In this document: piece by piece, positions 1 to 64,000 of the stretch
Layout of the letters: each line of letters opens with the position of its first letter
Numbering within the stretch: the first letter of the stretch is position 1
Assembly (NCBI RefSeq): GCF_020103725.1
Contig: NZ_JAHXBG010000032.1
Span: 1 to 64,000 of the forward strand
Length of the DNA stretch: 64,000 nucleotides
Direction of reading: 5' to 3'
From: Hyalangium gracile
GTDB taxonomy: Bacteria; Myxococcota; Myxococcia; Myxococcales; Myxococcaceae
Position numbers and translations under genes: made by a program
The notes under the pieces: model-generated
Seen by the model: only the letters and a program-made list of their open reading frames with translations
What the model was told of the DNA's origin: nothing
The model's database searches: none

Positions 1-72
1 AACCTCGTAGGCCCCGAGGCTCGACGGTTCGACAACACGGCGCTCCTTCGCTTTCTGCGCCTACCGAAATAG
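1..72 (+). CDS. C-terminal tail of an upstream gene (partial)
   Basis: Frame 1 is open from the first base to a TAG at 70-72 and encodes 23 residues (ending LLRFLRLPK). The start lies outside the window, so no function can be given. The next small gene begins just downstream in the same direction, consistent with a co-directional satellite operon. The reading is short and could be chance. Confidence 0.3.
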   Translation, partial: NLVGPEARRFDNTALLRFLRLPK

Positions 73-93
73 GTTCTTAGGTCCAGGCTCGCG

Positions 94-270
94 GTGCTGG
101 TCGAACAGGTCGGAGAGCCCGAAGCCCGGCGCATCGTAGGGCTGAGTCGCGGAGCCTTCGCCCGCTCGCTCGCTGGGCTCGGCGTCTACCCTGGCACCGT
201 CGCGCTTGTCAGGGTCGCTCTAGACGCGTGGTGCGCCCCGATTCCTGATTCTACTCGGGGGCCGCTGTGA
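94..270 (+). CDS. small HTH-like protein of a phage satellite
   Basis: A 58-residue frame opens at GTG 94 (CTG 88 is an alternative) and stops with TGA 268-270. The segment GLSRGAFARSLAGL resembles a helix-turn-helix, and the rest is a short helical tail. The stop overlaps the GTG start of the next gene (GTGA at 267-270), which suggests translational coupling and argues that both frames are real. I infer a DNA-binding or regulatory role from size and context only; it is too short to assign a family with confidence. Confidence 0.45.
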   Translation: MLVEQVGEPEARRIVGLSRGAFARSLAGLGVYPGTVALVRVALDAWCAPIPDSTRGPL

Positions 271-599
271 AGCGCGCTCTTGAGGCAGCGGTCGCGATGC
301 GCGCGGCGGTCGCGCTCCTTACCATCGACGAGGTCTCTCAGACGCTGCGCTGCTCCCGCCGCCGCGTATTCGAGTTGCTCGCTACTGGTACGCTCGTCCG
401 TGGCCCCAAGTATGGTCGGCAAACGGTGGTCCTCGCCGAGTCCGTGTTCGCTGCACTTGAAGCGGAGTACCACCCGCCGCCCCCCACTTCAGAGCCCCGC
501 CGCGTCCGCTCGCCCAGGTCGTTCAAGGCGGAGCTCGACGAACTGGCCGAGCGGCAGCGCACTGAGTGGAAAAAGCGGCCCTCTAGATCAGTCGCCTGA
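267..599 (+). CDS. excisionase/AlpA-like HTH DNA-binding protein
   Basis: This 110-residue protein carries a MerR/excisionase-type winged helix: TIDEVSQTLRCSRRRVFELL at about residues 19-38, then a short wing (GPKYGRQ) and a terminal helix. Proteins of this size next to a satellite primase usually act as excisionase and/or activator of the replication genes (AlpA of P4, its counterparts in PICIs). The GTG start at 267 is chosen because it overlaps the upstream stop; ATG 297 is the alternative. The basic, Pro-rich C terminus (about 70-110) is probably flexible. The replication gene follows 27 bp downstream. The excisionase role is inferred. Confidence 0.65.
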   Translation: MKRALEAAVAMRAAVALLTIDEVSQTLRCSRRRVFELLATGTLVRGPKYGRQTVVLAESVFAALEAEYHPPPPTSEPRRVRSPRSFKAELDELAERQRTEWKKRPSRSVA

Positions 600-626
600 T
601 CCGATTCCCGATTCCCGGTCGAGCGA

Positions 627-3206
627 ATGCACGCGCATTACACGAACCTTGAGACCCCCGCTCCAACTGGGCCGCTCGCGACGATGGGACCCACCCTAGC
701 TCGGCACGGCTGGGCAGTTGTCCCCCTGCATTCCATCTGTCCGGATGGCTCCTGTACGTGCGAGCCGCGCCGCGATGGGAAGGAGTGCAGGGCGCGCGGC
801 AAACACCCCTGGGTGTCGGACTGGCCGGACATGGCCACCACCGATCCCGAGCAGATCGCAGCGTGGGCAGCACGTTACCCGGGCGCCAACCTGGGGATCG
901 CTACGGGGACCTTCTCAGGGATCATCGCGTTAGACGTGGACCCCAAGAACGGGGGGCCCGATTCCCTGGCCGAGCTGATCGCCAAGCATGGTCCGATGCC
1001 CGCGACCACGCGCCAGATCACGGGCAGCGGTGGGGAGCATTGGTACTTCAAGGCTCCACCGGGCATGTCCGTAACGAACTCCGCCGGGAAGCTCGGTCGC
1101 GGTCTCGACGTGAGAGGGGACGGCGGGCTTGTAGTGGTTGCCCCGTCCCGCTCGGACAAGGGCCCATACAACTGGGCGCCCGGCTGCGCTCCCTGGGAGA
1201 CGCCCCCGGTGGAGTGCCCTCCGTGGCTTGTCGCTCGGCTCGGTCGTGCGCCAGCCCCCAAGGGCCCGGTCCCTGACGGCGCTCGCGGATACTTCCCGCC
1301 CGCGTCTGCTGAGGTCCTGGCGGCTGCCCGTGACGCCTTGGCGCAGCACGGGCCAGCCATAGACGGGGACGGTGGCGGACTGCATACCGTCCACGCCGCA
1401 GCGATCCTCACGCACGACTTCGCGTTGACCGATGGGGAGGCACTGGGGCTGCTCCTGGAATGGAATGAGACCTGCCAGCCTCCCTGGGAGATCGAGGGGC
1501 CTGACGGGCTCAAGGTGCGCCTGGAGCGCGGCCGGAAGTACGGTAAGCGTCCATACGGTTGCCGTCGCACGCTGGACACCGTGGCAGCCGCCCGGAAGAT
1601 GATCGCTGACTGGCAGGCGTCCGGCTCCGACGATCCCTCCCCGATGGTCGCGGTCGTGCGTCAACTCCAGTGGGATGACCCGGCAAAGCGGGCACTGATT
1701 CTGAAGGATCTACACCGCGCAACGGGGATCCCTCAGCGGGATCTCAACCTGCCCCCAGCCGTCGACCTCCAGGCGCTCGCGGAACGGGAGGCGAGACAGC
1801 GCGCGTTTGATGCAGGCGCAGCGAGTGACCTGCTGGACACCTCGGAGCCCCTCGACGTCGCCCGGCGCTTCCTGGCCCACCGCGCGAACGCTGAGAAGCT
1901 CCCAGAGATCGTGCGGTGGAATGGTGACTTCCTGATCGCCCGCAGCACTCACTACGAGGTGATCAGCGACGAGACGATCAACGCAGCGCTCTACGGGTTC
2001 GCGGACACGAAGCGCGACGTCAAGACCGGCGCTCCGGTGAAGCCTGATCGGGCGTTCGTCGAGGAACTCCGCCACGCTCTACAGGCAGCGGCGAGCATTG
2101 ATCAGGCTGTGCTGTCCGCGCCCGCGTGGCTCAGCCCCATGCCGGGAGACCCCGGGCCGCAGGACGTGATCGCCTTCCCCAACGGTCTGCTGACGCTGAC
2201 GCACCCGCGCCAGTTCCTCGAGCCGTCCCGGCGATTCTTCAACGTCAACGCGGTGGGGTTCCCCTACGATCCCGATGCTCCGCCCCCAGCGCACTGGACC
2301 CGCTTCCTCGCTGACGTCTGGCCCGTTGACGCGGAGTCAATCGAGACGCTCCAGGAGTTCATGGGCCTTGCTCTGACTCCGGACACGTCCCATCAAAAAA
2401 TCATGCTCCTGATCGGCCCCCCGCGCTCGGGCAAGGGCACGATCAATCGTGTCCTACAGAAGCTCGTAGGGGAGGGGAACTATTGCTCTCCGACCCTCAG
2501 CGGGCTGGGTGCGCAGTTCGGATCCGAGCCGTTGATCGGGAAGCGCCTGGCTGTGATCACGGATGCCCGGTTGGGCACCCGCGTTGACCCTAGCGCGGTG
2601 GCTGAACGGCTCCTATCGATCAGCGGCGAGGATGCCCAGACTATCGATCGCAAGCACCGATCCTCATGGACCGCCAAGCTCAGCGTGCGCTTTCTGATCA
2701 TGACAAACGAACTTCCGGCCCTGTTGGATTCCTCGGGGGCGTTCGCAAGCCGGTTCCGGGTACTGCAAATGACCCGCTCTTTCTTCGGACGTGAGGATCG
2801 CGGGCTCGCTGAACGTCTCCTGAGGGAACTGCCCGGGATCCTGAACTGGAGCCTGGAAGGTCTGGACCGGCTCCGCTCGCGTGGCTACCTCCGCCAGCCC
2901 ATGAGCGCTGAGGAGACTGTCGCTCAGCTGGAAATGCTCGGCTCCCCGATCAAGGCGTTCGTCTCCGAGCGCTGCGATCTCTTGCCTGGGGCGGCTACGG
3001 AATGCGCGTCACTCTATGCGGCGTGGGTCCGCTGGACGGAAGCACAGGGCAGGGAGAAACCCGGGACACAGCCGATCTTCACCCGGAACCTGACCAGCGC
3101 CTTCCCAGAGGTGACGGTCACCCGCCCCCGGATCCAAGGGCAGCAAGTGAAGCACTACAGCGGGCTGCGGCTCCGCGTCGAGGACCTCCGCTTGTCGGCT
3201 CCCTGA
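627..3206 (+). CDS. prim-pol / superfamily 3 helicase replication protein
   Basis: An 859-residue fused replication initiator. The N-terminal third is a bifunctional primase-polymerase domain: metal-binding DVD at 103-105 inside ALDVDPKNGG, then SGGEHWYF at 134-141. The C-terminal third is a D5/P4-type SF3 helicase with Walker A GPPRSGKGT at 597-605, an acidic Walker B region near VITDAR, and a sensor stretch MTNELPAL. This layout matches the replication proteins of P4-like satellites, PICIs and some plasmids, which unwind and prime at a dedicated origin. ATG 627 has a weak ribosome site; ATG 684 is an alternative start. A noncoding segment with repeats follows directly and is the natural candidate for its target. 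Confidence 0.9.
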   Translation: MHAHYTNLETPAPTGPLATMGPTLARHGWAVVPLHSICPDGSCTCEPRRDGKECRARGKHPWVSDWPDMATTDPEQIAAWAARYPGANLGIATGTFSGIIALDVDPKNGGPDSLAELIAKHGPMPATTRQITGSGGEHWYFKAPPGMSVTNSAGKLGRGLDVRGDGGLVVVAPSRSDKGPYNWAPGCAPWETPPVECPPWLVARLGRAPAPKGPVPDGARGYFPPASAEVLAAARDALAQHGPAIDGDGGGLHTVHAAAILTHDFALTDGEALGLLLEWNETCQPPWEIEGPDGLKVRLERGRKYGKRPYGCRRTLDTVAAARKMIADWQASGSDDPSPMVAVVRQLQWDDPAKRALILKDLHRATGIPQRDLNLPPAVDLQALAEREARQRAFDAGAASDLLDTSEPLDVARRFLAHRANAEKLPEIVRWNGDFLIARSTHYEVISDETINAALYGFADTKRDVKTGAPVKPDRAFVEELRHALQAAASIDQAVLSAPAWLSPMPGDPGPQDVIAFPNGLLTLTHPRQFLEPSRRFFNVNAVGFPYDPDAPPPAHWTRFLADVWPVDAESIETLQEFMGLALTPDTSHQKIMLLIGPPRSGKGTINRVLQKLVGEGNYCSPTLSGLGAQFGSEPLIGKRLAVITDARLGTRVDPSAVAERLLSISGEDAQTIDRKHRSSWTAKLSVRFLIMTNELPALLDSSGAFASRFRVLQMTRSFFGREDRGLAERLLRELPGILNWSLEGLDRLRSRGYLRQPMSAEETVAQLEMLGSPIKAFVSERCDLLPGAATECASLYAAWVRWTEAQGREKPGTQPIFTRNLTSAFPEVTVTRPRIQGQQVKHYSGLRLRVEDLRLSAP

Positions 3207-3358
3207 GTACGCTGAGTTCGCGTGAGTATCCATCTCAACAATTGCAACCGTATCCGGATCCCTCAAGAGGAAAGGACCCCTCAGAGGGAAAGCACACCCC
3301 CGATCCCTATAGGAACGCAATGGCTGAGCACCGTACTCAGGCGCGCTCAGATACTCAG
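3204..3358. repeat. inverted iteron-like clusters, candidate satellite origin
   Basis: Two clusters of three TGAGTA/CTGAG-like motifs face each other. The first is at 3204-3229 (TGAGTA, CTGAG, TGAGTA); the second at 3333-3358 reads the same on the minus strand. Between them, at 3257-3274 and 3275-3292, lie two directly adjacent 18-bp repeats identical at 14 of 18 positions, each able to form a short hairpin (CCCTC-A-GAGGG in the second). Everything except the first few bases is noncoding. Position right after a prim-pol/SF3 helicase gene fits a replication origin; this role is inference. Confidence 0.5.
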
Positions 3359-3495
3359 GGGAGGGAACTCTACACCCCCCCATAGGCTTGGGTCCTTCCG
3401 GCGTCCCACCCCCTGCGGGAGCGTAGATCCGCAGGACTGCGGTAGTGAAAACGGCGTCTATGTGTTGTCAGGACACTAAGCAGCGAGGGAGTCAC

Positions 3496-4059
3496 ATGGG
3501 GCTGTCGCGGCGCAAATACGCCGAGCATCGGAAGGACAGGGGCCTCTCCGGGGGCTCCCTTCAGGCTGTGCAGCGTGCACTGGAGAAGGGCCGCATTCAC
3601 CTCGAGCCCGACGGCACGATCGATCCCGCCCGAGCTGACCGCGACTGGGCGGCCAATACGGACTTGAGCAAGGCGCCCGCGTCCGTGGTCGCGGCTGGCT
3701 CAGCAGGTGACACGCTCCCCGACAACCGACAACCGGCGTTGTCAGGCGCCGTTCCCTCCCTCTCTGGCGAGGTTCCCGAGCCGCATGAGGGGCTGTCCTT
3801 GTCGGAGGCCAATGCGATCAAAGCGGTCTGGCAGGCGAAGACGGCGAAGCTCGAATACCTGAAGGCGGCCGGCGAAGTCGTGCCGGCGGCCGGCGTCCGC
3901 GCCGAGCTAGAGTCCGTGTTCCGTGCCTGCCGCACGAAGCTCTTAGGTGTCCCGTCGCGAGCCAAGCAGGCGATGCCAGAGCTGACGACGGCGCAGATCG
4001 CGAAGTTCGAGGACCTGATCCGCGAGTCGCTCGAGGACCTAGCCGCCGGTCAGGTCTGA
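3496..4059 (+). CDS. terminase small subunit-like protein (Nu1/TerS type)
   Basis: A 187-residue protein with a short N-terminal HTH-like region ending in the phrase DGTIDPARADRDWAANTD (about residues 43-60), typical of phage Nu1/TerS packaging proteins. A variable linker and a helical C-terminal half (LSEANAIKAVWQAKTAKLEYL onward) follow, as in those proteins. TerS binds pac/cos DNA and directs it to the large terminase. In satellites a lone TerS redirects a helper phage's packaging motor. No large terminase is present in the window. ATG 3496 is preferred over an in-frame start at 3445 because GAGGGA lies 6 bp upstream of it. Family assignment is from pattern only. Confidence 0.65.
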   Translation: MGLSRRKYAEHRKDRGLSGGSLQAVQRALEKGRIHLEPDGTIDPARADRDWAANTDLSKAPASVVAAGSAGDTLPDNRQPALSGAVPSLSGEVPEPHEGLSLSEANAIKAVWQAKTAKLEYLKAAGEVVPAAGVRAELESVFRACRTKLLGVPSRAKQAMPELTTAQIAKFEDLIRESLEDLAAGQV

Positions 4060-4433
4060 ACCGGAGTGATTTTTGCGTGTTCTGCCCCCCGCGAATCGTA
4101 ACAGTTCGCTGTACCCCGTGGGGGACAGGGATGGACTGAGCTGCTCGCTAGGAGCGAGCAAGCGTCAGTCGAAGCTCTGCAAATGTTCGCCCTGCTCCCC
4201 GGTGAGCCAAAGGCGGCGCGCAGCTCGGCCCGGTGGCGCCCGCGCGTCAGACAGCTGGCGCCCTGCTCGGGCTGCCCGGCCCGACGGGCGGGGTCCAAGG
4301 CGGACGCCCACCCGTGTGCTCGTCCCGCGCTGGTGCCGGGGATGATGGCGCAGAGTCGGTACGTGCTGTTGCGTGACGGGTTGGAGGCGTAGGAAGGCTG
4401 TAGCTGCAAGAGTCTTCTGGCAGACTTGGACAT
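4060..4433. repeat. noncoding spacer with degenerate repeats (segment A)
   Basis: 374 bp between the terminase-like gene and the DUF4145 gene with no convincing ORF. AAATGTTCGCCCTGC at 4181-4195 also occurs exactly in segment C near 8844. CCCGGTGGCGCCCGCGCGTC near 4229 resembles the repeat unit CCGGTGGAGC...CGCG found in segments B, C and D. It looks like a truncated member of the same repeat family. A promoter for the downstream gene presumably sits near 4390-4430 but I see no convincing motif. Confidence 0.45.
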
Positions 4434-5210
4434 ATGACCTTCGACCGCACAAGATGGACTGTGCCCTTCACCAAGGACAGGGTGCCCTCGTGGCCTTGTC
4501 CCCGGTGCGAGGAGGGCACCCTAGTACCTGTGAAAGAGTCGTTCACAGAGAAGCTTACTGCCGAGTCGCGTCAAGCTTATGCGCACCAAGCTTGGGAGCC
4601 GGAGTGGGACAGGGGTCGCTTCGCGGGGCGCTTGGTCTGTACGCGTACGGAATGCACTGAGCCAGTCGTCGTGTGTGGCGACACGCGTGGCGTCGTAGAC
4701 GACGTTGATCCAGAAACGGGGGGGCCAACGTACACGACCGCGTTTCATCCTGTCTTCTTCCACCCAGCCCTGCCGCTCTTTCGTGTACCGCCTAAGTGCA
4801 CAGAGGAAATTCGGGCCGAACTCAAGCGGGCCTGGGCGCTCTATTGGTCCGACTCGGCCTCTTGCGCCAACCGGGTTCGAACCTGTGTGGAACTCGTACT
4901 CACACACCTCAGGATCCCGCGCTCCACAAGGTCCCAAAAGAATCGGAAGATAAGGCTGAAGCTCCACGACCGGATTGAACTCTTCAAGCAACGAAACGCT
5001 GAACTGGCGCAGGCGCTCATGGCCGTAAAGTGGATCGGGAACATCGGGAGCCACGAGGGAGGGGCAGGCGGGGTGGGAAGGGAGGACATCCTGAACGGGC
5101 TTGAACTGCTAGAGCATGTGCTTGTTGAGGTGTTCGAGCAGCGGTCAAAGCGGTTGGCGCGGATGGGGAAGCAGATCGTTAAGAGGAAAGGGCGACCGAA
5201 ACGATCTTAG
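4434..5210 (+). CDS. zinc-ribbon DUF4145 domain protein
   Basis: 258 residues. The N terminus has paired cysteines (C22/C25 in WPCPRCEEG, C69/C74 in CTRTEC) that look like a zinc ribbon. The C-terminal half (about 125-245) is helical and includes KWIGNIGSHEG at 199-209, a hallmark of DUF4145, a HEPN-like family often encoded beside restriction systems and phage-defence genes. An anti-phage or nucleic-acid-sensing role is therefore plausible but inferred. It is a lone gene, flanked on both sides by related noncoding repeats, directly after the satellite genes. Confidence 0.7.
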   Translation: MTFDRTRWTVPFTKDRVPSWPCPRCEEGTLVPVKESFTEKLTAESRQAYAHQAWEPEWDRGRFAGRLVCTRTECTEPVVVCGDTRGVVDDVDPETGGPTYTTAFHPVFFHPALPLFRVPPKCTEEIRAELKRAWALYWSDSASCANRVRTCVELVLTHLRIPRSTRSQKNRKIRLKLHDRIELFKQRNAELAQALMAVKWIGNIGSHEGGAGGVGREDILNGLELLEHVLVEVFEQRSKRLARMGKQIVKRKGRPKRS

Positions 5211-5299
5211 GTGGAAGGGTCAGGCCTGCCACAGGGAGCCCGCCGCACTTTGAGGTCCATGGGTCGCTGCACTTGGCGGGAGTGGCCTGCCGAACCAGA

Positions 5300-5404
5300 G
5301 GATTCGCGCCGACGCCGCGCGCCTCTCGGCGGGTGGATTCGCGCCGATGCCGCGCCAGCGGTTGGGACTGGATTTGCTCCGACGCCGCGCGCGAGCGGGC
5401 GCGC
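5300..5404. repeat. three tandem 35-bp direct repeats
   Basis: Units start at 5300, 5335 and 5370, each opening GGATT(C/T)GC followed by CCGA(C/T)GCCGCGC. The three diverge in their second halves. They sit immediately upstream of the 119-bp conserved block. Confidence 0.7.
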
Positions 5405-5411
5405 GAAAGGG

Positions 5412-5530
5412 GTAAGTGCTCGCCCCGCCCCGGGATGGAGCAGCCAGCCGGGCAGCAGCATTCCACCCGGAGTGGGAACGTGGTGCGGAGACCGCTGACG
5501 CGGTGTCCGTCGGGCGGGTTCCACATGCTC
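5412..5530. repeat. 119-bp dispersed block, copy 1
   Basis: Hand alignment to 8842-8961 gives about 94 of 120 identical positions. The first third can fold as a hairpin CCCCGG...TGG-AGCAG-CCA...CCGGG. Relative to the other copy the outer stem shows a G-C to T-A compensatory pair, while the AGCAR loop is kept. Function unknown. Confidence 0.65.
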
Positions 5531-5649
5531 TGCTGGCCGCTGCTTCTCCCGCGAATCAGCCCCGGCGCCCGGTGCCCCACCGGAACGGCGGAGCACATGG
5601 CAGCGCGGCCCAGTGGCGCGCTCCCGCGTCGGACGGGTGCAGCCGGGCC

Positions 5650-5793
5650 CGTGGAGCGCGAGCGGCGGACGGGGGCAGCCCGGCCCGTGGAGCGCGAGCG
5701 GCGGACGGGGGCAGCCCGGCCCGTGAAGCGCGAGCGGCGGACGGGGGCAGCCCGGCCCGTGAAGCGCGCGATGAAGGCAGGGGCGGCGCCCGA
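5650..5793. repeat. 36-bp tandem repeat array
   Basis: Four head-to-tail units start at 5650, 5686, 5722 and 5758. Units 1 and 2 are identical, unit 3 differs by one base (GTGGAG to GTGAAG) and unit 4 is degenerate. A diverged unit precedes them from about 5610. The core CGTGGAGCGCGAGCGGCGGA resembles the GGTGGAGC...CGCCGGA motif seen singly in segments C and D. With no spacers between units it is not a CRISPR array. Confidence 0.85.
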
Positions 5794-5877
5794 CACCGGA
5801 ACGGCGGCGCGAATGGTCTGAGGCGCCTGACTCCGACGCGAGGGGCCGCTCCCGTCTGCTACTCTGGGGGCCTACCT

Positions 5878-6795
5878 GTGAGGTTCCTCGTCTTGCTCCG
5901 ACCCTGCGTCCCGCCTTTCGCGCTCGCCTCCCTGCTGGTGGGCCTTGCCGCTACGGCACAGGCCGCGCCCGCTGGGCGCTCCGTCATTCTCATGGGCAAG
6001 GCTGGCGAGTCCCCGTTGATCTACCTGGCGCCTGACGCCCCTACGTTCATCCTCTTGGACGCTCCGATCGTGCGTGAGTCCGTCGAGGTGGAGGGCCGCG
6101 CCCGCTTCGCCCGGGTGGATCCAGCAGATCAGGGCATCACGCTGGTTCTTGCCGTGCCGCTCGGGCCCAAGGAACGGCTGGCGCTGCGTTTCACCTACCG
6201 CGAGGGCTCGCCTCAAAGCGTCGTGTTCCTGCTCACCAGTCAGCCCGGCACGGTGGATGCCGTGGTGAACGTGAGCCGCCCTCAGCAGACGGTGGAGGCA
6301 TGCCGCGTGGAACTGTCCGCCACGCGCGAGCGGTGCGAGGCGCAGAGCAAGGAACTGGAGGAGTTGAAAGCGCGGCCCCCAGCCGTGAGCCCGGCAGCCG
6401 TGGCACTCGCGGGGGTCGTGGACTTGAAGGGCATGAGGGGGGAGGACTTCGGGCTGGCGTGCTTCGAGGTTCGCGGCGAGCTTCGCCCCGTACAATGCAG
6501 GGGGCTCGGAGCGTCAACGTGGACCGTGGTTGTGCTCGAGGTGAGCAATACCGGGGCGGCTCCGTGGGTGCCCGCGTGGGCAGAGCTGACGCCCGCAGCG
6601 GGAGGGGAGCCGCGCCGCGCCCGCGCAGTGCTCTCCGGGCAGGCCACTATTCCCCCAGGGGGCTCGGTGAGCGTGGCCGTTGAGGTGGAAATGCCCGCGC
6701 GAGAGCCGGGGGAATGGCTGCGGGCGGTGCACGCGCTGCGGGTGTGCAACGGTGACGGGAGCCGCTGTCTGTCCGTTCCCCAGGTGAAGCTGTAG
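5878..6795 (+). CDS. DUF2381 family exported protein
   Basis: 305 residues starting at GTG 5878, with GGGGG 7 bp upstream; the longer frame upstream only reads tandem repeats. Residues 1-28 form a signal peptide ending near ATAQAAPA. The rest matches the DUF2381 paralogous family of myxobacteria (TIGR02268-type): an N-terminal beta-rich part, a short helical stretch with RERCEAQSKELEEL near 145-160, and a C-terminal beta domain. Family function is unknown. Members commonly sit beside Ser/Thr kinase genes, as here (the kinase starts 22 bp downstream), so the pair is probably an operon in which this protein acts outside the inner membrane with the kinase's external domain. That partnership is inference. 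Confidence 0.8.
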   Translation: MRFLVLLRPCVPPFALASLLVGLAATAQAAPAGRSVILMGKAGESPLIYLAPDAPTFILLDAPIVRESVEVEGRARFARVDPADQGITLVLAVPLGPKERLALRFTYREGSPQSVVFLLTSQPGTVDAVVNVSRPQQTVEACRVELSATRERCEAQSKELEELKARPPAVSPAAVALAGVVDLKGMRGEDFGLACFEVRGELRPVQCRGLGASTWTVVVLEVSNTGAAPWVPAWAELTPAAGGEPRRARAVLSGQATIPPGGSVSVAVEVEMPAREPGEWLRAVHALRVCNGDGSRCLSVPQVKL

Positions 6796-6817
6796 CAACA
6801 GGCGAGAGGTGCTCGGC

Positions 6818-8659
6818 ATGGTGGCTCAAGTGGATCCAAGGGACCTCAGACCCGGCCAGATGGTGGACGGCTGGCGCATCGTCCGGAAGATCGGGGCGGG
6901 CACCTACGGCGTTGTCTACGAGGTGGAGAAGGACGGCCAGCGCTTCGCGCTCAAGGTGGCCTGCCACCGGGAGCAGAGCGGTGATCCACGGCAGACGGAT
7001 GCACGCGCGCGGCGCGAGGCGGTCTGCCTCGGGAAGCTCGACCACCGCCACATCATCCGCATGTGGGCTCAGGGGCGTTGTGGGGATCCGCGCTCGGGCT
7101 TCCTCTACGTCGTCCTGGACTTGGTGGACGGCTACACGCTGGGGGAGTGGGTGCGGCGGACGTACCCGACGGTGCATGAAGTGGTCGTCCTGTTCCGCAA
7201 GCTGTTTGACGCGCTGGAGCACATGCACGCGCGGGGCGTGTTCCATCGGGACTTGAGCCTGCGAAACATCATGGTCACCAAAGAAGGCGAGCCGGTGATC
7301 ATCGACTTTGGAGCGGCGGACTACGCGGCAGCCGAGGAATTGACGGATGCACCGTTGCCCCCATGCACGCCGCGCAACCGCAGCCCTGAGGCTCAGCGCT
7401 TCTGGAATGAAAACCGGCTCAACCCGGAGGCCCGTTACCCCTTCAAGGCGACCGATGACATTTTTGCGCTCGGAGCCGACCTCTACGACGTGCTGACGGA
7501 CCCCACGCCCCAGAGCAGCAAGGTGCGACCCCCGCTCGGTGACGCGGTGCCGCCTCCTTCCCCGTTCAAGGTAACCCAGGGGCGCGTTCCAGAAGTGCTG
7601 AGCAGCTATGCGCTGATGCTGATCCACGACAAGCCAGAGGGGCGGCCCGCGACGGCGAAGGATGCGCGGAGCCCTCTGGAGGAGTTCGCGCAATTTGAAG
7701 GCCCGGAGTGGCGCAGCACCCGCGTTCACCCGGTAGCCGCGCAGCTACCGCCAGCACCCGCCGAAATTGCACCCGGGCAGGTCGAGGTCCCGCCAGTGCC
7801 CATCCCCTCCCATCCGTCCGCGGTGCCGGGCGCGGGGGCTGGTGCGCTGAACCGTCTGCGCCGTGGGTGGCTCCGTCCGGCATTCGTCGCGCCGCTGGTG
7901 CTTGTAGTGCTCGCGGCAGCCGTCGCCGCCTTCGTGCTGCAAAGGCCCGCGCACCCGGCGCCGCCTCCCGTGGCCAGGAGCGCACGAGCGGATCAGCCCC
8001 CAACGCCCAGCCCGCTGGCCGAAAAGCCGACAAGCCGTCCCGCTCAGTTAGCCTCGCCTCTCCCTACCCAAGAGAAGGCGAGTCCTTCCGTGAAACAACC
8101 CGACAACTCCCCAACGCTCACCAGCGGGGTACCGAACCCGCAGAAGGCCAGCCCCCGGCGCGTGCTCTCGAAGGCTGAGAGGTGCGCGCTACTCGTGGCC
8201 TCCGTCGCGTGGATTAAAGCGGGCTGCTCCGGTGTGCAGACGCGCCCCGATCCCGAGGATTGCCCCGAGGAAGCCGTTAGGGCGATGAAGGAGATGGGGT
8301 GGAGCACACAAGGGGGAACACAGCCCTTCATCCTCGTTGACGTGACCAAGGGGAGCGTTGAAGAGGCGCGCGAGCAAAACAGGACCGTGTGGAAGGACGG
8401 GCCCGTTACGGGGGCGCTGATCAGGGCAGAAGGAAAGGCGCCTGCGGGGACGCGACTGGATGGGCACCTGTGGACGACGGGAGATCGCATCTATGGCCGC
8501 TACCTCCGCGCCCACCTTTCAGGCGGGCGCACCGTGCCGATCTGCGTCGAACTGACAGACGGGGGCGATCTGGGCATGGACAAGCGCGAGGGCTCGAAGC
8601 CCGGCGCCCCTGTGGGGTCCAAGGTATCCAGTTCGCATGCGGTTGAGCGGTGGAGGTGA
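6818..8659 (+). CDS. receptor-type serine/threonine protein kinase
   Basis: 613 residues. The Hanks-type kinase domain (about 18-290) looks catalytically complete: glycine loop IGAGTYG, ATP-binding K46 (FALKVA), HRD at 143-145 with N150, DFG at 163-165. A Pro/Ala-rich juxtamembrane segment leads to one membrane helix (about 350-375), and a C-terminal domain of about 235 residues should be periplasmic. The start is ATG 6818 (GAGAGG 8 bp upstream) rather than GTG 6809. It follows the DUF2381 gene closely. The pair, enclosed by repeat segments B and C, looks like one cargo module. Substrate unknown. Confidence 0.85.
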   Translation: MVAQVDPRDLRPGQMVDGWRIVRKIGAGTYGVVYEVEKDGQRFALKVACHREQSGDPRQTDARARREAVCLGKLDHRHIIRMWAQGRCGDPRSGFLYVVLDLVDGYTLGEWVRRTYPTVHEVVVLFRKLFDALEHMHARGVFHRDLSLRNIMVTKEGEPVIIDFGAADYAAAEELTDAPLPPCTPRNRSPEAQRFWNENRLNPEARYPFKATDDIFALGADLYDVLTDPTPQSSKVRPPLGDAVPPPSPFKVTQGRVPEVLSSYALMLIHDKPEGRPATAKDARSPLEEFAQFEGPEWRSTRVHPVAAQLPPAPAEIAPGQVEVPPVPIPSHPSAVPGAGAGALNRLRRGWLRPAFVAPLVLVVLAAAVAAFVLQRPAHPAPPPVARSARADQPPTPSPLAEKPTSRPAQLASPLPTQEKASPSVKQPDNSPTLTSGVPNPQKASPRRVLSKAERCALLVASVAWIKAGCSGVQTRPDPEDCPEEAVRAMKEMGWSTQGGTQPFILVDVTKGSVEEAREQNRTVWKDGPVTGALIRAEGKAPAGTRLDGHLWTTGDRIYGRYLRAHLSGGRTVPICVELTDGGDLGMDKREGSKPGAPVGSKVSSSHAVERWR

Positions 8660-8985
8660 GCTGGGCCTGGGGGCGCATCCCGCGTCCAGGCGGGCCTGCT
8701 AGGGCGCCGCGTGTCGGACAAGTGACGCTGGGCCTGGTAGAGCGCGCGAGCGTCGAGGCTCGCCTGCTGGGCCGGTGGAGCCCCGCGCACGCCGGACGGT
8801 CAATGTGCATGCGCCGGAGAGGTGAAGCTGAGCCCGGTGGAGTAAATGTTCGCCCTGCCCCGTGGTGGAGCAACCAGACGGGCAACTGCGTTCCAAGAGG
8901 AGTGGGGAACGACGCGCGGAGAACTCTAACGCGGTGTCCGTATGACGTGCTCCACAAGCTCGGCAGGTCGCTCTCTTTTCTCGTC
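8660..8985. repeat. noncoding repeat-rich spacer (segment C)
   Basis: 326 bp between converging genes (kinase on plus, HEPN-like gene on minus). It contains degenerate copies of the dispersed unit, including CCGGTGGAGCCCCGCGC at 8772-8788 (exact match at 10239-10255) and GAAGCTGAGCCCGGTGGAG from 8824 (one mismatch to 10267-10285), then the 120-bp block at 8842-8961. No gene is supported. Confidence 0.65.
8842..8961. repeat. 120-bp dispersed block, copy 2
   Basis: Second copy of the block at 5412-5530. The hairpin reads CCCCGT...TGG-AGCAA-CCA...ACGGG; the T-A pair replaces the G-C pair of copy 1. A second short inverted repeat (GTTCC...GGAAC) follows. Its first 15 or so bases also occur at 4181. 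Confidence 0.65.
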
Positions 8986-10200
8986 TCAGACGGGGCTCGG
9001 CGATCCGTTACCTTTTTCGCCAGCCTTGTCGTCGGTGGACACATGCGATGCCTCTTGCCTCGCCTGCGTGATCATGTTGTCACGCCACCGGAGCAGCGCG
9101 CCACGAGCGATGTACGCGAACGTGTGAAGCAAGAGCGGCGTGTCCTTGCGCATCCAGACTGCATCCTGGGACGCGGTCGCCAACCCGAGCGGGACCTCAA
9201 TAGGCGACTTGGAGGCCGAACGAGGTGGCTGGCACATTGGGACGGGGAACGGCTTGCCGCCGTGGAGTGCGTGCGACCGAAGCTCATAAACACGTTCAAT
9301 CGTCTTGCGCATCTTGGCCTCGTCCCAATCCAGGCGCGCCCAGTCCTCTGTCGGACGCTCGGCAGGTGGCGGAGGAAGGTGTTCGATCACGAAGTCCCGG
9401 AATCGTCGCGTTGCGCCCAAGAGTGGAACGAGTTGGGTCGCCATGCTCTCGAGCAATGACGCGCCACCGGCCTCCAGTTGTGTCGCCCAGTCTGGTTTCA
9501 CCGTGCGGAGCACATCGACCGGCGAACCATCTGCGGAGCGCCAATGGGTCGCGGCGGTCTCAAGCGCCGACACAAGCAGCAACCACGCGAGGTTCGGCTC
9601 AGCATCCGCGATCCACACGGCGTTCTGGTACGCCCGTGCAGCTCGTGCGAGCGCTACCGCACCCTCTGGGGGAAGTAGGTCGTACCCAGCGAGCGTCGAC
9701 GGCGTCAAGGACCGCTGCCCTCTGAGTGACGGCACGATCGGCGCAGTTGTTCGTGGTGGCAGTTGGGGCGTGGGGCGGCGCTCGTCCCAGCCGACAGGTC
9801 GCCCGCGAGGGTCCTTGCCTGATTCGAACATTCGCGAGCAGGGCCCGGCCTGGAAGCGTGCGCCGAGAGCGAGCGAAAGAAGCGCCGCGAGTTCATCGGG
9901 AAGCGTGCCACCAAAGTAGCGGCTGTCATCGGTCGCCCTCATCGGAGTCCACCGACCAGTAGCGACGTGCTGTTCGTATCGGAGGATCACCCGAGGTCGA
10001 GCCTGCTCGTCCTCCGGAAGAGCAATTGTATTGAGCAGGGTATACGGCCCACACCCACTCGTGACCTCGTCGACGATCCACGCATCCGTGTACAGCGCCA
10101 CCTCGTATGCCACGAGCGCTGGCGCGCCGCTATTCGCCGTCCGCCAATTCTCATGGCCTGCCGGTCCAACCTGCGGCACCAAGTCACGTTTTTTCGCCAT
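8986..10200 (-). CDS. Apea/HEPN-like domain protein, possible defence gene
   Basis: 404 residues from ATG 10200 (an in-frame GTG at 10224 would add 8). The C-terminal part (about 190-385) is helical and holds ELRSHALHGG, whose R308-X4-H313 spacing matches the HEPN ribonuclease signature and resembles Apea-type HEPN proteins. The N-terminal 180 residues are not recognised. HEPN proteins often cleave RNA in abortive-infection or toxin systems; this function is inferred and the catalytic pair is unverified. It is a single minus-strand gene enclosed by repeat segments C and D, with no obvious antitoxin next to it. Confidence 0.6.
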   Translation of the reverse strand: MAKKRDLVPQVGPAGHENWRTANSGAPALVAYEVALYTDAWIVDEVTSGCGPYTLLNTIALPEDEQARPRVILRYEQHVATGRWTPMRATDDSRYFGGTLPDELAALLSLALGARFQAGPCSRMFESGKDPRGRPVGWDERRPTPQLPPRTTAPIVPSLRGQRSLTPSTLAGYDLLPPEGAVALARAARAYQNAVWIADAEPNLAWLLLVSALETAATHWRSADGSPVDVLRTVKPDWATQLEAGGASLLESMATQLVPLLGATRRFRDFVIEHLPPPPAERPTEDWARLDWDEAKMRKTIERVYELRSHALHGGKPFPVPMCQPPRSASKSPIEVPLGLATASQDAVWMRKDTPLLLHTFAYIARGALLRWRDNMITQARQEASHVSTDDKAGEKGNGSPSPV

Positions 10201-10448
10201 TGAGCGAACGTAGGCTGATGCCACCGCCTTTGGAATATCCGGTGGAGCCCCGCGCGCCGGATCGGCGAAGCTGTGCCCGGTGGAGCCCTCCCGCGTCGAG
10301 GGGGCCTGCTGGGGCGTTCTGCTGACGCTGTAGCTCAGGCTCGCGCCGCTCCCAACCCCCGGCGTCGTTCAACCTCCCAGCACATGCCGGGTAGTGTTTC
10401 GCTCCGTTGCGCGGCGCCCTCTTGCGCGCTGCGAGGAGTCGATCCCGC
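10201..10448. repeat. noncoding spacer with dispersed repeats (segment D)
   Basis: 248 bp between divergent genes. CCGGTGGAGCCCCGCGC at 10239-10255 and GAAGCTGTGCCCGGTGGAG at 10267-10285 are near copies of motifs in segment C, in the same orientation. CGCGTCGAGGGGGCCTGCTGGGGCG near 10292 resembles another unit near 8690. Promoters for both neighbours should lie here, but none is evident. Confidence 0.55.
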
Positions 10449-11648
10449 ATGGCCACTGCAAGGCTCCCCTGGAGCGTCCCGGGCGTGATTCTCTTCTCCC
10501 AGGGCGATCTCGCGTATGAGGTCGATCTGTCGCGGGGGGTGGTCGAGGACTTGGCACACTCGAAGTTGGGGGAGCGGACCTTCCTTGCGTGGGAGCGCAC
10601 GACCGCGCAGCGAATCCGCCCGGTCATCGTCCGCAGCTTGCCCCCTACGTCATCAGGAGATCTGGAAGCGCTCGACAGGGTGCGCGCACGGCTCCGCGAG
10701 GAAGCACGTCTGGCCACTTACCTGCAACACCCGAGGATCGCCCGAATCTTCGGGATCCATGAGGTCCAGGGCGTTCTCTACGTGGTGTCCGAAGTTGTAG
10801 AGGGCACTTCGATCAACACCCTGATCAGCTATTCGATCATGCGCGAAGCACCCTTTTCCCCCGCGTTCTGCATGTACGTGGGCGCCGAGGTGGCCAGCAC
10901 CCTGCATTACGCGCACACCTGCAAGGACGAGAGCGGCGCTCCGCTGGGTATCGTTCATCGAGACGTGAACCCCGCTCGCCTCTACCTGGGGCCAGAGGGT
11001 GAAGTCGTGCTGACGGACTTCGCCCGTGCGCGTTCCCTGCTCCCGGGCCGGGTGGAAACGACGCTCCCGCGCCCTCAAGGTGACGTCGCCTACTGCTCAC
11101 CAGAGGCGCTTCTCGGCGAAGAGACGGATCCACGCTCGGATCTGTTCGCGCTCGGGCTGGTGCTGCTGGAACTGGCCACCTTGCGCCACCTCTACAGCAC
11201 GGGCAATGCACGATCCGAAGACTTGGAGGCGGCCCTAACACCAGCGGTCAAGGATCAGGTTCTCGACGCCGCAATTACGGCAGCGGAGGCAGACCTTCCG
11301 GCCCATGCGGAGGACTGCATCCTGCGGGCTGCCACGTTCGCCCCGCAGGACGTGGAGGAACTCACCGAGCCGCTTCAGCCCCCGCTGCGCTCCATCATCC
11401 GCAGGTTGCTCCAGCGGAAGCCGGAGGACCGTTATCCATCGGCGGCTGCCCTGGAGTCGGATCTGCGGGCGGGCCTCGCGTCGCTCGCGACCGCCTACGG
11501 AGCCGCTGAGGCGCTGGAGGAGGGCCGCAACTCACGGGACGGGGCCAGCATGAATCGGCGCGTCGCCGGGCCTACGAACGGGAACGGGTTACCCCCAGTC
11601 ATAGAGGCGGAAGAAGACATCATCACCGCGCCGGGCGGGGGCAACTAG
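10449..11648 (+). CDS. serine/threonine kinase-like protein, probable pseudokinase
   Basis: 399 residues from ATG 10449 with GAGGAG upstream. The protein kinase fold is recognisable (about 35-375), but key residues are changed: the VAIK lysine is R62 (PVIVRSL), the HRD at 170-172 is followed by R177 where the metal-binding Asn belongs (HRDVNPAR), and DFG is DFA at 190-192. The SPE motif and RKPEDRYPSA near the end are kept. No membrane helix is visible. It is thus probably catalytically dead or very weak and may act as a scaffold or sensor. An XRE regulator gene follows by 83 bp; the two may form a regulatory unit. Confidence 0.75.
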   Translation: MATARLPWSVPGVILFSQGDLAYEVDLSRGVVEDLAHSKLGERTFLAWERTTAQRIRPVIVRSLPPTSSGDLEALDRVRARLREEARLATYLQHPRIARIFGIHEVQGVLYVVSEVVEGTSINTLISYSIMREAPFSPAFCMYVGAEVASTLHYAHTCKDESGAPLGIVHRDVNPARLYLGPEGEVVLTDFARARSLLPGRVETTLPRPQGDVAYCSPEALLGEETDPRSDLFALGLVLLELATLRHLYSTGNARSEDLEAALTPAVKDQVLDAAITAAEADLPAHAEDCILRAATFAPQDVEELTEPLQPPLRSIIRRLLQRKPEDRYPSAAALESDLRAGLASLATAYGAAEALEEGRNSRDGASMNRRVAGPTNGNGLPPVIEAEEDIITAPGGGN

Positions 11649-11731
11649 CCGCCCTCTCTGACCGTGACCGTCTGTCGCTGGCTCCGTCGGGGCCTCAACT
11701 CGTCCGACCGGGCAACGCCCGCAGGTTCCGC

Positions 11732-12202
11732 ATGGAGAAAACCCCCGCGAACACTCCCGCCGCTGGACGCTCCAGGCCCTCCACGACGCGCCGCAAGCGG
11801 TCCTCTCTTCCTCGCCACATCGAGATCCGACAGGACAGGCTACCGGCCACCCTTGGAGCGGCGTTGAAACAGGCACGCCAGCGCGCGGGCATGACTCAGG
11901 CAGAAGTTGCCGAAGGTATCGGCAGCGCCGTCGAGGTGTACGGGCGCATGGAGCGGGGGGGAGCGCTCCCGAGCGTTTCCACGCTGCTGCGCCTGTGCCT
12001 GATTCTCGGAAGCGGGCCCCATGAGCTGATGGGGTTCTCTCCGGTGGCTTCGTGGCAGGAGGCATCCGGGGCAGGCACGGTGCCGCCCGGCCTGAACGAC
12101 ACGCCCGAGAAACGGCGGCTGCTGCGCCGCCTCGCTCGCCTCGACAGTCCGAGGATCAAGGTCCTGTCGCGCCTGGCCGCCTTGCTTCTCCCGGGCCACT
12201 GA
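11732..12202 (+). CDS. XRE family HTH transcriptional regulator
   Basis: 156 residues. A basic N-terminal tail precedes a Cro/C1-type HTH (about 45-105: LGAALKQARQRAGMTQAEVAEGIGSAVEVYGRMERG), then a C-terminal part with a Leu/Arg-rich helix. It is the last gene before the tRNA pair. Palindromes TTGGCGCCAA at 12260-12269 and a 13-bp inverted repeat at 12285-12322 lie downstream and could be operators or boundary sites. It may control the island; this is inferred from family and location. Confidence 0.8.
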   Translation: MEKTPANTPAAGRSRPSTTRRKRSSLPRHIEIRQDRLPATLGAALKQARQRAGMTQAEVAEGIGSAVEVYGRMERGGALPSVSTLLRLCLILGSGPHELMGFSPVASWQEASGAGTVPPGLNDTPEKRRLLRRLARLDSPRIKVLSRLAALLLPGH

Positions 12203-12259
12203 AGCGCAACGGGAGCGGGCCGCAGGGGCGCGCGAGAAGGGGAAGGGGAGGGGGTCGGT

Positions 12260-12349
12260 TTGGCGCCAACTTGGCGCCGTCGCGGTGCGCACAGCCGCAC
12301 ATCCCTGCACGGCTGTGCGCACCTAAGTTCTCGAAACTACTGAGAACTT
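12260..12349. repeat. inverted repeats at the island/tRNA junction
   Basis: Three palindromic elements lie between the XRE gene and tRNA-Glu: TTGGCGCCAA (12260-12269); a 13-bp perfect inverted repeat GTGCGCACAGCCG (12285-12297 with 12310-12322, 12-nt loop); and AAGTTCTC/GAGAACTT (12325-12332 with 12342-12349), which ends 4 bp before the tRNA 3' end. They could be tRNA terminators, repressor operators or recombinase sites. None has the T-run of a classical terminator in either direction. Confidence 0.6.
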
Positions 12350-12353
12350 CTAT

Positions 12354-12425
12354 GTCCCCGACGGGATTCGAACCCGTGTTACCGGCTTGAAAGGCCAGCG
12401 TCCTGGGCCTCTAGACGACGGGGAC
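12354..12425 (-). tRNA. tRNA-Glu (anticodon UUC)
   Basis: The minus strand folds as a standard cloverleaf: acceptor GTCCCCG pairing with CGGGGAC, anticodon loop CTTTCAA with TTC, and T-loop GGTTCGAATCC. It is 72 nt long with no encoded CCA. The 3' end faces the accessory region on the left, the usual arrangement for an integration target. Confidence 0.95.
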
Positions 12426-12430
12426 GACTG

Positions 12431-12503
<73 letters not shown>

Positions 12504-12684
12504 GCACTATTCTTTTTTGCACCGGGTCATGGTGAACAACCGCTGGGCTCTCTACCAGCAGTCCCTGTCGACTTCCACTGGCGCGCACTTCCGGGACATC
12601 CTGACAGCCCCGACACGACCGCCGGTGAACGTCTCCAGGGCCTCCTCCCCCCACCAGGGCCCCCGGGGCGCTATACAAGGGGGC

Positions 12685-13221
12685 ATGCGTCAAGACGTAC
12701 CCCCAGAGCATGACGACCAGGACGAGGAGGCCGAGCAGGAAGGTGGCGCCCACCGCCGCTACCTCACCCGCGCCGGCGCCGAGCGCATGCACCGCGAGCT
12801 GCTCCGCCTGCTCAACGAGGAGCGCCCCAAGGTGACGGCCGAGGTCTCCGCCGCCGCCGCCCAGGGCGATCGCTCCGAGAATGCCGAGTACATCTACGGC
12901 AAGAAGCGCCTGCGCGAGATCGACCGCCGCATCCGTTTCCTCCAGAAGCGCCTGGACACCGCCACCATCGTCACCCCCTCCGAGCAGGCCGACCAGGGCC
13001 GCGTCTACTTCGGCGCCACCGTCACCCTCGAGGACGAGGACGGCGCGAAGACCACCTACCAGATCGTCGGCTCGGACGAGATCGACACCCAGGGCGGGCG
13101 CATCAGCGTGGAGTCCCCCATCGGCAAGGCCCTGCTGCGCAAGGCCGTGGGTGACACGGTCGAGGTCATGCGGCCTCGCGGGGAGATCGAGCTCACCATC
13201 GTCTCCATCAAGTACGTGTAG
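12685..13221 (+). CDS. greB: transcription elongation factor GreB
   Basis: 178 residues. An acidic N-terminal extension of about 22 residues precedes the Gre coiled coil (about 25-100), whose tip carries GDRSEN at 61-66 and then YGKKRLREIDRR, diagnostic of GreB rather than GreA. The C-terminal FKBP-like domain (about 105-178) includes SPIGKALLRKAVGD. GreB enters the secondary channel of RNA polymerase and stimulates cleavage of backtracked transcripts. ATG 12685 has GGGGG only 1 bp upstream, and a TATACA lies 7 bp before the ATG, so a leaderless transcript is possible. An uncharacterised gene follows by 12 bp. Confidence 0.93.
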   Translation: MRQDVPPEHDDQDEEAEQEGGAHRRYLTRAGAERMHRELLRLLNEERPKVTAEVSAAAAQGDRSENAEYIYGKKRLREIDRRIRFLQKRLDTATIVTPSEQADQGRVYFGATVTLEDEDGAKTTYQIVGSDEIDTQGGRISVESPIGKALLRKAVGDTVEVMRPRGEIELTIVSIKYV

Positions 13222-13233
13222 GAGGGCCCCCAG

Positions 13234-14175
13234 ATGCCACGGACGCAGCCGTCGCTCTCGCGCCTCCGTCGCATCTACCAGCGTCTGAGCCAGGCGGAGC
13301 TGTCCGCGGCCGAACAGGACGAGGCGCTCAGCCTCGACGATCTGGGGCTGGAGACTCGCGGAGAGCGTGAGGCGCTGGCCCTGGGCGTCTACAGCCGCCG
13401 GGGCCTGGAGAACGTCATGCGCGAGTATGGGCTGCTCCAGCGCCTGGAGGAGCGGGGCGTGGGCCCGCTCGAGATCCAGCTGACGTTCGAGGACACGTTC
13501 CGGCCGCGCATCGTCCTCTGGAGCCAGCGCTACCAGGCGGCGGTGGTGGACATCGCCCTGCGCAAGGTGTCGGGCGCCGACGTGGGGGTGCCGCCGCCGC
13601 AGGAAGCTCGCGCGCTGCTCTTCGTGGAGTCCCTGGTCCTCCAGCATCCGGGCCGGTCCTTCGACTGGAAGCGCCCGCCGATGCCCGGCCAGGTCCACCC
13701 GGGGCTGGCGCTCTCGGCGGAGGTCCTCGAGCTGATGCTGCTCATGGCCCGCCGCGTGGGCGCGGAGGGCCTGGCGCTCACGCCCTCCACGTTCGCCGCC
13801 GCGTGGGTCTACGCCAGCAGCCTCCGCTTCATCGACGGCGCCGCCCAGGGGCGCTTCGTGGCGCTCCGAAGGGCAGGGCGCGAGTGGCCCCGCTGGCTGC
13901 TGGCGTGGGCCGTGGAGCTGGACTGCATCCGTGGCCCCGCCGGCGCACCGGTGCGCTTCAGCCCCTCGCCCATGCTCACGTCCTTCTCCCGGCGCTTCGA
14001 GCGCCTCTTCGAGGACAAGGGGTGGCGCAGCGCGGCGAAGGCGCAGGCCGAAGTGCCCCTGACGCTGGACCTTCAGGCGCTGCAGGACCGCTTCCCGTGG
14101 GAGCGCATGCCTCGGGGATCCCCCCCAGAGCCCATCGCGGAGGTGCTCGCCTATGATCCGCTCGTGCCTGCCTGA
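13234..14175 (+). CDS. conserved hypothetical protein
   Basis: 313 residues, soluble, rich in Arg, Leu and Glu. I recognise no domain. The N terminus (about 1-75) is helical and charged, the middle contains a beta-like stretch (PLEIQLTFEDTFRPRIVLW), and the C-terminal half is mostly helical with LLAWAVELDCIRGP. A clear ribosome site (GGAGGG) precedes ATG 13234, and the gene is 12 bp behind greB, so the two are probably co-transcribed. No signal peptide or membrane helix is seen. Confidence 0.7.
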   Translation: MPRTQPSLSRLRRIYQRLSQAELSAAEQDEALSLDDLGLETRGEREALALGVYSRRGLENVMREYGLLQRLEERGVGPLEIQLTFEDTFRPRIVLWSQRYQAAVVDIALRKVSGADVGVPPPQEARALLFVESLVLQHPGRSFDWKRPPMPGQVHPGLALSAEVLELMLLMARRVGAEGLALTPSTFAAAWVYASSLRFIDGAAQGRFVALRRAGREWPRWLLAWAVELDCIRGPAGAPVRFSPSPMLTSFSRRFERLFEDKGWRSAAKAQAEVPLTLDLQALQDRFPWERMPRGSPPEPIAEVLAYDPLVPA

Positions 14176-14480
14176 GCGGCCGGGCCGGGCGTCCCGGCGA
14201 TCCAGGGCAGCCCAGGGTCCTCCCCAGAGGGGGGCAGGGACTTGTGCCCGCCGTCCGAGGGTTCACCAATCGACACCCTCGTCCTCAGGGGTAGCTGGAG
14301 ACCCTGGCAGCCCGGCCCTGCGACCAGACGGGTAGGGGAATTTCTCCTCGAAAGAGGTGTACCCCCGTAGCAAAGCGGCTGTTTCCCTGGGAGGCGGTGT
14401 CTATATTGGCTACTGGAAGGTCTCTCCTACCAGCAGCGTCCACGCGGTCGCACCCGTCTTCCGAGGTCGCCACCACCACG
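14176..14480. other. intergenic region upstream of the PIN-PhoH gene
   Basis: 305 bp with no supported gene. CGAGGGT (14256-14262) and ACCCTCG (14275-14281) form a 7-bp inverted repeat that may end the greB transcript. TATATT at 14402-14407, 74 bp before the PhoH start, is a possible -10 element but lacks a clear -35. Confidence 0.4.
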
Positions 14481-15800
14481 ATGCCGAAGAACTTCATCCT
14501 CGACACCAACGTCCTCCTCCACGATCCGCGCAGCATCTACGGCTTCAAGGAAAACAACGTCATCATCCCGATCTACGTGATCGAGGAGATCGATCAGTTC
14601 AAGCGCGATCTCTCCGAGCTGGGTCGCAACGCGCGCCTCGTCACGCGCTACCTGGACTCCTTCCGCGCCGAGGGCTCGCTCCGAGAGGGCGTCCCCCTGC
14701 CGCACGGCGGCTTTCTCCGGGTGGGCTTCGCCGACAAGCATCTGCCGCCGGAGCTGGCCGACGGCGACCTGATGGACAACCGCATCCTCGGGGTGGCCAT
14801 CGACCTGATGAAGAAGGAGCCGGACACCGAGGCCGTCTTCATCACCAAGGACACCAACCTGCGCATCCGCGCGGACGCGCTGGGCCTCAACGCCGAGGAC
14901 TACGACACCGAGCGCGTCGAGATCACCGAGCTGTACACCGGCTTCACCGAGCTGCTCGTCCCGCGCGAGGCGGTCGATCAGATGTACAAGCCCGGCGCCG
15001 AGGTGGAGGTGTCCGGGCAGGACAAGCTCTTCCCCAACCAGTGCATCCTGCTCAAGGACGAGACCAACCCCTCGCACACCGCCATGGGGCGCTTCAATGC
15101 CACCAAGGGCCGGATCGTCCCCCTGCTGCGCATCATCAAGGAGGGCATCTGGGGGGTCCGTCCGCGCAACATGGAGCAGGCCTTCGTGCTGGACCTGCTG
15201 CTCAACGACGACATCAAGCTCATCACCATCGTGGGCAAGGCGGGCACCGGCAAGACGCTGATGGCCATCGCCGCCGGGCTCCACAAGGTGACCGAGGAGA
15301 GCCTGTACCACAAGCTGCTGGTGAGCCGGCCCATCTTCCCGCTCGGTCGGGACATCGGCTACCTGCCGGGCAGCGTGGAGGAGAAGCTCAACCCCTGGAT
15401 GCAGCCCATCTTCGACAACGTGGAGTTCCTCATGAACCTCAGCCGCGCCGACAAGAAGGCCGGCCGCGGCTACCACGAGCTGGTCGACCTGGGGCTCATC
15501 GAGATCGAGCCGCTCACGTACATCCGCGGCCGCAGCATCCCCAACCAGTTCATCATCGTGGACGAGGCGCAGAACCTCACCCCCCACGAGGTGAAGACCA
15601 TCATCACCCGCGTGGGGGACAACACGAAGATCGTCCTGACGGGCGACCCCTTCCAGATCGACAACCCCTACGTGGACGCGACCAACAACGGCCTCGTCCA
15701 CGTGGTCAACCGCTTCAAGAACGAGAAGATCGCCGGACACATCACCATGGCCAAGGGTGAGCGCAGCGCCCTGGCCGAGCTCGCGGCGAACTTGCTCTGA
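14481..15800 (+). CDS. PIN-PhoH fusion ATPase/ribonuclease
   Basis: 439 residues with the PhoH2/YlaK layout. An N-terminal PIN nuclease domain (about 1-155) contains DTNVLLHDP at 8-16 and further acidic residues (DNRILG at 99, KDTNL at 123). A linker leads to the PhoH ATPase (about 225-439) with Walker A GKAGTGKT at 252-259 and Walker B FIIVDEAQNL. PhoH2 proteins are reported to couple RNA unwinding and cleavage. ATG 14481 starts at the PIN strand MPKNFILDTN; the longer upstream frame is not needed. DUF493 follows by 29 bp. Confidence 0.92.
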   Translation: MPKNFILDTNVLLHDPRSIYGFKENNVIIPIYVIEEIDQFKRDLSELGRNARLVTRYLDSFRAEGSLREGVPLPHGGFLRVGFADKHLPPELADGDLMDNRILGVAIDLMKKEPDTEAVFITKDTNLRIRADALGLNAEDYDTERVEITELYTGFTELLVPREAVDQMYKPGAEVEVSGQDKLFPNQCILLKDETNPSHTAMGRFNATKGRIVPLLRIIKEGIWGVRPRNMEQAFVLDLLLNDDIKLITIVGKAGTGKTLMAIAAGLHKVTEESLYHKLLVSRPIFPLGRDIGYLPGSVEEKLNPWMQPIFDNVEFLMNLSRADKKAGRGYHELVDLGLIEIEPLTYIRGRSIPNQFIIVDEAQNLTPHEVKTIITRVGDNTKIVLTGDPFQIDNPYVDATNNGLVHVVNRFKNEKIAGHITMAKGERSALAELAANLL

Positions 15801-15829
15801 GTGCTGCGCGCCAGACGACGAGACGTGCC

Positions 15830-16135
15830 ATGAAGAACGACAGTCCCACAGCCACCCCCGGCGAAGGAGAGGAGAAGAAGCCGCTCATCGACTACCCCTC
15901 CATCTACACCTTCAAGGTGATGGGGGTGCAGGAGCACGGCTTCGGCGAGTACGTGCGTCAGCTCTTCAAGCGGCTGATGGGGACGGAGATCTCCCCGGAC
16001 TCCATCCACGAGCAGCCCAGCAGCAAGGGCAAGTACGTGTCCGTGAGCGTCTCGGTGTACCTGCTCTCCGAGGAGCACCGCCGCTCCATCTACGCCCAGC
16101 TTCACCAGGAGAAGCGGGTCATCTACTACCTGTGA
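15830..16135 (+). CDS. DUF493 (YbeD-like) family protein
   Basis: 101 residues. After an acidic N-terminal tail, residues about 20-101 match the small ferredoxin-like DUF493 fold (YPSIYTFKVMG ... YVSVSVSVYLLSEEHRRSIYAQL), reminiscent of an ACT domain. A regulatory role is assumed for the family; the partner is unknown. It is 29 bp behind PIN-PhoH and likely co-transcribed. A GCCCGG-CCC-CCGGGC hairpin just after the stop could terminate the transcript. Confidence 0.85.
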   Translation: MKNDSPTATPGEGEEKKPLIDYPSIYTFKVMGVQEHGFGEYVRQLFKRLMGTEISPDSIHEQPSSKGKYVSVSVSVYLLSEEHRRSIYAQLHQEKRVIYYL

Positions 16136-16223
16136 GCGCCCGGCCCCCCGGGCACCCCCAGGGCCAAAGAGTTTCCACCCCCAACTGGAAGTCCCTCCAC
16201 GGTGGGGTATAAGACGAGATTGC

Positions 16224-16982
16224 ATGAGTCCGGCCGGGCCCTTCCCGCTCTACTTCCCTGGTGATGCTCGGCGTGCCTTCGGCTCCGATGAGGCGACGCG
16301 CCGCTTCGCTCGGGTAGCGCAGCTCGAGCCCGGCTCCCGCATCCTGGTGCTCGGCTGCGGCCCCATCTCCGCGCCGGTGCTGCTGGCCCGCGATCTCGGC
16401 TGCTCGGTCGTGGCGGCGGACACCGAGGACTCGCTGCTCACCCTGGTCCGCGAGCGGGTGAGGGCGCTCGGCCTGGGCGACCGCGTGGAGACGCGGCGCG
16501 TGGACCTGGAGCGGCTCGGCTTCCCGGACGGGGAGTTCGACGCCATCCTCGTCCAGGGCCGGGTCTTCTATCCGCTGGGCACCACCCTGACGACGCTCCG
16601 ACGCCTGCTGGCCCGGCGCGGGCGCATCGGTCTGACGTTCCCGGCCCGCGTGGGGCGCTTCACGGCGAAGTCGGCGCTCGAGTTCTGGGAGAAGCGGCTC
16701 GGGACGGCGCCCCTGCTGCCCCGCGAGCTGCTCCTGGAGCTGGAGGCCCATGGCTACGAGCCCGAGTCCGTGGAGTCGCTCACGGACCTGGAGCTGGATG
16801 CCCTCTACCGCGACGTCGAGGGGCGCCTGGAGGGAGCTCCCGCCGCGGATGCCGAGGTGATGCGGCAGGAGATCGCCGTCCACCGCGAGCAGAATGGCAA
16901 GGCCGGTGTGAGCTACGCCTTCATCGTCGGCCGCCGCAAGGAGCCGGGTGAGAAGCCGCCGGCCTCTCGCGACCGCGGCTAG
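16224..16982 (+). CDS. class I SAM-dependent methyltransferase
   Basis: 252 residues. A Rossmann methyltransferase domain covers about 30-170: motif I ILVLGCGPISAP at about 41-52, acidic AADTED near 70, motif II VDLERLGFPDGEFDAILVQG, then a C-terminal helical part. No substrate-specific signature is recognised. The start ATG 16224 is preceded by TATAAG at 16208-16213, a candidate -10 only about 10 bp away, so the leader would be very short. It converges on the lipid kinase gene, with a strong hairpin between them. Confidence 0.85.
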   Translation: MSPAGPFPLYFPGDARRAFGSDEATRRFARVAQLEPGSRILVLGCGPISAPVLLARDLGCSVVAADTEDSLLTLVRERVRALGLGDRVETRRVDLERLGFPDGEFDAILVQGRVFYPLGTTLTTLRRLLARRGRIGLTFPARVGRFTAKSALEFWEKRLGTAPLLPRELLLELEAHGYEPESVESLTDLELDALYRDVEGRLEGAPAADAEVMRQEIAVHREQNGKAGVSYAFIVGRRKEPGEKPPASRDRG

Positions 16983-17044
16983 TCACGTCCACGCGCCGGG
17001 GAGGGGACACCCTTGCGGCCCCTCGAACCCGTAGCCAGAAACGA

Positions 17045-17076
17045 CGAGAGGCCGGGGACTCGCCGCCGGCCTCTCG
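17045..17076. terminator. bidirectional terminator hairpin
   Basis: Eleven-bp perfect stem (CGAGAGGCCGG 17045-17055 with CCGGCCTCTCG 17066-17076), 10-nt loop, placed between converging genes. No T-run, as is common in high-GC genomes. Confidence 0.7.
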
Positions 17077-17110
17077 GGACTTCGCGTGGGTGCGTGACGC
17101 CCTGCGCGGC

Positions 17111-18202
17111 TCAGTTCACCGCGCCGTGGAAGTCCAGCAGGTCCACGGTCTCGGGCGCGATGGAGAGCTTCACCTCGTCGCGGTAGCCCGCCGCGTCGCC
17201 GCCGATCTGCAGCGGCATCGGCCGGGCGAAGCGGATCGTCACGTCCTTCGCGTGGAAGTCGTGGATGCCCTCGGGGAACCAGCGGCCATTCCACAGCTTG
17301 GGCAGGTTGGCCAGGACGTTCGCGGCGTGCACCTGGCCCAGCCGCACGTGCATCATCCCGCGGCGCTGGTGGGCGAAGGGGAACATCCGGAAGCCGTAGC
17401 CGTAGAAGGGCATCGTCGCCGCGCCCGCCATCATCAGCTCGCCGCGGAAGAGCGCCTCGCCCGGGGCGATGGGCTCGCCCACCGGGCTGCCGTCCGGACC
17501 CAGGCGGTACGCCTCGCTGGAGCCGTTGATCACCTCGCACTCCACCCACGTGGAGTTCGTCAGGTAGTGGGGCACCGTCTTGAAGGCCACCGCGGAGAAG
17601 TAGCCGCCGCTGCCGGTGAGCACCTTCTTGAAGACGCCCTTGCCCAGGTTCTCCTTCACCCAGATGTAGTCGTTGAGCAGCTTGCCATCCACGCCCAGGC
17701 CGGCGAACGGCGTGCGCTGCCCGTCCACCATCACCATGTTCATGCGGCGCAGGCCGGCCACGTCACCCGAGAGGGCGCGCACCACGTCCTGGAGGATGCC
17801 GTCGCCGCCGGGGTTCGAGGCGTTGACGAAGTTGGCCAGCCCGTTGCCCGTGCCCAGCTTCAGTACGCCGAAGCGCGGCAGCGGATGGCCGGCGAAGCGG
17901 CCGCGGGTCTCCGTCTGGCGGAGGAACTCGTTCACGAAGCCCATGAAGGTGCCGTCGCCACCGCCGGTGAACACGAGCGGGTAGCCCCGCTCCAGCACCG
18001 TCTGCGCAATCCGCCGCGCATCCAGCGGCGAGCGCGAGAGGAAGAGATCCTCCTCCGGGACGACGTGCGAGAGCGACTTCACCACCCTCGCATCCACCTT
18101 GCGGGCGTTGGCGTTCAACAGGACGGCGACCTTGGGCTCGGCGGCGACGGACGTCGCGGCGGCCTGGCGGAGATCCGGGGAACGCAGGGGCTGAACCAGC
18201 AT
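17111..18202 (-). CDS. diacylglycerol kinase family lipid kinase
   Basis: 363 residues with the DAGK/sphingosine kinase/YegS fold. The nucleotide-binding GGGDGTFMGFVNEF starts at about residue 79, after VAVLLNANARKV near 26-37, and the C-terminal beta domain follows (GRWFPEGIHDFHAKDVTIRF ... DGDAAGYRDE-like). These enzymes transfer phosphate from ATP to lipid hydroxyls at the inner membrane; the specific lipid is unknown. ATG 18202 has GGAG upstream. It is a lone gene with dnaK diverging upstream. Confidence 0.88.
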   Translation of the reverse strand: MLVQPLRSPDLRQAAATSVAAEPKVAVLLNANARKVDARVVKSLSHVVPEEDLFLSRSPLDARRIAQTVLERGYPLVFTGGGDGTFMGFVNEFLRQTETRGRFAGHPLPRFGVLKLGTGNGLANFVNASNPGGDGILQDVVRALSGDVAGLRRMNMVMVDGQRTPFAGLGVDGKLLNDYIWVKENLGKGVFKKVLTGSGGYFSAVAFKTVPHYLTNSTWVECEVINGSSEAYRLGPDGSPVGEPIAPGEALFRGELMMAGAATMPFYGYGFRMFPFAHQRRGMMHVRLGQVHAANVLANLPKLWNGRWFPEGIHDFHAKDVTIRFARPMPLQIGGDAAGYRDEVKLSIAPETVDLLDFHGAVN

Positions 18203-18633
18203 GGGGGGCAGGCTCCTAGGCAGGAACTGTCATTGCGCGATGCAGCGCCGGCTGCCCACCAGTGCACATTCCTCGCCAACGGCTGACGCGAGGCGTCAGC
18301 TGGAAGCCGAGAAAGTGATTTCAAGGGGTTGGCTCGGCACGTACCGCTGCCCAGGGGGAATGATCGCTACCGGACGGTGACGGCGGTGTAGAGCCGGTTA
18401 CGCACCTTTGACGGCTCGGTGGCGAACGTGTGACGCGCTCGGTCGTCCTCCGCTCGGCCTCCATGGGCCCTGCCAGCGCCCGCCTGCTCCCCGCTCTCCG
18501 AGGGATGGGGGGAGGGCTCGGGCTTTTACGCGTAAACACCGGAGGGGTCGGAGTTTGACACCCCCCCTGGGGTGGTTACGTTGGCGGTACAAAGGGATTT
18601 GCAGAAAAAACTCAGTAGTTTCCGGAGGATACC
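18203..18633. promoter_or_regulatory. dnaK upstream regulatory region
   Basis: 431 bp between divergent genes, no supported ORF. A perfect 12-bp palindrome TTTACGCGTAAA lies at 18525-18536. TTGACA at 18555-18560 with TACGTT 16 bp later (18577-18582) is a plausible housekeeping promoter, giving a leader of about 45 nt to the GTG start. GGAGGA at 18624-18629 is the ribosome site. No CIRCE element is seen. Confidence 0.55.
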
Positions 18634-20541
<1,908 letters not shown>

Positions 20542-20568
20542 CGGACGCGGCTCGAGGCCAGTGAAGTG

Positions 20569-20604
20569 AGAAGGGCCGGTACCTCTTGGGGCACCGGCCC
20601 TTCT
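20569..20604 (+). terminator. rho-independent-like terminator of dnaK
   Basis: Twelve-bp perfect stem (AGAAGGGCCGGT 20569-20580 with ACCGGCCCTTCT 20593-20604) and 12-nt loop, 28 bp after the stop codon; it is followed by TCATT. Confidence 0.85.
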
Positions 20605-20682
20605 TCATTGCGGGCTCCAGCACTCCGTGTGTCATGAGAACGCGAAGCCCGGGTGGCATACTGAGCGTGCGAGAGGTGAGCC

Positions 20683-21090
20683 GTGACGACGCTGATGACC
20701 ACGCCCCCGGGGCATGACGTGATCCTGTTCGACGGGCACTGCCGGCTGTGCAGCGCGGGCGCCCGGAAGCTCGAGCGGCTGCTGGGCGGCAAGGGGACGG
20801 AGCTGCGCTCGTTTCGGGAGGAGGGCGGGCTGGCGGCCTTCCCGGGTGTCTCGTACGAGCGGTGTGAGAACGCCATGCAGCTCGTCCAGGCGGACGGCCG
20901 CGTCGTCGAGGGCGCCGAGGCCATCGTCCGGGCGCTCGGCCGCAGGGCCTGGGGCAGGCTGCTCTATGTCTACTATGTCCCCGGACTGAGGCAGCTGGTG
21001 GACTGGGTGTACGGCATCGTCGCTCGGAACCGCTTCCGCATCGCCGGACGCGAGTGCCCGGATGGAGCCTGTGCGGTGCACTTCAAATAG
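20683..21090 (+). CDS. DCC-family (DUF393) thiol-disulfide oxidoreductase-like protein
   Basis: 135 residues. The N terminus has the DCC signature FDGHCRLC with C20 and C23 arranged like a thioredoxin active site, followed by helices and the family's LLYVYYVPGLRQLVDWVYGIVARNRFRI stretch. The enzymatic role of DUF393 proteins is not well established; a membrane-associated redox role is suggested by family. GTG 20683 follows GAGAGGTGAGCC. It stands alone between the dnaK terminator and the MoxR gene, 51 bp ahead of the latter. Confidence 0.85.
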   Translation: MTTLMTTPPGHDVILFDGHCRLCSAGARKLERLLGGKGTELRSFREEGGLAAFPGVSYERCENAMQLVQADGRVVEGAEAIVRALGRRAWGRLLYVYYVPGLRQLVDWVYGIVARNRFRIAGRECPDGACAVHFK

Positions 21091-21141
21091 GCAGGAGGGC
21101 AGGACTAACATGTCCGCCCTCTCGTTCTCGCCCGCCTACCC

Positions 21142-23709
21142 GTGACCCATCCAACGTCCTATCCCCAAGCCACGCAGGCCTTCCGACGCTTCTTCGGAGA
21201 GCTGCGCGAGACGTACCTCGAGCGAGAGACGCTCTTCACCCAGATCGAGCTGGCGCTCCTGTGCAGGGAGCACGTGCTGGTGGTGGGGCCTCCCGGCACG
21301 GCCAAGAGCGCCATCGCCAGCGCGGTGCTCGGGCGCATCCTGGACGAGAAGACCGGGACCTCCTCGCTCTTCGCCAAGCAGATCGCCGAGTCCACCGTGC
21401 AGACCGACCTGATCGGTCCGGTGGACTTCAAGGTGCTCACCGAGACGGGTCGCACCGAGTACATCACCGACGACGGCATGCTGGGCGCCGTGCACGCGTT
21501 CCTCGACGAGGTGTTCGACGGGCGCGACATGCTGCTGCGCTCCATCCTCAACGTGCTGCACGAGCGTGAGCTCAAGCACGGCAGGCGCGTGACGAGCGGG
21601 CGCATCGAGTGCGCCATCATGACGAGCAACCGGTACCTCTCGGAGGTGCTGGCGCGCTCGCCGGAGCTGCTGCTCGCCTTCGCGGACCGGCTCAGCTTCA
21701 TCGCCTTCGTGCCCAAGTCGTTCGCCCGCCGCGCCAGCCGCGCGGCCATGCTCCATCGCTTCATGCACGGGGCCCGGCCGGACCTGCGCGCCGTGCTCAC
21801 CCTGCAACAGCTCGATCTGCTCCAGGAGGCGGTGGAGAAGGTGAAGGTCTCCAGCCAGGTGCTCGAGGGCGTGGAGCTGCTGGCGGATGGCCTGGAGCGC
21901 TCGCTGTCGGCGCAGGTGGCCAAGCTGCCCGACTACGTGCCCACCAAGTACTTCTCGCAGCGCTCGGTGGTGAAGGCGCTGTGGGCGCTCAAGGCCGCCG
22001 TGGTGCGCGACCAGATCTACCAGCACCCGGACCGGCAGCTCGAGGCGACGATCGACGATCTGGACGCCCTGCGCTGGTTCTTCCTGCTCGGAGGGCCGCA
22101 GGCGGCCGAGGCCGAGGCGCTCCTCAAGGTCGCGGTGGATCCCCGCGAGCGGGCGCAGCTGGAGATCGTCCGGCTGGAGCAGCGGACCTTCGACGAGACG
22201 CTCGCGAAGGTGCGCAACGAGCTCGTCTCCGGCGTGGAGCGCGAGGCCAGCTCGCTGTCGGCGGCGGAGGACGTGTCGGCCGCCGAGGCGCTGGCGCGCA
22301 GCTTCCAGCCAGGCCTGGCCTCCATCACCGCCCAGCGGCTGCTGATGAAGCTCGTCCCGGGGCCTCGGCACCAGGACAACCGGGCGCCGCTCCTGGGGGC
22401 GGCTCGCGGGCTCATCACCGCCGTGGAGCAGCGGCTGGCGCGCGGCATGACGTCCCAGCAGGCCGACGGCGGCGCCGCGGGCGGCGTCAACACCCCCGAG
22501 GGTCGTGGCGGGCTCCAGCTCCTGTCGTCCTTCAAGGACACGCTGGAGCTGTGCCGCTCCGTCCCCGAGCTGCGCCCGTCCTTCGCCCGGCTGTGCGAGT
22601 CCTCCGCGCGCTTGCTGGAGCAGATGCTCGAGATGATCGCCCTCTCGGCCGAGGGTGTGGAGTTCGAGGACGGGCTCAAGATCGAAGGGCTGGTCGCGCT
22701 GGCCGACAACCTGGAGGAGGAGATCTCCCAGGTGTCCGCGCTGTCGGGCCTGCTGGCCGAGGGCGCGCCGGCGGCGATGGAGCGGCTCCGGGCGGCGGAC
22801 GTGGCGGTGCGGCGGCGGGTGGTCGCCTCGCTGCGGCGTCGCGCGGCGGCCGCCTTCCAGTCGCCGAGGCCCGCGGGCAAGCGCGATCCGTTCGAGACGC
22901 TCTCCACGGACTCGCGGCGGCTCACCCAGCTGGAGAACTCGCTCCATGCGCTGGACCCGGCTCAGCCCGGCCTGAAGCAGGAGCTGCTCCAGCCGCTCGG
23001 GCTGGCGTACGCGAAGCAGGTGCTGTCCACCACGCCGTTCGATCGCATCGAGCAGTTCGCCCGCGCCGCGCAGATGGTGGCGGAGAACCTCCGGCAGGAG
23101 GGCGTGCCCCCCGAGGGCGTCATCACCGAGTGCCGGGAGATCATCGAGCAGCGGCTCGTGGAGCACGCCCGCACCCTGGCGCGGGACGTGGCGAGCCCGC
23201 CTCCGGCTCCCTCCGCCGTCGTCAACGGCGATGCCTATTCGTTCTACCGCAACAGCTTCTCCGTCCGCGCACCGGACGGGGAACTGGCCGCGCTGCTCGG
23301 GCTGGACACGCAGCTGGCCTTCGCGCGGCCCCAGCCGGCGGCCTCGTTCCTGTCGGATGGCGTCCGCCAGGCCGTGGCGCAGGCCGAGCTCATCTTCGCG
23401 CACACCCGCATCAAGTACCTGCGCAGCTGGCTCACCCAGCTGTTGACCGCGCTGACGCCGGAGCTCGAGGCGCTCAAGGGAAAGGCGGAGGCGGAGCGCA
23501 CCTTCGAGCGCCTGGTCCGCAGCCGCTTCCCGCTGCTCGCGCTGAAGGAGGGCGAGCTGGTGCGCCTGCGCAGCGTGCTGGGAACGTTGGGCGCCATGCA
23601 GGGAGAGCTGGGCGAGGCCGCGAAGAAGCTCTCGCTCCAGCTGAAGGGCATCGATGAGGACTTCGGGCGCTTCAGCAAGCGCGTCCTGGAGATGCGGTCG
23701 ACACTGTGA
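21142..23709 (+). CDS. MoxR/RavA-type AAA+ ATPase
   Basis: 855 residues. The N-terminal AAA+ module (about 1-240) has Walker A GPPGTAKS at 49-56, a FLDEVFDG Walker B, and sensor TSNRY, as in MoxR/RavA ATPases. The long remainder (about 250-855) is largely helical or coiled-coil and much larger than the RavA accessory region. MoxR ATPases act with VWA-domain partners as metal-insertion or unfolding chaperones. The next gene encodes exactly such a VWA protein, 58 bp downstream, so the two are a RavA-ViaA-like pair. Client unknown. Start GTG 21142. Confidence 0.85.
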   Translation: MTHPTSYPQATQAFRRFFGELRETYLERETLFTQIELALLCREHVLVVGPPGTAKSAIASAVLGRILDEKTGTSSLFAKQIAESTVQTDLIGPVDFKVLTETGRTEYITDDGMLGAVHAFLDEVFDGRDMLLRSILNVLHERELKHGRRVTSGRIECAIMTSNRYLSEVLARSPELLLAFADRLSFIAFVPKSFARRASRAAMLHRFMHGARPDLRAVLTLQQLDLLQEAVEKVKVSSQVLEGVELLADGLERSLSAQVAKLPDYVPTKYFSQRSVVKALWALKAAVVRDQIYQHPDRQLEATIDDLDALRWFFLLGGPQAAEAEALLKVAVDPRERAQLEIVRLEQRTFDETLAKVRNELVSGVEREASSLSAAEDVSAAEALARSFQPGLASITAQRLLMKLVPGPRHQDNRAPLLGAARGLITAVEQRLARGMTSQQADGGAAGGVNTPEGRGGLQLLSSFKDTLELCRSVPELRPSFARLCESSARLLEQMLEMIALSAEGVEFEDGLKIEGLVALADNLEEEISQVSALSGLLAEGAPAAMERLRAADVAVRRRVVASLRRRAAAAFQSPRPAGKRDPFETLSTDSRRLTQLENSLHALDPAQPGLKQELLQPLGLAYAKQVLSTTPFDRIEQFARAAQMVAENLRQEGVPPEGVITECREIIEQRLVEHARTLARDVASPPPAPSAVVNGDAYSFYRNSFSVRAPDGELAALLGLDTQLAFARPQPAASFLSDGVRQAVAQAELIFAHTRIKYLRSWLTQLLTALTPELEALKGKAEAERTFERLVRSRFPLLALKEGELVRLRSVLGTLGAMQGELGEAAKKLSLQLKGIDEDFGRFSKRVLEMRSTL

Positions 23710-23767
23710 GAGCCCGGTCCCGCCAGCTCGGTGTGCCGCGTGAGGCGGCTGCAGGGAGGCCCTGAGC

Positions 23768-26068
23768 ATGCTGGCCTCTCGGCTCACGGAGCTGCGCTCG
23801 CGGCTGGATGCGCTCCAGCAGGACGCCGCCCGCCCCACGGGCATGGTGGGCTGGGCGCTCGGGCTGATGGCTCCCGGCGAGGTGGACCTCGCGTTCCCCA
23901 CGATCGCGGCGCTGGATCGCGAGCTGGATCGGGTGGGCGTCCACACCCTGGCGGACGCGCACCTGCTGCGCTCGCTCGGGGTGAGCAAGGGCAGGGCGGG
24001 CCAGCTCGCCGAGGCGCTGGAGGCCCGGGCGAGCGAGGCGCTGGAGGAGTTCGAGGCCCGCCTGCGCCTGGTGGAGCGCGCGCGTCGTGCCGGCGAGATG
24101 CCCGCCGGAGCGAGGACGACGCTGGAGCGGGCCTTCGTGCAGCTGGCGCGCGTGGTGAAGGTGGCGGACGTGTTCGCCGCCTCGCCGCGAGCCCAGCCGC
24201 CGCCCTTCGAGATCCTCCCGCGCAGCGGCTACTCCTGGCAGGGGCGAGCGCCCAACAGCGCGCGCATGGCCATCGCCGAGTTCCTCGCGGAGCGGGCGCG
24301 CGAGAACGTGGACGATGTGGTCCAGAAGCGGCGCGATCTCGACCTGGCCCACGAGATGCTGCTGCGGCTGGGCTCGGACCATGATCGGGATCGAGGCGTG
24401 GTGCTCCGCCGCGAGGTGGTGGAGGCGCGCGAGCGCACCCGGGCCACCCCGAACGTGCGCTCGCTGCAAGAGCTGGTGAAGCACGTACGCCATACCGCCC
24501 GCCGCTCGCCGGGGGAGGCCTACAAGTCCCTCAAGGGGCTCTATGAGCGCGCCCTGGAGGCCGGGGATGCGCGGCTGGCCGCGACGGCCCGCTCGGCGCT
24601 GGAGCCCATGCTGCCCTCGGAGGGGCGGATGCGGGCCATGCTCGAGCAGGCCGAGCGCCAGGAGCTGTCCCGCTGGTTTGGCGAGAAGCCCCGCGCGATG
24701 GAGCAGGGAGAGGTGGAGCAGGGGCTCCAGGAGAAGGACGCGAAGAAGTCCCACGCGGACGACATCCTGGCGGACCTGGCCTTCTCGCTCGATCCCGAGC
24801 AGCTCGCGGCCTTCGAGCTGGCGGCGGGGTGCGCCCGCTACTTCGACGTGGAGGACACGCTCTCCGAGGAGATCGTCCAGGCGGACACCCAGGCGCTCAG
24901 GCCCATCCGCAAGCGCGTGCCGTACCCCACGCAGATGATGAACTTCGAGACGACGGGCAGCCTCCACGAGGTGCACGAGTTCGTCGTCACCGATCCCCGG
25001 ATGCTCGTCTACGATCTGGCCGCCAACCGGCAGATGGTGCGCGCCTACATGGAGGAGGAGCCGCCACCCAGGCCCAAGAAGATGAAGCGCACCGCCGTGC
25101 GCGTCTACGTGCTGGATGCCTCGGGCTCCATGCACGGCGCCCGGGCCCGCTTCCGCGACGCCATCATCATCGCCGAGCTCAACAACCTGCGCGCCAAGGC
25201 CCGCCAGGGGCTGCCCTTCGATCCGTTGTACTTCTCCTTCTTCAACGACTCGCCCACCGAGCTGTCCCGCGTGGACACCGCCGCCGAGGCCACCCGGCAG
25301 ATCGAGAAGCTCTTCCGCCACTCGCCCGCCGAGGGCCAGACGGACATCACCCTGGCGCTCATGGCGGCGTTCGACTCCATCCGAGCGGCGCAGGGCAGGG
25401 ACCCGTACCTCGCCCGGGCCACCGTGGTGCTCATCACCGACGGCGAGGATCGGGTGGACATGGAGCTCATCCGCCGCACCCGCGCTCCGGTGGACTCGCT
25501 CACCATCGCGCTGAGCTTCATCTCGCTGGGCGAGGAGAACTCGGACCTCAAGTCCCTGGTGCAGGAGCAGCGCTCCCAGGGCGGCCGAGCCTTCTACCAC
25601 CACCTCTCCGACGAGGAGATCCTGTGGGCGCGCACCGAGTTCGACGCGCCCTGGCGCACGCTGCTCCCCCATGACGCGCCCGAGACGCCCGAGAACCTGG
25701 AGGCGCTCTGGCCGCACCTGGAGGCCCTGGAGGCCCTGGCCTCCAAGAGCCGGGCGGTCACCGCGACGGTGGCGGTGGAGGCCTCCTTCGACGCGCTCTT
25801 CCCGGAGGAGCCCCCGCAGGCCCCCGCTCGCGAGCCCATCGGCAAGGACGTGCTGGCGCGGGTGGCGGACATCCTGGACGCCATCTCCGAGGCCGCCTCG
25901 CTGGCGCCCGCCGACCGCCGCGCCACCGAGAGCGTGGTGCTGCTCCAGCACCTGCTGGGCGTCTACCAGCTGACACCCGCGAAGTACCTGGCGGCCCTGG
26001 CCGCGGGAGGAAAGTCCCTCCAGGAGAATCTCGCGAGGCTTCGCCTCCTCTGCCGTCCGTTCGGGTAG
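23768..26068 (+). CDS. VWA domain protein, partner of MoxR ATPase
   Basis: 766 residues. A helical N-terminal region (about 1-400) precedes a von Willebrand A domain (about 440-630) with an intact MIDAS: DASGS at 450-454 (YVLDASGSMHGAR), downstream T in GQTDITLAL, and D in LITDGEDR. The C terminus is helical. ViaA-like proteins stimulate or recruit their MoxR ATPase. GGGAGG precedes ATG 23768. It lies between the ATPase gene and a coiled-coil gene 15 bp downstream, suggesting a three-gene operon. Confidence 0.85.
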   Translation: MLASRLTELRSRLDALQQDAARPTGMVGWALGLMAPGEVDLAFPTIAALDRELDRVGVHTLADAHLLRSLGVSKGRAGQLAEALEARASEALEEFEARLRLVERARRAGEMPAGARTTLERAFVQLARVVKVADVFAASPRAQPPPFEILPRSGYSWQGRAPNSARMAIAEFLAERARENVDDVVQKRRDLDLAHEMLLRLGSDHDRDRGVVLRREVVEARERTRATPNVRSLQELVKHVRHTARRSPGEAYKSLKGLYERALEAGDARLAATARSALEPMLPSEGRMRAMLEQAERQELSRWFGEKPRAMEQGEVEQGLQEKDAKKSHADDILADLAFSLDPEQLAAFELAAGCARYFDVEDTLSEEIVQADTQALRPIRKRVPYPTQMMNFETTGSLHEVHEFVVTDPRMLVYDLAANRQMVRAYMEEEPPPRPKKMKRTAVRVYVLDASGSMHGARARFRDAIIIAELNNLRAKARQGLPFDPLYFSFFNDSPTELSRVDTAAEATRQIEKLFRHSPAEGQTDITLALMAAFDSIRAAQGRDPYLARATVVLITDGEDRVDMELIRRTRAPVDSLTIALSFISLGEENSDLKSLVQEQRSQGGRAFYHHLSDEEILWARTEFDAPWRTLLPHDAPETPENLEALWPHLEALEALASKSRAVTATVAVEASFDALFPEEPPQAPAREPIGKDVLARVADILDAISEAASLAPADRRATESVVLLQHLLGVYQLTPAKYLAALAAGGKSLQENLARLRLLCRPFG

Positions 26069-26083
26069 GCTTCGGCCCCGGAC

Positions 26084-26647
26084 ATGCCCTTCTGGTTCTG
26101 GCGCAAGAAGAAGGAGAGCAAGAAGCCCGCGGATCCGCTGGCGGCCTTCGATCAGCTGATCGAGGACCTGGAGCGCCAGGGGGCCGAGGTCCGCAAGTCC
26201 GCCGCCACGCTGCTGGCGCTCAAGGGCGAGCTGACGCGCTCGGTGGAGCGCTACTCGCGCCGGATCGCGGACATCACCGAGCGCTACGAGGTGGCCAGCT
26301 CCCGCAGCGACGTGAAGGCCATGCAGGTGCTCAAGCGCGATCGGGAGCAGGCGGAGACCCTGCTCAAGACCACCCAGGACTCCCTGGAGCGCGTGGAGCC
26401 GGACGCGCGCCTGCTGCTGGAGGCCGCCAACGAGGTGGGCTCGCGCGTCCAGGAGCTGCGCACCGAGCGCCAGAGCGCCTCGGCGCGGCTGGTGGCGGGC
26501 ACGCTCGTCAGCGGCACCATGCGCGAGCAGGTGGAGCGCATCGAGAAGGTGCTCGCGGTGGACGCGGCCCGGGACGAGATCGAGCGGGCCCACCAGCTCG
26601 CGGAGATCTACCGCGAGGAGCGCGGGGCAGGGGAGAAGGCGGAGTAG
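26084..26647 (+). CDS. coiled-coil protein of the MoxR/VWA operon
   Basis: 187 residues, almost entirely alpha-helical with strong heptad character from about 20 to 180. The N terminus MPFWFWRKKKESKK is aromatic and very basic, suggesting membrane-surface binding. Overall look is PspA/IM30-like, but I cannot assign that family. Spacing of 15 bp from the VWA gene implies co-transcription and a link to the same complex. It converges on the diadenylate cyclase gene 21 bp away. Confidence 0.75.
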   Translation: MPFWFWRKKKESKKPADPLAAFDQLIEDLERQGAEVRKSAATLLALKGELTRSVERYSRRIADITERYEVASSRSDVKAMQVLKRDREQAETLLKTTQDSLERVEPDARLLLEAANEVGSRVQELRTERQSASARLVAGTLVSGTMREQVERIEKVLAVDAARDEIERAHQLAEIYREERGAGEKAE

Positions 26648-26668
26648 CCCACGCCCCAGGCCAGGTCG

Positions 26669-27550
26669 CTAGGTCCGGCGCGCCGTCTGGTGCAGCTCCA
26701 GGACGATGTTGCCGCCCTTGAAGAGGCGCACCGCGCCCGACGTCTGGCTCACCACCAGCGAGATGCAGTGCGTGGTGGAGGTGATGCCGGCCGCCGCCGC
26801 GTGCCGGGCTCCGAGCCCCAGCGGGATCTTCAGGTTCTCGTCCCCCGCGGACAGGTAGCGGCCCGCGGCCAGCACCACGCCGTCCTCGCGGATGACGAAC
26901 GCCCCGTCCAGCACGGAGAAGTTCTTGATGGCCTCGCGGATCTTCGGATCCAGCACGTTGCGCTCGGCCTCGGACAGCCCCTGGAACGGGTTGATCGTCA
27001 GCTGCCGGCTCTTCTCCAGCACGCTCGTGTGGTCGCCGATGGTGATGATCGTCCCGATGGGGTGTCCCTCGAAACCCTCCTGGCCGATCTGCAGCGCCAA
27101 TTGGATGAGCGCGTCCACCACCTGCGAGTTGAACTCCTCGCCCAGCTTCACGCCCTCGATGGCCACCCGGTCGTCCAGCGAGCCGCCGATGCGCATCTGC
27201 ATCAGCGTGTCCGGCGCCCGGCCTACCTTGCCCGTCATGCACAGCACCAGGTCCCCCTCCTTGAACGCTCCCTGGGAGAGCGCCGAGACGAGGGCTACCT
27301 TCACGCGCTCCGTCCGCGAGTAGTCGTACGCGGGAATCACCAGCGCGCGCATCTTCCGGGCCATGAACTCCTGCGCGAGCTTGTCCAGCGTCACCGCGTA
27401 GATCAGCTTCTTGCGCGCCGGCCGCCCCCGGAGGTCCTCCGGGGCAATGGGCACGTCGCAGATGTAGAGGAAGTGATCGACGTCATTCCTGGCCGCCAGG
27501 GAGAGGGCCGAGCGCAGGAACTCCCGGTCGAACTTCGAACTCTCGCTCAC
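26669..27550 (-). CDS. DacZ-like diadenylate cyclase
   Basis: 293 residues. The N-terminal half (about 8-125) resembles the pyruvate-kinase C-terminal-like domain of archaeal DacZ/CdaZ proteins (ALVIPAYDYSRTERVKVAL ... GDLVLCMTGKVG). The C-terminal half (about 130-293) is a DisA_N/DAC domain with DGA at 215-217 (VLDGAFVI). The second catalytic motif, normally RHR, reads RHA at 249-251 (GARHAAAAG). DAC enzymes make cyclic di-AMP from two ATP; the altered motif could reduce activity. GTG 27550 has GAGAGGAG upstream. It diverges from the DksA/TraR gene. Domain identity is firm; catalytic status is uncertain. Confidence 0.8.
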   Translation of the reverse strand: MSESSKFDREFLRSALSLAARNDVDHFLYICDVPIAPEDLRGRPARKKLIYAVTLDKLAQEFMARKMRALVIPAYDYSRTERVKVALVSALSQGAFKEGDLVLCMTGKVGRAPDTLMQMRIGGSLDDRVAIEGVKLGEEFNSQVVDALIQLALQIGQEGFEGHPIGTIITIGDHTSVLEKSRQLTINPFQGLSEAERNVLDPKIREAIKNFSVLDGAFVIREDGVVLAAGRYLSAGDENLKIPLGLGARHAAAAGITSTTHCISLVVSQTSGAVRLFKGGNIVLELHQTARRT

Positions 27551-27679
27551 CGTGTTGCTCCTCTCTCCCCACCTCTATGACGAATGGGCACCTTGACACT
27601 ACGGTCCATGTGAATAAAGCTTTCGGGCCTTTTTTTTAGGGGGACGGGGTCGTTTTTCTCGCCCATCGGAGCGAAGGCC

Positions 27680-28042
27680 GTGAACCAGAAAGATCTCAAG
27701 CGGTACAAGAAGATGCTCGAGGACAGCAAGACCGCGCTGCTCGAGAGTGCGAAGAAGACCCTGGTGGAGGAGTCCAGCTTCGATACGGATGACCTTCCGG
27801 ACGAGATTGACCAGGCTTCCTCCGAGTACGCCCAGTCGATGGTGTTCCGGCTCCGCGACCGCGAAAAGTTCCTGCTCCAGAAGATCGAGAAGGCGCTCCA
27901 GCGCATCGAGGACGGCACCTTCGGCATCTGCGAGCGCTGCGAGGAGGACATCTCTCCCAAGCGCCTGGAGGCCCGGCCCGTCACCACGCTCTGCATCCGC
28001 TGCAAGGAAGAGCAGGAGAAGAAGGAGCGCTCCTACGGCTGA
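27680..28042 (+). CDS. DksA/TraR family zinc-finger regulator
   Basis: 120 residues: N-terminal helical hairpin (about 1-75) and C-terminal C4 zinc finger (C84, C87, C105, C108 in CERCEED...TLCIRCK). DksA binds the secondary channel of RNA polymerase and, with ppGpp, resets transcription of ribosomal and stress genes. At the coiled-coil tip, SSFDTDDLPDEIDQAS carries the acidic residues expected. It is shorter than E. coli DksA (151 residues), as in many other bacteria. Start GTG 27680 with GGAGCGAAGG. A rel gene lies about 4 kb downstream. Confidence 0.88.
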   Translation: MNQKDLKRYKKMLEDSKTALLESAKKTLVEESSFDTDDLPDEIDQASSEYAQSMVFRLRDREKFLLQKIEKALQRIEDGTFGICERCEEDISPKRLEARPVTTLCIRCKEEQEKKERSYG

Positions 28043-28096
28043 GCCCCGGGAGCTCCGGGCCGCGTGACGCCTCGCGCCGCGCGGCCCGCCCGAGCC

Positions 28097-28852
28097 TCAC
28101 ACCATCGCCTGGATCTCCACTCGCAGCAGCTGGCGGCCGATGAGGAAGTGGTCGCCGTTGTCCACGAAGGTGGGGCCCGCCAGGCGGATGAACGTGCCGT
28201 TGGACGAGCCGACGTCCCGCACCATGAGCTGATCCTTGCGGACCGTGAGGACGGCGTGGCGCCCGGACACGAAGCCATCGGTCGGGAAGGTGATGTCGCC
28301 ATGCTCCCGACCCAGCAGGTTGTCCCCCTCCTTGAGCGGGAAGGCCGCGCCGCGCATGCCGCCCTCGAGGAACTGCACCAGACGCAGCCGGTAGCCCGCG
28401 TCGGGCGAGCCCCAGATCTGCGCGCCGCCCGGCCCCATGGACGCCGCGGGGATGGGCTCGAGCACCAGCCGCTGCCGGCCCAGCCGCAGCTCGCCGCCGG
28501 TGGTCAGCTCCCGCTCCTGGCGCAGGCGCACGAAGACGCCGTTGGCCCCTCCCACGTCCTCCACCGCCAGCCGGACGCCGGAGAAGAAGAACCGGGCCTG
28601 CTCGGGCATGACGAAGGGGTCATCCGGCAGCCGCAGGTCCCCCTGCTGGCCGCAGGTGAGCGTGTCCCGCGTCATCCGGACCACGGACTCCGGGCCGCCG
28701 TCGGCCCGGACGACCCTCAAGGAGACCTGGGGGCGCGGAGCAATCTGGGACACCGCCATCACCAGCGTCCCCGAGCGCATGGGAGCGCCACAGGACTGGC
28801 AGATGGAGGCGTCGTCGGGGTTCTCTGCGTCGCAGCGAGGGCAGAAGGTCAT
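28097..28852 (-). CDS. zinc-ribbon double FHA domain protein
   Basis: 251 residues. The N-terminal zinc ribbon (CPRC at 4-7, CQSC at 18-21) is followed by a degenerate FHA-like repeat (about 45-135) and a canonical FHA domain (about 155-245) with LLGREHGDI, GRH and DVGSSNGTF, the phosphothreonine-binding loops. FHA domains read Thr-phosphorylated partners. It diverges from a Ser/Thr kinase whose N terminus has the same type of zinc ribbon, with 128 bp between start codons, so it is a likely reader of that kinase's output. Confidence 0.88.
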   Translation of the reverse strand: MTFCPRCDAENPDDASICQSCGAPMRSGTLVMAVSQIAPRPQVSLRVVRADGGPESVVRMTRDTLTCGQQGDLRLPDDPFVMPEQARFFFSGVRLAVEDVGGANGVFVRLRQERELTTGGELRLGRQRLVLEPIPAASMGPGGAQIWGSPDAGYRLRLVQFLEGGMRGAAFPLKEGDNLLGREHGDITFPTDGFVSGRHAVLTVRKDQLMVRDVGSSNGTFIRLAGPTFVDNGDHFLIGRQLLRVEIQAMV

Positions 28853-28980
28853 GGCCAGGCTCCCCCCTCATATCAAGGCCCGGGCGAGGTTGCTCGCTCT
28901 GCGAGCACGGCTTGATGCAGACCCGAGCAACGTGTTGAACTCGGGATTCCACTTCGTACGACCCTGAGACGGAACACGCC

Positions 28981-30711
<1,731 letters not shown>

Positions 30712-30726
30712 GCCGCGGGCCCGGCC

Positions 30727-32004
30727 TCAGCCCAGCAGCTCCACCTGGAACACGTGGTTCCCGATGCGGACGCGGTCTCCCGAGCGCAGCGGGCGCTCGG
30801 TGCCCGGGGCGATGCGCACGTAGGTGCCCAGGCCGCCCGACAGATCCCTCAGCATGGCGCCGGTGGCGGTCGGGCTGAGCTCGCAGTGCCGGCCGGCGAG
30901 CCCCTCGTCCTGCGGGAAGCTGAAGTCACAGTGCGCCTGGCCGATGGTGAGCAGCGCGGTGGCCGCCACCACGGCTCGGCCCGCACGCCCGCCCACGAGG
31001 ATCTCCTCCACCGCGTAGATGGCCTGGCCGAGCGGCACCGGAGCGCCATAGATGACCGGCTGCCCGGACTGGGCGATGGGGATCTCGATGCGGCCGCTGA
31101 AGCGGAACAGCCGCGCACCGGCGCTGAAGTGCGTCCGGGGCGTGATGGCCTCGGTGCCCGGGATGGTGACGAAGACGCCCGAGGCGCTGTTCTCGTCCCG
31201 GACGAAGAGGGCGCCGTCCTTCACCAGGAAGGTCGCGTGCAGGGCGGAGACGAACACATCCTCCTGCAGGAGGATGGCGCCGCGGCTGCGGCCCACCACG
31301 CAGCCGGTGACGGGGAGCTTGTAGCGCTGTCCCCGGGTGGCTCCGGCCACGACGGTGAGCCCGAACCGGGAGGCGGCGGGAGGCTGGCGACCGGCGGCGG
31401 GAGCGCCCGCGGGAGCAGGTGCACCCACGGGCGGCGCGGCCGGGGCCGCCACGGGCTGGGCAGCGGGCGCGGCCACCGGCATGGGGGCCGCTCGGGGCAT
31501 GGGAGCGTCGGGAACGGGGGGAGGGGGCCGCTCGCCTGGCACGGGAGGAGCCGGGCGTGGCGCTGGCCCGCTCCTGGGCGGCGGAGCGTCCGCGAGCTGG
31601 GGACGCACCCCGGAGGGCGGGTGGGGGGCAGGCCGGGCCGTACCTACAGGGGACATGTTCGGCACGGGCGGACCCGGCCGGGCTCCCTCCACGGGGATGC
31701 CCCCGGCCCCACTGGGAGGAGGCGTCCGGGCGGAGGGCCGGAGCCCGGGCGGCACGGCCTCGCCCGGGCGGGGCACCGGGGGGCCACTGTCGGGACCGCG
31801 CGCGGGAGCGGGAGCGGGCCGAGGCGTCGCCCCGGGGGGAATGGCGGGCCGCTGCCCGGTGGCCGGGCGGGGAGGCGCGGCTCGAGGGCCCGGCGCCTCG
31901 CTCACGGAGGCCCCACACTGCGCACACACCGTCGAACGGGACGGATTGTAGCCGTCACAGTTCGGGCAGACCACGGCGAGAGCGGACAGCAGGAGCTGTG
32001 ACAT
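30727..32004 (-). CDS. zinc-ribbon double FHA protein with Pro-rich linker
   Basis: 425 residues. A short hydrophobic start (SQLLLSALAVV) runs into a zinc ribbon (CPNC at 13-16, CAQC at 27-30). A Pro/Ala/Gly-rich linker of about 170 residues leads to two FHA-type domains (about 215-300 and 325-425). The first has VVGRSRGAI and SASGVFV, the second SFPQDEGLAGRHCE and DLSGGLGTYV. It converges on the kinase gene (15 bp apart). Together with the other FHA gene it frames the kinase. ATG 32004. Confidence 0.83.
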   Translation of the reverse strand: MSQLLLSALAVVCPNCDGYNPSRSTVCAQCGASVSEAPGPRAAPPRPATGQRPAIPPGATPRPAPAPARGPDSGPPVPRPGEAVPPGLRPSARTPPPSGAGGIPVEGARPGPPVPNMSPVGTARPAPHPPSGVRPQLADAPPPRSGPAPRPAPPVPGERPPPPVPDAPMPRAAPMPVAAPAAQPVAAPAAPPVGAPAPAGAPAAGRQPPAASRFGLTVVAGATRGQRYKLPVTGCVVGRSRGAILLQEDVFVSALHATFLVKDGALFVRDENSASGVFVTIPGTEAITPRTHFSAGARLFRFSGRIEIPIAQSGQPVIYGAPVPLGQAIYAVEEILVGGRAGRAVVAATALLTIGQAHCDFSFPQDEGLAGRHCELSPTATGAMLRDLSGGLGTYVRIAPGTERPLRSGDRVRIGNHVFQVELLG

Positions 32005-32114
32005 GGGCGAGGGCGACTTTAGGGGTGCGTAAAGAAGGGGTGCAAGCTCAACAGAGAGAACCTGCGACGTTGCCCCCTCTGACTGCGAAAGTTACGATTG
32101 GCTTCTGCATCTTC

Positions 32115-34325
32115 ATGATTCGCCTCAACGACATCCTCCAGCGGGTTGCCTCCTATCACCCGGACCCCGACCTGGACATCATCAAGAAGGCGTACGTCTA
32201 CTCGGCCAAGGTGCATCAGGGCCAGCTCCGTAAGTCTGGGGAGCCCTACCTGATCCACCCGCTCGAGGTCGCCGGCATCCTGGCCGAGCTCAAGCTCGAC
32301 GAGGCCTCGATCGTCACGGGTCTGCTCCATGACACCATCGAGGACACCCTGGCGACCGCCGAGGAGCTCACCGAGCTGTTCGGCCCGGAAGTGGCCCAGC
32401 TCGTGGACGGCGTCACCAAGCTCTCCAAGTTCTCGGCCTCCGCCACCCTCTCCCAGGAGGAGAAGCAGGCGGAGAACTTCCGGAAGATGATCATCGCGAT
32501 GGCGCAGGACATCCGCGTCATCCTGGTGAAGCTGGCCGACCGCACGCACAACATGCGGACCCTGGACCACATGTCCGAGGAGAAGCAGGCCCGCATCGCC
32601 CAGGAGACGCTGGACATCTACGCCCCCCTGGCCAACCGCCTGGGCATCAGCTGGATCAAGATCGAGCTGGAGGACTTGTCCTTCCGCTACGTGAAGCCCC
32701 AGGAGTTCTTCAACCTCCAGGAGAAGCTGAACAAGCGCAAGAAGGAGCGCGAGAAGTACATCGACGACACCGCCGCCATCATCCGCACCAAGCTGGAGGA
32801 GCGCGGGCTGAAGGGCGATGTCTCCGGCCGCTTCAAGCACGTCTACAGCATCTACAAGAAGATCAAGCAGCAGGGCATCGACTTCGATCAGATCCACGAC
32901 ATCATCGCGTTCCGGATCCTCATGCCCACGCTGCCCTCGTGCTACGAGGCGCTGGGGCTGGTGCACCAGCTGTGGAAGCCGGTGCCGGGGCGCTTCAAGG
33001 ACTTCATCGCGATCCCCAAGCCCAACATGTACCAGTCGCTGCACACCACGGTGATCGGCCCGCTGAGCGAGCGCGTGGAGGTGCAGATCCGCACCCCGGA
33101 GATGCACAAGATCGCCGAGGAGGGCATCGCGGCGCACTGGGCCTACAAGGAGGGCAAGGTCCTCATCTCCAAGGACGACGAGAAGTTCGCCTGGCTGCGC
33201 CAGCTCATGGAGTGGCAGCAGGACCTGAAGGACCCCAAGGAGTTCCTCGAAACCGTCAAGGTCGACCTCTTCACCGACGAAGTCTTCGTCTTCACCCCCA
33301 AGGGCGACGTGAAGAGCCTGCCGCGCGGGGCCACGCCGGTGGACTTCGCCTACGCCATCCACTCGGACGTGGGCGGGCGGTGCGTGGGCGCCAAGGTGAA
33401 CGGGAAGATCGTCCCGCTGCGCTACAAGCTGAAGAACGGGGACATGGTGGAGGTGCTCACCAGCCCCCAGGCGCACCCGTCCAAGGACTGGCTCACCTTC
33501 GTCAAGACGAGCCGCGCCCAGCAGCGCATCCGCAACTTCATCAAGCAGCAGCAGCGCGACAAGAGCCTGCAGCTGGGGCGCGAGCTGGCCGAGCGCGAGC
33601 TCAAGCGCTACCAGTTCAACCTCAACAAGCTGACGAAGAACGGCGAGCTGAAGAAGGCCGCCGAGGAGCTGGGCTACCGCATCGAGGACGATCTGCTGGT
33701 GGCCATCGGCTACGGCAAGGTGACGCCTCAGCAGCTGGCCCAGCGCCTGGTGCCGCAGGAGAAGCTGGCCTCCGAGGAGCGGCCCTCGCCGAGCAACAAC
33801 GGCACCAACGGGGACGGCAGCGGCTCCTCCATGCTGCCGGGCCTGTCCAAGGTGACGGACCTGGCCAAGCGCCTGGTGGGGCGCACCAGCCGCAGCGGCG
33901 TGCAGATTGGCGGCGTGGACGACGTGCTCGTGCGCTTCGGGCGCTGTTGCAACCCCGTGCCTGGCGATCCCATTGCTGGCTTCATCACCCGCGGGCGCGG
34001 CGTCACCGTCCACACGGACAAGTGCGAGAAGGCGCTCGCCACCGATCCGGAGCGCCGCGTCGATGTCTCCTGGGACGTGCGCGGCGACTTCAAGCGCCCC
34101 GTCACCCTGCGCGTGCTCACCGCGGACCGGCCGGGCCTGCTGGCCGACATCTCCAACACCTTCTCCAAGAAGGGCGTCAACATCTCCCAGGCCAACTGCC
34201 GGGCCACGGGGGATGATCGCGCGGTGAACACCTTCGAGGTGACGATCTCGGACCTCAAGCAGCTCACCGAGTTGATGCGCGCCATTGAACGTCTCAACGG
34301 CGTGCACTCCGTCGAGCGCATCTGA
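32115..34325 (+). CDS. rel: bifunctional (p)ppGpp synthetase/hydrolase Rel/SpoT
   Basis: 736 residues with the complete RSH architecture. The HD hydrolase (about 1-200) keeps the metal-binding pair in LLHDTIEDT (H72, D73), so hydrolysis should be active. The synthetase domain (about 220-340) contains RFKDFIAIPKPNMYQSLHTT. TGS (about 390-455), helical and zinc-finger regions, and a C-terminal ACT domain follow. It controls the stringent response, which in myxobacteria starts fruiting-body development. ATG 32115 gives the canonical N terminus; upstream frame extension is a shadow of the antisense FHA linker. A DksA-family gene lies 4 kb upstream. Confidence 0.95.
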   Translation: MIRLNDILQRVASYHPDPDLDIIKKAYVYSAKVHQGQLRKSGEPYLIHPLEVAGILAELKLDEASIVTGLLHDTIEDTLATAEELTELFGPEVAQLVDGVTKLSKFSASATLSQEEKQAENFRKMIIAMAQDIRVILVKLADRTHNMRTLDHMSEEKQARIAQETLDIYAPLANRLGISWIKIELEDLSFRYVKPQEFFNLQEKLNKRKKEREKYIDDTAAIIRTKLEERGLKGDVSGRFKHVYSIYKKIKQQGIDFDQIHDIIAFRILMPTLPSCYEALGLVHQLWKPVPGRFKDFIAIPKPNMYQSLHTTVIGPLSERVEVQIRTPEMHKIAEEGIAAHWAYKEGKVLISKDDEKFAWLRQLMEWQQDLKDPKEFLETVKVDLFTDEVFVFTPKGDVKSLPRGATPVDFAYAIHSDVGGRCVGAKVNGKIVPLRYKLKNGDMVEVLTSPQAHPSKDWLTFVKTSRAQQRIRNFIKQQQRDKSLQLGRELAERELKRYQFNLNKLTKNGELKKAAEELGYRIEDDLLVAIGYGKVTPQQLAQRLVPQEKLASEERPSPSNNGTNGDGSGSSMLPGLSKVTDLAKRLVGRTSRSGVQIGGVDDVLVRFGRCCNPVPGDPIAGFITRGRGVTVHTDKCEKALATDPERRVDVSWDVRGDFKRPVTLRVLTADRPGLLADISNTFSKKGVNISQANCRATGDDRAVNTFEVTISDLKQLTELMRAIERLNGVHSVERI

Positions 34326-34406
34326 GCGCCGGGCGCTCGGGGATTCGTGTTAGAGCCACCCTCGGACCGCGGCCGGCGGACGGCCGCCTTACCCCGAGGT
34401 GTCTCC

Positions 34407-34793
34407 ATGGCACGCAGAGCCATCCACTCCGACAACGCCCCCCAGGCCATCGGCCCCTACTCGCAGGCCATCCAGGTGGAGGCCGGGAAGATGACGTTCC
34501 TGTCCGGGCAGATCCCCCTGAACCCGAAGACGATGGAGATGGTGCAGGGTGACGCGGCCACCCAGGCCGAGCAGGTGATGCAGAACCTGAAGGCCGTGCT
34601 GGCCGCCTCCGGGCTCGACTTCTCCCACGTGGTGCGCTGCACCATCTTCCTCACGGACCTGGGCGACTTCGCCAAGGTGAACGAGGTGTATGGCCGCTAC
34701 TTCCCCTCGGCCCCGCCGGCCCGCGCCACGGTGCAGGTGTCCGCGCTGCCTCGCGGCGCCAAGGTGGAGATCGACGCCATCGCCGTGTCCTGA
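34407..34793 (+). CDS. ridA: RidA family enamine/imine deaminase
   Basis: 128 residues, standard length. The signature IGPYSQAIQ near the N terminus, SGQIPLNP, and the conserved Arg in VVRCTIFLTDL identify a RidA/YjgF protein, which hydrolyses reactive 2-aminoacrylate and related imines. ATG 34407 follows CCGAGGTGTCTCC. It is 81 bp behind rel and may share its transcript; a terminator hairpin follows the stop. Confidence 0.93.
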   Translation: MARRAIHSDNAPQAIGPYSQAIQVEAGKMTFLSGQIPLNPKTMEMVQGDAATQAEQVMQNLKAVLAASGLDFSHVVRCTIFLTDLGDFAKVNEVYGRYFPSAPPARATVQVSALPRGAKVEIDAIAVS

Positions 34794-34812
34794 GCGGGCG
34801 CCCGCAAGCACA

Positions 34813-34845
34813 GAGGCCGCCGGACCTCGCGGGTCCGACGGCCTC
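34813..34845. terminator. bidirectional terminator hairpin
   Basis: GAGGCCG (34813-34819) pairs with CGGCCTC (34839-34845), with an inner GGACC/GGGTCC stem. It lies between converging ridA and the triple-DsbA gene. Confidence 0.7.
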
Positions 34846-34870
34846 GGAGACTTCAGGACGGCGGTGAGGA

Positions 34871-36850
34871 CTACTTCGCGTCCTTGGCCACCGCGCCGCC
34901 CTCGGCCTTCTTCAGCTCCTCATCGATGACCCGCTTGAAGTTCTCGAAGGGCTGGGCGCCCACGAAGGTGCGGCCGTTGATGAAGAAGGTGGGGGTGCCG
35001 TTGGCGCCCACGCGGGTGCCCTCGGCGGAGTCCGCGTCGATCAGCGCCTTGAACTTGTCGCTGTCCAGGGCCTGCTTGAACTTGCCCATGTCCAGCTTGA
35101 GCTCCTCGGCGTACTTCTCGAGCGAGGCGCGATCCAGGGCCCGCTGGTTGGCGAACAGCTTGTCGTGCATCTCCCAGAACTTGCCCTGCTCGTGAGCGGC
35201 CATGGAGGCGGCGGCCGCCAGGCGCGCGTTGGCGTGGAAGGGCAGCGGCTGGTGCTTGAAGGCGATGCGGACCTTACCCTTGTACTGCTCCTCGATCTGC
35301 TTGAGCGTCGGACCGACGCGGCCGCAGAAGGGGCACTCGAAGTCGGACCACTCGACGATGGTGACCGGGGCGTTGGCGGGGCCCTTCGACGGGGCCTGGC
35401 CCACCTCGATCTTCTGCACCGGGGGCTCGGCCGGGGCGGCCGGCTCGGACGGAGCCGGAGCGTTGGACGCCGACTCCATGATCTTCGCGTAGAGGTTCTC
35501 CAGCTTCACGCCGCTGGAGAGCAGCTTGTCGGCCTTGCCGATCTCCTCGTCGATGACCTGCTTGAAGCTCTCGAAGGGCTGGGCGCCCACGAGCTGGCGG
35601 CCGTTGATGAAGAAGGTGGGGGTGCCGTTGGCGCCCACCGCGCTACCGGCGGCGGAGTCCGCGTCGATCTTCGCGCGGAACTTGCCGCTGTCCATGGCCT
35701 GCTTGTACTTGCCCATGTCCAGCTTGATCTCCTGGGCGTACTTGTCGAGCGAGGCGCGATCCAGGGCCTTCTGGTTGGCGAAGAGCTTGGCGTGCATCTC
35801 CCAGAACTTGCCCTGCTCGTGGGCGGCGAGGGCGGCCTCGGCGGCCGGCTTGGCGTTCTGGTGGAAGGGCAGCGGCTGGTTGCGCCACACGATGCGCACG
35901 TCCTTGCCGTACGTCTCGCGGACCTTCGTCAGCGTGGGCTCCACGCGGCTGCAGAAGGGGCACTCGAAGTCGGACCACATGACGATCGTCACCTTGGCGG
36001 CCTTCTCGCCATGGCTGGGGGCGTCGACGGGGGCCTCGACCTTGCGCGGGCCGGAGGGCTGCTCACGGGCGGCCGGCTGCGGCGGGGCGGCGCGCGTCTG
36101 GCCCTTCTCGATGATGGCGGCGTAGACCTGACCGGGCTTGATGCCGCTCTTGACCATGCCCTCGGCCTTGGTCAGCTCCTCGTTGATGATGGCCTTGAAG
36201 TTGTCGATGGGCTGCGCGCCGGAGAGCAGGCGGCCGTTGATGAAGAAGGCCGGGGTGCCGTTGGCGCCCAGCTGGCCGGCCAGGGCCTGATCCCGGTCGA
36301 TGATCTGCTGGTACTTGGGGTTGGTGATGTCCTTCTTCCAGCGGGCCATGTCCAGGCCGATCTCCTGGGCATACTTCTCGAGGTCAGCGTCCTCGAGCGC
36401 GCGGCTGTTGGCGAACAGCTTGCCGTGCATCTCCCAGTACTTGCCCTGCTCACCGGCGGCCATGGCCGCGATGGCGGCGGGCTTGGCGCGGGGGTGGAAG
36501 GACAGCGGGTTCTGCTTCATCACCACGCGGAGCTTGTTGCCGTACTCCTCGCGCAGCTTCTCCACGGTGGCGTGGGCGCGGGAGCAGAAGGGGCACTGAT
36601 AGTCGGAGAACTCGACGAGCGTCACCAGGGCGTCGTCGCTGCCCAGGCGGGCGGAGTCCTCGAGAGGAACCTTGAACACGGTGGGATCGGCCTGGCGCGA
36701 GGGCTTCGCGGCCTGACTGGGCGCCGAGGGCGCGGCGGCCGCCTGCACGCTGCCGCTGTCACTGCTCTTACCAGGGCCGGTGGCAGCCTTGCCACCAAAG
36801 AACCCGAGCACCAGCCCCACGACCAGGGCCACGATTACATTGGCTTTCAT
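34871..36850 (-). CDS. exported protein with three tandem DsbA-like thioredoxin domains
   Basis: 659 residues. An N-terminal signal anchor (about 4-24) is followed by three consecutive DsbA/Thioredoxin_4-type domains. Each has a CPFC active site (C86/C89, C297/C300, C506/C509) and a matching cis-proline loop GTPxFFING (P200, P411, P620). Ala/Pro-rich linkers join them. Single-domain relatives act as periplasmic disulfide exchange proteins; here three units are fused in one chain. ATG 36850 with AAGGAG upstream. It is a lone gene with no DsbB-like partner in the window. Confidence 0.88.
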   Translation of the reverse strand: MKANVIVALVVGLVLGFFGGKAATGPGKSSDSGSVQAAAAPSAPSQAAKPSRQADPTVFKVPLEDSARLGSDDALVTLVEFSDYQCPFCSRAHATVEKLREEYGNKLRVVMKQNPLSFHPRAKPAAIAAMAAGEQGKYWEMHGKLFANSRALEDADLEKYAQEIGLDMARWKKDITNPKYQQIIDRDQALAGQLGANGTPAFFINGRLLSGAQPIDNFKAIINEELTKAEGMVKSGIKPGQVYAAIIEKGQTRAAPPQPAAREQPSGPRKVEAPVDAPSHGEKAAKVTIVMWSDFECPFCSRVEPTLTKVRETYGKDVRIVWRNQPLPFHQNAKPAAEAALAAHEQGKFWEMHAKLFANQKALDRASLDKYAQEIKLDMGKYKQAMDSGKFRAKIDADSAAGSAVGANGTPTFFINGRQLVGAQPFESFKQVIDEEIGKADKLLSSGVKLENLYAKIMESASNAPAPSEPAAPAEPPVQKIEVGQAPSKGPANAPVTIVEWSDFECPFCGRVGPTLKQIEEQYKGKVRIAFKHQPLPFHANARLAAAASMAAHEQGKFWEMHDKLFANQRALDRASLEKYAEELKLDMGKFKQALDSDKFKALIDADSAEGTRVGANGTPTFFINGRTFVGAQPFENFKRVIDEELKKAEGGAVAKDAK

Positions 36851-37071
36851 TTTTTGGTTCTGCTCCTTCCGTCTCAGGTCCGTACTGTGCGTGGCGGCCC
36901 CGGGCGGGGAAAGGAAGGCGGGCTAGATAACAGAGGGAAATCCGGCCACGCAAGCCGAGCCGCCATTCCGCCGGCAGCTTTCCCACCTCTCCTAGGGTGC
37001 CGGAAACACGATGCTTTTCCGGTAAATTCCTCGATGACGCGCCACCCCTGGCGCATGCCAGAGTCGCGATC

Positions 37072-37326
37072 ATGGAAGCGGCCGTACGCGTGGACACCTC
37101 CGGGGCCGCCTGCCCGGTACCCATCCTGGAGATCGCCAAGGCCATCCGGCGGGTGCCGGCGGGCACCGTGGTGGAGTTGATCTCCACCGACCGGGGCCTG
37201 GAGGCGGATCTGCCCGCCTGGTGCGAGGCCACCGGACACACGCTCCTGCGCATGGAGCGCCGGGGAGCGAGCTACGTCGGGTGGGTGCGCAAGGCGGGGG
37301 AGGTTCCAGGAATCCACGGGCCGTAG
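37072..37326 (+). CDS. TusA-like sulfurtransferase family protein
   Basis: 84 residues. The signature AACPVPILEIAKAI places the persulfide-carrying cysteine at C14, as in TusA/SirA proteins, which relay sulfur for tRNA thiolation and other pathways. ATG 37072 is chosen because the family begins just before the first strand; a GTG at 36997 would add 25 unusual residues. It is a lone gene between divergent and convergent neighbours. Confidence 0.85.
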   Translation: MEAAVRVDTSGAACPVPILEIAKAIRRVPAGTVVELISTDRGLEADLPAWCEATGHTLLRMERRGASYVGWVRKAGEVPGIHGP

Positions 37327-37348
37327 TGACGCCAGGCCGCCGGGAGTT

Positions 37349-38260
37349 TCAAAGAATTTGCAGGACGCGCTCTTCGAGCCGCTGGCCCCGATGTACGCCC
37401 AGGATGAGGACCCCTGTCTGGAGCAGGTGGCCGACGGTGCGGCTGATCACCTCCTCGGGCTTGTGGGCCTGGCCGTCGAAGCGGACCAGGAGCACGCCGG
37501 GGGACTCCAGCTTCGCGGAGAGGACGCCGGGCAGCTGGGTGAGCTCCGGAGGGATGATCTCCCCGCGGGCGATCTGCACCCGGAACTCGGCGCCCTGGCC
37601 GGTCAGCTCGGACATGGTCCCGGCCTTGGCGACGGTGCCCCGGTCGAGGATGGCCGCCGCGTCGCACAGCTCCTCCAGCTCCTGGAGGTTGTGGCTGGAG
37701 ACGACCACCGTCTGCTTGCCCTTCATGTCGCGGATGATCTGGCGCACCTGGCCGGCGACGCGCGGGTCCAGGCCGGCGGTGGGCTCGTCCAGGAGCACCA
37801 GCGGGGGCTGTCCCATGAGCGCCTGGGCCATGGCGGTGCGCTTGGCCATGCCGTGGGAGAGGGCCTCGGTGGCCGTCATCCAGGACTCGGCCAGGCCCAC
37901 CCGCTCGAGCGCCTCGCGGGCCTCGCGCTCGGGCTGGGGCAGGCCGGACAGGCGCGCCCAGTACGTCAGGAGCGCGCCGATCTTCCAGCCCGCCGGGAGG
38001 ATGGCGTCCTGAGGCAGGGCGCCGAGCTTTCCCTTCAGGGCACCTGGGGACGCGGGGTTCACGCCCATGACCTTGAGGGTGCCCTCGGAGGGGTGGAGGA
38101 AGCCGCACATCATCGAGAAGGCGGTCGTCTTGCCGGCGCCGTTGGGGCCGATGAGGCCGTACACCTGCCCCTGGGGGATGGAGAGGGTGACGGCGTTGAC
38201 GGCCACCTTGGGGCCGAAGCGCTTGGTGACGTGGGAGAGCTCGATGGCGGGATCGCTCAC
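37349..38260 (-). CDS. ABC transporter ATP-binding protein
   Basis: 303 residues. Complete ABC ATPase: Walker A GPNGAGKTT at about 37-45, signature LSHGMAKR (variant of LSGGQ), Walker B PPLVLLDEPTAGLDP, H-loop SSHNL. A C-terminal domain of about 90 residues follows, typical of ABC-2 exporters (CcmA/NatA type). GTG 38260 overlaps the permease stop (GTGA), so the two are translationally coupled. Substrate not predictable from sequence. Confidence 0.93.
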   Translation of the reverse strand: MSDPAIELSHVTKRFGPKVAVNAVTLSIPQGQVYGLIGPNGAGKTTAFSMMCGFLHPSEGTLKVMGVNPASPGALKGKLGALPQDAILPAGWKIGALLTYWARLSGLPQPEREAREALERVGLAESWMTATEALSHGMAKRTAMAQALMGQPPLVLLDEPTAGLDPRVAGQVRQIIRDMKGKQTVVVSSHNLQELEELCDAAAILDRGTVAKAGTMSELTGQGAEFRVQIARGEIIPPELTQLPGVLSAKLESPGVLLVRFDGQAHKPEEVISRTVGHLLQTGVLILGVHRGQRLEERVLQIL

Positions 38261-39054
38261 AGGTCCCTCGCGCGCAGGACGGCGTAGGAGCCGCCCAGGA
38301 AGATGACGGTGAAGCAGGCGTAGGCCAGGGCGCTGAGGCCGAACTCACTGGCCACCGGGCTCAGCAGGTTCCCCGAGTAGTACGAGGGAGCCAGGTAGCG
38401 GATGTTCACGAGGAACGACTTGCCCTCGGAGTACCAGCCGATGAACTCCATCAGCAGGAAGGACATGACGAGCATGAAGTTGAAGACGAGGCTCACGCCC
38501 GAGGTGCGGAAGAGGCTCGAGCAGAAGATGGTGATCGCCACGTAGGCCAGCGCGAACACCAGGGTGGCCAGCCACACCTTGAGGAGGCTCAGCACCATGG
38601 CGGCGAAGGTGAAGTTGGGGTGGGCGAAGCGGGCGTAGATGAAGAGGCCCACGTCGATGACGAACACCAGGCCCACCAGCAGGGAGGACTGGACGAGGAA
38701 CTTGCCCAGCAGCACGGAGGACACCCGCGCGCGCACGGTGAGGTAGCGGATGGAGCGCGAGCCCACCTCTCCGCTGATCTGATCGAAGCCCATGAGGGCC
38801 ACGTACACGGGCAGGAACCAGAGCGTGATCTTGAAGATCCACGCCACGTCCGGGGGCATCTGCTCCAGCGCCTCCATGCCCTCCATGTTCATCCGGGTCT
38901 GGTTGGCCACGAAGCTCGCCGCGAGCAGGACCACCAGGGAGAACATGCCGTAGAGGCCGAGCAGCACGAGCGTGCGGGCGCTGCGCACGGCCCGAAGGGT
39001 CTCGGCGCTCCAGACCACCGCGATTTCTTTCAATCCGTCCAAGGTGCCGGGCAC
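38257..39054 (-). CDS. ABC-2 type transporter permease
   Basis: About 265 residues with six predicted membrane helices (first LVLLGLYGMFSLVVLLAASF; last ALAYACFTVIFLGGSYAVL). An ABC-2 permease paired with the ATPase gene that overlaps its stop codon. The start is uncertain: the frame is open to ATG 39177, but that would overlap the start of the divergent PBP gene, and the extra N terminus looks noncoding. GTG 39054 and TTG 39033 (KEIAVVWSAETLRAVRSA) are better candidates. Confidence 0.82.
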   Translation of the reverse strand: MPGTLDGLKEIAVVWSAETLRAVRSARTLVLLGLYGMFSLVVLLAASFVANQTRMNMEGMEALEQMPPDVAWIFKITLWFLPVYVALMGFDQISGEVGSRSIRYLTVRARVSSVLLGKFLVQSSLLVGLVFVIDVGLFIYARFAHPNFTFAAMVLSLLKVWLATLVFALAYVAITIFCSSLFRTSGVSLVFNFMLVMSFLLMEFIGWYSEGKSFLVNIRYLAPSYYSGNLLSPVASEFGLSALAYACFTVIFLGGSYAVLRARDL

Positions 39055-39159
39055 CCTAGTCAAATCTTCAGTGTCCAGGCCAGTTTCCGCTACTCCGAGA
39101 GCAGCCGAGGAGGCGGACGTGGACAGGCTCCGCCAGAGATCTAGGATCGGGCCCAGCTC

Positions 39160-40833
39160 ATGCCGGACTCCCGCCACCTTCTCGCCGCGTTGCTTCTTCC
39201 TCTCGCCCTGGTGCTCGGGGCGATGGGGACTGCCACGGGGGCCGCCGAGGCTCCGCAGGCCCCCGAGGGGGGCTCATTGGACGCCGGGACGGCGGATGCC
39301 GGGGTGGGGGCGCCGGATGCCGGTGTCGTGGAGCTGGGCCTGGTGCCGCCCCAGCCGGTGCCTTCGCGCAAGGATGCCCCGCCCATTACCAGGTTGCGCT
39401 CGCTGAACCGCAAGGAGGATCTGCTGTCGCGGGCGAAGCTCCGTCGGGACGGGCGGCTCGTCGTGCCGGGGCCCGAGGGCGAGGCGACGCTCACCATCGA
39501 TGCCTCGCTGCAGGAGCAGCTGACGCGCATCATGAAGGACTACCAGGTGCCCTATGGGGCGGCGGTGGTGATGGAGCCGTCCACGGGGAAGGTGCTGGCG
39601 CTGGCGGAGCACTCGGAGGCCCAGCCGGATGTGCGGGGGCTCACGACGCGCGCGGTGTTCCCCGCGGCGAGCATCTTCAAGATCGTCACGGGCGGCGCGC
39701 TGCTGGAGGCGGGGGTGTCTCCGGACGAGGAGGCCTGCTTCCACGGCGGCAAGCGGCGGCTGAACGAGCGGCTGCTGGAGGACAGCGAGCGGGACGGGGC
39801 GTGCTACTCGCTGGCGGCGGCCATGGGGAAGAGCGCCAACGTCGTCTTCGCGAAGATGACCAAGAAGTACCTGGCGGCGGACACGCTGCGGCGGATGGCG
39901 GCTCGGCTGCGGTTCAACCGGCCCATTCCTTTCCCCATCCCCACCGACGTCTCGCTGGCTTCCATCCCGGACGATGAGTTCGAGCTGGCCAACACCGGGG
40001 CGGGCTTCGGGGACGTGTACCTCTCTCCGCTGCATGGAGCGGCGCTGGCGGCGGCCTCGGCCACGGGCGTGTGGCGGGACCCGGTCCTCTTCGAGCCCGG
40101 GCCGGGCGTGGCTCCTCCCGAGGGTGAGCAGGTGCTCACGCCCGAGGTTCAGAGTGCCCTGGAGGAGATGCTGGAGCAGACCGTCACGAACGGAACGGCG
40201 CGGCGCATCTTCCGCGAGCGGGCCTTCCGGGTGCCGGGAGCGGTGGGCAAGACGGGCACGCTGGCGGACAAGAATCCGTTCCGCGACTACTCGTGGTTCG
40301 TCGGCTACGCGCCGAAGGACAACCCGCGTGTAGCGGTGGCGGCGATCGTCGCCAATGATCCGCTCTGGCGGATTCGCGGTACCTGGCTCGGGCGCGAGGC
40401 GATGCGTCTGGCGCTGGAGCGGCTGCCCGCGCCGCCGAAGGCCGTGGCGGCGAAGACGGCGCCCCCGAGCGTGGAGCCGGCGGTGGCCGAGAGCGCGTCT
40501 CCGGCGGCTGCCGCGCCTGCCGTGGCCGAGAAGGTGCCTGCGACTTCCGCTGGTGAGGTCGTTGCTGGCAAGTCGGTGTCGACTTCCGCGGAGCCGGTCG
40601 TGGCCGAGAAGGCAGCTTCGTTGTCCGTCGAGCCCGCGGTGGCTCGGGAGGCGACGCCGTCGTCTGTTCAGCCGGCTGTGGCGGGAAAGGCGACGCCGTC
40701 GTCCATTCAGCCCGCGGTGGCCAGGCCCACGCCTCCGTCACCCGAGGGCCAGGATGAGGGCGACGAAGCGCTGGAAGAGGGGACCGTGGAGATGACGGCG
40801 CCCGCCGGGAACGCCGGGCCAATCACCCATTAG
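39160..40833 (+). CDS. penicillin-binding transpeptidase domain protein
   Basis: 557 residues. Signal peptide (about 1-28), low-complexity Ala/Asp/Gly linker, then a transpeptidase domain (about 110-430) with all active-site motifs: SIFK (S171-K174), SAN (225-227) and KTG (364-366, VGKTGTLAD). These enzymes cross-link peptidoglycan in the periplasm. No transglycosylase domain is present and the N-terminal region is short, so it is not a standard PBP2 or PBP3. The last 125 residues are an Ala/Val/Pro-rich tail with repeated SVEPAVA-like phrases. Its stop overlaps that of the convergent protease gene. Confidence 0.85.
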   Translation: MPDSRHLLAALLLPLALVLGAMGTATGAAEAPQAPEGGSLDAGTADAGVGAPDAGVVELGLVPPQPVPSRKDAPPITRLRSLNRKEDLLSRAKLRRDGRLVVPGPEGEATLTIDASLQEQLTRIMKDYQVPYGAAVVMEPSTGKVLALAEHSEAQPDVRGLTTRAVFPAASIFKIVTGGALLEAGVSPDEEACFHGGKRRLNERLLEDSERDGACYSLAAAMGKSANVVFAKMTKKYLAADTLRRMAARLRFNRPIPFPIPTDVSLASIPDDEFELANTGAGFGDVYLSPLHGAALAAASATGVWRDPVLFEPGPGVAPPEGEQVLTPEVQSALEEMLEQTVTNGTARRIFRERAFRVPGAVGKTGTLADKNPFRDYSWFVGYAPKDNPRVAVAAIVANDPLWRIRGTWLGREAMRLALERLPAPPKAVAAKTAPPSVEPAVAESASPAAAAPAVAEKVPATSAGEVVAGKSVSTSAEPVVAEKAASLSVEPAVAREATPSSVQPAVAGKATPSSIQPAVARPTPPSPEGQDEGDEALEEGTVEMTAPAGNAGPITH

Positions 40834-41885
40834 CTGTCGTTGGCGCGCTGGAGCGCCTGCTCCAGCCAGGCTCTGTGGGAGAAGATGCTCGTGAACACGG
40901 ACATCCTTCCCCCGTCCCGTGTCTGCGCACCGATGGAGACGATGCCGACGAGGACTCCGGGCGCGGACTGCTTGACGCATGCTCCACCGCTATCCCCAGT
41001 GCCCGTATGCGAGGCCGCCGTGCCATCGGCGCGGCGCTGTTCCTCTGCTCTGAAGACGACGCTTCCTGTTTCCAGTGTGAAGACCCGCGTCACCTTGTTG
41101 TCGCCGTATCGGCGGTGCCCGTAGAGCAGGTAGGCCTCCCCAGTCCCAAAACCGGCCATGGTGATGGCATCCCCAACCTGGACTTCGGATGTAGGAAGCA
41201 AGAGGGGCTGAAAATCGAGTTCCACGGGCTCGTTCAAGAAAATAGCCGCGAGATCCGCGTTGCTCCAGACGGTTTCTGTTCTTCCTGCTCTGAGCCCCGT
41301 GAGCACTTCCAGGTCCGGATGCGCGACGATTTCATTGCCCGCGTACTCCAAGGTCTGGGCGCTCGGTCGTCCCTTGGGGGATGAGCCGTAAGCCACCGTT
41401 GTCACGATCGTGCTCTGTGCGCACGGCGAGTGCTTGTCGATGATTTCAGTGAGAGTCACCCCACGGAGCTCCTCGGCTCGTGATCGGCTCCTTTGGGTGC
41501 CGCGCCGACGGGGGCGCGTGTTGGAGGAGGCCTGCGGCTGCTGATCTCCAGGCGTGGGAGGGCGTGACCAGCAGACGCAGTGTCCCGCGGTGAGTACGAG
41601 ACGCGGGTGGATGAGCAAGCCGGTGCAGGGCTTGTAGGAGATGGCTCCTTTCGGGGTGGTGAAGACCGTCGAGATCTTCACCGCCGGTAGGAACCGGTTG
41701 GTCGTGTCCGTTGCCCCTGGTGCCACGAGCAAGATGCCCTGCGGGAACAGGTCATCTGGTGGGACAGAATCGAAGGATGGCTCCGTTGTCGGAGGCGCAC
41801 TCGCTAGGCATGCAGCCTGCGTCACCCACGTCAGTGCGATCACCAGGTAGATGGGCGCCCCTCCGCGTCGATTTGCCCAGGTCAT
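40830..41885 (-). CDS. trypsin-like serine protease, catalytic triad intact
   Basis: 351 residues. Export signal with a cysteine at 26 (VTQAAC, weak lipobox), then an S1-type domain with H102 (LVLTAGHCVC), D211 (NADLAAIFL) and S299 (GTGDSGGACV). A basic insert (about 118-140, RPRRRGTQRSRSR) sits between H and D. ATG 41885 is chosen over the longer frame because it overlaps the upstream gene's stop (ATGA), implying coupling to its inactive paralogue. Extracytoplasmic; substrate unknown. Confidence 0.85.
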   Translation of the reverse strand: MTWANRRGGAPIYLVIALTWVTQAACLASAPPTTEPSFDSVPPDDLFPQGILLVAPGATDTTNRFLPAVKISTVFTTPKGAISYKPCTGLLIHPRLVLTAGHCVCWSRPPTPGDQQPQASSNTRPRRRGTQRSRSRAEELRGVTLTEIIDKHSPCAQSTIVTTVAYGSSPKGRPSAQTLEYAGNEIVAHPDLEVLTGLRAGRTETVWSNADLAAIFLNEPVELDFQPLLLPTSEVQVGDAITMAGFGTGEAYLLYGHRRYGDNKVTRVFTLETGSVVFRAEEQRRADGTAASHTGTGDSGGACVKQSAPGVLVGIVSIGAQTRDGGRMSVFTSIFSHRAWLEQALQRANDS

Positions 41886-42817
41886 GGCGTGGGTGCTCTC
41901 TGTCCCGCCAGACGGATCTCCTCTACGAGCCACTCTCGATAGTGAGGAATGCTCGTGAACGTTGGAGCCTGCCCGAGTCCCCGATTCGAGATGCCCAGCA
42001 GCTCAGATCCTTGGTCGGTCTCTCGCAGGCAAGGGCCTCCCGTGTCCCCTTTGTAAGAAGAGGAGTCGGGTGATCCGAACAAGACGTTCTTCCTGTCTGG
42101 CTCCAGCAACTCTCGAACTTCCTCTCGGCTGAAGCGTCGCGTTCCATCCCCACTCGAGAGTTCTTCGATGTACCCATAGCCCACCACGGCCAGGAACTCG
42201 CCGACCGTGGCTTCGGCGTCCGCCAATCGGACGGGCAGAATGTTCTTCTGCACGGGGTCGTCCAGCCGAATGATGGCCAGGTCGGCGTGATGGACTGCGG
42301 CACGCCCCCATTCATCCAGCTGGACCTCGAACCGTGGATGGGGACGGACGTCTCCTTGGTACTCCACGAACCAGGACTCCACGCCCTTTCGGTGCGTCAG
42401 CGGTTCATACATGTGAGTGACGACCGCGGCTCTGCTCGCGCAGTCCGAAGCATCCATCCGGATGGCTCTCTCGAGACCTGCTCGAGAGTCCTGGTGCGGT
42501 CTGCACACGCATTGGCCCGCCGTGAGCACGAGCTGTGGGGTGAGGAGCACGCCCGCACATCCTCTGTAGCGGGATTGGCCCGGAGGGGAGAGAGCATAGA
42601 CGGCCACCGTCGAGGGATAGCGGTTGGTGTCATCTGCTTCGCCGATCAACACGTCCCCTTGGAGGCTGGGCCGCAGCTCTCGAGGCGGGAGTGGGGGAGA
42701 GCTCTTTGCGGTCGTGCTCTCGATTTGAGGCTCCTTGGGCGTCGAGCACCCACGACAACCTGGTGAAGCCAGGGAGAGAGCTGTCACCAGTGCCAGCAGG
42801 GCTCGAGAGCGATGCAC
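41882..42817 (-). CDS. trypsin-like pseudoprotease (catalytic His and Ser lost)
   Basis: 311 residues. Signal peptide (about 1-20), S1-type fold aligned with the downstream protease. The active-site His is Gln (LVLTAGQCVC, Q102) and the nucleophile Ser is Thr (YKGDTGGPC, T259), while D179 (HHADLAIIRL) and the flanking sequences are kept. Hydrolysis is therefore not expected; a binding, inhibitor or chaperone role for the active partner is plausible. It overlaps the active protease gene by 4 bp. Confidence 0.85.
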   Translation of the reverse strand: MHRSRALLALVTALSLASPGCRGCSTPKEPQIESTTAKSSPPLPPRELRPSLQGDVLIGEADDTNRYPSTVAVYALSPPGQSRYRGCAGVLLTPQLVLTAGQCVCRPHQDSRAGLERAIRMDASDCASRAAVVTHMYEPLTHRKGVESWFVEYQGDVRPHPRFEVQLDEWGRAAVHHADLAIIRLDDPVQKNILPVRLADAEATVGEFLAVVGYGYIEELSSGDGTRRFSREEVRELLEPDRKNVLFGSPDSSSYKGDTGGPCLRETDQGSELLGISNRGLGQAPTFTSIPHYREWLVEEIRLAGQRAPTP

Positions 42818-42826
42818 GTGTTCGCT

Positions 42827-43972
42827 TCAGCGCGGGTTGAGCTTCACGAAGCCGCTGTCCACGAAGCCCTGGAAGTACTTCAGCGCGTCCAGCTCGTGCA
42901 GCGGCGAGACGCGGACGATCGCCGCCACGTCCCGCTTACCGTCGATGCGCGACAGCAGGTAGCGCTCCGGCGCGCTCAGCGCCATCGTCTTCAGCTGCGC
43001 CTGCGGCACCTGCAGCGCCGGCACCTGCGGCGGATCCATCAGCACCAGCCGCAGCGCCTCCAGCAGCCCCGTCTCCGCTTCCTTCAGCAGCTCCGCCGTC
43101 TCCGGCGAGGGCGCCATCTCGTGCGCCCGGCGCGCCAGCACCTCGCCGTCCCGGAAGTTCAGCCCGTCCAGGAACATGCGCGCCGCCTGGACCACCTCGT
43201 CCACCGAGGACTCCGAGCCGATGATCTGCGGCGCCGGCTCCTCGGCCACCGGCGGGGGCGTGGCCTCCTCGCGCACCTTCACCGCGTCCCGCCGGTACAG
43301 CGCGTACAGCCGCTGGTACAGGTAGAAGTCCGAGGCGTGCAGCGCCAGCGCCATCTCGTCGATCGTCAGCCCGTCCTTGATGAGCTGCACCAGGCGCTCG
43401 TCCATGCTGCCCGGCTGCCGCGGCTCGGCCAGCCGCTTCTCGTCCACCGTCAGCCGCGCCTTGCCCGACGGGAACGCCGCCCGGATGGCCTCCCACGCCG
43501 TCTCCCGGAACTCCCCCTCGCGGTGGATGTCCAGCAGGTCCACCCGCACATCCAACCCCTCCAGCCGGTTGGACACCTCCACCACCTCGAACTGGAACTC
43601 CCCCTCCGGCCACTGGAAGGCGTCCAGCAGCATCTCCCGGAACTTCAGGCTCAGCATGCTGAGCACCGTCGCCTCCGCGACGATCCCCTTGATGACCAGG
43701 ATCTTCCCCAGCCGGAAGTCCGTCTCCCGCTGGGCCTCGAAGGCCCGGCCGAGCTGGTCCTCCGTCAGGTGCCCCATGTTGATGAGGAACTGACCCAGGT
43801 ATTCTCGGGGCTGGTTCGAGCTGGCGCTGATCACCGCGCCCTCGCTCAACGTCAGCTCCTTGAACACACCCCCGCGCTGGACCAGGAGCTTGCCGGAAAC
43901 CCGACGGTTGCCCAGGTAGTTGACGACGTCCTTGAGGGGCATCGTCGAAAAGTCTCCTGACAGGCCGTGCAT
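42827..43972 (-). CDS. DUF4388 domain protein
   Basis: 381 residues. The N-terminal 110 residues (GLSGDFSTMPLKDVVNYLGNRRVSGKLLVQ ... GVFKELTLSEGAVISASS) match DUF4388, a domain common in delta-proteobacterial signalling and motility proteins and related to the PatA N terminus. The middle has a GSPII_E/DNA-binding-like stretch (YLGQFLINMGHLTEDQLGRAFEAQ), and the C terminus resembles a second such module (PERYLLSRIDGKRDVAAIVRVSPL). Soluble, no membrane helix. A regulatory adaptor role is likely by family. It lies 21 bp from the divergent glutaredoxin gene. Confidence 0.82.
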   Translation of the reverse strand: MHGLSGDFSTMPLKDVVNYLGNRRVSGKLLVQRGGVFKELTLSEGAVISASSNQPREYLGQFLINMGHLTEDQLGRAFEAQRETDFRLGKILVIKGIVAEATVLSMLSLKFREMLLDAFQWPEGEFQFEVVEVSNRLEGLDVRVDLLDIHREGEFRETAWEAIRAAFPSGKARLTVDEKRLAEPRQPGSMDERLVQLIKDGLTIDEMALALHASDFYLYQRLYALYRRDAVKVREEATPPPVAEEPAPQIIGSESSVDEVVQAARMFLDGLNFRDGEVLARRAHEMAPSPETAELLKEAETGLLEALRLVLMDPPQVPALQVPQAQLKTMALSAPERYLLSRIDGKRDVAAIVRVSPLHELDALKYFQGFVDSGFVKLNPR

Positions 43973-43993
43973 CGCTGCGCATCCTGCATCGCC

Positions 43994-44272
43994 ATGAAGG
44001 TGGATATCTACTCGAAACCCTCCTGCTCGCTCTGTGACGAGGCGATCACCGTCGTGGAGCGGGTGCGTGCCCGTATCCCCTTCGAGCTACGGGTCATCAG
44101 CATCCTGGAGGATCCTGCGGGCATGTTGGCCTGGCGCTACGACATCCCCGTGGTCCTCATCGACGGGCAGGTGGCCTTCAAGCACCGGGTGGACGAGGCC
44201 GCCTTCGAGGCCTGGCTGCGAAAGGCCCAGGGTGGCACAGAGGTTGCTCCTCTCCGCGCCCAAGATGAGTAA
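43994..44272 (+). CDS. glutaredoxin-like (DUF836) protein
   Basis: 92 residues with a thioredoxin fold: beta strand VDIYSKPSCSLC places C11 and C14 in a CxxC, and the cis-Pro loop IPVVLIDG follows. DUF836 proteins are small cytoplasmic redox proteins of unclear specificity. ATG 43994 is preferred over 43967. The last 40 bp of the gene contain a consensus sigma-54 promoter directed at the next genes. Confidence 0.88.
   Translation: MKVDIYSKPSCSLCDEAITVVERVRARIPFELRVISILEDPAGMLAWRYDIPVVLIDGQVAFKHRVDEAAFEAWLRKAQGGTEVAPLRAQDE
44233..44248 (+). promoter_or_regulatory. sigma-54 (-24/-12) promoter inside the upstream gene
   Basis: TGGCACAGAGGTTGCT matches the consensus TGGCACRNNNNTTGCW at every defined position, with GG and GC separated by 10 bp. 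It lies within the 3' end of the glutaredoxin-like gene, about 155 bp before the REC-GGDEF start, and points toward it and the NtrC-type activator gene. Confidence 0.75.
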
Positions 44273-44403
44273 CGCGGTGCCCTTCTCCAGGAAGTTCAAG
44301 GGGATGGGTAGGGCAGGTCGGGGCGCAGGACTGTAAATCTGGGTGCGACGGCGAGGGGCGCGGTGGGTAAGAAAGTTCTGGGTGGGGGCAGGAGGTTGTC
44401 GCG

Positions 44404-45405
44404 GTGGCGCTGAAGCGCAAGCACGGAGGGAAGGCGGGAGGTCAGCCGACCGTGCTCCTCGTGGAGCCGCGGCCGGAAGATCTCGAGGCGACGCGGGCCC
44501 ACCTGACGGAGGCGGGGTTCCGGGTGGTTCCGCTCACGCGGTTCGACGCGGCGGCGCCCCTCTTCGAGGTGGTCCGCCCCGATGCCGTGGTGCTGGCCGC
44601 CCACCCTCCGGACTTCTCGGCGGTGGCGACGGTGCGCCGGCTGCGGCAGATCTGCGGGGGCACGGTGCCGCTGTTCTACCTGGTGGATCCGCAGGACCCC
44701 CAGGCCTGGCGCTTCTGCGTGGAGAAGGGGCTGTGCGTGGACATCGTGCCGCGCACGGGGCCCGGCTCGGAGCTGGCCCACCGGCTGCACTCGCAGATCC
44801 GGCTGAGGGACTCGGTGCTGCGCGCCGCGGAAGGGGCGGACACCGGCACCGCGCTGGTGCTGCATGATCCGCTCACCGGCCTCTACAACCGCGCCTTCCT
44901 GCTGGCGCAGATCGGCCTGGAGGCCCGGCGCGCGGAGCGCTACGGCGGCGTCTTCGCCGTGGCGGCCTGCGCGCCGCAGAGCCTGAGGGCCTTCCGCAAG
45001 CAGTACGGGCGGGCCATGGCGGAGCGGCTGCTGGTGTACACGGCCGTGGTGCTGGGGCAGACGGTGCGCGAGTCGGATGTGGTGGCGCGCGTGTCCGACG
45101 ACGAGTTCGCGGTGCTGTTCCCGGGGGCGACGGAGGAGTGCCTGCCGGATCTGCTGGGGCGGATCTCCGCGCGCTTCGCGCTGGCCCGCTTCCAGGTGGA
45201 AGGAAAGCAGCTGCGGGCGTCACTGAGCCTGGGAGCGGTGAGCTTCCCGGACATGGTGGGAGCGCCCACGCAGCTGCTCAGTGGAGCGATTCAAGAGATG
45301 CGCCGTGCGCGGGGGGCGCCGGCGGGCAGCAGGCAGGAGCCGGCTGTCGGGGTGAGGAATGAAGAGGGTGGCCAGGAAGCACTGGCGGTCACACTTTCTT
45401 CGTGA
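44404..45405 (+). CDS. degenerate receiver plus GGDEF-like protein
   Basis: 333 residues. The N-terminal receiver-like domain (about 15-125) lacks the phospho-acceptor Asp (PDAVVLAAHPP) and the usual acidic pair. The C-terminal GGDEF domain (about 150-305) keeps HDPLTGLYNRAFL, but the active-site motif is SDDEF at 231-235. It is therefore probably not an efficient diguanylate cyclase and may bind nucleotide or act as an interaction module. GTG 44404. It is followed 20 bp later by a sigma-54 activator gene, and a sigma-54 promoter lies upstream. Confidence 0.8.
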   Translation: MALKRKHGGKAGGQPTVLLVEPRPEDLEATRAHLTEAGFRVVPLTRFDAAAPLFEVVRPDAVVLAAHPPDFSAVATVRRLRQICGGTVPLFYLVDPQDPQAWRFCVEKGLCVDIVPRTGPGSELAHRLHSQIRLRDSVLRAAEGADTGTALVLHDPLTGLYNRAFLLAQIGLEARRAERYGGVFAVAACAPQSLRAFRKQYGRAMAERLLVYTAVVLGQTVRESDVVARVSDDEFAVLFPGATEECLPDLLGRISARFALARFQVEGKQLRASLSLGAVSFPDMVGAPTQLLSGAIQEMRRARGAPAGSRQEPAVGVRNEEGGQEALAVTLSS

Positions 45406-45425
45406 GGGCGAGGGGAGACGAGGGG

Positions 45426-47057
<1,632 letters not shown>

Positions 47058-47058
47058 T

Positions 47059-47886
47059 ATGCCGGGGGGCATGGCTCCGCCCCTCGTGCTGCTGGGGTCC
47101 GGCTATACGCTCACGCGGCTCGCGTTGCTCGAGGCGCGTGAGGGCCGGACGGTGATCGCTTCGACGCGGGATGCCTCGCGCCGCTCCGAGCTGGAGCGCG
47201 CGGGCGCCCGCGTCTGTCTTTTGGAGGAAGCCCTCGCGCAGACCGAGGGCGCTCACGCCGTCTGCTCCGTGCCGCCGGAGGCCGGGCTGGATGCGCGGAT
47301 CACGGAGGCGCTCTCCCGTCACCCGCCTGCCCGGTGGGTGTACCTGTCCTCGACCGGCGTGTACGGCTCGGCTCGGGGGGAGGTGGACGAGGCCACGCCG
47401 GTGGATCCCTCCTGGCCTTCCTCCCAGCCCCGTCTCGAGGCGGAGGCGCGCTTCCGCCCGCTCGGTGCGGTGGTGCTCCGCGTGGCGGGCATCTATGGCC
47501 CGGGGCGCGGGCTGCACTCGCGGCTGCTGGCCGGGACGCTCCGGCTGCCCGAGGGCGGAGGCGGCCGCATCTCGCGCGTCCACGTGGACGATCTCGTGGA
47601 GGCCATCCGGGTGGCCCTGGCGCGAGGCACGCCGGGCGGCCTCTACTGCGTGGCCGATGATCGGGCCGCGGCGCAGGGCGAGACGGTGCCCTGGCTCTGC
47701 GAGCGCCTGGGGCTGCCGCTGCCTCCCACCGTGCCGCTGGCCAGCATGCACGAGACGGCCCGAGGGGACCGTTGCATCCAGAACAGGCGGCTCCGAGGGC
47801 TCGGGTGGGTTCCTCGATATCCGGATTTTCCGTCGGGCTTTGCCGCCGTCCTGGAGGCTGAGGGGATCCCTCAGTCCACGAAGTGA
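47059..47886 (+). CDS. NAD(P)-binding SDR/epimerase-like protein
   Basis: 275 residues of extended SDR type (YeeZ-like). The dinucleotide-binding start LVLLGSGYTLTRLAL has a GxGxxxx pattern that departs from the usual GxxGxxG. SSTGVYG holds the Ser/Tyr region near residue 97, and VAGIYGPGRG and VHVDDLV are typical of epimerases. Substrate unknown. Its ATG is 1 bp after the stop of the activator gene, implying one transcript. Confidence 0.82.
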   Translation: MPGGMAPPLVLLGSGYTLTRLALLEAREGRTVIASTRDASRRSELERAGARVCLLEEALAQTEGAHAVCSVPPEAGLDARITEALSRHPPARWVYLSSTGVYGSARGEVDEATPVDPSWPSSQPRLEAEARFRPLGAVVLRVAGIYGPGRGLHSRLLAGTLRLPEGGGGRISRVHVDDLVEAIRVALARGTPGGLYCVADDRAAAQGETVPWLCERLGLPLPPTVPLASMHETARGDRCIQNRRLRGLGWVPRYPDFPSGFAAVLEAEGIPQSTK

Positions 47887-48018
47887 TGGAGTGACTCATT
47901 AGCGGGGCTTGCTGCCCGGGAGGGAGACCCGGGGGGAGCGTCTTTTCAGCCCGCTTCCTGCCTGTCAGGCTAGCCGCGTGGCCGTGATGCGCGCGGCCGG
48001 TGGTTTGAGAGGGAAGGG

Positions 48019-48579
48019 ATGTCACACAAGCTGCTCGCTGCGTTCAACGAGGGTGTGAATCGCTCGATGGCCGGTGATCACTCGGCCGCGATCCGGGCAT
48101 TCGACAAGGTGCTGGCCGAGGACGCTCGCCACACCCCGGCGCTGAGCGCCAAGGGCTTCTCGCTCTCGAGGCTGGGTCGACCGGCGGAGGCGCTGAAGTG
48201 CTTCCTGCGCGCCATCGAGCTGGACTCCTCGGTGGCGGACAACTACCGCAATGCCGGGATCTGCCAGCTCGAGCTGGACGAGCCGGAGGACGCCGCCACC
48301 CTGCTGGAGCGCGCCTTTCAGCTCAACCCCGAGCCGCATTACCGCGAGGCGGCCGCGGTCGAGCTCTTCACCCTGGGAGAGTCGCTGCTGACCGGAGGCC
48401 GCCGGCCGAGCAAGGAGCGCTACCGGCACGCGCGCCATGCCTTCGAGCTGGCGCTCGAGTACCACCCCGCCTTCGTCGATGCGGCGAGGGCGCTGGCGGA
48501 CGTCTGGACGCACCTGGGGGATGCGGAGCGCAGCAGCCACTACGCGCACCTGGCGGCTCGCCTGCGTCCCGCGGGCTGA
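48019..48579 (+). CDS. tetratricopeptide repeat protein
   Basis: 186 residues made almost entirely of TPR helices (units at about 5-38, 39-72, 73-106 and 140-173, for example ALSAKGFSLSRLGRPAEALKCF). No signal peptide. A protein-interaction scaffold of unknown partner. GGGAAGGG precedes ATG 48019. It sits 63 bp upstream of the DAHP synthase gene. Confidence 0.82.
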   Translation: MSHKLLAAFNEGVNRSMAGDHSAAIRAFDKVLAEDARHTPALSAKGFSLSRLGRPAEALKCFLRAIELDSSVADNYRNAGICQLELDEPEDAATLLERAFQLNPEPHYREAAAVELFTLGESLLTGGRRPSKERYRHARHAFELALEYHPAFVDAARALADVWTHLGDAERSSHYAHLAARLRPAG

Positions 48580-48642
48580 GCGGTGGGAGTCGAGGTTGTT
48601 ACCTCTGAGGTGGTGCCCCACCTCTCGCTTCGGAGCCTTTGA

Positions 48643-49767
48643 ATGATCGTGATGCTCGAGCCGAACTCGCCGCCTGAGACGGTGAACGCGGTGCTGCAGG
48701 TCGTCTCCCAGTACAAGGGGATCACGCCGCGCACGCACGTCATCGAGGGCGCCGAGTACACCGTCACGGAGATCTACCTGCTGGGCCCGACGGCGCAGGT
48801 GCCGATGGAGCCCTTCCAGCAGATCCCCGGCGTGCGGCAGGTGGTGCGCGTGTCGGAGAAGTACCGGGTGATCGGCCGGCACGGAGGGAAGCGGGAGACG
48901 GCGGGGTTCGAGTACAACGGGGTGACGTTCGACGAGAAGAGCGTGAACCTCTTCGCGGGCCTGTGCGCGGTGGACACGCGCGAGAGCGTGGACGCGATGA
49001 TGGGGGCGCTGGCGAAGTGCGGCATCCGCACGACGCGCATGGGGGCGTACAAGCCGCGCACCAGTCCGTACGAGTTCCAGGGCTTGGGGGCGGCGTGCCT
49101 GCCGTGGGTGTTCGAGCTGGCGGGGAAGCACGGCGTGAAGGTGGTGGCGATGGAGGTGACCAACCCGCGCCACATCGATGAGATCCGCGAGGCGCTGGAG
49201 GCCTCGGGCAACGCCACGGGCGTCATGCTGCAGGTGGGCACGCGCAACGCGCAGAACTTCGAGCTGCTCAAGCAGATCGGCCAGCAGCGGGTGTTCCCGG
49301 TGCTGTTCAAGCGCGGCATGGGCATCACCCTGGAGGAGTCGCTCAACGCCTGCGAGTACGTGGCGAGCGAGGGCAACCCGAAGATCGTCTTCTGCCTGCG
49401 CGGGGTGAAGACGCACCTGGGGGATCCGCACCGGAACATGGTGGACTTCGCGCACGTGTCCGTGGTGCGGCGGCTCACCCGCCTGCCGGTGTGCGTGGAT
49501 CCGTCACACGCGATCGGCCGCGCGGAGGTGGGGCCGGACGGGCTGCCGGACATCTTCCACGCCATCGGGCAGGGGCTGATCGCGGGGGCTTCCATGGTGC
49601 TGGTGGACTTCCATCCGCACCCGGAGCAGGCGCTGTGCGACGGGCCCCAGGCGCTGCGGCTGGAGCAGCTCCCGGCGCTCCAGAACTACACGCGCATCGT
49701 CCGCGACGCGTACGAGCAGGTCGTACGCAACGGGGATGGGCTGCGCGCTCAGTCGGCGACGCGGTAG
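48643..49767 (+). CDS. aroF: 3-deoxy-7-phosphoheptulonate synthase (DAHP synthase, type I-beta)
   Basis: 374 residues. The N-terminal 75 residues form a small regulatory ferredoxin-like domain, as in the Thermotoga-type enzyme. The barrel (about 95-355) has AGLCAVDT, GAYKPRTSPYEFQG, VGTRNAQNF, KRGMG and VCVDPSHAIGR, all active-site phrases of AroF/KDO8P synthase type DAHPS. It makes the first shikimate pathway intermediate from PEP and erythrose 4-phosphate. The gene converges on and overlaps by 19 bp the prephenate dehydratase gene. The symbol follows family usage and the precise paralogue name is uncertain. Confidence 0.92.
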   Translation: MIVMLEPNSPPETVNAVLQVVSQYKGITPRTHVIEGAEYTVTEIYLLGPTAQVPMEPFQQIPGVRQVVRVSEKYRVIGRHGGKRETAGFEYNGVTFDEKSVNLFAGLCAVDTRESVDAMMGALAKCGIRTTRMGAYKPRTSPYEFQGLGAACLPWVFELAGKHGVKVVAMEVTNPRHIDEIREALEASGNATGVMLQVGTRNAQNFELLKQIGQQRVFPVLFKRGMGITLEESLNACEYVASEGNPKIVFCLRGVKTHLGDPHRNMVDFAHVSVVRRLTRLPVCVDPSHAIGRAEVGPDGLPDIFHAIGQGLIAGASMVLVDFHPHPEQALCDGPQALRLEQLPALQNYTRIVRDAYEQVVRNGDGLRAQSATR

Positions 49768-50567
49768 CTGCCCAGCACGCGGAACGAGGCGCACAGCCCG
49801 GCGGCGGAGTCGAGCGCCTCGCCGACGCGGGGCTCCTCCCGTGAGCCCTCGAGATCCAGGCAGAAGACGTACTCCCAGGGCTTGCGCAGCGGTCGGGGCT
49901 CCAGGCGAATGACGTTGAGCCCGCGCTCGGAGAAGACGCCGAGCACCTTCTGGAGCGAGCCGGGGCTGTTCTCCAGGGTGAACATCACCGACGTCTTGCT
50001 CCTGGAGCCCGAGAGCACGGGCACAGCGCTCAGCGAGACGAAGCGGGTCAGGTTGTTCGGTGAGTCCGCCACGCCTTCGAGGAGCACGTTCAGGCCGTAG
50101 AGCTCCGCCGCGGTCCGGCTGGCGATGGCCGCCGTGTGGGGAGGCTTCTGCTCCGCCAGCCGCTTGGCGCTGCCCGCCGTGTCCGCATCCGCGACGGCGG
50201 CGAAGCCGTGCTGGCGTAGGAAGCCCGCGCACTGGGCCAGGGCCTGGGGGTGGGAGACGACGCGGCGGATATCGGTCAGCTCGACTCCCGCTGGCGCCAG
50301 GAGGCAGTGCCGGATGCGCAGCGACAGCTCGCCCGTGATGGGCAGGGAGAACTCCATCAGCAGGTCCACGTTCTCGATGACGGAGCCCGCCAGGGAGTTC
50401 TCCACCGGCACCGCGCCACCGTCCACCCGGCCCGAGGCCACCGCCTCGAACACCGCGCGGAAGCTGGGGCACGGCACGGCCTCGACACCGGGACCGAAGA
50501 GGGCTCGCGTGGCCTCCTCGCTGTAGGCGCCACGCTCGCCCTGGAAGCCCACCCGAGGACTACCCAT
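49749..50567 (-). CDS. pheA: stand-alone prephenate dehydratase
   Basis: 272 residues. PDT domain (about 4-180) with GAYSEEA, VPVENSLAGSV, VSHPQALAQC and the catalytic NNLTRFVSL; then an ACT domain (about 195-265) whose effector motif reads EPRP instead of ESRP (GLNVIRLEPRPL). It converts prephenate to phenylpyruvate. ATG 50567 overlaps the P-protein stop by 8 bp, so the two dehydratases are co-translated. The altered ACT motif suggests weaker or different feedback by phenylalanine. Confidence 0.92.
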   Translation of the reverse strand: MGSPRVGFQGERGAYSEEATRALFGPGVEAVPCPSFRAVFEAVASGRVDGGAVPVENSLAGSVIENVDLLMEFSLPITGELSLRIRHCLLAPAGVELTDIRRVVSHPQALAQCAGFLRQHGFAAVADADTAGSAKRLAEQKPPHTAAIASRTAAELYGLNVLLEGVADSPNNLTRFVSLSAVPVLSGSRSKTSVMFTLENSPGSLQKVLGVFSERGLNVIRLEPRPLRKPWEYVFCLDLEGSREEPRVGEALDSAAGLCASFRVLGSYRVAD

Positions 50568-51699
50568 GCCAGTTCTCCGCGCGCGGATACGTCCCGAGCA
50601 CCTTCATCGACGAGGTGAGCGGCTGGAGATCCTCGAACGCCGCGATGAGGGGCGCCGAGGCCGCGTGCCCCTCCACATCCAGGTAGAACCGGTAGCGCCA
50701 CGGCTCGCCGGGGATCGGCCGGGACTCCAGCTTGGACAGGTTGACTCCGCGCTGCGCCAGCGTCGTCAGCACCTGCCCGAGCGTCCCTGGCCGGTGCTCC
50801 AGCACCACCGTGAGCGTCGTCTTGCACGGCACATCCGGTGGCACGGGCGCGGCCTCGCGGGCCAGCTCCACGAAGCGCGTGTAGTCCCCGGAGGCCGGCT
50901 GGAGATCCCTCGCCAGCACCTGCAGCCCGAAGCGCTGGGCCGCGGACTCGCTGGCGATCGCCGCGATCGTGGGATCATTCCGCTCGCGCACCTTCTGGGC
51001 CGCGCCGCTGGTGTCGAACTCGGGGAGAGGACGGATCCACGGCACCTTGCGCAGGAACAGCTCGCACTGCGCCAGCGCCTGCGGGTGGGACAGCACGGTG
51101 CGGATGTCCTCCAGCCTCGCGCCCGGCAGACCCAGCAGCCGGTGATCCACCTGGCTGAGCATCTCGCCGATGATCGTCACGCTCCCGGCGGCGAGCAGAT
51201 CGTACGTCTCGCTCATGCTCCCCGCCGAGGTGTTCTCGATGGGCAGCAGTGCCAGATCCAGCTCGCCGCGGCGCAGGGCATCCATCGCCTCGCGGCCCGT
51301 CTCGAAGCCGGTGAGGAGGACTCCTCCCTGTCGGCCCGCGTAGCGATCCCGTGCCGCCATGTGGCTGTAGGAACCCTCGATGCCCGGATAGCCCACGCGC
51401 AGGGGGGTGGTGTCCAGCCGCTGGATGAGCGCCTGCTGCCGCGCCACGGACATGTCCATGATGAGCCGGAAGATGCGCTCGATCTCGTGAGGATCCAGCC
51501 CGTGGGACGTGGCCGCCTCACGCACCTTGCGGAGCACGAGGTCCTCCCGTGTCGGGTCCCGCAGGGGAGAGGCCGCCGCGAGCTTGGCGCGGGCGATGTC
51601 GTCCGCGAGGTCCATCCGCCGGCGCAGGGCGTCCAGGATCTCCGAGTCGATGCGCTCGATGCCGATTCGAAGGGTGTCGAGGTCCGGAAGGTCCGCCAT
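50560..51699 (-). CDS. pheA: bifunctional chorismate mutase/prephenate dehydratase (P-protein)
   Basis: 379 residues. Chorismate mutase domain (about 5-90: IERIDSEILDALRRRMDLADDIARAK ... MSVARQQALIQ), PDT domain (about 97-275: PGIEGSYSHMAA, LPIENTSAGS, SHPQALAQC, GDYTRFVEL) and ACT domain (about 290-370) with a normal ESRP motif. It converts chorismate to phenylpyruvate with phenylalanine feedback. It is the first gene of a two-gene unit with the stand-alone dehydratase. ATG 51699. Confidence 0.95.
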   Translation of the reverse strand: MADLPDLDTLRIGIERIDSEILDALRRRMDLADDIARAKLAAASPLRDPTREDLVLRKVREAATSHGLDPHEIERIFRLIMDMSVARQQALIQRLDTTPLRVGYPGIEGSYSHMAARDRYAGRQGGVLLTGFETGREAMDALRRGELDLALLPIENTSAGSMSETYDLLAAGSVTIIGEMLSQVDHRLLGLPGARLEDIRTVLSHPQALAQCELFLRKVPWIRPLPEFDTSGAAQKVRERNDPTIAAIASESAAQRFGLQVLARDLQPASGDYTRFVELAREAAPVPPDVPCKTTLTVVLEHRPGTLGQVLTTLAQRGVNLSKLESRPIPGEPWRYRFYLDVEGHAASAPLIAAFEDLQPLTSSMKVLGTYPRAENWHG

Positions 51700-51827
51700 A
51701 GGGCACTAATATAGGGACGGGCGAGCGGCTCCAGCCATTTCGAAGGGGCCTGTATGCCAGTTTCGGGTCCCGTGCGTCCTTCTTTCCCGGAAGCGCATTC
51801 GGAGGAAGATTGAGGGGCACCGCCGCC

Positions 51828-52082
51828 ATGGACGAGCTGTCAATCGAGCCACGCACCCGCGCTGGGCTCGACTTCGACGCGCTCGTGCAGGGAGAGCAGG
51901 CCGCCCCTTCCGGACGGCGCTTGCGCCGCTTCACCCTTCACCCACGCAGGAGCCTGCCCACCCTGGAGGCCGAGCTCAAGCGCGCCCAGCTGGAGCTGGA
52001 CAAGCTGCTGCGCTCCGCGAACCCGAACGACAGCGCCGTGATGCAGCAGGTGGAGGCGGTAGGGCGGGCGGCGCGCCCGTAG
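51828..52082 (+). CDS. small hypothetical protein
   Basis: 84 residues, charged, helical in its C-terminal half (LPTLEAELKRAQLELDKLLRSANPNDSAVMQQVEAV). No recognised domain. ATG 51828 has GAGGGG 10 bp upstream; TTG 51810 is an alternative. It diverges from the P-protein gene and converges on the permease. Coding is supported mainly by the ribosome site and amphipathic helix. Confidence 0.5.
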   Translation: MDELSIEPRTRAGLDFDALVQGEQAAPSGRRLRRFTLHPRRSLPTLEAELKRAQLELDKLLRSANPNDSAVMQQVEAVGRAARP

Positions 52083-52089
52083 TCGCGGC

Positions 52090-53685
52090 TCAGTCGATGG
52101 GCCGCGCGATGACCTGGGCTGTCGGAGCGGCCTCGGGGGGAGCGTCGATGGTCCGGATGGGACCCTTGAACCAGCGCCGGGCCGAGGCGTACCACCAGAT
52201 CGTGATGGCGAGCAGCACTCCGCCCGCGAGGATCGGCGCGTAGTTCACGTCGTACCAGGTGAAGCTGGGGCTACCCGGCACCGCGGAGGGCAGGAACGGC
52301 AGGCAGAAGTAGACCGAGATGACGGCGATCTCCGCCACCGCCACGGTGCACATCCACTTGTAGTGCCGGCCGAGCGTCCACGGGCCCGGCCGGAAGCTGT
52401 CGCCGGCCTTCAGCCGCAGGTAGATGGGGATGAGGAAGGCCAGGTACAGCCCGATTACCGCGATCGAAACGACCGCGTAGAACGCCACGGGGACTCCGGC
52501 GGGGCTCTTGTACAGCGCGGGCAGGGTGATCAGGACGCCGATGACCGAGGAGGCAATCACCGCGTTGGTCGGCACCTGGGTTCTGGGGTGCACCTTGCTC
52601 CAGAGCCGGCTGCCGGGCACGGCGCCATCACGGCTGAAGGCGAACATCATCCGGGAGGTGCTCGTCATGCAGGCGATGGCACAGAAGACCTGGCCGACCG
52701 TGGAGATCAGCATGACGACCTTGAACATCGCGGACGGAAGCGCGGAGGCGAAGACGGCGGTGATCTGCCCGGCCCCATAGCCGTTGCCCGGGTCGTTGAT
52801 GAACTTCGTGTCCTTGGCGACGAACAGGAACGCCAGGAGCAGGATCCAGCCACCGATCGCCGAATAGAAGATCGATTGCCAGATGCCCTTCGCCGAGGTG
52901 ATCGCCGCGTCGTGCGTCTCCTCGGACAGGTGCGCCGAGGCATCGAAGCCGGTGATCGTGTACTGGGTGAGCAGGAAGCCCAGCGGAAGCACGTACCACC
53001 AGTACATGCCGTCGGAGAAGCCCGAGTTGTTGATGCGCTCGGTGAAGACGAACGAGGGCGACTGATACTCCTTCGCGGTCAGCAGGAGGATCAGCACGAC
53101 CGCGAGCGAGCCGAACACGTGCCAGTACGCGGAGATGTTGTTGACCACCGCCAGCAGGTGCGAGCTGAAGATGTTGAGCAGCGCCGCCACGATCATCAGC
53201 ACCACGAACAGCAGGAACGCCTGATTCAGTGGGTCTCCGCCGAGCGTGGTGGACCAAATGGGAGAGAACAAGCCGAGGGTGACGTTCATGAAGGTGGCGC
53301 ACGCGTAGACCACCGAGGCGGTGACCGCGATGAGCCCGATCAGGTTGAGCCAGCCCGTGTAGAAGCCGGCGCGCGGGCCGCCCAGTCGGGCCGCCCACCA
53401 GTAGATCCCTCCAGCGGTAGGGAAGGCCGAGACCAGCTCGGACATGCACAGTCCGATGATGAGGATGAAGACGGAGATGAGCGGCCAGCCCCACGAGATG
53501 GCGATCGGGCCGCCGTTGTTCCAGGCATGGGCGAACGTGGTGAAGCAGCCGGCCAGGATCGAGATGATGGAGAAGGAGATGGCGAAGTTCGAGAACCCGG
53601 ACCAGGTGCGCTTGAGCTCCTGCTTGTAGCCGAGCTCGGCCAGCCTTCTCTCGTCCTCGTTGAGCGGAGTGTTGACGTCGGCCAC
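52090..53685 (-). CDS. APC superfamily amino acid permease (GABA/choline permease-like)
   Basis: 531 residues with about 12 membrane helices. LGYKQELKRTWSGFSNFAISFSIISI near the N terminus and TAGGIYWWAARL resemble the GABA/choline/amino-acid permease branch of the APC superfamily (Bat1/Uga4/Hnm1-like). It likely imports an amino acid or amine by proton symport; the substrate is unknown. GTG 53685 with GAGGAGGAC. It is a lone gene downstream of the EVE protein gene on the same strand, 58 bp away. Confidence 0.87.
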   Translation of the reverse strand: MADVNTPLNEDERRLAELGYKQELKRTWSGFSNFAISFSIISILAGCFTTFAHAWNNGGPIAISWGWPLISVFILIIGLCMSELVSAFPTAGGIYWWAARLGGPRAGFYTGWLNLIGLIAVTASVVYACATFMNVTLGLFSPIWSTTLGGDPLNQAFLLFVVLMIVAALLNIFSSHLLAVVNNISAYWHVFGSLAVVLILLLTAKEYQSPSFVFTERINNSGFSDGMYWWYVLPLGFLLTQYTITGFDASAHLSEETHDAAITSAKGIWQSIFYSAIGGWILLLAFLFVAKDTKFINDPGNGYGAGQITAVFASALPSAMFKVVMLISTVGQVFCAIACMTSTSRMMFAFSRDGAVPGSRLWSKVHPRTQVPTNAVIASSVIGVLITLPALYKSPAGVPVAFYAVVSIAVIGLYLAFLIPIYLRLKAGDSFRPGPWTLGRHYKWMCTVAVAEIAVISVYFCLPFLPSAVPGSPSFTWYDVNYAPILAGGVLLAITIWWYASARRWFKGPIRTIDAPPEAAPTAQVIARPID

Positions 53686-53743
53686 AGGAGTCCTCCTCGC
53701 AGGCGGAATGTCTCGCGCCGTCCAGCGGAGCGATTTCTACCAC

Positions 53744-54172
53744 TCACTTCGGGAGTGTCGTCTTCCCGAGTTTGAGGATGAGCTTGAAGTGCTGGGCGCT
53801 GACGGGGACCACGCTGATCCGGCTGCGGGTGATGAGCTGGATGTCCTTCAGCGCAGCCGTCTTCTTGATGGTGGCCAGCTCCACGGGTTGCTGGAGGGCG
53901 ACCACGGGGCCGACCTCCAAGGAGGCCCAGTCCTCGCCGGGAGCGGTGGGGTCCGGGCCGGCGGCGGTGAGCACCTGGGCCACGGCGACGACGGCCTTGT
54001 CCTCGTTCGAGTGGTAGTAGAGGCAGAGGTCGCCGGGCTTCATGGCCCGGAGGTTGTTGCGAGCCTCGTAGTTGCGCACGCCAGTCCAGTCGGTCTTCCG
54101 CTCCTTCTCGAGCTGGGCGTACGGGTAGACGGAGGGCTCACTCTTGATCAGCCAGTACTGGGTCTTCGCCAT
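53744..54172 (-). CDS. EVE domain protein
   Basis: 142 residues, one EVE (PUA-like) domain. YWLIKSEPSVYPYAQL, WTGVRNYEARNNLRAMKPGDLCLYYHS and the C-terminal RISVVPVSAQHFKLIL are typical. EVE proteins recognise modified bases in DNA or RNA and are often linked to restriction or RNA metabolism. ATG 54172 starts the domain directly; a longer frame to 54274 is not needed. Confidence 0.92.
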   Translation of the reverse strand: MAKTQYWLIKSEPSVYPYAQLEKERKTDWTGVRNYEARNNLRAMKPGDLCLYYHSNEDKAVVAVAQVLTAAGPDPTAPGEDWASLEVGPVVALQQPVELATIKKTAALKDIQLITRSRISVVPVSAQHFKLILKLGKTTLPK

Positions 54173-54451
54173 GGCGGCGCACTCTACCCATACGGTAGGG
54201 AGACGCGAGCCCTGTGTAGGCTCTTCAAGCCCCTTCAGCCTGGCCCCGGTGCCCGTGTCGGGCGAGAACGCCACCGACTGGTATGCTTGTCATACCAGTT
54301 CGCAACCACTCCGGCCGACAGGGGGCTTGAGCTGATGGCCCCCTCAGGGGTTGGGCGAGTGATGGTCAGTGATCTTCAGGCCTGCTCCACTGATCGCGGC
54401 TTCCTTGGATGAGAGGATCGTGCTGATCGAGTGCCTCGCTCAGGTTCATGC

Positions 54452-55183
54452 TCACGCGGCCGTGGTGCGGATAGCGACCTCGCCCTCCACGGGCTCGTCC
54501 TCGATGCCCAGGCGGCGCTCCAGCGTCTGCTCCAGATAGAGGATCTGGTTCTTCTCGGTGAGGCCGCTGAGCAGCGTCACCGTCTTGCCCGAGCGCTCCA
54601 CCGCCTTGAGCTCGTACGTGTACGTCTGATTCCCTTTGTTCGTCCGGACGTTCTCCACGCCGTAGAGCTGGGTGAACTGTCGCCCCGGAACATCCCGATT
54701 GCCGGGCCAGGGCAGGGGACCGTGGCGGATGCTGAGCTGGTTGCGGCCCACCTCGATCCGCGTGCGATTCACCAGCCCCGTCAGCGTGTAGTACGTGAGC
54801 CCGACGCCGACCGCCACGTGGGCGACGGGGAAGATCACCATGATGATCGGCGTATCGTCGACCGTGAGCGCGATGCCGTACCACATGAGCAGGAACGAGT
54901 CCCACGCGATGCAGAAGAAGATCAGGAAGATGTGGACGAAGCTGAACCACCGCCAGGAGATGACGGTGCTGCCGGCCGCCTCCTCCACCTTGAACTTCTC
55001 CGGGAGCGGCGCCTTGGGCCGGACCAGCTTGGGCTTGTCCTGCGTCTGAGGGGCGAGCCCTCGCGCCTTCCGGCCCGACAGATCGTAGACCGCGTTGCAC
55101 GAGTGGCACTTCGCCACCGCCAGGTCCAGGCGCACATCCTCTGGTCGCAAGGGTGACTGGCAGACTTCACAGGAGAGCTGCAT
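54452..55183 (-). CDS. zinc-ribbon membrane protein of unknown function
   Basis: 243 residues. The N terminus has CEVC (C5/C8) and CHSC (C26/C29), a zinc ribbon, then a linker. Two hydrophobic helices (about 80-105 and 110-135) make an inner-membrane anchor with a large C-terminal cytoplasmic part (about 140-243) resembling a PH-like domain (TRIEVGRNQLSIRHGPLPWPGN). No specific family recognised. ATG 55183. It is flanked by the debranching-enzyme gene, same strand. Confidence 0.78.
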   Translation of the reverse strand: MQLSCEVCQSPLRPEDVRLDLAVAKCHSCNAVYDLSGRKARGLAPQTQDKPKLVRPKAPLPEKFKVEEAAGSTVISWRWFSFVHIFLIFFCIAWDSFLLMWYGIALTVDDTPIIMVIFPVAHVAVGVGLTYYTLTGLVNRTRIEVGRNQLSIRHGPLPWPGNRDVPGRQFTQLYGVENVRTNKGNQTYTYELKAVERSGKTVTLLSGLTEKNQILYLEQTLERRLGIEDEPVEGEVAIRTTAA

Positions 55184-55251
55184 GGTCCAGGAGACTCCGG
55201 CTGAGAACCACCGGAGTCTACCGGATGCCAGTCAGAGACAGGAGGGGGGCC

Positions 55252-57291
55252 TCAGGCGACGTGGGTCTTCAGGAACACCCGGAGCGCCTCTGCCACGCTC
55301 CACGCCTGCGCGATGCACCCGCGCGGCCGGTAGGGCTCCGTCGCGTCGAAGATCTCGCTGATCTGCCCCACGCCCGCGTGCTCCAGGTGGTGCTCCAGCC
55401 CCTGCAGCAGCGCTCGCGCCGCCTTGATGTCCGGGTTCACCTTCAGCGTCGCGTCGATGTAGTGCCCGATCAGCCAGCCCCACACCGTTCCCTGGTGGTA
55501 GGCCGCGTCTCGCGCCCGCAGGTCCCCGTCGTAGTTGGCCTTGTAGTCCGGGTGTCCCTGCGCCAGGCTGCGTAGCCCCACTGGGGTCAGAAGATCCCGC
55601 CGCACCACCTCCAGCACCGCCTCCCACCGCTCGCGCCGCAGCACTGGATGGCGCAGCGAGATCGCGAACACCTGGTTGGGCCGGATGGCCGGATCGTCCT
55701 TGCCGCCCTCGCCATCCACCACGTCCAGCAGGCAGTTGCCGGCCGGGTTCCAGAAGCGCTTGTTGAAGCTGCCGTACACCCGCTCCGCCGCGCCCATGTA
55801 GGGCGTCGCGTCCTTGCCCAGCCGCTCGGCCCAGGTGGCCATCAGCCGCAGCGCGTTGAACCAGAGCGCGTTGATCTCCACCGCCTTGCCGCGCCGGGGC
55901 GTCACCACCCAGCCGTCCACCTTGGCGTCCATCCACGTGAGCTGGTAGCCCTCCGCGCCCTGCCGCAGCAGCCCGTCCGCCGGGTCGACGCCAATCCGGA
56001 AGCGCGTGCCTCGCAGGTGGTGCTCCACGATGCTGGCCAGCGTGGGGAACATGTCCTTCAGCAGCTCCGTGTCTCGTGTGGTCTCCACGTAGCGGTCCAC
56101 CGCGTGGAAGAACCAGAGCGTGGCGTCCGCCGTGTGGTACACGCCATCGTTCTCTCCGTCCGGGAAGTAGTTGGGGATCAGCCCGTCCTTCACGTAGTGC
56201 TGGAAGGTGCGCAGGATGGCCGCCGCCTCCCGGTACCGTCCCGTGCACAGCGCCAGCCCCTCGAGCGAGATCATCGTGTCCCGCCCCCAGTCCGTGAACC
56301 AGTGGTAGCCGGCGATGACGCTGCGCGCGTCCTGGCCGATCGAGCGCGCCCAGGCATCATCCGCCGGGCGCATCGGGTCGATGATGAACTGGTCCGCCGC
56401 CAGCACCATCCGCGCGGGCACTCCCGCGTGGGCCTCCGCCGGAGCCCGCGCCAGCAGCTTGCGCTCGCGCTCCCGCTCCAGCTCGAAGGTCTCCCGCGGG
56501 TTGCGATCCAGCACCCACCAGTCCTCCGTCGTGACGCCCAGCGCCAGGGGCTCTCCCTGCGCCACGCTGCACTCGAAGTAGCCAGGGCTGTGCTGGACCT
56601 CCGTGTGGTCATACCCGCGCGCCCGCTCCGTCCGGTAGAGCAGCGAGTGCGAGCTCTGGCTCAGCGCCACGAAGGGCACCGCGCAGCTCGCGTGCAGGCG
56701 CATCCGCATGCGAGGCGCGTCCTCCGTGGCCTGGAGCTCCACGCGCTGCCCCTGGATGCGGACTATGGGTTCGGACACCGTGCCGGCGATCGGCCCGTCA
56801 TGCGGCCGCGCCACCGGAAACGGCCGCAGCCGCAGGTGCACCTCGGGGCCCGAGACGTGCTCCCACTGCACGAAGAGGGTGTTCTCACCGTGCACCAGCA
56901 TCAGCTTCCGCCGCAGCCGCGACGGGCCCAGTTCGTACTCCCAGACCGGGATGAGCCCGTCCAGGTGGAAGCTCCGCAGGGTGGCCACGCCCTCCTGGAC
57001 GGAATGCCCATCCGCGTGCTCCTCGGCGCCGAGCAGGTACAGCTTGCCGCTCACCTGCGCCTGCTCCACCAGGCGAGCGAGCAGCACCACCCGGCCGCGC
57101 TTGGGCAGGCTGGGGACGAACAGGCCGTGGTAGCGGCGCGTGTTGCAGCCGGCCACCGTGCCGGAGGCATAGCCGCCTCTCCCGTTCGTCACCAGCCATT
57201 CCCGGCTGATGACGTCCGAGAGCTCCGGTCCACTCGTCCAGTCAAAGCCCAGGCGGGGCAGGGCGGGGGCAGGATTCTCAACGGGGTTCAC
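55252..57291 (-). CDS. glycogen debranching enzyme (amylo-alpha-1,6-glucosidase type)
   Basis: 679 residues. N-terminal beta domain (about 15-285: WLVTNGRGGYASGTVAG, YHGLFVPS) and a C-terminal (alpha/alpha)6 barrel (about 290-675) with WFTDWGRDTMISLEGL, GEYHTADATLWFF-like substrate residues and VWGWLIGHYIDA. This is the GDE_C type that hydrolyses alpha-1,6 branches of glycogen. GTG 57291 has GAGGAG 7 bp upstream. It overlaps the treZ stop by 14 bp, so the genes are one unit for alpha-glucan breakdown. Confidence 0.9.
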   Translation of the reverse strand: MNPVENPAPALPRLGFDWTSGPELSDVISREWLVTNGRGGYASGTVAGCNTRRYHGLFVPSLPKRGRVVLLARLVEQAQVSGKLYLLGAEEHADGHSVQEGVATLRSFHLDGLIPVWEYELGPSRLRRKLMLVHGENTLFVQWEHVSGPEVHLRLRPFPVARPHDGPIAGTVSEPIVRIQGQRVELQATEDAPRMRMRLHASCAVPFVALSQSSHSLLYRTERARGYDHTEVQHSPGYFECSVAQGEPLALGVTTEDWWVLDRNPRETFELERERERKLLARAPAEAHAGVPARMVLAADQFIIDPMRPADDAWARSIGQDARSVIAGYHWFTDWGRDTMISLEGLALCTGRYREAAAILRTFQHYVKDGLIPNYFPDGENDGVYHTADATLWFFHAVDRYVETTRDTELLKDMFPTLASIVEHHLRGTRFRIGVDPADGLLRQGAEGYQLTWMDAKVDGWVVTPRRGKAVEINALWFNALRLMATWAERLGKDATPYMGAAERVYGSFNKRFWNPAGNCLLDVVDGEGGKDDPAIRPNQVFAISLRHPVLRRERWEAVLEVVRRDLLTPVGLRSLAQGHPDYKANYDGDLRARDAAYHQGTVWGWLIGHYIDATLKVNPDIKAARALLQGLEHHLEHAGVGQISEIFDATEPYRPRGCIAQAWSVAEALRVFLKTHVA

Positions 57292-59176
57292 GCGGGGTCT
57301 CCTCGGTGCTCGCGAGCACCAGCGCTGTCTGTCCAGGAACGCGCAGCCGGCCCTCCCCTGGGAGTGCGGGTGCGCCCATACCGCCGAAGCGGACGTGCTC
57401 TGAAGACAGAAGGAGCCGCCAGATTTTTCCCGGCTCCGGCGCCAGGAGCGGCTCCGGGCACGGCTCCAGGTCCAACCCCGTGCCCAGGTTGAGCAGGAGC
57501 AGGCGGTCGCCCTCCTGCCCGCTGCCGAAGTAGCGCAGCACCAGCGCGTCCCGCGACAGCACCGCCCCCGCGATGCGGCTCGGGTCCTGCGCCGCGAACA
57601 CCGGATCCTCCCGGCGCAGGCGCAGCAGCTCCCGGTGCAGCGTCAGCGCCTCTCGGTTCCGCTCCCGCTCGGCCCACTCCAGCTTCGAGGCCCGGAAGGC
57701 CTGCTCTCCAATGGGCACGTCGTGCCCCTCCACCTCCAGCGCCTGGCGGGCGCTCGGGAACTGGGAGAGGAACTCGTTGCGCCCTTTGTGGACCAGCTTC
57801 TGCAAGTCCTGCTTGTGGTCCACGAAGTACAGGAAGGGCGAGGAGGCGAAGAACTCCTGCCCCATGAAGAGCATGGGCGTCTGTGGCAGCAGCAGCAGCA
57901 GCGTCGTCAGCGCCCGGGCCCTCGCGTAGCCGGCCACGACGTGCAGCCGCTGGCCCCGCAGCGTGTTGGCGAGCTGATCGTGGTTCTGCAGGTAGAAGAC
58001 GATCTGCTCGGGCGGGGTGCGCAGCAGCGGCGAGCCCCGGCGCTTCTTCTGCCAGGAGTAGTACTGCCCCTGGTACAGCGAGTTGCGCAGCGCGCAGGAC
58101 AGCAGCTCCTGGGCGGTGCCGCGGTAGTCCATCAGGTACGCCTCCGAGCGTCCCACGGAGGCCACTCGCGCCGAGTGGTGGAAGTCGTCCACCCACAGCC
58201 CGTCCGCGCCGTACCCGCTGCGCTCCGTCGGGGTGATCACCCGCGCGTCCTGGGGCTCGTTCTCGGCGATGAGGAGGAGCTTCCGCTTCCCGGCGGCGGC
58301 GCGCGTCTTCTCCACCAGCTCCCGGACGATGTGCCGGGGCGAGGCGTCATAGAGGCTCTGGGTGGCATCCAGCCGCAGCCCGTCGAAGTGGTACTCGGAC
58401 ACCCAGAGGCAGGCGTTCTGGATGAAGAACTCCCGCGAGGGGCCCGCCGCCTCCCCGTCATCGAAGTTGGTGGGATCGCCCCACTCGTTGGGGTACTTCG
58501 AGTTGAAGTAGCCCTGGGAGTACTGGGACAGGTAGTTCCCGTCCGGCCCCAGGTGGTTGTAGACGACGTCCAGGATGATGCCGAGCCCCAGCCGGTGCGC
58601 CTCGTCCACCAGCAGCCGCAGGTCATCCGGCTCGCCGTACACCGCGCAGGGCGCGAAGAGCGACACCCCGTCGTAGCCCCAGTTGTACCGGCCGGGGAAG
58701 GTGTGCAGGGGCATCAGCTCCACCACCGTGACGCCCAGCTCCTCGAGCAGGGGCAGCTTCGCCGCCGCGGCCGCGTAGGTGCCCTCGGGCGTGAAGGTGC
58801 CGACGTGCAGCTCGTAGATGACCTGGCCCTTCATGGAGGCCAGGCCGCGCCAGTCCCGGTCGGACCAGGCAAAGCGGCTCGGGTCCACGACGCGGGAGGG
58901 GCCATGAGGGCCCTCGGGCTGGAAGCGCGAGCAGGGATCCGGAAAGGTATCCCCGCCATCCAGCTGGTATTTGTACAGGGCACCCGCGGCAATCGCGTGG
59001 GTGCCCTCGAAGTAGCCGCCCGCCGTCCTCTCGAGCGGCAGGCAGCGCAGCCCGCTGGGATCGTGCAGACAGACGTCGACACTCCTCCGCCGAGGGGCCC
59101 AGACGCGAAAGCGCGTCCTTCCATCACCGAGAACCCGAGCACCGAGGGTGAGCTGGAACGGCGTATTGGAGTCCAA
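57278..59176 (-). CDS. treZ: malto-oligosyltrehalose trehalohydrolase
   Basis: 632 residues of GH13 type. The N-terminal carbohydrate-binding domain (about 8-100, FRVWAPRRRSVDV) precedes the barrel: VELMPLHTFPGRYNWGYDG, LDVVYNHLGPDGNYL, the nucleophile Asp in DGLRLDATQSLYD, and acid Glu in LIAENEPQD. TreZ releases trehalose from maltooligosyl trehalose. TTG 59176 is chosen because GGGAGG sits at good spacing and it gives the usual short N terminus; the frame stays open to 59242. TreY is not next to it; the following gene is the debranching enzyme. Confidence 0.9.
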   Translation of the reverse strand: MDSNTPFQLTLGARVLGDGRTRFRVWAPRRRSVDVCLHDPSGLRCLPLERTAGGYFEGTHAIAAGALYKYQLDGGDTFPDPCSRFQPEGPHGPSRVVDPSRFAWSDRDWRGLASMKGQVIYELHVGTFTPEGTYAAAAAKLPLLEELGVTVVELMPLHTFPGRYNWGYDGVSLFAPCAVYGEPDDLRLLVDEAHRLGLGIILDVVYNHLGPDGNYLSQYSQGYFNSKYPNEWGDPTNFDDGEAAGPSREFFIQNACLWVSEYHFDGLRLDATQSLYDASPRHIVRELVEKTRAAAGKRKLLLIAENEPQDARVITPTERSGYGADGLWVDDFHHSARVASVGRSEAYLMDYRGTAQELLSCALRNSLYQGQYYSWQKKRRGSPLLRTPPEQIVFYLQNHDQLANTLRGQRLHVVAGYARARALTTLLLLLPQTPMLFMGQEFFASSPFLYFVDHKQDLQKLVHKGRNEFLSQFPSARQALEVEGHDVPIGEQAFRASKLEWAERERNREALTLHRELLRLRREDPVFAAQDPSRIAGAVLSRDALVLRYFGSGQEGDRLLLLNLGTGLDLEPCPEPLLAPEPGKIWRLLLSSEHVRFGGMGAPALPGEGRLRVPGQTALVLASTEETPREPR

Positions 59177-59366
59177 TGGCTCCCTCCCGAGAAGTGACGC
59201 GTCGCCGGAAACTTGGAGGCGACCGGACCCGACGTGAAGCAACGCTGGCGAGCGTTCCTGGCGCTCGTTGGGGAGCCTGCTCCTCGGGCGGAGGGTGGCG
59301 GAGGGCCTCTGTCCTCTCGAGCGAGGCCCCCGCCGCCGGTAACAAATTCAGGTGCTGCCCTGCTTT

Positions 59367-59561
59367 TCAGGCCTCCTTGGCCAGGCCTTCCGGAGCTGCC
59401 GTCAGCTTGCCCTGCAGCATCGCGCTGCCGGCATAGAGGCTGGCGCCCACCAGCCCCAGCACCGCGGCCTCCGAGAGCGGGCCGAGCACCGAGCCCAGCA
59501 CCGCCATCGCCACGCCACCCGACATGAACGCCGCCACCATCGCCGCCGCCGCCTTCCTCAT
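59367..59561 (-). CDS. small hydrophobic membrane protein
   Basis: 64 residues: basic N terminus (MRKAAAAM) then two Ala/Gly/Val-rich hydrophobic segments (about 8-28 and 34-52) and a polar end. AGGAGGG lies about 9 bp before ATG 59561. No family recognised; small glycine-rich membrane proteins of this type can be structural or stress-related. The Shine-Dalgarno match and hydrophobic pattern support it, but it is short. Confidence 0.5.
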   Translation of the reverse strand: MRKAAAAMVAAFMSGGVAMAVLGSVLGPLSEAAVLGLVGASLYAGSAMLQGKLTAAPEGLAKEA

Positions 59562-59936
59562 CTCTTCCACCCTCCTCATCTATCGGGGCCCGTCGCCCGT
59601 CACTCTCGTGCCTCTGTCCTTTCAATCTATGTGCCGGGCTCGCGCGCTTCAGGAGGGAAGGCGCGAGGCAAAAGGAAGGAAAACCTTTTCCCACCCTGGG
59701 TGCCGATCCTTGGAAACCGACGGGAGGATCGCACGTCGCGTTCCGGAAAATTTTCCCGGACCGCAAGGCATCTTTGGGGAGGGCAACGCGCAACCCACCG
59801 CGATCCATTGGTTTTCCTCTCCTGGGGAGCGTGGCACGCGCGGTGCTACGGCAAGCCCGCCGAAGGAACAACGCTTCAACACGCCAGTACGGCGTGGGGG
59901 CGAGTAGCGGACACACGGATGGAGGAGAGGCGAACA
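59562..59936 (+). promoter_or_regulatory. regulatory region of the polysaccharide export operon
   Basis: 375 bp with no supported gene. TGGCACGCGCGGTGCT at 59832-59847 matches the sigma-54 consensus at all but one position (GTGC for TTGC), with GG and GC 10 bp apart, about 90 bp before the wza-like start. Upstream are two GGAAAA/TTTTCC inverted repeats (59678-59691 with a 2-bp centre, and the perfect palindrome 59745-59756), 67 bp apart, plus CGATCCT/AGGATCG (59704-59710 with 59725-59731). These may be enhancer sites for an NtrC-type activator. Confidence 0.55.
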
Positions 59937-60509
59937 ATGAGCAAGACGCGGGCGAGTTTCTGGGCGGTGGTGGGCGTGCTGCTCCTGGCAGGGTGCGCCC
60001 ACAAGCCGGCGATGAAGGTGGACAACTCGGATCAGCCGTACCGCATCGGGCGCGAGGACGTGCTGGATGTCGCGGTGTGGAGGGACGCGGATCTGTCCCG
60101 CACGCTGCCGGTGCGTCCGGATGGCTACATCTCCATGCCCATGACGGGCGACGTGCTGGCCGCGGGCAAGACGCCCACCGAGCTGGCCGAGGAGATCAAG
60201 GGCCGGCTGCAGCCGTACGTCCAGGAGCCGCGAGTCACCGTCATCGTTCGTGAGGTGAACAGCAGCCGCATCTTCGTCACGGGCGAAGTCACCCACCCGG
60301 GCGCCTACCCGCTGCGCGGACGCGTCTCGCTGGTGCAGGCCATCGCGCTGGCCGGCGGCTTCACGGACTTCGCGAACTCGGACGGCATCACCGTCATTCG
60401 CAGCGATGGCCAGGGCGGGAAGATCCCCGTGCGCTACAGCGATCTGATCTCCTCGGACGGCAACGGGGACGTCATCCTGCGCCCGGGTGACACCATCGTC
60501 GTGCCGTGA
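59937..60509 (+). CDS. Wza-like polysaccharide export lipoprotein
   Basis: 190 residues. Lipoprotein signal with lipobox LLAGC (C20 approx.), a Poly_export domain (YRIGREDVLDVAVWRDADLSRTLPVRPDGYISMPMTGDV) and a SLBB domain (VNSSRIFVTGEVTHPGAYPL). It forms the outer-membrane channel for exopolysaccharide export, but is much shorter than E. coli Wza, lacking the C-terminal helix region, as in other myxobacterial homologues. ATG 59937 with GGAGGAGAGG. First gene of the operon. Confidence 0.9.
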   Translation: MSKTRASFWAVVGVLLLAGCAHKPAMKVDNSDQPYRIGREDVLDVAVWRDADLSRTLPVRPDGYISMPMTGDVLAAGKTPTELAEEIKGRLQPYVQEPRVTVIVREVNSSRIFVTGEVTHPGAYPLRGRVSLVQAIALAGGFTDFANSDGITVIRSDGQGGKIPVRYSDLISSDGNGDVILRPGDTIVVP

Positions 60510-60568
60510 GGCGACGGGTGAGGGCAATCGAGGGCGAGGGGGCGGGGATGCGTGCAAGGAGGGCGGCG

Positions 60569-61714
60569 ATGATGGGTGGCGTGAGGAAGCTTCTGGCGGC
60601 GTGCATGTTGCTGGCCGGGCCTTCCGCGATGGCGGCACAAGTCCTGGATCCCTCGCTGCGGTTCACCGCGGAGGAGCGCTACGACGACGACTTCCGGCTC
60701 GCCGATGGCGCGACCGGTGGTCAGTTCATGACCAAGCTGTCTCCGCGGCTGGGGCTGGAGCTGAAGGATCCGCGCTCCACGGGCGAGGCCTTCTACGCGG
60801 CCGACCTGCTCGTGCGGCACGGCTCGGGCAACGCGACGCTGGACCACCGGGGTGGGCTGTCGTTGAGCCACGCGCTGTCCCGGCGGCTCAAGCTGGACTT
60901 CACCGGACGCATCTTCCGGGTGACGGATCCCACGTCGCTGCCTCGCGAGGGAGTGGCGCGCACGCTGTCGCCCACGCTCTACGGGCAGGCGCGGGTCTCC
61001 GTCTCGAATCGCGCCACGCAGCGCCTGGATGTCCGGGCCAACTACGCCTTCGAGGGGGCCAAGGTGTACGAGGAGGGCCGCGAGCCCGGCTTCGTCCACA
61101 CGCCCTCGCTCGAGGCCTGGTACCGGAGCACCCGGCGGCTGACCCTGGGGCTCGAGTATCGCTACCAGGGCTTCATCTTCGGAGAGAAGTTCTCCGACGC
61201 GCACGGCGCCTCCGCGGCCCTGCGCTACCGGTTGACCCGGCCCACGACGCTGACGGTGCGCGGCGGGCCCGTGCTCTACACCTCGCCCGAGGGAGAGTCC
61301 GGGTGGCTGCCTCGCTTCTCGGTGGAGCTGGCTCGGGAAGGGGAGCTGCTCGATCTGGGCGTGGCGGTGGGGCATGACCTGGTGGGTGCCAGCGGCTTCA
61401 CCAACGCGCTGTGGGCGGACTACGCGTCGGTGGTGGTGGGCCGGCGCCTCAGCAGTCGGCTGACCGCGAATGCCGCGGCCAGCTTCTTCCGTAACGGTCG
61501 TGCGCCGGGCGAGGGCGCCTTCCGCTTGTACGACTCGCCGTATGTGTCGCAGGGCTATGCAGTGGGAGGCAGCGTCGATTACCGGCTCAACCGGTACCTG
61601 ACGCTGCAGGGGGCCGTGGACCGCATCGCCCAGGTGGGCGAGGGAGACGCGGCGGCTGGGGTGAACCTGGCGCGCAACGTCTTTGCGGTCCGGATGTTGA
61701 TCTCGGCTTGGTAG
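60569..61714 (+). CDS. outer-membrane beta-barrel-like protein of the polysaccharide operon
   Basis: 381 residues from ATG 60569, which has AAGGAGGG 5 bp upstream; a GTG at 60506 (overlapping the wza stop) is the longer alternative. Signal peptide (about 1-22, ending AMA). The rest alternates short strands (LDPSLRFTAEERYDDDF, RLTLGLEYRYQGF, QGAVDRIAQ) and ends in a hydrophobic strand with terminal Trp, as for an outer-membrane barrel. It likely accompanies secretion of the polymer, though no family is certain. Confidence 0.75.
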   Translation: MMGGVRKLLAACMLLAGPSAMAAQVLDPSLRFTAEERYDDDFRLADGATGGQFMTKLSPRLGLELKDPRSTGEAFYAADLLVRHGSGNATLDHRGGLSLSHALSRRLKLDFTGRIFRVTDPTSLPREGVARTLSPTLYGQARVSVSNRATQRLDVRANYAFEGAKVYEEGREPGFVHTPSLEAWYRSTRRLTLGLEYRYQGFIFGEKFSDAHGASAALRYRLTRPTTLTVRGGPVLYTSPEGESGWLPRFSVELAREGELLDLGVAVGHDLVGASGFTNALWADYASVVVGRRLSSRLTANAAASFFRNGRAPGEGAFRLYDSPYVSQGYAVGGSVDYRLNRYLTLQGAVDRIAQVGEGDAAAGVNLARNVFAVRMLISAW

Positions 61715-61739
61715 TGCACCTGAGGAGGAGGAGCAGAAC

Positions 61740-63149
61740 ATGGAGCGTGGGATGACGGCGGACCAGGTGCTGGTGGCCCTGTGGCGCCGCAAGGCCCTGG
61801 TAGGGGCCATCGCAGCAGCGGTGTTCGCGGTGGGAGCGGCCGTCGTGATGACCCGGCCGAGCATGTACGAGGCGTCCTCGGTGGTCCGCGTGGAGCCTCA
61901 GCGGCCCAGTGAGGAGATGGTGCAGCGCACCGTGAGCGAGCTGATCGAACAGCGCCTGCTCACCGTTCGCCAGGAGCTGATGGCCCGGCCGGTGCTCGAG
62001 AAGGCCATCCAGGAGATGAACCTCTATCCGGACATCGTGTCGGAGAAGGGCATCGAGGCCGCGGTGGCGCAGATGCGCAAGGACCTCACGATCAAGGTCG
62101 AGGGTGAGAACGCCTTCGAGCTCACGTACGCGAACCGGGATCCGCAGGTGGCGTCGCAGGTGGCCAACCGCCTGCCGGCCATCTTCGCGGAGGAGACGCT
62201 CAAGCTGCGCCAGGCGCAGGCTTCGCGCGCCACCCAGCTCTTCACCGAGGAGATGGACGCGCTGGCCAAGAGCGTGTCCGCCTGGGAGAAGCGCATCGCC
62301 CAGTTCAAGGTGGACCACATGGGCGAGCTGCCCGAGCAGCTGGAGATGAACATGCGCGGGCTGGAGCGCGTGAGCCACCTGCTGCAGACCAAGTCCGAGG
62401 AGCTGCGCGCGGCCGAGGCCCGGCGCTCGGATCTGGCCCGGGCTCGCAACGCCGCCGACAGCGAGGCGGGCCGCCTGGAGGCCGCGGAGAACGGGCTGAC
62501 CCGGGAGCTGGTCGCCGCCCGTACCTCTTGGACGGAGGATCACCCCGAGGTGAAGCGCCTGCAGAACGAGCTGGGCGCCCTGTCCTCCAAGCGCAAGGAC
62601 GCCGAGGGCCGCATGGTGGCCGAGCGCCAGGAGCGCGCCCGCGTCGCCGAGCTCATCGGCAGCATCCAGACGGAGATCAAGGACCTGCAGAACCAGGCCG
62701 AGACGTTCCAGAAGCGCCTGGACAGCACTCCGCGCTGGGCCCACGAGCTGGGCGTGATGAACCGGGACTATGAGATTGCCCGCACCAAGTACCAGAGCGT
62801 GGTGTCTCGCCGGGTGGAGGCGGAGATCGCCGAGGAGCTGGAGGCCAAGAGCTCCAAGAGCCTGTTCAACGTCATCTCTCCGGCGGGCGTGCCCGCCACC
62901 CCGGCCCGGCCGGATCGCTTTGGCGGCCTGCTCATCTCGCTGCTGATCGCCCTGGGCGCTGGCGTGCTCACCGGCGTGGTGCTCGAGATGCGCGACGACA
63001 GCATCCGCGACGGCCACGAGCTGCGCGAGCGGATCACCCTGCCAGTCCTGGCGGTGGTCCCGAACATGCAGGGGAAGACGGAGAAGCGGGTGTTGATGCC
63101 CTCGTCGACGACGCGGAACGGGATTTCTTCCCCGACCACGTTGAACTGA
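61740..63149 (+). CDS. Wzz/GumC-type chain-length determinant protein
   Basis: 469 residues. Wzz domain (about 5-100) with the first membrane helix (ALVGAIAAAVFAVGAAVVM) and a long periplasmic coiled coil (about 145-330), then the second membrane helix (about 395-415, GGLLISLLIALGAGVLTGVVL) after a Pro-rich PAGVPATPARPDRF motif. It sets polymer length and works with the BY-kinase encoded next. AGGAGGAGGAG precedes ATG 61740. No fused kinase, so the system is split into two chains. Confidence 0.9.
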   Translation: MERGMTADQVLVALWRRKALVGAIAAAVFAVGAAVVMTRPSMYEASSVVRVEPQRPSEEMVQRTVSELIEQRLLTVRQELMARPVLEKAIQEMNLYPDIVSEKGIEAAVAQMRKDLTIKVEGENAFELTYANRDPQVASQVANRLPAIFAEETLKLRQAQASRATQLFTEEMDALAKSVSAWEKRIAQFKVDHMGELPEQLEMNMRGLERVSHLLQTKSEELRAAEARRSDLARARNAADSEAGRLEAAENGLTRELVAARTSWTEDHPEVKRLQNELGALSSKRKDAEGRMVAERQERARVAELIGSIQTEIKDLQNQAETFQKRLDSTPRWAHELGVMNRDYEIARTKYQSVVSRRVEAEIAEELEAKSSKSLFNVISPAGVPATPARPDRFGGLLISLLIALGAGVLTGVVLEMRDDSIRDGHELRERITLPVLAVVPNMQGKTEKRVLMPSSTTRNGISSPTTLN

Positions 63150-63181
63150 GGCTGAAAAAAGGAAGCTGAGGGGAGATGGCA

Positions 63182-63919
63182 ATGGATCAGACGATGGAGC
63201 GGGCGGGCAACTTCCTTCCTCGAGTGGACGAGTCGGCGGGCAACCCGAACGCAGTGGATCGCCGGGTGGTGACGCTGACGGCCCCGGCCTCGGCCGCGGC
63301 CGAGCAGTACCGCACCCTGTACTACCGGCTGGAGCGGATGCGGGAGGTGAAGCCGATGAAGGTCATCGCCTTCACCTCGGCCATGCCGGGCGAGGGCAAG
63401 ACGGTGACGGCGGTGAACCTGGCGCTGGCGGCGGCCAAGGCCAACCCGGAGCGGCGCATCCTGCTCATCGACGCGGACCTGCGTCGCAGCCAGGTGGCCT
63501 CCGTGCTGGGCATCCGCGGCAAGACGGGCCTGGCGGAGCTGCTGGCCGGTGAGTGCGATGTCCGGGATGTGGTGCGCCGCTTCAACGCGACGCGCCTGGC
63601 GGTCATCCCGGCCGACAGCACGCCGGAGGATGCCACGCAGGTGCTGGCCAGCGGCCGGATGAAGCAGTTCCTCAAGGCGGTGCGCGACAACTTCGATGAG
63701 GTGTACATCGATCTGCCGCCCACGCTGCCCTTCGCGGATGCGGCCATCCTGAGCCACCTGACGGACGGGGTGCTCATGGTGGTGAGGGCCAACGTCACGC
63801 CGGGCAAGGCGGTCAACCAGGCGGTGGAGCAGCTGGGCGGCGCGCCCATCCTGGGCTGCGTGCTGAACGGGGCGGAGGTGAACACCACTCCGTACCTGAA
63901 GAACTACATCAAGAAGTAA
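63182..63919 (+). CDS. CpsD/CapB-type tyrosine kinase-like ATPase (BY-kinase)
   Basis: 245 residues. Walker A SAMPGEGKT at 66-74, Walker A' LLIDADLRRS, Walker B VYIDLPP. The C terminus has only two tyrosines (PYLKNYIKK) rather than a rich Tyr cluster, so autophosphorylation capacity may be reduced. It pairs with the Wzz protein to control polysaccharide polymerisation. ATG 63182 (6 bp after GAGGGGAG) is preferred over ATG 63176, which would abut the ribosome site. The operon continues past the window. Confidence 0.88.
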   Translation: MDQTMERAGNFLPRVDESAGNPNAVDRRVVTLTAPASAAAEQYRTLYYRLERMREVKPMKVIAFTSAMPGEGKTVTAVNLALAAAKANPERRILLIDADLRRSQVASVLGIRGKTGLAELLAGECDVRDVVRRFNATRLAVIPADSTPEDATQVLASGRMKQFLKAVRDNFDEVYIDLPPTLPFADAAILSHLTDGVLMVVRANVTPGKAVNQAVEQLGGAPILGCVLNGAEVNTTPYLKNYIKK

Positions 63920-64000
63920 GGGCTGGGGTGGTACCCCGTCGCTCCCCTCGGGTTCGGGGGGAGCGGCGGTTGCGGTTCGGAAGTTTCAATGGGCGGGTGG

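Follow-up and report, generated by a model that had tools for sequence, protein, structure and literature searches.

Most work on phage satellites concerns Firmicutes and gamma-proteobacteria. Phage-inducible chromosomal islands (PICIs) combine an integrase (int), an excisionase-like regulator, a primase-helicase, a terminase small subunit (TerS) and cargo in ~15 kb at a tRNA gene, and P4-type satellites are recognised by an AlpA-like regulator, a primase-helicase and a tRNA site. According to the account in PMC10690885, some SaPIs use TerS, and cf-PICIs, which encode capsid, portal, connectors and a large terminase (TerL), are said to occur widely across Bacteria; they are also reported to use diverse phage tails (PMC13345588). 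The description of PICMIs in PMC10803314 has int overlapped over 4 nt by iolg, an alpA gene (with PF12728 allowed) and a primase with DUF5906; excision requires alpA and the int-overlapping gene, and the elements are presented with fis and with no terS homologue. A review (PMC11389934) names P4-like elements, PICI, cfPICI, PLE, PICMI, VEIMEs and Tycheposons, together with a proposal from soil bacteria. In the literature on phage satellites in myxobacteria (titles and abstracts, mostly of open-access papers), we found no account of a family of the kind considered here.

The window is the whole stretch of DNA that was analysed, 64,000 nucleotides long, and corresponds to bases 1-64000 of a 121-kb contig (C32) in a genome of 11.7 Mb in 81 contigs. 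The sequence-only reading of its first lines had called the host myxobacterium-like, and the genome indeed shares class and family with Archangium lansinium (G071), a myxobacterium. Judged from sequence, window 1-12399 and C28:146039-148171, on a second contig, probably belong to a single phage satellite, about 15.3 kb long and integrated in a tRNA-Glu gene. The features of the window part are as follows (C, contigs; L, loci; G, genomes).

1..76, + strand: right end of an IS5-family insertion sequence (IS); window base 1 is the contig end, inside the IS
82..270, + strand: C-terminal part of a small HTH-like ORF split by the IS; 61% over 61 aa (E 1e-22) to an 83-aa ORF before the HTH gene in L086; HTH character by eye
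267..599, + strand: HTH_17, excisionase/AlpA-like protein, 110 aa; Pfam 24.5 bits, PHROG excisionase E 8e-4
627..3206, + strand: primase-polymerase (prim-pol) with SF3-type helicase (DUF5906), replication protein; PF09250 2.2e-43, PF19263 6.5e-14, phrog_1156 DNA primase 1.2e-78
3204..3357, no strand: iteron-like cluster, candidate replication origin; 5 TGAGT(A/T)(C/T) copies, imperfect 18-nt tandem pair at 3256-3291
3496..4059, + strand: TerS, 187 aa; open frame from GTG 3445, phrog_57 6.7e-22 on frame 3445-4056
4434..5210, + strand: DUF4145 protein, cargo; PF13643 6.2e-14, phrog_1305 6.3e-23
5881..6795, + strand: DUF2381 protein, cargo; PF09544 1.1e-41 on the 5416-6792 frame, 85% aa identity to the C1 sibling
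6809..8659, + strand: Ser/Thr kinase 1, cargo; PF00069 7.3e-27, 89% aa identity to the C1 sibling
8986..10224, - strand: 412-aa protein, cargo; no Pfam, PADLOC or PHROG match
10407..11648, + strand: Ser/Thr kinase 2, cargo; PF00069 2e-23, 93% aa identity to the C1 sibling
11732..12202, + strand: XRE-type regulator near attR, cargo; PF01381 9.9e-13, 74% and 90% to two C1 copies
12353..12399, - strand: attR, made up of the 3'-terminal 47 bp of the tRNA-Glu gene (12353-12425); attL at C28:146039-146085 has the identical sequence

With PICIs the island has in common int, a primase-helicase, TerS, cargo, the lack of any structural gene found and a size of ~15 kb at a tRNA gene. Its integrase lies next to attL, with a 47-bp direct repeat in two genome copies; the prim-pol/SF3 protein provides a primase-helicase of its own; and terS occurs without terL, portal or capsid in a PHROG scan of the island, GpA-type TerL and lambda-type portal scoring 0 in the genome. 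A candidate counterpart of the PICI excisionase-like regulator is the HTH_17 protein, at 24.5 bits against a cut-off of 27 and with a PHROG excisionase E-value of 8e-4. The island differs from PICIs in that no stl, rpp or capsid-size gene appeared in the scans, the host is a myxobacterium and a gene overlaps int; the likeness is one of gene content and rests on descriptions, not on sequence comparison. As in PICMIs, int, a gene overlapping int by 4 nt and a DUF5906 primase are present, with HTH_17 under the cut-off, whereas TerS is an addition and no Fis match was found in the nine island proteins scanned with Pfam, the C28 proteins lying outside that scan. The likeness to cf-PICIs resides in sibling elements that encode their own capsid/maturation protease protein, but neither GpA TerL nor lambda-type portal is present here, and of the cf-PICI set the window element has TerS alone, with no capsid match. 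P4-like satellites share a putative AlpA-like regulator, the primase-helicase and the tRNA site, yet TerS is present here and PHROG scans gave no sid, psu or delta hit. Overall, the island fits the full definition of no satellite family, its front being like that of PICMIs and its TerS like that of PICIs; the closest elements in logic are PICIs with terS, and the closest front (int-overlap gene-HTH-primase) is that of PICMIs.

The ends of the island were located from the att repeats. The sequence-only reading had described a satellite core at positions 1-4059; the element does not end at 4059 but runs on to attR at 12353-12399, and a right boundary close to TerS was rejected because the sole att partner lies at 12353. 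With up to 3 mismatches, the 47-mer has exactly two copies genome-wide (C28:146039-146085 and C32:12353-12399) and a reversed control none. To the left, the contig stops at a fixed distance within a repeat, as short-read assemblies give, and the left part of the island was therefore expected on a different contig. Both the integrase and the second att site, which the sequence-only reading had looked for in this direction, are on C28: near the contig end a 426-aa tyrosine integrase (PHROG 1, 9.7e-20) adjoins attL, a 191-aa open frame shares 4 nt (GTGA) with the integrase stop, and the IS comes next. A prophage directly leftward was considered and rejected, since the contig opens inside the IS and C28 has the integrase, att and then genes that are bacterial by eye; no structural phage genes, which would have spoken for a prophage, were thus seen before attL and the integrase. 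In six of six same-genus genomes the match to window 12300-13500 starts at the tRNA 3' end (window 12352-12353). Relatives that lack the island, as the satellite reading implied, were found in three of the nine fetched (L047, L048 and L054), where the C28 flank joins tRNA-Glu at 88-95% identity over ~100 bp; in the remaining six of nine, the C28 flank was not found beside tRNA-Glu.

A 968-bp copy of the IS lies on C8 (L007 6582-7549), with a transposase that has PF13340 and PF01609 matches. Window 3-85 shares 98% identity with this copy, the C28 terminus consists of 76 bp of the IS left end (89% to the C8 copy), and TTA stands beside the IS on both C28 and C32; C46 carries the same IS right end as C32, but with a TAA flank. 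We infer the C28-IS-C32 junction, which is not assembled, from the att pair, from TTA beside both IS ends and from the presence on C32 of the C-terminal part of the split ORF; for the C28 part of this ORF the similarity is weak (E 0.02, other frame), and the island length of 15,348 bp assumes an IS of the same length as the C8 copy. The first HTH gene of the earlier reading is probably window 82-270, the C-terminal part of this small ORF, which is cut by the IS. The IS separates the integrase unit from the unit of HTH, primase and TerS, and this copy of the island may be impaired.

Two further observations concern the neighbourhood of the insertion site. On the bacterial side of attL, a 676-aa gene (L024 13893-15923) matches the PADLOC candidate PDC-S41 at 7e-28. 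In one relative (G020; L048 2416-8766), a 6.2-kb segment lies between tRNA-Glu and a degenerate second flank copy; it holds a 1502-aa ORF, ATPase-like by eye, and a 269-aa ORF, and is perhaps another island at the same site.

The excisionase-like HTH, prim-pol/SF3 helicase and TerS genes had been placed on one strand; all three are on the + strand and the scans agree. The 110-aa HTH protein is 59% identical to the HTH protein of L083 and 67% to that of L086. Its similarity to HTH_17 and to PHROG excisionases favours the original call, but the Pfam score falls just below the 27-bit cut-off, and the excisionase label is the weakest of the gene labels on account of that score and the PHROG E-value. 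The prim-pol and SF3 helicase call is borne out by all three profile matches listed above; the protein is 57% identical to that of L083 over residues 24-850, no match to the DUF3987 part was obtained in it, and no relative was found in viral contigs. As for the iteron segment, five clustered 7-mers and two imperfect 18-mers can be seen, TGAGTWY having 5 copies in 3204-3357 vs 13 across the whole 64 kb on both strands, but the signal is modest and the motif was picked after the sequence had been inspected.

The identity of TerS is well supported by its genomic context in viral sequences. The proposal that the 187-residue protein is a TerS agrees with the PHROG 57 match and with the GpA-type TerL present in all 63 IMG/VR loci that encode a TerS relative, of which 56 also hold a lambda-type portal; among the matches listed, GpA TerL starts downstream of the TerS start in all 22 IMG/VR loci. 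In Pfam there is a sub-threshold DUF1441 match alone (0.075). Sixteen GenBank phage records match TerS, the best being AcaML1 (hypothetical protein, 3e-15) and ZRG1 (DUF1441 protein); 12 of the 16 carry a TerS annotation, and these matches are weaker or partial. A single-sequence fold is of low confidence (mean pLDDT 59.6), with residues 1-50 at 82-89. Comparison of the window protein with its C1 homologue gives dN 0.26, dS 0.87 and dN/dS ~0.30, which indicates that TerS is under purifying selection.

Cargo occupies window 4434-12353, over half of the island. Both kinases (6809-8659 and 10407-11648) match many PADLOC PD-T4-6 defence models; a defence role on this basis was not accepted, as these models share the kinase domain and the match possibly arises via that domain only. 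The absence of capsid, tail and large-terminase genes, noted in the sequence-only reading, holds in that no large terminase, portal, capsid or other virion family (Pfam, PHROG) and no conjugation family matched among the scanned island genes. A tblastn search of the window and C1 with four capsid/protease queries (E 0.01) gave no match, and the idea of capsid remnants there was rejected; a single 25-aa capsid-query match in L024 (E 0.006) was taken as chance.

A sibling island on C1 of the same genome has the order int, a 190-aa gene sharing 4 nt with int, HTH, prim-pol, TerS and then cargo, and is bounded by two 22-bp tmRNA 3'-end repeats 15.5 kb apart. On the right, the att is a piece of a tmRNA 3' end (Rfam 13.6 bits, under the gathering threshold), and ARAGORN calls neither a tRNA nor a tmRNA in L008 and L045. 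The C1 HTH protein has a sub-threshold PF02954 match, the prim-pol is 46% identical to that of the window over 276 aa with a different helicase half, and TerS is 68% identical in protein and 72% in DNA. The cargo in common comprises DUF2381, both kinases and XRE (74-93% protein and 88-89% DNA identity); nothing on C1 matches DUF4145 or the 412-aa gene. The differing integrase and helicase, with cargo closer than TerS, suggest modular exchange. The kinase-2/XRE end of the C1 cargo is partly duplicated (L045 2126-2876 and L008 16655-18325), and a group II intron domain (RF02003, L045 5236-5378) lies ~2 kb past the right att.

A search of 147 genomes of the class found 7 positive with the TerS profile and 11 with a capsid/protease query. 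Loci were fetched around the TerS and capsid matches, with G091 (TerS fragment only) left out. Elements whose front resembles that of the island are present in other myxobacteria, and six of them have direct-repeat ends 10-12 kb apart. Coordinates below cover a capsid/protease fusion and the tail-fibre-like gene behind it.

L086, tRNA-Glu, 43-bp repeat, 10.6 kb: shares the site of the window island, with 78% identity between the integrases; 10525-13220
L083, no tRNA, 42-bp repeat, 10.9 kb; 10961-14204
L084, tmRNA type, 21-bp repeat, 10.1 kb; 10990-13759
L085, tRNA-Leu, 39-bp repeat, 10.8 kb; 6499-9389
L069, tRNA-Pro, 48-bp repeat, 12.1 kb; 11256-14083
L087, tRNA-Met, 44-bp repeat, 10.4 kb

Genes of prim-pol type are present in L083-L086, and a shorter, primase-like gene in L069; in all five, the capsid/protease fusion is accompanied by a small protein with a tail-fibre N-terminus, which is 39-42% identical to a 378-aa ORF of the G121 prophage region. 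L087 encodes a primase and a capsid protein and lacks a fibre match, L067 has the capsid half with a fibre-like gene, and L068 the protease half. No exact end repeat was found for L067 or L068; L068 adjoins tmRNA, and its contig stops inside the element. For L174, L175 and L176 the comparison was made by tblastn alone. Behind its capsid gene, L175 has what by eye resembles a tape-measure ORF, and it may be a fragment of a prophage. The integrase stop overlaps the next open frame (140-215 aa) by GTGA or ATGA in seven of nine elements, G131 and G140 being the exceptions and L087 and L174-L176 lying outside the count.

TerS follows prim-pol in the window, C1, G074 and G104, and a shorter primase-like gene in G140. 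A five-sequence TerS profile, built from the window, C1, L067, L068 and L069, gives strong matches in these five and also in two prophages, L066 and L065, weaker ones in L175 (2e-8) and L087 (4e-5), and none in L083-L086, L174 and L176; L174 and L176 show ~33% similarity to the L087 protein. In 11 of 13 genomes, the element-bearing ones (two only 80-85% complete), neither GpA TerL nor lambda-type portal was matched, whereas both match in the other two, G121 and G090, which hold prophages or remnants. For the capsid family in IMG/VR (best 80 of 420 loci), TerL occurs in 68 and the portal in 76; all 30 loci of at least 20 kb have both, and the four without TerL and portal are all pieces of 8-12.5 kb. 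The viral capsid relatives, within these best 80 of 420, look mostly like ordinary phages, and the prim-pol types of the window and siblings have no match among them. An integrase search of genome contigs gave five loci, one of which is the Archangium lansinium element already found, a sibling that occupies the same tRNA-Glu and in which no such IS was seen. In L090, L092 and L093 the prim-pol/TerS/capsid set was not seen; by eye they carry other phage-type genes, with one HTH match each and one helicase match in L092. L091 ends 1.4 kb past the integrase.

The locus is best read as a phage satellite of PICI-like type, with function perhaps impaired by the IS, from a family of which we found no account, and the island is probably able to excise and copy itself. 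A tailed phage with a GpA-type TerL would infect the cell; the integrase, aided by the HTH and overlap proteins, would excise the island; prim-pol would replicate it from the iteron region; and the island TerS would redirect the helper TerL to island DNA, which would exit in helper particles, with the DUF4145/DUF2381/kinase block as cargo. An excision role for the HTH and overlap genes is supported by analogy, since the same-placed PICMI genes are needed for excision in the account of PMC10803314. The helper phage is hypothetical, as the genome itself holds no GpA TerL (a family searched genome-wide).

The phage-satellite interpretation of the sequence-only reading gains support from the att pair, the integrase, the empty site and TerS, as a PICI-like element without a full match to any family. 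Against it stand the IS that breaks up the region, the six of nine relatives in which no empty site was seen, the DUF4145 and 412-aa genes not common to C1, the unassembled C28-IS-C32 connection with the same IS end on C46, and the weakly excisionase-like 110-aa protein. The island could instead be what is left of a prophage after decay and loss of the virion genes, with integrase, replicase and TerS retained. Prophages can shrink, homologues of TerS, capsid and fibre-like proteins sit in the full prophage region of G121, and the capsid half in L067 and protease half in L068 look like decay or assembly loss; yet decay is an unlikely explanation for an identical att pair, intact ORFs and a TerS with signs of purifying selection, for a second island of the same genome with the same front, for six more 10-12 kb elements with matching ends, and for the finding of GpA TerL or lambda-type portal in 0 of 11 element-bearing genomes. 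We regard as more unlikely still an ordinary, phage-independent integrative genomic island with TerS as a passenger: DUF2381, the kinases and other cargo make up over half of the island and L083-L086 lack a TerS recognised by the five-sequence profile, but the position of TerS after prim-pol recurs in the window, C1, G074 and G104 (in G140 after the shorter primase-like gene), siblings carry capsid and fibre-like genes, and conjugation families matched in no scanned island gene.

Within the phage-satellite reading, a wider proposal can be put forward tentatively, with slightly more doubt than confidence. The window island might represent, in cargo-rich form, a new family of myxobacterial satellites, of which the other members would encode only a shell (the capsid-protease fusion) and a fibre-like protein, with or without TerS, and would take portal, large terminase and tail from a helper to yield chimeric virions. 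If true, the satellite would put its own shell and fibre on a stolen portal, motor and tail, and the family would fall between PICI and cf-PICI, going by the cf-PICI definition given in PMC10690885. These putative shell-plus-fibre siblings are the newest part of the findings; they would reveal stepwise gain or loss of virion parts by satellites and allow one to ask whether a satellite alters the host range of the particle it uses. Few phages of the predatory, multicellular myxobacteria have been studied, and bounded elements at several integration sites would offer a study system in this group.

A last observation concerns other loci of the source genome. Short matches to the sequence flanking the C8 IS occur in L017-L022 (C31, C23, C6, C53, C12 and C10), and tmRNA 3'-end-like sequence is present in the two inspected, L017 and L018, with an ARAGORN tmRNA in L018 only; on the strength of these tmRNA-like ends, tmRNA may be a recurrent integration site in this genome.
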